This document shows, in pieces, positions 1 to 21,470 of a stretch of 21,470 nt of DNA. The position numbers and the translations under genes were made by a program. Each line of letters begins with the position of its first letter. The stretch's first letter is position 1. The notes beneath the pieces are model-generated. The model made no database searches. It was not told the DNA's origin and saw only the letters and a program-made list of their open reading frames with translations. This stretch comes from a virus. The stretch covers positions 1 through 21,470 of IMG/VR virus record IMGVR_UViG_3300008050_000386; one strand, written 5' to 3'.

Positions 1-2
1 TC

Positions 3-221
3 ATGGAATTATCCATGTACGTGAGTGAGATGCTGAAACATAGGGGTAAGACTTGGGACGACCTGAATACGGTGTTCAAACGAAATGATTGTGAGACATG
101 GATAGGTGGTGGCGCAAGCAATCTGACCATGAGAGATTTAACAACTATAGAGTATGAACTGGATATCAGTCTGGTTCGTAACTTTAACGATAAAGAATTA
201 GGGATTAAACCAATGAAATAA
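3..221 (+). CDS. XRE-type helix-turn-helix protein, probably 5'-truncated by the window edge
   Basis: This is probably a small DNA-binding regulator. The 72 visible residues resemble the XRE/Cro-type HTH of antitoxin-like regulators: a first helix around residues 5-22 (SEMLKHRGKTWDDL), then a recognition region with TWIGGGASNLTMRDL followed by TTIEYELDISLV. This matches the usual W-x-S-G-x-x-N-[LF]-T-[LI]-x-T-[LI]-x-x-[IL]-E-x-x-L-G pattern, although the G after the final helix is replaced. The ATG at position 3 may be internal, because homologues usually carry some 15-25 residues before the first helix and only two bases lie upstream here. The stop overlaps the next start as TAATG, so it is translated with the small gene that follows. 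The fold assignment rests on pattern resemblance; the operator and role are unknown. Confidence 0.55.
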   Translation: MELSMYVSEMLKHRGKTWDDLNTVFKRNDCETWIGGGASNLTMRDLTTIEYELDISLVRNFNDKELGIKPMK

Positions 222-613
222 TGGAAGAAATTAACGTATATACCTTTGCTCATAAAGTAGTTAAGGACTGTAAGATGGACTTTGATGGTATCTATGAGGA
301 AGGTGACGAACTAACCTCAGAAGAACGAGATTGGATTGAAAGTGATGATGGGATATTGGCTGTGTTTCAAACACTGCCTAACCTACGCTTTAGTGATACC
401 TTTCCTTATGAGTATGTTGGTGAGAAAACATATGTAGGTAGGAAAGGGTATGAAACCAATGTTTACGTGATTAAACGTAAGAGGGATAACAAACACTTTA
501 AATATGATGTCTATGGTGATGATATTAACAATTATGACCTCATAGAAACACACCAGATTGTCACCAAAGTGTGGGAATTCGAGAAAACTGGTGAATTCGA
601 AAATAGAGACTAA
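221..613 (+). CDS. Hypothetical acidic protein (130 aa)
   Basis: I do not recognise this gene. The start is fixed by the TAATG overlap with the preceding stop. The protein is soluble-looking, with no signal peptide or membrane segment. It is acidic in the first 50 residues (EEGDELTSEERDWIESDD) and has a more mixed, beta-rich second half with several Tyr and Lys residues (YVGRKGYETNVYVIKRKRD). It sits in a row of very small genes with nearly no spacing, typical of early or accessory regions of large phages. No catalytic motif is visible. Confidence 0.7.
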   Translation: MEEINVYTFAHKVVKDCKMDFDGIYEEGDELTSEERDWIESDDGILAVFQTLPNLRFSDTFPYEYVGEKTYVGRKGYETNVYVIKRKRDNKHFKYDVYGDDINNYDLIETHQIVTKVWEFEKTGEFENRD

Positions 614-616
614 AGG

Positions 617-766
617 GTGAATAAGGTTGAACCAATATCATTGGAGTTATCTGACCACATGAAGCAGATTATAGCTATGTGGGGCACAGAAGAGGAACGA
701 TATCGATGGATGTTAGAGCAATGTAGAGTACCAAGAAAATACTTAGGAAGTAACAAAAATAAATAG
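617..766 (+). CDS. Small hypothetical protein (49 aa, GTG start)
   Basis: This short open frame begins with GTG three bases after the preceding stop and ends three bases before the next ATG, so it fills the gap between two genes exactly. The product starts MNKVEPISLELSDHMKQ and has the composition of a real phage protein, with a Trp/Arg/Glu-rich middle (MWGTEEERYRWMLEQ) that would form an amphipathic helix. No family is recognised. An internal ATG (codon 15) could also serve as the start, giving a 35-residue product. The tight fit to its neighbours is the main support for it being a gene. Confidence 0.5.
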   Translation: MNKVEPISLELSDHMKQIIAMWGTEEERYRWMLEQCRVPRKYLGSNKNK

Positions 767-769
767 AAA

Positions 770-1114
770 ATGGAAGAATTAAACGGTAGAGCAGAAATGG
801 AAATGCGTAATGCTGGTAAGGATATCATGGCTAAAGCTAAAGCTAAAAAGGAAGCGGAAGCTAAGGAGAATAAGACATTCGTAAGTCCAGATATTGGTCT
901 TACAGAACCACCAACCTTTTATTTAAACCCTAAGATGCATGCGATATGGTTCGCAATGTATGTTTGGGATAATACGATAACCCCTGCGGATTTACAACCA
1001 GAGGAACCAAATGATAGAAGTTTGGTGGCTGGGGTGAAATATTGGGAATTAAAGAAATCGTATGAAGCTTTTATAGATAAAAATAACACCTTAACAACAG
1101 AAGACAATGAGTAA
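770..1114 (+). CDS. Hypothetical protein (114 aa)
   Basis: I do not recognise this gene. Residues 1-35 form a highly charged helix (Lys/Glu/Ala repeats such as AKAKAKKEAEAKE), possibly a short coiled coil. The rest contains a Trp/Met-rich segment around residues 56-67 (MHAIWFAMYVWD) that is amphipathic rather than a clear membrane span. The Pro- and Glu-rich linker ADLQPEEPNDR follows, then a final helix. It overlaps the next small membrane-protein gene by eight bases, which argues for translational coupling. The role is unknown. Confidence 0.65.
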   Translation: MEELNGRAEMEMRNAGKDIMAKAKAKKEAEAKENKTFVSPDIGLTEPPTFYLNPKMHAIWFAMYVWDNTITPADLQPEEPNDRSLVAGVKYWELKKSYEAFIDKNNTLTTEDNE

Positions 1115-1250
1115 ATTTAAAGAATTCACAAACAAAGTAGCATTAAAATTCGCCAATACCTTTTCAGGTCCTAGGCTAACTGCTGCAATAACCGTATTAG
1201 TAATCTTTGCGGTTCTAGGTATAGTAATACTGGTTAGGTCATTAATATAA
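1107..1250 (+). CDS. Small single-span membrane protein (47 aa)
   Basis: This short gene overlaps the preceding one by eight bases and ends five bases before the thymidylate synthase start. The product begins MSKFKEFTNKVALKFANTF, a basic amphipathic N-terminus. From about residue 24 to 43 it has one strongly hydrophobic stretch (LTAAITVLVIFAVLGIVILV), followed by Arg and a very short tail. That is a typical one-pass inner membrane peptide. Small membrane peptides of this size in phages may act in lysis or superinfection exclusion, but nothing here decides between these. Confidence 0.6.
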   Translation: MSKFKEFTNKVALKFANTFSGPRLTAAITVLVIFAVLGIVILVRSLI

Positions 1251-1255
1251 TTGCG

Positions 1256-1780
1256 ATGGGTAATTCATTAGACAAACAATATCAAACCTTACTCCAAGAC
1301 ATCTTGGATAACGGGCACAACAAAGGGGATAGAACTGGTACTGGTACCAAGTCGGTATTCCCAAGAATGATTACACATAACATGGCTGAGGGTTTCCCTC
1401 TTTTAACAACCAAGAAGATGTACCATAAGGGTATCTTCACTGAGCTATTATGGCTCCTACGTGGAGACACCAACATCCAGTGGTTATGTCAGAATAATTG
1501 CAATATCTGGGTAGGTGACGCATATAAGAAGTATTGCAAAGAGTGGGGTGGGGAAAATAAATATAGCGTTACTGGAACAATGACTTTGGAAGATGGTACT
1601 ATTGGTGGTACGAGTAGGAAATTTGATAAAGAAGAGTTCACTGAAAAGATTAAAACCGATGACGCATTCGCTGAGAAGTGGGGAGATTTAGGGAAGATAT
1701 ATGGCGCTCAGTGGCGCAACTGGAATGGTAAATCTAATGACGAACTTTATGAGGATTATTTAAAACGTGTGGGTAAATAA
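1256..1780 (+). CDS. td: Thymidylate synthase, N-terminal half of a split gene
   Basis: Thymidylate synthase methylates dUMP to dTMP using methylene-tetrahydrofolate. This 174-residue frame carries the N-terminal half: DRTGTGT at 25-31 (phosphate-binding Arg region), GFPLLTTKK at 46-54, ELLWLLRGDTNIQWL at 63-77, NIW at 83-85, and GDLGKIYGAQWRNW at 143-156. It stops soon after, at YEDYLKRVGK. The catalytic Cys, the SRR-type Arg pair and the C-terminal half are in the separate frame at 2525-3268, with an HNH endonuclease gene between. Both halves are in the same reading phase. About 45 residues before GDLG (DGTIGGTSRKFDKEEF onward) are an insertion relative to the compact bacterial enzyme. The two products may associate into a working enzyme, or the enzyme may be lost. 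Confidence 0.92.
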   Translation: MGNSLDKQYQTLLQDILDNGHNKGDRTGTGTKSVFPRMITHNMAEGFPLLTTKKMYHKGIFTELLWLLRGDTNIQWLCQNNCNIWVGDAYKKYCKEWGGENKYSVTGTMTLEDGTIGGTSRKFDKEEFTEKIKTDDAFAEKWGDLGKIYGAQWRNWNGKSNDELYEDYLKRVGK

Positions 1781-1807
1781 TGTTTCCCCATTTATTACCA
1801 TATTTAT
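1781..1807 (+). promoter_or_regulatory. Putative late-type promoter of the HNH endonuclease gene
   Basis: TGTTT and ATATTTAT are separated by 14 bases, the same two-part arrangement found upstream of the terminase, protease and scaffold genes. The upstream box directly follows the stop codon of the first thymidylate synthase half, and the downstream box ends 20 bases before the likely endonuclease ATG at 1828. The function is inferred from the recurrence of the motif. Confidence 0.5.
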
Positions 1808-1827
1808 ATATGATAAACAATGGAAAT

Positions 1828-2520
1828 ATGGACTATAGAAAAATTCACGACCAAATAATTGATAGGGCTGCAATTAGAGACGTAAACGGTTATACCGAAA
1901 AGCATCATATCACACCAAAATGTATGGGTGGTGATGATAAACCAGATAATTTAGTTAAATTATACGCAAGGGAACACTTTTTAATACATTGGCTACTTCA
2001 CGAAATGTATCCACAAAACACAGATTTAAAATATGCGTTTTGGTCTATGTGTCGTTCATCCAATAATCAAGAGCGATATGTCCCATCATCAAGGGTATAT
2101 GAATACGCTAAACATCAGATGTTAGAAGTATGGCAAAAGTTTAAGCCATCGGATAAACAGATAACTTCCATTAAAAAACGTTTAACAGGAACCAAATGGT
2201 TTCATAAACCTGATGGTAGTCATTTAAGGGCGTTCCCAAATGATAATAGAATTAAAGAAGAAGGTTGGCTGATTGGTAGGTTTGGTGGTAAGAAATTGTC
2301 ACATAAAGCTAATAAAAGTAAACTTGAAAAATATCAGGGTAAAAAATCAGCAAAAACATCAAATAAAAGGTGTTCGATAAACGGTGTTGAGTTTGAATCA
2401 GCTAAAGCCGCTTCCGAGGCTATTGATATGAATGAATATTCCCTTAGATGGATACTACAGGGTAATGGGAAATCACAAAAACATAAAGAAAAATATAAAA
2501 ATTGGTATTATATAACTTAG
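1828..2520 (+). CDS. HNH homing endonuclease inserted in the thymidylate synthase gene
   Basis: This is a site-specific DNA endonuclease of the HNH superfamily, expected to cut uninserted synthase alleles and spread by repair. From the chosen ATG the protein is 230 residues. GYTEKHHITPKCMGG at 21-35 holds the metal/catalytic His pair, and NLVKLYAREHFLIHWLL at 41-57 completes the beta-beta-alpha fold with N41, H50 and H54. A W-x-H-x-x-D-G module lies around 124-150 (TKWFHKPDG to EEGWLIGRF), and a C-terminal NUMOD1-like DNA-binding module at about 182-228 (INGVEFESAKAASEAID). The frame is open back to an ATG at 1780, but MDYRKIHDQIID is the typical family N-terminus and the putative promoter lies between, so I chose 1828. 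It ends four bases before the second synthase half. Confidence 0.88.
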   Translation: MDYRKIHDQIIDRAAIRDVNGYTEKHHITPKCMGGDDKPDNLVKLYAREHFLIHWLLHEMYPQNTDLKYAFWSMCRSSNNQERYVPSSRVYEYAKHQMLEVWQKFKPSDKQITSIKKRLTGTKWFHKPDGSHLRAFPNDNRIKEEGWLIGRFGGKKLSHKANKSKLEKYQGKKSAKTSNKRCSINGVEFESAKAASEAIDMNEYSLRWILQGNGKSQKHKEKYKNWYYIT

Positions 2521-2524
2521 AGAC

Positions 2525-3268
2525 ATGAAACATACACACGAAGACGGTACACCATTCAATAAAGAAGAATTCCTACATATGCTAGAAATAGATAAAGAAT
2601 TTAAGGGTGAGTTTGGTACTAAAGGTGTTGACCAGATAGCTAAAGCTTTAGATACCTTGGTTAATAACCCAGATTGTAGGCGTATCTTGGTTAACGCTTG
2701 GAATGTGGGTGAGATTAAGAATATGACCTTACCACCATGCCACTTCGGATTCCAATTATGGACAAGAGAGTTATCAGCCTATGAACGGGAGAACCACTTT
2801 GCTTATGTGATGAATGATATGACCAACCAAGAACGATGTGAATTACATCCAAATCACCGTGATGAAGATGTACATGAGAAGATGGATGTGGAAGGTGTAC
2901 CTAGACGAGCAATATCGTTAACATGGCAACAACGTTCGTGCGATTTCCCACTAGGTATACCGTTCAATGTAGCATCTTATGGCGCTCTACTTATGATATT
3001 TGGTGAGTTAGTTAATATGGTTCCAGAAACCCTAACAGGGATGTTAGGTGATTGCCACATTTATCGTAACCAAATAGAGGGTGTTAATGAGCAAATTAGT
3101 AGAGACTCGTTTGACTTACCTAAACTAACGATTAGTACAGAATTATGGAATCCAGAGAACGTACTTGGTACTAATTGGGACGAAATCATAAAGGGTATTG
3201 AGATAGATGATTTTATATTAACCAATTACGAATCCCACCCACTAATTAAATATCCACTATCTAATTAA
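2525..3268 (+). CDS. td: Thymidylate synthase, C-terminal half of a split gene
   Basis: This frame carries the catalytic half of thymidylate synthase. DQIAKALDTL at 36-45 leads into CRRILVNAWNVGE at 51-63, with the phosphate-binding Arg pair of the neighbouring subunit. The nucleophile is C72 in LPPCHFGFQ, the dUMP-binding QRSCD motif lies further on, followed by GIPFNVASY, and GDCHIYRNQIEG holds the His/Tyr that bind the sugar. Two parts are longer than in the compact bacterial enzyme: the first 35 residues, and an extra segment of about 45 residues between FQLWTREL and the QRSCD motif. The ATG lies four bases after the endonuclease stop, so translation may depend on reinitiation. Every catalytic residue I can check is present, so this half does not look decayed. 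Confidence 0.92.
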   Translation: MKHTHEDGTPFNKEEFLHMLEIDKEFKGEFGTKGVDQIAKALDTLVNNPDCRRILVNAWNVGEIKNMTLPPCHFGFQLWTRELSAYERENHFAYVMNDMTNQERCELHPNHRDEDVHEKMDVEGVPRRAISLTWQQRSCDFPLGIPFNVASYGALLMIFGELVNMVPETLTGMLGDCHIYRNQIEGVNEQISRDSFDLPKLTISTELWNPENVLGTNWDEIIKGIEIDDFILTNYESHPLIKYPLSN

Positions 3269-3285
3269 TTTAGGTCTACCCTTTA

Positions 3286-3311
3286 ACTTTTAGGTGTAGG
3301 GTTATATTTAA
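3286..3311 (+). promoter_or_regulatory. Putative late-type promoter of the GIY-YIG endonuclease gene
   Basis: ACTTT and ATATTTAA are separated by 13 bases, matching the motif found before other genes. Only six bases separate the downstream box from the ATG at 3318, so the transcript would have almost no leader. The function is inferred from recurrence. Confidence 0.5.
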
Positions 3312-3317
3312 GTTATA

Positions 3318-4043
3318 ATGATAGGAATTTACAGAATAAAGAATATTAGTAACGATAAATGTTATTACGGTTCTTCGAAAAATATTGAGGTCAGGTGGCG
3401 AAACCATATAAACAAACTCAACAAGGGTAGCCATGAAAACGTACTACTACAAAGGGCTTGGGATAAGTACGGTGAGGGGAGTTTTATATTTGAAGTCATC
3501 CAAGAGTGTGGGTTAAATGTGTTATTGGTAACCGAACAAAAATACTTAAACTCGAACCCAGCGTATAATATCGGGTTATGTGCTAGTGGGGGTGACAATA
3601 TTACTAATCACCCTAATAAAGCGTTAGTGATTGCTAATATTAAACGTGGTTCGGCTAAATATCTTAATAGTTTAACACCAGAAGAACGAAAAGAAAAATT
3701 CGGTAATACGGGGCACACAAATAACAACTGGCAAGGTGGTAAAACTTTTTGTAAATGTGGTAATAAGATAAATAGTGGTACAATTGAATGTATTGATTGT
3801 GTAGATAGGAGTGGTAGTAATAATTCATTTTTCGGTAAAAAACATACTAGAGAGACTAAAGATATAATAGCTAAATCTAGGAAGGGTAAATACCATGGGA
3901 CACAAAATAACCCTATAATAGTAGATGATATAGAGTATAGGTCTGCTGGGGAAGCCTCCAAATTATTAAACATTCCAATGGTAACTATTAGATGGAGAGT
4001 AAGGAGTGATAGTAATAAATTTAAGGATTATAAATATAAATAA
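3318..4043 (+). CDS. GIY-YIG homing endonuclease
   Basis: This is a DNA endonuclease of the GIY-YIG family, which includes I-TevI and the Seg enzymes of T4. The 241 residues show GIY at 3-5 and YYG at 16-18, a basic strand-helix VRWRNH with the catalytic-type Arg at 26 or 28, and the conserved Glu at 73 in VTEQKYLN. A four-Cys zinc finger follows (C145, C147, C158, C161), then a NUMOD3 motif at about 169-191 (NSFFGKKHTRETKDII) and a C-terminal NUMOD1-like module at about 199-240. The order nuclease, linker with zinc finger, DNA-binding modules is that of I-TevI. It lies directly after the second synthase half and one base before the next gene. The start is fixed because GIY needs residue 3. 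All key residues are present, so it is probably active; the target is unknown, but the synthase gene is the obvious candidate. Confidence 0.9.
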   Translation: MIGIYRIKNISNDKCYYGSSKNIEVRWRNHINKLNKGSHENVLLQRAWDKYGEGSFIFEVIQECGLNVLLVTEQKYLNSNPAYNIGLCASGGDNITNHPNKALVIANIKRGSAKYLNSLTPEERKEKFGNTGHTNNNWQGGKTFCKCGNKINSGTIECIDCVDRSGSNNSFFGKKHTRETKDIIAKSRKGKYHGTQNNPIIVDDIEYRSAGEASKLLNIPMVTIRWRVRSDSNKFKDYKYK

Positions 4044-4044
4044 T

Positions 4045-4164
4045 ATGGAGTTAATACCATTAGATAGTAACCATAGGATGATACGAGTAGGCTTCGGAAA
4101 GAACAAGGGTATCTGGTTCTTTAGGCTTGACTTATGGTTCTTTGGGGTTAGATTTAAGAAATGA
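4045..4164 (+). CDS. Small conserved-looking phage protein (39 aa)
   Basis: The ATG follows the endonuclease stop by one base, and the stop overlaps the next start as ATGA. The product has an aromatic, basic C-terminal half (KGIWFFRLDLWFFGVRFKK). Short proteins with this FFR-x-DLWF-x-G pattern occur, as I recall, in many large phages, but I know of no function. The hydrophobic stretch is too short and too charged for a classical membrane span; it could be a membrane-surface peptide. Tight coupling on both sides supports it as a gene. Confidence 0.65.
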   Translation: MELIPLDSNHRMIRVGFGKNKGIWFFRLDLWFFGVRFKK

Positions 4165-4445
4165 ATTATACAAACCCAAGCAACCCAGATTACGAAGAAA
4201 AGCCATCAGATTGGCTTAACGCTGCAATGATATTCAGCAGAGGCTTCTTAGTGGTATTACAAGAAGGTGGTGGTATCGTTATAGATATGACACCAGAGAT
4301 TAAAACTACTATGCCAGAAGGATTCCCCAGAGATGTGGATAAGTTATTGATATGCAAAGTGGACGATAAGATTCAAGTGAGGGAATGTACTGATGATATT
4401 GCAGAAGGAACTCACGTAATGGTATTAAACGACAACCCAAACTAA
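4161..4445 (+). CDS. Hypothetical protein (94 aa)
   Basis: I do not recognise this gene. It overlaps the previous gene by four bases and the dihydrofolate reductase start by one base (TAATG), so it belongs to the same translational run. The sequence looks like a small beta-rich domain: hydrophobic strands (GFLVVLQEGGGIVIDM and KLLICKVDDKIQVREC) separated by a loop with PEGFPRDVD, ending with a polar tail. There is no signal peptide or membrane segment. The position between thymidylate synthase and reductase does not by itself imply a metabolic role. Confidence 0.7.
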   Translation: MNYTNPSNPDYEEKPSDWLNAAMIFSRGFLVVLQEGGGIVIDMTPEIKTTMPEGFPRDVDKLLICKVDDKIQVRECTDDIAEGTHVMVLNDNPN

Positions 4446-4834
4446 TGAAAGCTGTGATTGCCGTTAATAATTTAGGTTTCATCGGATTAGATGATGAGTT
4501 ACCATGGAAGAATTCCAAGGACTTTAAACACTTCAAGAAAATGACCATGGGTGGAGTCCTATTGGTGGGTTATAACACCTATCAGAAGCTTCCACCTCTC
4601 AAAGGTCGCACAATGCTATTGGATGATAGAGAAACTTTAATTGAAGATATAACTGACGTTGCGGATATTGACGATGTTTGGTGTATTGGTGGTAAGAAGA
4701 CTTATGAGAAGTATGTACCATGGTTCAAGGAGATTCACATATCACACATCGATGATAATACAATAGGGGATACAACGTTTCCTAACCTAATTGGTCTTGA
4801 CCCTCTTTGCGAGATTTTCAATTATCGTTTCTAA
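4445..4834 (+). CDS. frd: Dihydrofolate reductase (short form)
   Basis: This enzyme reduces dihydrofolate to tetrahydrofolate with NADPH, recycling the cofactor oxidised by thymidylate synthase. Family motifs are clear: IAVNNLGFIGLDDELPW at 5-21, the acidic active-site residue D26 in KDFKHFKK, GYNTYQKLPPLKGR at 42-55 (NADPH-binding G-x-x-T region), WCIGGKKTYEKY at 79-90, and ISHIDDNTIGDTTFP at 99-113. At 129 residues it is about 30 shorter than the bacterial enzyme; the loss is mostly in the middle, between the first nucleotide-binding loop and CIGG, and at the C-terminus, where the last beta hairpin is cut short. All catalytic motifs remain. Proximity to thymidylate synthase repeats the T4 td-frd arrangement. 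Confidence 0.9.
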   Translation: MKAVIAVNNLGFIGLDDELPWKNSKDFKHFKKMTMGGVLLVGYNTYQKLPPLKGRTMLLDDRETLIEDITDVADIDDVWCIGGKKTYEKYVPWFKEIHISHIDDNTIGDTTFPNLIGLDPLCEIFNYRF

Positions 4835-4843
4835 GCTATTTAT
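4815..4843 (+). promoter_or_regulatory. Weak promoter-like motif before the tail tube-like gene
   Basis: CTATTTAT matches the downstream box of the recurring motif with one change and lies 17 bases before the ATG at 4860. The nearest upstream TTTT is 17 bases away rather than 13-15. It overlaps the end of the reductase gene. This is weaker support than for the other sites. Confidence 0.25.
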
Positions 4844-4859
4844 TAGAAACAGTTTTACT

Positions 4860-5354
4860 ATGAAGAAGAAAGATACAAATTTATACTATGATTATCTAGG
4901 GGATAAACTTAAACCATTCGTTGAAGCCGAGTTTAACAGAAAGAATCGTTTCATAATAACCTACCCAAAAGAGTTAGGATTAGATGAGTGGGTAACCTAC
5001 AGCTCAACACCAATCGAATTACAACTACCAAACGAAACCATGTTAAGTGGTATCCATGACCCTCTAGCACCAGAAGTAACAGTTTATTCTGATTTGGTGA
5101 TTGAGGTTCAAGACCCAGTTTCACCTTCCAGCGCTCAAAAAGTCATGAAATTCATGAAGGACGAGTGGAAAAGTAAGGAACCAAGACGGTTAGTTTATCT
5201 GTACAAAAATTTAGCCCCAACTGGTGAGGTTACCAGAACAAGTGAAGTCTTGGCATTCATCAAAAGTGTGGATTTCGGTAGCTTAGATTACGATAGTGAT
5301 GAGTTGCTTAGAATCAAACTAACCTTGGGTGTAGACCATGTAAGGTTGGTATAA
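4860..5354 (+). CDS. Probable tail tube protein (gp19-like)
   Basis: This is probably the inner tube subunit of a contractile tail, or a paralogue of it. The 164-residue length equals that of T4 gp19 (163). The pattern fits too: a central VYSDLVIEVQDP, then an Ala/Lys/Met helix ending in FMKDEW, then RRLVYLYKNLAPTGEVTRT. The end is FIKSVDFGSLDYDSDELLRIKLTLGVDHVRL, like the gp19 C-terminus where a G-x-L-x-x-D-x-D segment precedes a final alternating strand ending in LDY. I chose the ATG at 4860 rather than the upstream in-frame GTG at 4791, because the added 23 residues overlap the reductase gene and are hydrophobic without family resemblance. In T4 this gene lies between terminase and portal; here it is well upstream. 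A structure prediction would settle it. Confidence 0.5.
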   Translation: MKKKDTNLYYDYLGDKLKPFVEAEFNRKNRFIITYPKELGLDEWVTYSSTPIELQLPNETMLSGIHDPLAPEVTVYSDLVIEVQDPVSPSSAQKVMKFMKDEWKSKEPRRLVYLYKNLAPTGEVTRTSEVLAFIKSVDFGSLDYDSDELLRIKLTLGVDHVRLV

Positions 5355-5390
5355 CCTATAACATATTAATCTTATTGGTGGTAGTATTAG

Positions 5391-5418
5391 ACTTTTTTGG
5401 TTAATAGTCTATATTTAT
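5391..5418 (+). promoter_or_regulatory. Putative late-type promoter before the 92-residue protein gene
   Basis: ACTTT and ATATTTAT are separated by 15 bases in an 87-base gap between genes. The downstream box ends 23 bases before the ATG at 5442. It would drive the virion-gene run that follows. The assignment rests on recurrence of the motif. Confidence 0.5.
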
Positions 5419-5441
5419 AAGTGATAATAGACTATAAATCA

Positions 5442-5720
5442 ATGGGATTACACGGAAATAGACCAGGTATTATAATGGATGGGAGTACAATAACTCCCGC
5501 CCAATTTTCGGCATTTACGTTTTATAACGTATATGTGGGTACGAGTGCGGCTACCGCAACAATAAACGGAACGTTAATGAATCTAGCTGCGTCTAGTGAT
5601 ATATCGGTGGTAGTGAGAACTTTTTCTTATGGTTCGGGTGATATTTATTTACTAGGAGATAAAAGAAACGTATCATACGGTTCACAAATTATAGGTGGTT
5701 CATTTACAGGTAGTCAATAA
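5442..5720 (+). CDS. Hypothetical small beta-rich protein (92 aa)
   Basis: I do not recognise this gene. I chose the ATG at 5442 over an in-frame GTG at 5421, because the GTG lies only two bases after the putative promoter box. The product begins MGLHGNRPGIIMDGSTITPAQFSAFTFYNVYVG and is rich in Thr, Ser, Gly and Ala with alternating hydrophobic residues, as in small all-beta virion proteins. It ends with GGSFTGSQ. Composition and position between a tube-like gene and other probable virion genes suggest a structural role, such as decoration or a tail fitting, but no motif proves it. Confidence 0.6.
   Translation: MGLHGNRPGIIMDGSTITPAQFSAFTFYNVYVGTSAATATINGTLMNLAASSDISVVVRTFSYGSGDIYLLGDKRNVSYGSQIIGGSFTGSQ
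5619..5648 (+). promoter_or_regulatory. Possible internal promoter-like motif
   Basis: An ACTTTTT run and a perfect ATATTTAT lie inside the 92-residue protein gene, with 15 bases between the last T and the second box. If active it would start transcripts about 90 bases before the gene at 5735. It may be chance in AT-rich coding sequence. Confidence 0.2.
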
Positions 5721-5734
5721 AAAGATAGAAACAG

Positions 5735-6535
5735 ATGACAAATAAGAGCAAAATTACAGTTAAGCCTTTAGGTCTGAAAGGACGTGAAGTCAATGAGAGA
5801 ATAATTGAATTGATGGGGCAAACTCTAATCAAAGAGAACTTTGACCGTTCCACATTTGAGTTAACCAAGAAAGGACCTGACGGTAAAGTGTACGGTATTG
5901 TACGTGAAAACCACGAGTGGTACATTAAAATTGCTGAAGATGAAGCAGTCCTTACAAAGGAAAGTTTCAATTATATCGGTGGATTACAAAACAAGAAGTC
6001 ATTTGCGTTTCCATCATACGCTAAAGCTATTAAGCAACTTAACCAAAAGTTCAAGTCTTTGAACGAGAGTTTGGGTATTAAAACAAACATCAACGTATTC
6101 CTTAATGATAATCTATTAGAGAGCGATGCAGACAAGTTCGTAACCGACAAAAAAGGTGAAGAATTGGATGATGATAAGCCTAAAGAGGAAGGTGGTGATA
6201 ATCTAGTAGGAAAGAACGATTGGAAGAAAGTTAAGGTTGAAATGACTGAGGAAGAAGCTCGTATCGATTCTATGATTTCTGGTGAAGATTTCACTGAAGA
6301 GGTTGTTGAGGAATCCATGTTGGGTGCCGCTTCATTTTTCCAAGGTGATGATATCGTTCTGAATGATACAATCAGTATCAGTCACGGTGTAGATGTAATG
6401 GATGATGCCATTGCAAACGCTACTGGTGAGAAGAAAGAGACTGCTATGGCTGAAGCTACGGACATTCTTAAAGGTCTAAGCAAAGAAGAGGTAATTTCCA
6501 TTCTGGAAAACGTTACTGGTAAAAAAAAAAGTTAA
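5735..6535 (+). CDS. Probable virion protein, N-terminal part of a frameshifted gene (266 aa as read)
   Basis: The family is not named, but the N-terminal domain looks like a conserved phage domain: FELTKKGPDGKVYGIVRENH at 41-60, EWYIKI, then YIGGLQNKKSFAFPSYAKA. A charged linker (GEELDDDKPKEEGGD) and a helical C-terminus (LKGLSKEEVISILENVTGKKKS) follow. The frame ends at a run of ten A at 6521-6530 followed by GTTAA. A shift of one base backwards in that run continues without a stop into the next frame, giving LKETKYTLKVDNPNPAPAPAP and so on to 7743, 669 residues in all. L-x-E sites at SLNE (111) and LLE (129) resemble T4-type protease sites. I think the two frames are one gene. Confidence 0.75.
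   Translation: MTNKSKITVKPLGLKGREVNERIIELMGQTLIKENFDRSTFELTKKGPDGKVYGIVRENHEWYIKIAEDEAVLTKESFNYIGGLQNKKSFAFPSYAKAIKQLNQKFKSLNESLGIKTNINVFLNDNLLESDADKFVTDKKGEELDDDKPKEEGGDNLVGKNDWKKVKVEMTEEEARIDSMISGEDFTEEVVEESMLGAASFFQGDDIVLNDTISISHGVDVMDDAIANATGEKKETAMAEATDILKGLSKEEVISILENVTGKKKS
6521..6531 (+). other. Homopolymer slip site: probable -1 frameshift (or sequence error) joining two frames
   Basis: Ten A and a G follow GGT. In the upstream phase the codons are AAA AAA AAA AGT TAA. The phase one base back reads AAA AAA AAG TTA AAA GAA ACT AAG with no stop until 7743, while its own upstream limit is the TAA at 6520-6522 formed by the start of the run. A_AAA_AAA is a slippery heptamer in the upstream phase. 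A small hairpin (CACC at 6549-6552 with GGTG at 6558-6561) lies 18 bases downstream and is weak. RNA polymerase slippage, ribosomal shift, a real mutation and a homopolymer sequencing error are all possible. Confidence 0.65.
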
Positions 6536-6558
6536 AAGAAACTAAGTACACCTTAAAG

Positions 6559-7743
6559 GTGGACAACCCTAATCCAGCACCCGCACCTGCTCCAGAGCTT
6601 GGTGGTGATGCTGATTTTGGTGGTGATGCTGATTTTGGTGGTGATGAAGGTGGTTTCGGTGATGAAGGTGGCGATAAACCATTTGATGAGGAACCATTTG
6701 ATGCTGGCGTTGACGCTGACGAAACTGAAGACCCTAAGAACTATATCCAACAATTATCTGGTAAGTTAGGGCAATCCCTTAGAGCATACGAGAAAGAAGT
6801 TGGTGAACCTGACTTTGAATTGGAGAAATTCGCAATTAACTCCGTACTATCCGCAACCAATACTGGTGAGATGGATACAGAAGACCAAAAAGATATTATT
6901 TCAAAGGTTAAGACCAGTGGTCTGGATAACGACCTTGAGGGTGACCTTGATGTTGAACCAGAAGGAGAACCAGCACCTGAGCCTGAACCAGATATGCCAC
7001 CAGAACCAGAAGGTGAGGAACTTGGTGTTGAAGAGGCTCTTAACGAATTCGGTGGAGGACCACCTGAAGATAGGGAATATGATGCAATGCAGGCTTATCA
7101 TGACAGTAAAGGACAACCACAGGGTGGTAAAAGTAACTACCACGTTAGTGTAGACAAAAAGGGGAACTTCAAAGTAGGGGAACCTGAAAAGAGATTCCCA
7201 AGCGGTAAAATTGTTAATGGTGAGAGAGTTTCAGATAAGTGGGGTAAAACCGAGCAAGTGTCAGAAGAAATCAGTATATTTGAAGATAGGATTAGAGGTG
7301 TATTGAATGAGAATTTAAAATACCCTACACGGGAAGTGAGAACTGATAGGAAATATTTAGGTGCTACCATATGGGGTGACAGTGGTGCCATTTCATTGGA
7401 TATTTACTCTCATAGTCATAATCCCTATGGTGGTAGTGGATGGAAGAAGATACAAAGCGGTGGTGGTATAAGTATTGGAGATTTCACCAAAGATTATATC
7501 GCAAGACAGGTGGCTGAGAGATACAAGAACCCAGAAAGTTTTGATGCAGAGATAGATGAGTTATTAATGAAAGTTGATACCAGTTATAAACAAATGATGC
7601 AAGATATGAATCCAGAGATAGCAGAACCAGAAGTGCAACCTAAGAGAAAAGAGGAACAAGCACCTAAAAGGATTAAAGAAAGGGATTTACCTTTTAGAAA
7701 ACCAGTAAGAGAAACTAAGACTAAACCAAAGGCTACAGTATGA
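6559..7743 (+). CDS. Probable virion protein, C-terminal part of a frameshifted gene (394 aa from GTG)
   Basis: This frame is probably translated as the continuation of the gene at 5735 rather than from the GTG at 6559, because the frame is open back to the A run and that reading gives a natural junction (ETKYTLKVDNPNPAPAP). No independent ribosome binding site is visible. The order is: a Pro/Ala stretch, Gly/Asp repeats with two 18-base tandem units (6601-6636), a folded segment (PKNYIQQLSGKLGQSLRAYEKEV), and a second acidic Pro/Glu linker (PEPEPDMPPEPEGEELG). A beta-rich domain follows at about 190-310, ending with YLGATIWGDSGAISLDIYSH, then a basic Pro/Lys/Arg tail (KPVRETKTKPKATV). GVLNEN holds a possible L-x-E protease site. 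The function is unknown; composition and neighbours suggest a virion component. Confidence 0.7.
   Translation: MDNPNPAPAPAPELGGDADFGGDADFGGDEGGFGDEGGDKPFDEEPFDAGVDADETEDPKNYIQQLSGKLGQSLRAYEKEVGEPDFELEKFAINSVLSATNTGEMDTEDQKDIISKVKTSGLDNDLEGDLDVEPEGEPAPEPEPDMPPEPEGEELGVEEALNEFGGGPPEDREYDAMQAYHDSKGQPQGGKSNYHVSVDKKGNFKVGEPEKRFPSGKIVNGERVSDKWGKTEQVSEEISIFEDRIRGVLNENLKYPTREVRTDRKYLGATIWGDSGAISLDIYSHSHNPYGGSGWKKIQSGGGISIGDFTKDYIARQVAERYKNPESFDAEIDELLMKVDTSYKQMMQDMNPEIAEPEVQPKRKEEQAPKRIKERDLPFRKPVRETKTKPKATV
6601..6636 (+). repeat. Two tandem 18-base units coding GGDADF
   Basis: The unit GGTGGTGATGCTGATTTT occurs twice in perfect tandem and is followed by degenerate GGTGGTGATGAA-type units. It codes part of a flexible acidic Gly/Asp linker. 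Similar units occur in the portal gene. Confidence 0.85.
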
Positions 7744-8153
7744 AGTTAATATTCATTCGATATATCGGTGAAGACTTCAATGGGAAGCATATATACGAGT
7801 TTATCTTTACGGATAACATCGAAGGTGTTGATGGTGAAGGTTGGGATGCTTATCCAGCAAGTGGTAACCCTGAACCACCTGAAAAAGGTTATATCAGTAA
7901 GGTTGGTAGGTTCGAAACTGACGAATTCAAGCTGGTGTTGATTCAGAACAGTGATACATTTGCTGTATGGGACGCTGTGGACGGTGTTGTGGCGCTTGCG
8001 TGGGAAGATATCACTGAAGGATATGATGAGTACCCAGATAATAGAATAAAGTTCTTCTATGGGGCTAATTTGGATACTGTTACTGACTTATTGTACAGTA
8101 GGGATATAATTATAGAATGGAAATACGATAGTAAAAATGAGCTACAAGGATAA
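7740..8153 (+). CDS. Hypothetical protein (137 aa)
   Basis: I do not recognise a named family. The start overlaps the preceding stop as ATGA, and the end overlaps the following gene by 17 bases, so the three genes are co-translated. The protein is acidic and Trp/Tyr/Asp-rich, with alternating strands (MKLIFIRYIGEDFNGKHIYEFIF) and a loop GVDGEGWDAYPASGNPEPP at about 29-47. Further on it has FKLVLIQNSDTFAVWDAVDG and ends in IIIEWKYDSKNELQG. It looks like a small globular beta-sandwich. The location among virion genes suggests a chaperone or minor structural role, without direct evidence. Confidence 0.7.
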   Translation: MKLIFIRYIGEDFNGKHIYEFIFTDNIEGVDGEGWDAYPASGNPEPPEKGYISKVGRFETDEFKLVLIQNSDTFAVWDAVDGVVALAWEDITEGYDEYPDNRIKFFYGANLDTVTDLLYSRDIIIEWKYDSKNELQG

Positions 8154-8559
8154 AATATTAAATTTGATTAAAGAAGATAGTGAAATGATGAATTTCTCTA
8201 CCACAACTGATGATTTGGATGCTACTGTAGATGCGGTAAAGAAGTCTACTGATTCAGGTGACGAAACTACGATTAGTGTAAGTGACGATGACGATGTTAA
8301 TGAAGCTGTCGATGGTATCAAAACGGCAGATGATGCTGAAGCAAACGCAGATGATTATGAGGAACTACAGAACCTTAAGAACCAAGCGTCTGAAGATGAA
8401 AATGACGCACCAACTCAAGATGCACCAAAGGATGTGAATGAGGTTATGGGTAGAATGAGTAAGGAGAAGTTGGAGAAGTTGGTTGAGCAGAATAAAAAGA
8501 TAGGTAAAGCCTACAAAAAGATAATCAAGGTTTCCGAAATAAGAAGTAAGAATGGATAA
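8137..8559 (+). CDS. Acidic helical protein (140 aa), possible prohead component
   Basis: I do not recognise this gene. Three parts are visible: an N-terminal helix MSYKDKILNLIKEDSEM, a long acidic low-complexity middle (residues about 24-95, rich in Asp, Glu, Ala and Thr), and a basic helical C-terminus (MSKEKLEKLVEQNKKIGKAYKKIIK). That layout resembles internal or scaffold-type proteins of T4-like proheads. LIKE at 10-13 fits the L/I-x-E protease site consensus near the N-terminus. The gene overlaps both neighbours. The role is inferred from composition only. Confidence 0.65.
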   Translation: MSYKDKILNLIKEDSEMMNFSTTTDDLDATVDAVKKSTDSGDETTISVSDDDDVNEAVDGIKTADDAEANADDYEELQNLKNQASEDENDAPTQDAPKDVNEVMGRMSKEKLEKLVEQNKKIGKAYKKIIKVSEIRSKNG

Positions 8560-9856
8560 GACCGAACAACTACGTAAGAAAGCTCAAATGTTAGCCGTAA
8601 GGAAGACTATACTCCATGAGGGGTTCGGTTACCCTCAAGGTATGAAAGAACGAATGGATAGTTCAATCGAAGAGCGAATCAAGAATAGACAAACAGCTAT
8701 TGGTGAGCACCCTGCGCTACCTTCTGGTGGTGTGAGAGGTTTTGACCAAAAACTATTACTTGACCGTTTCTTGGAAACCGTTAATCGTTATAAGGACGCT
8801 TTCGATGTCAACGAGATTGACACAGTTAAGGCGGTGGAAGGGGCGCAGCAATTATTATTGGATTGTATGGAAGCTGAGGCACCACACAGAAAGAAATTAG
8901 AGGAACTTGCAGTAGAGATGGTTAAAGAAGATTTTAACCTTAGTGATGAAGCTATGATATTCGAAGCAAGTCTGGTTGATAAGGTTGAATTAGGTTCCAA
9001 GACCACTAATGTTGGTTCTGATGAAGAATACCAAATGGAATTCGAAAATCACGCTGATATTGAGAACGCTGAACTTGAAGTAATGAACCGTAGATTCATC
9101 AATTGTATGATACAAGGTGCGGCTATGAAATGTAATCACATGTTTAACCTTGCCAATGATGAGTTACAGAAGTTAGAGGCTACATTACCAACCAAATATA
9201 AGAAGTTAATGTCCTCTGCTGAGTACCTATATTTCGTGGTACCAGATAATGTAATTGAAGCCGCAAAACCAGATGATGTAGCATCAAGTGTTGGTGGTAT
9301 GGTAGATGTGGATTATGATGAAGATGAGACTCCAGTTATTACGGCTGAAGCTAAGACGTTACCAGTACTGATACACGAACTGGTTAAGGGTGTTATGGAA
9401 GTAGTAGCCCTACACGGATTCAGCGAGAATGAAGAGTTGAATGATTATGTTGTAAGTCAAGCTGACTTCTTAGCGGCAGAACCATCTGATATGAGAATGG
9501 GTCCTGCAATATGGGGTAAGTTCATGGATGCAATCGAACCTGCTGACAGTAACTTAAAACATCACGTATTCTATAACCTTGTTAAGAAGCCTACGAACGA
9601 ATTCAACGAGTGTATGAAGGAAATACTTGCTGGTACCAAAGAAGGTAAACGTATAGTAGCTGAAATCATCGAAGGTGTTAAATCCAGAATGGAAGTAGAT
9701 GACCTTACCGAGGAAGAGAATATCACAAAGGAGCAAGATTATAGCGCCTCTATAGATAGAAGTAAAGCTGAATTAGGTGACTTTAAAGAAAGGCTTAAGG
9801 ATAGTGACTTCAACCAAATGTTCAGAGACATAATCGGTGACGATACCGACCTGTAA
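8552..9856 (+). CDS. Large hypothetical, probable virion protein (434 aa)
   Basis: The family is not recognised. It is the last gene of the run before the terminase promoter and overlaps the preceding gene by eight bases. The protein is mostly helical and acidic. A basic N-terminal helix with KTILHEGFGYPQG (an L-x-E site after residue 23) leads into long helices through about residue 150. A middle domain contains NRRFINCMIQGAAMKCNHMFNLANDELQKLE, then LPVLIHELVKGVMEVVALHGF around 272-292. The tail is very charged (EVDDLTEEENITKEQDYSAS). HELVKG is not a zinc-protease HExxH. Size, position and the possible N-terminal cleavage site suggest a head-associated protein. Confidence 0.7.
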   Translation: MDKTEQLRKKAQMLAVRKTILHEGFGYPQGMKERMDSSIEERIKNRQTAIGEHPALPSGGVRGFDQKLLLDRFLETVNRYKDAFDVNEIDTVKAVEGAQQLLLDCMEAEAPHRKKLEELAVEMVKEDFNLSDEAMIFEASLVDKVELGSKTTNVGSDEEYQMEFENHADIENAELEVMNRRFINCMIQGAAMKCNHMFNLANDELQKLEATLPTKYKKLMSSAEYLYFVVPDNVIEAAKPDDVASSVGGMVDVDYDEDETPVITAEAKTLPVLIHELVKGVMEVVALHGFSENEELNDYVVSQADFLAAEPSDMRMGPAIWGKFMDAIEPADSNLKHHVFYNLVKKPTNEFNECMKEILAGTKEGKRIVAEIIEGVKSRMEVDDLTEEENITKEQDYSASIDRSKAELGDFKERLKDSDFNQMFRDIIGDDTDL

Positions 9857-9870
9857 TACCCCAAAAATAG

Positions 9871-9897
9871 ACATTTCGTACTTGTTAACATATTTAT
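9871..9897 (+). promoter_or_regulatory. Putative late-type promoter of the terminase gene
   Basis: ACATTT and ATATTTAT are separated by 13 bases in the 65-base gap between the 434-residue protein gene and the terminase gene. The second box ends 24 bases before the terminase ATG. It belongs to the recurring motif set. Confidence 0.5.
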
Positions 9898-9921
9898 CTA
9901 TGATAAAACATAGACAGATAC

Positions 9922-11736
9922 ATGTTAACAGCAGACGAAATATTAGCAGAATATGCTAAATGCCTTTTAGACCCGAAATACGCAATTGAGACCTTTTTCG
10001 AAACGTATGACCTTACGCAAGAAGGGTTCGTACCGTTTAACCTATTCCCCAAACAAAGAAATATTATCGATGCTTATCGAAGCAATCGATTCAACTTGGT
10101 AACCAAGCCCAGACAGGCTGGTATATCTACCGTAACACAAGCATATGCGGCAACCCTAATCGGGTTTGCTGACCCAAAGAACCCTGAGACCATTCTGGTT
10201 GTGGCTAACAAACTGAAGTTGGCTAAGAAGTTCACCAAAGGTATTAAAGACTTCGTTAAACAACTACCTAGATGGGTATGGGGTGAGGAATACTACGGTA
10301 CTCCAGAGAAGGAAAAGAAAGACATCTTTGAGAAGGAATCGCAAGATGAGATGGAATTGGTCAATGGTTGTAAAATCGTTGCTGTTGCGACATCTGAGGA
10401 TGCTTTGCGTGGGTACACACCTACACTATTGATTATGGATGAGGCTGCGTTCATCGAAAGAGGTGACGAACTATTCGCTGCTGCCCTTACCTCACTTGGT
10501 ACTGGTGGAAAGGCGACCCTTATTTCAACACCAAACGGACAAGACCCATTATACTACGAAACATACGAACAATCAATGAAGGGTGAGAACGACTTCAAGA
10601 TTAGTGAGATGCGTTGGTACGAGGATTTACGATACAATAAAGACCTTAGATGGTGGAAGTGGGTTGATAAGGAGGAAACTGAGAAGAAGTGGCTTGAAGA
10701 ATACAAGTTTACCTTTGATTCCTACAAGGACAAGCTTAAACGTGGTTATAAACCTACATCTTCATGGTATGAAGAGATGTGTCGTTCAATGAATAACAAT
10801 AAGCGTAAGATTGCCCAAGAGCTTGACGTATCATTCCTTGGTTCTGGAGGTAACGTGATTGAAGATAAGTACATACAACACCACGAATTACACAACGTGT
10901 GTGAACCTAAATGGAAAGCTGGTAGAGGTAACGAGATTTGGATATGGGAACGACCCATTGAAGGTCATGAATATCTACTGGCTTCTGATGTTTCCAGAGG
11001 CGATGGTGAGGATTTTTCAACATTCACCGTAATCGATGTTACAACCATGGAACAAGTGGTTGAATATGTGGGTAAAATACCACCTGACAAGTTAGCCGAA
11101 CTACTGGAAGAGTATGGTTACCTATATAACGCACTGATAGTGGTGGATATTACTGGTGGTATGGGTGTTACAACGACCCTTAAGTTGAAGGAAATGAAGT
11201 ACCCTAACCTTTACTACGAACAACGTGGTGAGAAATTACTTAAGAAGCGACAAGATGAGAATAAAATCAAACGTAAGTTAGAAACTCCTGGTTATCAAGT
11301 AGGTTCAGATAGGGTTGCATTGGTGAGTAACTTCGAAAGAATGGTTCGATTGAACTGTGATGAAGGTATCAATAAGGGTATTAAGGTAAGGTCTACCAGA
11401 TTGATTGCTGAGTTCCATACATTCATATACAAGAATGGACGTGCTGACCACCAAGATGGTAAGCATGATGACCTTATTATGGCATTGGGTATCGGTTTAT
11501 ACATATTGGAATTCTCCTTCAAGAAGTTGAAGTCGTTGAAATCCAAGACCAAGACTATGCTTAGTAGCTGGGTTGTAAATCACGGTGACGAAGTTCAACC
11601 ACACATTGAGTATGGTAGTGGGTTTGTGGCTAAAAATAAGAAGGGTCAACCTAAACCAAAGTTTGATGCTGCAACAGCTAGGAATATGCAAGACCCAACT
11701 GGTAGATATTTATGGCTTTTCAGTGGTAGTAAGTAA
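9922..11736 (+). CDS. terL: Terminase large subunit (gp17-like)
   Basis: This is the DNA-packaging motor ATPase and headful nuclease, docking on the portal. The 604 residues match T4 gp17 (610) in size and motif order. The Walker A-type loop is TKPRQAGIST at 61-70, Walker B with catalytic Glu is LLIMDEAAFI at 169-178 (D173, E174), and the coupling motif is LISTPNG at 200-206. The nuclease domain has D356 in YLLASDVSRGDGEDFSTF, D409 in LIVVDITGG and the HDDLIMAL acidic pair at 516-517. KPRQAGIS replaces the usual G-x-G-K-[ST] P-loop, as is typical in this family. A putative promoter lies just upstream. No small terminase subunit is evident in the window. Confidence 0.96.
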   Translation: MLTADEILAEYAKCLLDPKYAIETFFETYDLTQEGFVPFNLFPKQRNIIDAYRSNRFNLVTKPRQAGISTVTQAYAATLIGFADPKNPETILVVANKLKLAKKFTKGIKDFVKQLPRWVWGEEYYGTPEKEKKDIFEKESQDEMELVNGCKIVAVATSEDALRGYTPTLLIMDEAAFIERGDELFAAALTSLGTGGKATLISTPNGQDPLYYETYEQSMKGENDFKISEMRWYEDLRYNKDLRWWKWVDKEETEKKWLEEYKFTFDSYKDKLKRGYKPTSSWYEEMCRSMNNNKRKIAQELDVSFLGSGGNVIEDKYIQHHELHNVCEPKWKAGRGNEIWIWERPIEGHEYLLASDVSRGDGEDFSTFTVIDVTTMEQVVEYVGKIPPDKLAELLEEYGYLYNALIVVDITGGMGVTTTLKLKEMKYPNLYYEQRGEKLLKKRQDENKIKRKLETPGYQVGSDRVALVSNFERMVRLNCDEGINKGIKVRSTRLIAEFHTFIYKNGRADHQDGKHDDLIMALGIGLYILEFSFKKLKSLKSKTKTMLSSWVVNHGDEVQPHIEYGSGFVAKNKKGQPKPKFDAATARNMQDPTGRYLWLFSGSK

Positions 11737-11743
11737 TATTTAA
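11715..11743 (+). promoter_or_regulatory. Possible promoter-like motif before the 70-residue protein gene
   Basis: GCTTTT and ATATTTAA are separated by 15 bases, overlapping the end of the terminase gene. The second box ends 14 bases before the ATG at 11758. It is a looser match to the recurring motif. Confidence 0.35.
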
Positions 11744-11757
11744 TATAAAACGCCATA

Positions 11758-11970
11758 ATGGGACAAAAAAAGACATTCGTTAGAAAGAATTACGGGACAC
11801 TTTATAAGTGGTCAGTTAGGACAGGACCTCAAGGTAAGAATAAGACCAGAAGAGAGAGGATTAATCCTATTGGGGATGTTGCGTGTGATGTAGGATACGT
11901 GTATAATCAACAGATTGTTAACGGACAGTTAGAACGATTACTATATGTAGAATGTGGATACGTCCAATAA
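11758..11970 (+). CDS. Small basic hypothetical protein (70 aa)
   Basis: I do not recognise this gene. It lies between terminase and portal, where T4 carries the sheath and tube genes. The product starts MGQKKTFVRKNYGTLYKWSVRTG and is strongly basic in its first half (KNKTRRERIN), then turns into a beta-rich end with VACDVGYVYNQQIVNGQLERLLYVECGYVQ. The two Cys are too few for a zinc site on their own. It could be a small DNA- or RNA-binding or head-completion protein; nothing decides this. Confidence 0.65.
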   Translation: MGQKKTFVRKNYGTLYKWSVRTGPQGKNKTRRERINPIGDVACDVGYVYNQQIVNGQLERLLYVECGYVQ

Positions 11971-11977
11971 GGGTTTA

Positions 11978-12004
11978 TTTTTTAAGTAAAGACAGTATAA
12001 TTAT
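11978..12004 (+). promoter_or_regulatory. Possible promoter-like motif before the portal gene
   Basis: A TTTTTT run ending at 11983 and ATAATTAT at 11997-12004 are 13 bases apart, and the ATG of the portal gene is 14 bases further. The second box differs from ATATTTAT at one position. This is modest support. Confidence 0.3.
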
Positions 12005-12018
12005 AGAAAAAGAAGCGA

Positions 12019-14121
12019 ATGGCTAATAAACAGCAACCGAATTTAACGGTATTTCAAAGATTGAACAAGATTTTAACTCCAGACGGGGTTAATCCTAATA
12101 TAGAGCTTAGTAATAAGTATTCAATGGGTAGTGATATCCTGTTGAAAACCACAGACAAGAAGGAGTACCAGCAGCAAGCGTTACAGGCGAAGCAAAGTAA
12201 GTACTTAAGTAGTATGTGGGGTAAGGTTGAGGATAACCTATTCCAACAATCTATTCAGTATGAAATGACCCGTATCGGGGCTTACTCCGATTTCGAAAAT
12301 ATGGAATTCTACCCAGAGCTTGCGGCAACGCTTGATATTCTGATGGAAGAGTCCACAACAGTAAACGATAAAGGTAGAGTACTTAACATCTATTCGGATA
12401 GTCCAAGAATCAGAGGTATTCTGGAAGACCTATTCTTCAATAGATTGGATATTCACACTACGTTACCTATGTGGGTGCGTAATACGTGTAAATACGGGGA
12501 TAACTTCGTATACCTTAACACAAACGACAAATACGGTATCACTGGTGCCAAACAAATGCCTAACTTCGAGATGGAGCGTAGAGAAGGTGGTGTATATGAC
12601 ACTATCAGCGCCCAACTGAATAGTACAGAGAGAAAGGAGAAGGATAGAAGTGATGAAGGTAAGGAAGAACGTGTACGTTTCTTCTGGAGAGGTAGAGATA
12701 TGGAATTTGAATCATGGCAAGTAGCCCACTTTAGGTTACTTGGTGATGATAGGAGATTACCTTACGGAACTAGTGTTCTAGAAAAGTCTAGAAGAATCTG
12801 GAAACAACTATTGTTATCAGAGGATGCGATGCTTGTGTATCGTGTAACTAGAGCGCCAGAGCGTAGGGTATATAAGATTTACGTTGGTAACATCGATGAT
12901 GAAGATGTGCAACCATACGTTAACGAAATCGCTAACCGATTTAAGAGGGCTAACGTAATTGACCCAGCAACTGGTCAAGTAGACCTTAGATACAACCAAT
13001 TGGCTAATGACCAAGACTTTTTCATCCCAGTTAGAGATGAGAATGCACCTAACCCAATCGATACACTTCCTGGCGCTCAAAACTTAGACCAGATTGCGGA
13101 TATCGAATACCTACAACGTAAACTGTTTACAGCATTACGGGTACCTAAGTCATTCTTAGGGTTTGAGGAAGCACAAGGTGATGGTAAGAACTTAGCATTA
13201 ATGGATGTTAGATTTGCTAGAACGATTAATAGAATACAACAAGCCTTATTACAAGAGCTTAACAAGATTGCTATCATTCACTTGGTGTTATTAGGGTTCG
13301 AAGATGACCTTAATAGTTTCACCATTACAATGAATAACCCATCAACTCAGGCAGAGATGCTTAGAGTGGAGCATTTACAGTCTAAATTCACAGCTATTCA
13401 AGCTGCTGTTACTGATGCTGGAAATGGATTTGGTATTATGTCAATGACTAAAGCTAAGAGAGATATTCTTGGGTGGAGTGATGCGGAAATCAGACAAGAC
13501 CTTCTGGAACAAAGAATGGAGAAAGCTGCTGCGGCAGAATTGGAGAATACTGCACAGGTTATTAAGAATACTGGATTCTTCGATAAGGTAGATTTACTGT
13601 ATGGGGATATTACTAAAGCCAGAGATGGTGGAGCGAGTGAAGAAGGTGGTGATGAAGGTGGACCTGCTGGTGGCGGTGGTGGATTCGGTGGAGGTGGTGT
13701 CGGTGGTGAAGACATAGACTTCGGTGAAGAAGGTGGTGATGAAGAAGCCGATTTTGGTGAAGAAGGTGGTGGAGATGACTTCGGTGGCGAAGATTTAGGT
13801 GGTGACGCAGGTGGCGAAGATTTAGGTGGTGACGCAGGTGGTGACGCAGGTGGTGACCTAGGTGAGGTCATGAAAATTGGTCAAAGGATATTAGCTGAAG
13901 AGAAGTTAATCATAACTGATAAGCTAACTAAAAGGAAAAAGCGACATAACGAGAAGTACATGAATAGGTTGATGGAGAACATCAGCAACCCAGAGAGTGA
14001 TGCTGATGTTGTAAACGCTAATAGGGTAACCCTAAATGATAAGAGTATGCGTATCAATCAGAATGTTGATGATATGGTAAAGGATATATCGGATAGGATA
14101 GACGAAGTGGATAAGGATTAA
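12019..14121 (+). CDS. 20: Portal protein (gp20-like) with long Gly/Asp C-terminal extension
   Basis: The portal forms the dodecameric ring at the unique head vertex, nucleates prohead assembly and is the DNA channel for terminase. The core resembles T4 gp20: ILEDLFFNRLDIHTTLPMWV at about 134-153 with the following RNTCKYGDNFVYL, VTRAPERRVYKIYVGN near 274-289, then DPATGQVDLRY, QDFFIPVRD, IDTLPGAQNLDQIADIEYLQ and ALRVPKSFLGFEEAQGDG. At 700 residues it is about 175 longer than gp20. The excess is C-terminal: a Gly/Asp/Glu-rich linker at about 535-615 with tandem repeats, then a helical tail of about 85 residues. RILAEEK at 623-629 holds an L-x-E site (E627), so the tail might be cut by the prohead protease. 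I infer this last point. Confidence 0.94.
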   Translation: MANKQQPNLTVFQRLNKILTPDGVNPNIELSNKYSMGSDILLKTTDKKEYQQQALQAKQSKYLSSMWGKVEDNLFQQSIQYEMTRIGAYSDFENMEFYPELAATLDILMEESTTVNDKGRVLNIYSDSPRIRGILEDLFFNRLDIHTTLPMWVRNTCKYGDNFVYLNTNDKYGITGAKQMPNFEMERREGGVYDTISAQLNSTERKEKDRSDEGKEERVRFFWRGRDMEFESWQVAHFRLLGDDRRLPYGTSVLEKSRRIWKQLLLSEDAMLVYRVTRAPERRVYKIYVGNIDDEDVQPYVNEIANRFKRANVIDPATGQVDLRYNQLANDQDFFIPVRDENAPNPIDTLPGAQNLDQIADIEYLQRKLFTALRVPKSFLGFEEAQGDGKNLALMDVRFARTINRIQQALLQELNKIAIIHLVLLGFEDDLNSFTITMNNPSTQAEMLRVEHLQSKFTAIQAAVTDAGNGFGIMSMTKAKRDILGWSDAEIRQDLLEQRMEKAAAAELENTAQVIKNTGFFDKVDLLYGDITKARDGGASEEGGDEGGPAGGGGGFGGGGVGGEDIDFGEEGGDEEADFGEEGGGDDFGGEDLGGDAGGEDLGGDAGGDAGGDLGEVMKIGQRILAEEKLIITDKLTKRKKRHNEKYMNRLMENISNPESDADVVNANRVTLNDKSMRINQNVDDMVKDISDRIDEVDKD
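13783..13848 (+). repeat. Tandem repeat in the portal Gly/Asp linker (27-base unit twice, then a 12-base unit)
   Basis: A 27-base unit coding GGEDLGGDA is present at 13783-13809 and again at 13810-13836 without a mismatch, followed by a 12-base unit coding GGDA. Perfect copies suggest recent expansion by slippage or unequal recombination. Confidence 0.85.
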
Positions 14122-14125
14122 TCGG

Positions 14126-14152
14126 TTTTTTACCCATTTTTCAACTATTTAA
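14126..14152 (+). promoter_or_regulatory. Possible promoter-like motif before the 256-residue protein gene
   Basis: A TTTTTT run ending at 14131 and CTATTTAA at 14145-14152 are 13 bases apart. The second box differs by one base from ATATTTAA. The ATG follows 17 bases later, after an AAAGAGGG ribosome binding site at 14157-14164, one of the few strong ones in the window. Confidence 0.3.
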
Positions 14153-14169
14153 AATTAAAGAGGGTTACT

Positions 14170-14940
14170 ATGCAAAAGAATTTCGGTGAATTAAAACACA
14201 TAATCAAAGAATTTGTAGCTGATGGTATAGCTAAAAATAAAGATGTTAATAAGCAATTGTTAAATGATTTTATAACACTTCTTAAAGAGAATGAAATCTT
14301 AAAGAAAGAGTTTACGGTCTACAACAATATCGAAAGTAAGGTTTCTAAATCAGAAGCTTACATTTCAGAATACATCAAAGAGAATATCAAACTGGTTGAG
14401 GGTTACACCAAGAAGCAGATTAATGAGGCTAACGCATTGTTGGCTGAAATGGTGTCCACAATTAACGTAGAGTACCCAGATAGCCCGTTATCACAATTAC
14501 ATGAGTCTATTCACACTTTGATGGTTAACAAAACCTCATTGGGTAATATTGACGCTAGGGTTGATGCTAATACAATAGTTACAGAGCATATCAAAACCAA
14601 CACCCCAAAGGAAGAAGTAAGTGAAACCATAGTACCTAATAGTTGGGTATCTAATATTTTAACCGAACGTTTCAACAAAAAATACGCAGACCTTGATGAG
14701 GACACTAAGAAAGTGTTAAATAGTATTGTCACTTCAGACGCAGATACCCGTGAAGGTATTTTTGTTGGGTTGGTAAGAGAATGTGTTGATTTAGTTGACG
14801 CTAATCTTAAAGAGTCGGAAGCTGGTATTAAAGCTAAGTTACTATCTACAAAGGATAAGCTACTTAGACTTGAATACCATACTGACACGTTTGTTAGTGA
14901 AGTTGGACAATTGCTAGACCTAAAAAGTACTTTAAACTAA
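14170..14940 (+). CDS. Helical hypothetical protein (256 aa), candidate prohead core protein
   Basis: The family is not named. The protein is almost entirely helical and charged, with heptad-like stretches (LKENEILKKEFTVYNNIESKV and SEYIKENIKLVEGYTKKQINEANALLAEM). A second region, VSNILTERFNKKYADLDEDTKKVLNSIV at about 160-187, looks like a conserved helical module; ILTE at 163-166 fits the I/L-x-E protease site consensus. It lies after the portal gene and upstream of the protease, the place T4 uses for core genes 67 and 68, so a prohead core role is plausible but not shown. It has a clear AAAGAGGG ribosome binding site five bases from the ATG, unlike most neighbours. Confidence 0.7.
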   Translation: MQKNFGELKHIIKEFVADGIAKNKDVNKQLLNDFITLLKENEILKKEFTVYNNIESKVSKSEAYISEYIKENIKLVEGYTKKQINEANALLAEMVSTINVEYPDSPLSQLHESIHTLMVNKTSLGNIDARVDANTIVTEHIKTNTPKEEVSETIVPNSWVSNILTERFNKKYADLDEDTKKVLNSIVTSDADTREGIFVGLVRECVDLVDANLKESEAGIKAKLLSTKDKLLRLEYHTDTFVSEVGQLLDLKSTLN

Positions 14941-14945
14941 TCAAC

Positions 14946-15347
14946 ATGAAAACACGTTTCAATTCAAACAACATATTAATCGAACCAATTAAATTGACCA
15001 GTAAAGAATTAATCAATGAAACGAACTTCGATGACTGGGTGAGTTTACCTGATTATTTATGTGATGGTCTTACCTGTAAAAGGATAAAGACACCAAAGAC
15101 GTATGATGGGTTCCTATTACGATATTCTGCTGGTTCTAGGACTGTACCTCACATTAATACCGAGGAATACGAAATTCTTAACGTCAGAAGTGGGTCGATA
15201 ACCAACTTGATAACCGATGAAACCTACGAAGAAGGTGATACAATGGTTATAAACAAGAACGAAGTACATGAGATATATTGCGAATCTGAAGCTTACATAT
15301 ATTTCGTAACTACCAAGAAACAGAGCGAGTTAACTCTACTTACTTAA
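14946..15347 (+). CDS. Cupin-fold protein (133 aa)
   Basis: This is a single small beta-barrel of the cupin type, probably a metal- or sugar-binding or enzyme domain. The first motif region is GSRTVPHINTEEYEILNVRSG at about 63-83, with H69, E74 and the closing Gly, and the second is GDTMVINKNEVHEI at 97-110 with H108, followed by strand AYIYFVTTK. The first motif has Asn where the second His usually sits, so the metal site may have only His69, Glu74 and His108. The start is five bases after the previous stop. It is out of place inside a head module and may be an added gene. The substrate cannot be inferred; both regulatory and sugar-modifying cupins look like this. Confidence 0.7.
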   Translation: MKTRFNSNNILIEPIKLTSKELINETNFDDWVSLPDYLCDGLTCKRIKTPKTYDGFLLRYSAGSRTVPHINTEEYEILNVRSGSITNLITDETYEEGDTMVINKNEVHEIYCESEAYIYFVTTKKQSELTLLT

Positions 15348-15352
15348 AGTAA

Positions 15353-15381
15353 TTGACTAAGTGACTTTTTTTCCGTATATT
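15353..15381 (+). promoter_or_regulatory. Sigma70-like promoter candidate before the 141-residue protein gene
   Basis: TTGACT at 15353-15358 and TATATT at 15376-15381 are exactly 17 bases apart, and the ATG at 15389 is seven bases downstream of the second box. It is unlike the recurring ATATTTAT motif. If used, the transcript would be nearly leaderless. It could be a chance match in AT-rich sequence. Confidence 0.3.
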
Positions 15382-15388
15382 AGTATAC

Positions 15389-15814
15389 ATGAAGAAAAAA
15401 GGTAAGAAGATAGTGAATGACGATAGTACAGAATTTGCCATATCCTATGGCACAGTAGATTATACAGACAATAAATCAGTATACATAGATATAACCTCAT
15501 GGGTTGAGCCATTGGTTGTTGATAACCCCAAAGGTATGATAAGTCTAATGAAAAAGACCATACGTACATCCCTGTACGAGCACTTACCTAATACAGAATT
15601 CAATAATAATCAATATATTGCTGATTTAGATTTAAGAGAATCTGGTATAGCGTTGGATAAACGTAGTTTTATGTCATGCAACGTAACACTATATACAGAC
15701 CACGAACTATCAGAATCCACAGGAGACATCACTTCAACGATAGATGTTATCTTAGAAGCTCTTAAAACTAACTTCAAAGAGTTGTTCCTGTTCAACAAGC
15801 GTAAGAAAGAATAA
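15389..15814 (+). CDS. Hypothetical protein (141 aa) in the head module
   Basis: The family is not recognised. A basic start (MKKKGKKIVNDDSTEF) leads into strands AISYGTVDYTDNKSVYIDIT. A helix follows, GMISLMKKTIRTSLYEHL, then YIADLDLRESGIALDKRSFMSCNVTLY, and a C-terminal helix ends in a basic tail (LFLFNKRKKE). The mixed alpha/beta pattern, with no signal or membrane segment, suggests a small assembly or structural factor. It is the gene immediately before the protease, whose promoter overlaps no part of it. No T4 counterpart can be named from sequence alone. Confidence 0.7.
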   Translation: MKKKGKKIVNDDSTEFAISYGTVDYTDNKSVYIDITSWVEPLVVDNPKGMISLMKKTIRTSLYEHLPNTEFNNNQYIADLDLRESGIALDKRSFMSCNVTLYTDHELSESTGDITSTIDVILEALKTNFKELFLFNKRKKE

Positions 15815-15839
15815 CTTTACCCACATTCCACATATTTAT
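15814..15839 (+). promoter_or_regulatory. Putative late-type promoter of the prohead protease gene
   Basis: ACTTT at 15814-15818 and ATATTTAT at 15832-15839 are 13 bases apart. The second box ends 13 bases before the protease ATG. This is one of the best matches to the recurring motif. Confidence 0.55.
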
Positions 15840-15852
15840 AGTAAAAGTAAGT

Positions 15853-16551
15853 ATGCTGGAATTAAGAACATTACGGGCTAGAGAGACGGGAACTGGTTAC
15901 CTCATCGAACACGATGCTGGGTACATATCTCCCAACGAAGAGAGAAATCAACCATTTATTAATGAGGTTAAAAAGTTAGGTAGCGGTAGCGCTATTATAA
16001 CTGAGCCATTAATTGTTGTAGCAGTATTACAGAAGTACGGTATCGAGAACCGTAACGGTAGAGTATACCCTGAAGCTATATTAAGAGCGCAAGCAATCGA
16101 ATACGAGAAGCTTGTAGCCGACAATCGTGCGTTAGGAGAACTTGACCACCCAGAATCATCAATTATCGCAGCCAAAGACGTTTCACACAATATCACTAAG
16201 ATATGGTGGGAAGGTTCTACGCTTATGGGCGAACTTGATATTGTCATGTCACCTGGATTTGTCAATTACGGTATCATATCATGTGAAGGTGATAAGGTAG
16301 CCAATTACTTAAGACGTGGAATTAAAATCGGTGTATCTTCCAGAGGCGTTGGTTCCGTTGAGGAAATTAACGGGATTCAAATGGTTCAAGAAGATTTCGA
16401 ATTAATTTGTTGGGATGTTGTTACAAACCCATCAACTCCAGGTTCTTGGATATTCAAAAACGATAGAGAAGCGGGAGCCTTTAAAGAAGGTGTTAAAGAG
16501 AAGATGCCGTCCAACCTTAACTCAGGTTTGGATTCGTTTCTATTGGGTTAA
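15853..16551 (+). CDS. 21: Prohead core protease (gp21-like)
   Basis: This serine protease is packaged in the prohead, where it digests the scaffold and trims capsid proteins after Glu before DNA filling. The 232 residues match T4 gp21 (212) and the herpesvirus-protease-like fold. GIENRNGRVYPEAIL lies at 63-77, the catalytic His is H99 in LGELDHPESS, and the Ser is S162 or S163 in IKIGVSSRGVGSV. The WEGSTLMGELDIV strand lies between, and FELICWDVVTNPSTPGSW follows, a typical family ending of the folded domain. The C-terminal tail (KEGVKEKMPSNLNSGLDSF) may be removed on activation. It has its own putative promoter and stands just before the scaffold and capsid genes, as in T4. Confidence 0.93.
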   Translation: MLELRTLRARETGTGYLIEHDAGYISPNEERNQPFINEVKKLGSGSAIITEPLIVVAVLQKYGIENRNGRVYPEAILRAQAIEYEKLVADNRALGELDHPESSIIAAKDVSHNITKIWWEGSTLMGELDIVMSPGFVNYGIISCEGDKVANYLRRGIKIGVSSRGVGSVEEINGIQMVQEDFELICWDVVTNPSTPGSWIFKNDREAGAFKEGVKEKMPSNLNSGLDSFLLG

Positions 16552-16575
16552 TCCATAAATTATCAGTAAAAGTAG

Positions 16576-16602
16576 ACTTTCGATAAACGCTAACATATTT
16601 AT
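16576..16602 (+). promoter_or_regulatory. Putative late-type promoter, first of two before the scaffold gene
   Basis: ACTTT at 16576-16580 and ATATTTAT at 16595-16602 are 14 bases apart, in the 147-base gap between protease and scaffold genes. The boxes match the recurring motif perfectly. Confidence 0.55.
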
Positions 16603-16630
16603 TAACAGGTGAATATACGAAGCTTTTTGA

Positions 16631-16657
16631 ACTTTTGGTTCCACTGGCTATATTTAT
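16631..16657 (+). promoter_or_regulatory. Putative late-type promoter, second of two before the scaffold gene
   Basis: ACTTT at 16631-16635 and ATATTTAT at 16650-16657 are 14 bases apart, 55 bases after the first copy and 41 bases before the ATG. Two promoters in tandem fit the heavy demand for scaffold and capsid protein. Confidence 0.55.
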
Positions 16658-16698
16658 TAAGTAGAAAATAAAAAATTCTGAAAAATCCAGACTATAAA

Positions 16699-18348
16699 AT
16701 GGAAGAAAAAAATAAGAACAAAGAAACTATGAGTGAAGCATTGAGTGATATTGATTTAATCAAAAATGCTTTAACGGAAAACTCTAAAGAAATACTTCGA
16801 CACATTGCTGTGGAAGAAATTGACGGGGTGGTTAAGAAGTCTATTAATGAAGATTTCGAAGAAGAAGACATCGATGATGTTGAATCAGTGCCAGTTGATG
16901 GCGAAGGCGACCTTGATGGTGGCGATGATTCAGTTGAAGTTGATGTTGACGCTGACCCAGAAGGTGGGGACGACATCGCAATAGATGCGGAACCTGCGGG
17001 TATAGAAGGTGGAGACGAGTTACCAGTTGGTGGCGAGTTAGACATGGACAGCGAAGTGGATTTAACATCTGCATCAGATAACGAAGTTCTAGCTGTATAC
17101 AAGGAATTGTCAATGAGCGATGAAATTGAAGTTGTCGGAGATGAAGTACACATGAACATTACAGAACCAGGAAAGTACATTATCAAACCTGAAGGTGGGG
17201 CGCCAGACGCAGGCATCGGAGAACCAGAACTAGACGCACCAGAAATGGATGCAATGGCAATGGGAATCGGAGAACCTGAAATCGGTGGTGAAGAACCAAT
17301 CGCGGAACCAGAAATTGGTATCGAAGAACCAATTGGTATCGAAGAACCAATTGGTGGTGAAGAAGAGGTTGAAGAAGAGGGTGCTGAATGTGGTGATTGT
17401 AAAGATGACATTGTGTATGAAGTCGAATTAACGGAGAGCGAAGGTGCTCACTATGAACACGCGAAAGAATCTACGCCACCTAATTCAGGTGACATTGATT
17501 CCCAAACTTCTAAAGAATTGCCAGCAGACCTAACAGGGGATAACCTTGAAGGTGGATTTGGTGAAGCAGAAGCAAAGAACGGTTCAGGTGATGCTCACGC
17601 AGAACACGTTATGGGAGCAGAAGGAAAAACTGACCCAACAGCTAAAACAAATGCAACAGCATTACCAGCAGAAGAAAAAACTGAAGCAGGTAGTGGTAGT
17701 GGCTCAGATGGTGCTCATGGCGACCATGTAATGGCTGAAGGAGAAGACGAGGATTGTGACGAAGACGTAATTGACGAAGAAGTCGAAGTCGTTGAAGAAA
17801 AAATCCAAGTAGGTAAAGGACGTAACGTTACGAACAACAAGACTTCTATTGAAGGAGCTGGAGCCGTAGCAAACAACGTTAAAGCACCTAATGTGACTGC
17901 ACCTAATGATGGTGGAGTTAAAAAAGAATCCACAGAATACGATAAAATGGTATTAGAAGCAAACAAGCTGAAAGAACAAAACGAAGCCTTCGTTAAGAAG
18001 TTAGTTGAGTACAAGAAGATGTTAGCTGAGACCGTAGTATTCAACTCTAATTTAACACAAGTAGTTAAACTATTCCTTGAGAACTCTACTACAAAACAAG
18101 AAAAGAAAGAGATTATCAAGAGGTTTGACGATGAGGTTAAATCATTGAAGGAAAGCAAGCAACTGTATAATAAGGTTGCAACTGAACTAGCTTCAAAGAA
18201 AACTTCACTAAGTGAGAGCATGAAAGGAATTGACAAGACACCAACAACTGGTTCTTCAAGCCTTAATGAGCAAACAACTTATGTTGACAGAGAGACCGCA
18301 CGTATCAACGAATTGATGGGTCGTGTCGCAAATATCGGAAGAAAATAA
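16699..18348 (+). CDS. 22: Prohead scaffold-like protein (gp22 position), very acidic
   Basis: By position and composition this is the internal scaffold on which the capsid assembles and which the protease then digests. The 549 residues are about twice T4 gp22 (269). There is a helical N-terminus (SDIDLIKNALTENSKEILRHIAVEE), then some 370 residues of acidic low complexity with Gly/Glu/Asp and EEPIG-type repeats. The C-terminal helical part is YDKMVLEANKLKEQNEAFVKK, then YKKMLAETVVFNSNLTQVVKLF, TTKQEKKEIIKRFDDEV and a tail with a possible L-x-E site in SSLNEQ. The C-terminal coiled coil is the most conserved-looking part and probably binds the capsid shell. Sequence identity to gp22 is not claimed; the call rests on gene order, acidity and helicity. 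Two Cys-containing segments (ECGDCKDD, EDCDED) in the acidic part are unusual. Confidence 0.8.
   Translation: MEEKNKNKETMSEALSDIDLIKNALTENSKEILRHIAVEEIDGVVKKSINEDFEEEDIDDVESVPVDGEGDLDGGDDSVEVDVDADPEGGDDIAIDAEPAGIEGGDELPVGGELDMDSEVDLTSASDNEVLAVYKELSMSDEIEVVGDEVHMNITEPGKYIIKPEGGAPDAGIGEPELDAPEMDAMAMGIGEPEIGGEEPIAEPEIGIEEPIGIEEPIGGEEEVEEEGAECGDCKDDIVYEVELTESEGAHYEHAKESTPPNSGDIDSQTSKELPADLTGDNLEGGFGEAEAKNGSGDAHAEHVMGAEGKTDPTAKTNATALPAEEKTEAGSGSGSDGAHGDHVMAEGEDEDCDEDVIDEEVEVVEEKIQVGKGRNVTNNKTSIEGAGAVANNVKAPNVTAPNDGGVKKESTEYDKMVLEANKLKEQNEAFVKKLVEYKKMLAETVVFNSNLTQVVKLFLENSTTKQEKKEIIKRFDDEVKSLKESKQLYNKVATELASKKTSLSESMKGIDKTPTTGSSSLNEQTTYVDRETARINELMGRVANIGRK
17314..17349 (+). repeat. Two tandem 18-base units coding IGIEEP in the scaffold gene
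   Basis: The unit ATTGGTATCGAAGAACCA occurs twice in tandem, flanked by related degenerate units (EIGGEEPIAEPE before, IGGEEE after). It forms part of the acidic linker. Confidence 0.8.
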
Positions 18349-18378
18349 TTAAATAACTAGACAACTAAACTTAAAAAT

Positions 18379-20199
18379 ATGTCACATTTATTAAACACAG
18401 GTACAGTCGGAAATATCGGACTAAACCACATGAAAGATGTCCGTAAGAAAGTACAAGAAAAATGGGATTCTACTGGTTTCCTTGCTGGATTGGAAGGACA
18501 CATCAAAGAGAACATGGCTCAATTGTATGAGAACCAAGCAGGTAGCTTGTTGACGGAATCAACGTCAGCGCAATCTTCAGGTTCTTTCGAGACCGTAGTA
18601 TTCCCTATCGTAAGAAGGGTATTCTCAAAATTACTAGCTAACGACATCGTTAGTGTACAGGCGATGAACCTACCAATTGGTAAGTTATTCTTCTTCATTC
18701 CACAGACTTCTAGTCGTGTTGATGAAAGCGGATTCCCTGGAAACCCTTACTCAGCTACATCAGCATCTGATGTATACAGTCCACATTATTCTGCCCATAC
18801 TAGTATGGCGGCTGATGGACTACCTAACTGTGTTGGTTCGAACTGTGCTGTAACAGCACAAATGGCGAAAAACCTATACGATATCTTCTACAACGATGGT
18901 CTTTTTGATAACTCAAAAGGTGCATTGACTATTGTAGTTGGTACAGGTACAACTCAAGTTATGAGTTCTGATGGTGTTTTCTCAGCAGCAGGTTCTGGAT
19001 TCCCAGTAGCTACTGACGGAACTATCCGTGAGCTACTATTGGCAGTTAACGGGTTCGATTCAAACGAAAAAGGTCGTTTGACAGGTCCTGATGGTAACCA
19101 AATGGATACTGAATCATTCCTTGCGTCATTGCACGTAATAAATGATACTGGTGCTCCAATTCTAGACCCAGACTTGAACGAAATTGTCGCTGACCAAAAG
19201 GAAATTCCGTTTAGAGTGGTAACACAAAGATACGGTAAAGGTCTTGTTGACTATGATGACATCTGTGATACTGCTGGTGTAGTGTATTTAGGTCTTGACC
19301 TATCTCACCCAGTAGCGGGTAACGGAACATCAACATTTGATGGTTACGTTGGAGCATCTGGTTCAACAAGTGGTGTAACTGGTGGTTTCACTGCTGATAC
19401 ATCTTCATTCCTAGTATCATGGGCACAATACGCAAGTCTTGAGTTCGAAACTGAAATGGGAGAAGTAACCTTCACACTTGATGAGGTTGTAGTTTCTGTT
19501 GAAGAAAGAAAACTAAGAGCTACTTGGTCTCCTGAACTGGCACAAGATGTTAGTGCATTCCACAACATCGATGCTGAAGCGGAATTGACTGCGTTACTTT
19601 CTGAGCAAATTGCTTCTGAAATTGACCGTGAAATTCTAAGAGACCTTAGAAAAGTAGGTGCATGGCAATCACGTTGGGATTACATGGGATGGAGAAAAGC
19701 AAGTCAAGCATCTAATGCTTACACACAAAAAGACTGGAACCAAACGTTAATTACTAAGGTTAACCAAATCTCTGCTCAAATCCACAAGTCAACTCTAAGA
19801 GGTGGAGCAAACTTCATCGTAGTATCTTCCGAGATATCTGCAATCTTTGATGACTTGGAGTACTTCCACGTATCTGACGCAAGTCCAGAGCAAGACCAAT
19901 ATAACATGGGTATCGAGAGAATCGGTAGCTTAGGAGGAAGGTACCAAGTGTACAGAGACCCTTACGCACCGTCTTGGTCAATGATTATCGGTCACAAAGG
20001 TAAGTCTTTGTTAGACACAGGTTACATCTACGCACCATACGTGCCGATGCAATTGACGCCTACAATGTACAACCCGTTCAACTTCGCGCCAGTGAAGGGT
20101 ATCATGACACGTTACGCTAAGAAGTCTGTTAATAACAGGTTCTACGGACACGTTCGTGTAGACGGAGTGGTAACATTCAACACTAACGAATTGAGATAA
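18379..20199 (+). CDS. 23: Major capsid protein (gp23-like)
   Basis: This is the main shell subunit with the HK97-type fold. The 606 residues (T4 gp23 has 521) carry family features. The N-terminus is helical (MKDVRKKVQEKWDSTGFL to ENMAQLYENQ). Then come TVVFPIVRRVFSKLLANDIVSVQAMNLPIG at about 72-101, KLRATWSPELAQDVSAFHNIDAEAEL, EIDREILRDLRKVG, RGGANFIVVS, YQVYRDPYAPSWSMIIGHKG, and the ending YIYAPYVPMQLTPTMYNPFNF and NRFYGHVRVDG. SLLTESTSA at 56-64 fits the T4 protease consensus [LI]-x-E, predicting cleavage after E60, close to residue 65 in gp23. Extra length lies in the middle (about 240-345). A 30-base AT-rich leader without a strong ribosome binding site precedes the ATG, as in Bacteroidota phages. 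Confidence 0.96.
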   Translation: MSHLLNTGTVGNIGLNHMKDVRKKVQEKWDSTGFLAGLEGHIKENMAQLYENQAGSLLTESTSAQSSGSFETVVFPIVRRVFSKLLANDIVSVQAMNLPIGKLFFFIPQTSSRVDESGFPGNPYSATSASDVYSPHYSAHTSMAADGLPNCVGSNCAVTAQMAKNLYDIFYNDGLFDNSKGALTIVVGTGTTQVMSSDGVFSAAGSGFPVATDGTIRELLLAVNGFDSNEKGRLTGPDGNQMDTESFLASLHVINDTGAPILDPDLNEIVADQKEIPFRVVTQRYGKGLVDYDDICDTAGVVYLGLDLSHPVAGNGTSTFDGYVGASGSTSGVTGGFTADTSSFLVSWAQYASLEFETEMGEVTFTLDEVVVSVEERKLRATWSPELAQDVSAFHNIDAEAELTALLSEQIASEIDREILRDLRKVGAWQSRWDYMGWRKASQASNAYTQKDWNQTLITKVNQISAQIHKSTLRGGANFIVVSSEISAIFDDLEYFHVSDASPEQDQYNMGIERIGSLGGRYQVYRDPYAPSWSMIIGHKGKSLLDTGYIYAPYVPMQLTPTMYNPFNFAPVKGIMTRYAKKSVNNRFYGHVRVDGVVTFNTNELR

Positions 20200-20213
20200 T
20201 CATTCGTTTATAT

Positions 20214-20248
20214 AAAAAAAAAGCCTTCTTTATGAAGGCTTTTTTTTT
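20214..20248 (+). terminator. Bidirectional intrinsic terminator between convergent genes
   Basis: Nine A, GCCTTC, loop TTTAT, GAAGGC and nine T form a perfectly symmetric structure. Read on either strand it gives a six-pair GC-containing stem (extendable by A-T pairs) followed by a T run. It lies 14 bases after the capsid protein stop and 14 bases from the end of the facing minus-strand gene, so it should stop transcripts from both sides. Confidence 0.92.
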
Positions 20249-20262
20249 GTCTTATACTTTTT

Positions 20263-20652
20263 CTATTGTCTGTCTAGATAAGCTTTAGCCATTTGTTTGG
20301 CTTCTGCTTCGTGTTTGGAATCGTTTCGTATAAACGCACCATACTCCATGGCAGATATAAAGGATTCTTCTAGGTCACTAAGTGGTACTTCTTCACCGAT
20401 GAATTTCTCTATGTTGGCAGCTACATATTCCTCAACATCATCTTCGTATCCAGAACCTTCCCACCTTTCACAAAAGTATGCTTCTACTTTACCATCATAA
20501 TGTATGGTTACATTATTATCTCGATGAAGCCCACCTTCATCCAAATCGATGTCAAAAAACACATCTAAAAAGGTATCCTCTTCTCTAAATGTAATATTTT
20601 CAGCTATCTGATGCATTACATCGTAAATTAACGTCTTAAATTCTTCTTTCAT
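20263..20652 (-). CDS. Hypothetical acidic protein (129 aa)
   Basis: I do not recognise this gene. It is the last gene of a minus-strand run that converges on the capsid gene. The N-terminal half is MKEEFKTLIYDVMHQIAENITF, then a strand-rich segment (FLDVFFDIDLDEGGLHRDNNVTIHYDGKVEAYF). The second half is acidic and helical (YEDDVEEYVAANIEKFIGEEV and further), ending in a basic helix (AKQMAKAYLDRQ). No motif suggests an activity. It lies five bases after the upstream gene, so it is probably co-transcribed. It could be an early gene involved in host interaction, as minus-strand small genes often are in T4-like phages, which is a guess. Confidence 0.7.
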   Translation of the reverse strand: MKEEFKTLIYDVMHQIAENITFREEDTFLDVFFDIDLDEGGLHRDNNVTIHYDGKVEAYFCERWEGSGYEDDVEEYVAANIEKFIGEEVPLSDLEESFISAMEYGAFIRNDSKHEAEAKQMAKAYLDRQ

Positions 20653-20657
20653 TTTTC

Positions 20658-21050
20658 CTATAGTTTAAATCCGCATTCACACTTATGGTGTTGGTTTTTC
20701 TTTTGGGGACAATCTTCAAAATGGGAACCTTTTAAGTCCGTCCATTCTGGTAGGTCTAATTCCTCAGCATTATCACCAATAATGTAACCTATCACCCACC
20801 AACCTCTACAACCACCGAATTTTTCATCGTAATTGGTTACAGTCATTAGGCTATGGACTAACGGGTCATCTGGTCGCCATTCGTTTGGTTCACTAGTTGA
20901 AATAGCCAAAGAATAAGTCTGGTCAAGGTTAAAGGCGTTAGCCACCCAATCAATACTCTCTAAGTCTTGTCTATTCTCTACTTCATGTTCGGTTTCTTCG
21001 AATCCTGAAAAGTAGTTAGGGAATCGCCTTCTTATTGTGAATTTGCTCAT
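20658..21050 (-). CDS. Hypothetical protein (130 aa) with C-terminal Cys/His cluster
   Basis: I do not recognise this gene. I chose the start at 21050 because it overlaps the stop of the upstream gene as ATGA, although the frame is open 18 codons further. The product begins MSKFTIRRRFPNYFSGFEETEH. The centre holds WRPDDPLVHSLMTVTNYDEKFGGCRGWWVIGYIIG, and the end is DCPQKKNQHHKCECGFKL. The final Cys/His group (C-x7-HH-x-C-x-C) could bind one zinc ion. The fold is unknown. Spacing of five bases to the next gene indicates an operon. Confidence 0.7.
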   Translation of the reverse strand: MSKFTIRRRFPNYFSGFEETEHEVENRQDLESIDWVANAFNLDQTYSLAISTSEPNEWRPDDPLVHSLMTVTNYDEKFGGCRGWWVIGYIIGDNAEELDLPEWTDLKGSHFEDCPQKKNQHHKCECGFKL

Positions 21051-21361
21051 GGTTCTTCTATCGTTAAAATTTCCAGTATTCTGATTCGTTTGGCTAGATA
21101 CCATAGACCACCTTGATTATTTGGTCGTTGGAATTCCTCATAACCATCCATCTCTATTTTAACCCACACTCTACCTCTTTCGGATAAATGGGGTGCCTCT
21201 GTCTTTGACGTGCAATGCCAGAATGGTCTTACCTTAAAACCCTTAGTCGGGTGAGATTCGGCTTCCATCCATTCGTTGAGTGGTAACCTTAATTTCTTGT
21301 TGATGAATAATGGTGTTATATTACCATCCTTCAGTAGTCTTACGAGTTTGTATGCTATCAT
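21047..21361 (-). CDS. Conserved-looking phage hypothetical protein (104 aa)
   Basis: The sequence MIAYKLVRLLKDGNITPLFINKKLRLPLNEWMEAE, then HPTKGFKVRPFWHCT, PHLSERGRVWVKIEM and FQRPNNQGGLWYLAKRIRILEIL, follows a pattern I remember from small proteins in many phages and prophages. No function is known to me. The K-x-R-L-P, RP-x-WHC and G-RVW blocks look like a small compact domain. The stop overlaps the next start by four bases. Confidence 0.75.
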   Translation of the reverse strand: MIAYKLVRLLKDGNITPLFINKKLRLPLNEWMEAESHPTKGFKVRPFWHCTSKTEAPHLSERGRVWVKIEMDGYEEFQRPNNQGGLWYLAKRIRILEILTIEEP

Positions 21362-21371
21362 TCTTGGTCTT

Positions 21372-21470
21372 TTAATATGCTACTTCTATATCTCTAAATC
21401 TAAGTTGTTTGTCTGGAAAATCATCTAATTCGAACCATCTGGAACCAATTGAGGTATCCCAATATTGCCA
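21372..21470 (-). CDS. Partial small hypothetical protein (last 32 codons)
   Basis: The frame is open from the window edge to a TAA and reads WQYWDTSIGSRWFELDDF, then DKQLRFRDIEVAY. It ends ten bases before the start of the next minus-strand gene. The composition (Trp, Phe, Arg, Asp) is that of small phage proteins; the rest of the gene lies outside the window. The function is unknown. Confidence 0.6.
   Translation of the reverse strand, partial: WQYWDTSIGSRWFELDDFPDKQLRFRDIEVAY

Follow-up and report, generated by a model that had tools for sequence, protein, structure and literature searches.

The DNA analysed here, referred to as the window, is a complete IMG/VR record of 21,470 bases and represents a fragment of a T4-like phage, as assigned by PHROG matches for its terminase, portal, protease and major head protein; the terminase is approximately 31% identical to those of Microcystis and Flavobacterium phages. 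It carries a thymidylate synthase (TS) gene that is divided in two by an endonuclease gene, and the locus is composed of the following features:

1256..1723, + strand: body of the TS N-half, ending in ...YGAQWRNW (PF00303 1-107; 71% identity to the intact TS of L004; residue check)
1724..1780, + strand: C-terminal tail NGKSNDELYEDYLKRVGK and TAA stop, not in intact TS and kept in split alleles (dN/dS 0.17)
1785..1826, + strand: conserved non-coding element, a putative hairpin round the HNH ribosome-binding site, with the late-promoter-like TATTTATA
1828..2520, + strand: predicted MobE-like HNH free-standing homing endonuclease, 230 aa (PHROG 655; MobE similarity)
2525..2626, + strand: N-terminal head MKHTHEDGTPFNKEEFLHMLEIDKEFKGEFGTKGV of the C-half, resembling the N-half helix KEEFTEKIKTDDAFAEKWGDLG (dN/dS 0.08)
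2627..3268, + strand: body of the TS C-half, DQI... to ...PLSN (PF00303 105-264; 68% identity to intact L004; residue check)

The N-half (1256-1780) matches positions 1-107 of PF00303 (E 1.3e-34), and the C-half (2525-3268) matches positions 105-264 (E 4e-45); thus, the whole profile is covered by the two together. The protein encoded between them matches PHROG 655 (E 1.3e-39), which agrees with the sequence-only reading of the locus as a TS gene split by a free-standing HNH gene. This protein consists of an HNH domain, with HH..N..H visible, followed by a C-terminal NUMOD/I-TevI-like DNA-binding part; its Pfam HNH score is below the cut-off, and its HNH domain is 46% identical to Aeh1 MobE over 93 aa. 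Relatives at 67-76% identity occur only in split TS loci, the next-best matches being at most 59% identical and partial, and bacterial genome contigs scanned with the HNH profile yielded distant relatives only. Judged by its sequence, it is a MobE-like free-standing homing endonuclease, with predicted cleavage and homing. Directly after the TS C-half, the window contains a second free-standing endonuclease gene (3318-4043) of the GIY-YIG type, with an I-TevI-type zinc finger and NUMOD3; it is missing at that place in L004, and a 34% identical relative occupies the equivalent place in L021 (2915-3748). Farther downstream, 4445-4834 encodes a dihydrofolate reductase (PF00186), which has no counterpart between the equivalent neighbours among the ORFs listed for L004.

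The HNH gene does not start at 1780. In relatives, in-frame stop codons interrupt the stretch before MDYKKIH, so the true start is 1828 and the 47 bases at 1781-1827 are non-coding. A 42-base core (1785-1826) is predicted to fold as a hairpin covering the ribosome-binding site; the fold is stable in L016 and L025, both with z -4.5, and weak in the window, with z -1.1. In this structure, 94% of cells are paired versus 36-54% when it is slid along; no covariation was seen, 11 of the 16 pairs being invariant. The upper part of the hairpin (1801-1808 in the window) contains the motif TATTTAT[AT], which is enriched 5' of ORFs in these phages and may be their late promoter. The same motif is seen approximately 20-30 bases before ORF starts in the window (4837, 5412, 15833) and in L004 (7087, 7607).

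The boundaries of the inserted unit are given by L004, a 59.9-kb contig that is syntenic with the window and encodes an uninterrupted TS of 382 aa. By comparison with L004, approximately 903 bases (1724-2626) stand in place of a 36-base, 12-residue loop, EPPAWNIKNGGI, and the coding extensions on both halves belong to this cassette of approximately 0.9 kb, whose order is an 18-aa tail, a stop, a leader with the hairpin and late-promoter-like motif, the HNH gene and a 34-aa head. An insert of exactly 747 bases at 1775-2521, as proposed earlier, is therefore not the real unit. Uninterrupted alleles were found in L004, L170 and about 80 others, and across 84 intact relatives, the stretch from QWRxW to DQI is a hypervariable loop; the break point in the window is precisely this loop.

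Beyond the window, the tail and head were found at no fewer than ten phage loci, and they accompany three endonuclease types and two break points. In L016, L017, L019/L020, L021/L022, L023, L024 and L025, the same place is broken and is accompanied by the tail, the head (shortened in L016) and an HNH gene 67-76% identical to that of the window. IMG/VR scans added L199/L201/L203, L200 and L202, which have the same break, tail and head and an HNH protein only 35-37% identical to that of the window. In L199 (reverse strand), L200 and L202, a conserved extra ORF of 55 aa (MGRLKKYKTEQEKIEAQRAWAK...) lies between the N-half and the HNH gene, designated type B, and overlaps its start. L197 is broken elsewhere (profile 2-140 / 140-262; ...SAWNVGDI / KMALPPCH...) by a GIY-YIG endonuclease, and its N-half has a long unusual insert, but it still carries the tail RSDDKLYEDYLKQIG and the head NYTHEDGTPFTKEEFLEKLKIDKEFSNKFG. 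In L208 (157 kb), the TS gene is intact and the tail and head persist as relics only, the head relic ITE* overlapping the ATG of the intact gene; this arrangement is a natural reversion. L207 (4816-5316) contains a TS N-half with the tail, followed by unrelated small genes with no adjoining endonuclease, and this 18.8-kb contig ends before any C-half. An assembly artefact was considered for the split arrangement and is ruled out by its recurrence in many contigs and by L019 and L020, which come from different metagenomes and are 100% identical over 6.7 kb.

Because the td gene of T4 contains a group I intron and the two halves in the window are in the same reading phase, it might be supposed that the halves are joined by RNA splicing (group I or II intron), by protein splicing (split intein) or by ribosome bypassing. 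The agreement in phase, noted in the sequence-only reading, does hold for the window; however, it carries no meaning, since the N-to-C phase is 0, 2, 0, 0, 1, 1, 2 and 1 in the first eight split loci, and the agreement is a matter of chance. No group I or II intron, and specifically no td-type ribozyme core, was matched by Rfam at the window locus at the gathering or relaxed threshold, and an intron core could not fit into the 47 + 4 non-coding bases. Pfam gave no match to any intein family, and a tail of 18 aa is too short for an intein. In addition, the gap from the endonuclease gene to the C-half ranges from -11 to 939 bases and contains other ORFs in L016, L020 and L021; ribosome bypassing was rejected on account of a gap that is too long and too variable. 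Joining by any of these routes is thus very improbable, as the earlier claim of neither intron nor intein had anticipated.

The two peptides at the new ends, the tail of 18 aa and the head of 34 aa, are kept in split alleles, and intact TS is without the tail. When the split loci are pooled, the tail has a dN/dS of 0.17 and the head one of 0.08. Since both exist only in split alleles, this constraint must have acted after the split, which implies that the split state itself has been under selection. In 11 of 11 site-1 loci, the head aligns with the KEEFI..KTDDEFA..WG segment of the N-half at the same locus, and none of 500 shuffles does as well. No such alignment was obtained in the shuffle test between the head of L197 and its own TS, which is without this segment. 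Together, these results are best explained if the head originated as a duplicate of a TS helix and was then taken up into the mobile unit. Pattern scans of IMG/VR for the tail and head gave matches only at TS loci or at the TS relic in L208. In cultured phages, the tail had no match, and the head gave nothing beyond a single weak match to a metagenomic record and the intact TS of an Acinetobacter phage; the ends of Aeh1 NrdA-a and NrdA-b show no similarity to either. Small ORFs in L206 (7238-7582), L021 (316-666) and L018 (6834-7121) encode a KEEFINKxKTDxEF helix and share a C-terminal motif, IPTKLITITYNxxxIESY; they are either TS-derived fragments or a separate small family.

The tail, an amphipathic LYEDYLKK helix, and the head, a diverged duplicate of the TS helices KEEFI..KTDDEFA..WG, are most likely docking adaptors. 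Alternatively, they might be DNA flanks, preserved as the recognition site of the endonuclease or by co-conversion, and not protein adaptors at all. Both do travel with the cassette, and most split alleles also share a GxGWR motif upstream of the tail, which none of the intact alleles listed has; this distribution suggests co-conversion. However, synonymous sites have diverged in the tail (pS 0.51) and in the head (pS 0.67) while the amino acids are conserved, and the peptides recur at a second break point and beside nucleases of other families, which makes the flank explanation unlikely. A further reading of the adaptors, on which our confidence is evenly balanced, is that the tail and head form a transferable pair, a mobile 'joint', that would let different endonuclease families split an essential enzyme gene at different places without killing the enzyme; the head would then be a duplicated enzyme helix that was later carried into a TS lacking that helix (L197).

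In trees of the TS bodies, the split alleles fall into more than one group: the window pairs with intact L004 (100) and L023 with intact L170 (95-98), although some long branches make individual placements weaker. Trees with a single split clade are rejected by the AU test, run on a 27-row subset of the 86-row set (p 3e-190; p 2e-6 without the window). It follows from these polyphyletic TS bodies that the cassette has moved between TS lineages. Mean nucleotide identity among split loci is 82% for the HNH gene and 87% for the leader, compared with 61-63% for the TS bodies. The polyphyly of its hosts and the existence of empty sites are indirect signs that the cassette may home by means of its nuclease. 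In the C-half of the window, the active-site segment at 3000-3150 (RSCDFPLGIP, GDCHIYRNQIEGVNEQ) is closer to L017 than to the nearest relative, L004, and may be a conversion patch or a convergent change.

The residues required for catalysis are distributed over the two polypeptides. The N-half body carries the equivalents of E. coli R21, E58, W80 and Y94, and the C-half body carries the Arg pair, the catalytic Cys, QRSCD, Asn177 and the His/Tyr motif; a residue check found Cys146, Arg126/127, Arg166, Asp169, Asn177, His207/Tyr209, Arg21, Glu58, Trp80 and Tyr94 across the pair. The retention of catalytic motifs proposed from the sequence thus extends beyond the window, as the set is complete in 12 of 12 split pairs except for R127G in L024. 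Relative to L004, the N-half has dN 0.25 and dS 0.92 and the C-half dN 0.17 and dS 1.43, ratios that in part reflect pre-split history; for the HNH gene, dN/dS pooled over split loci is 0.13. The split-bearing contigs of 129, 142, 165, 166 and 203 kb contain no second ThyA and no ThyX, the window itself being a 21-kb fragment; a second intact synthase, which had been named as evidence against a working split enzyme, is therefore not found in these contigs.

It could be argued that the endonuclease simply inactivated the TS gene and that the halves are decaying remnants, retained only because the insertion is recent. The halves of L018 are truncated and its HNH gene has a stop, L024 has R127G and a long branch, and L208 shows that relics can persist; accordingly, some split copies may be failing. 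As a general account, decay is improbable: frames and catalytic residues are intact in 12 pairs although the HNH genes have a mean dS of approximately 0.9, the tail and head are constrained despite existing only after the split, and the large contigs offer no other TS.

We regard it as highly likely that the TS is functional as two polypeptides and that a homing cassette carries it. The two halves very probably join into a working enzyme, since the cassette supplies a small matching piece for each new end and these pieces are retained at every split. An AlphaFold2 model was computed for the window read through the stops, with the out-of-frame stretch as an artificial linker and a 64-row alignment (an earlier run with a 19-row alignment was uninformative). 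Both halves for the most part, along with the tail helix and the head helices, are modelled at a pLDDT of approximately 90, and the linker stays below 50; in Foldseek, the model aligns to whole solved TS chains with a target-normalised TM of 0.83-0.90. The placement of both halves in one TS fold is compatible with assembly and serves only as a consistency check, because the alignment includes intact homologues and the linker is artificial.

In the proposed mechanism, a MobE-family HNH gene with its own stop codon, a late-promoter/hairpin leader and two coding extensions has taken the place of the hypervariable loop that joins strand QWRNW to helix DQI at the surface of TS. Two polypeptides would then be made, residues 1-156 plus the tail, and the head plus the remainder. 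These would reassemble non-covalently into one TS subunit, with the tail and head as docking adaptors and the complete active site in neither half alone. Expression of the endonuclease would be late, and the cassette would home into TS alleles without it.

To our knowledge, genes broken by homing endonucleases have been known in phages from a few single cases, and no split TS of this kind was found in the open-access literature, subscription papers lying outside the search. Here, one enzyme has been split over and over in diverse, uncultured phages, with the same end peptides, unrelated endonucleases, two breaks and a natural reversion. How selfish DNA can persist inside an essential gene with the help of neither intron nor intein becomes testable, and the tail and head may supply a natural split-protein joining pair.

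The closest known system is nrdA-a/mobE/nrdA-b of Aeh1, already suggested as the best parallel and supported by the MobE-type HNH domain and by the lack of an intron or intein. There, too, a MobE-family HNH gene splits a nucleotide-metabolism gene, and the split enzyme is reported to be fully active (PMC2988022) and to form an (alpha-a + alpha-b)2 beta2 complex (PMC3267527); the two polypeptides of the present locus are predicted from sequence. Unlike Aeh1, where the gene encodes ribonucleotide reductase, the target here is TS, and the arrangement spans many phages with a shared tail and head, three nuclease types and two break points. T4 td with I-TevI is likewise a TS gene interrupted by a mobile endonuclease, and its leader may follow a similar logic, as a hairpin sequestering the ribosome-binding site and a late promoter are described for both Aeh1 mobE and T4 I-TevI (PMC2988022). 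However, td contains a group I intron and is spliced to give one protein, whereas the present locus has no intron and should yield two proteins. Free-standing homing endonucleases also split, or are associated with, T4 gene 60/39 (mobA) and gene 43A/43B of Aeromonas phage 25 (seg43) (PMC2988022), but these are other genes, and that review describes no recurring adaptor pair such as the one that accompanies the split TS.
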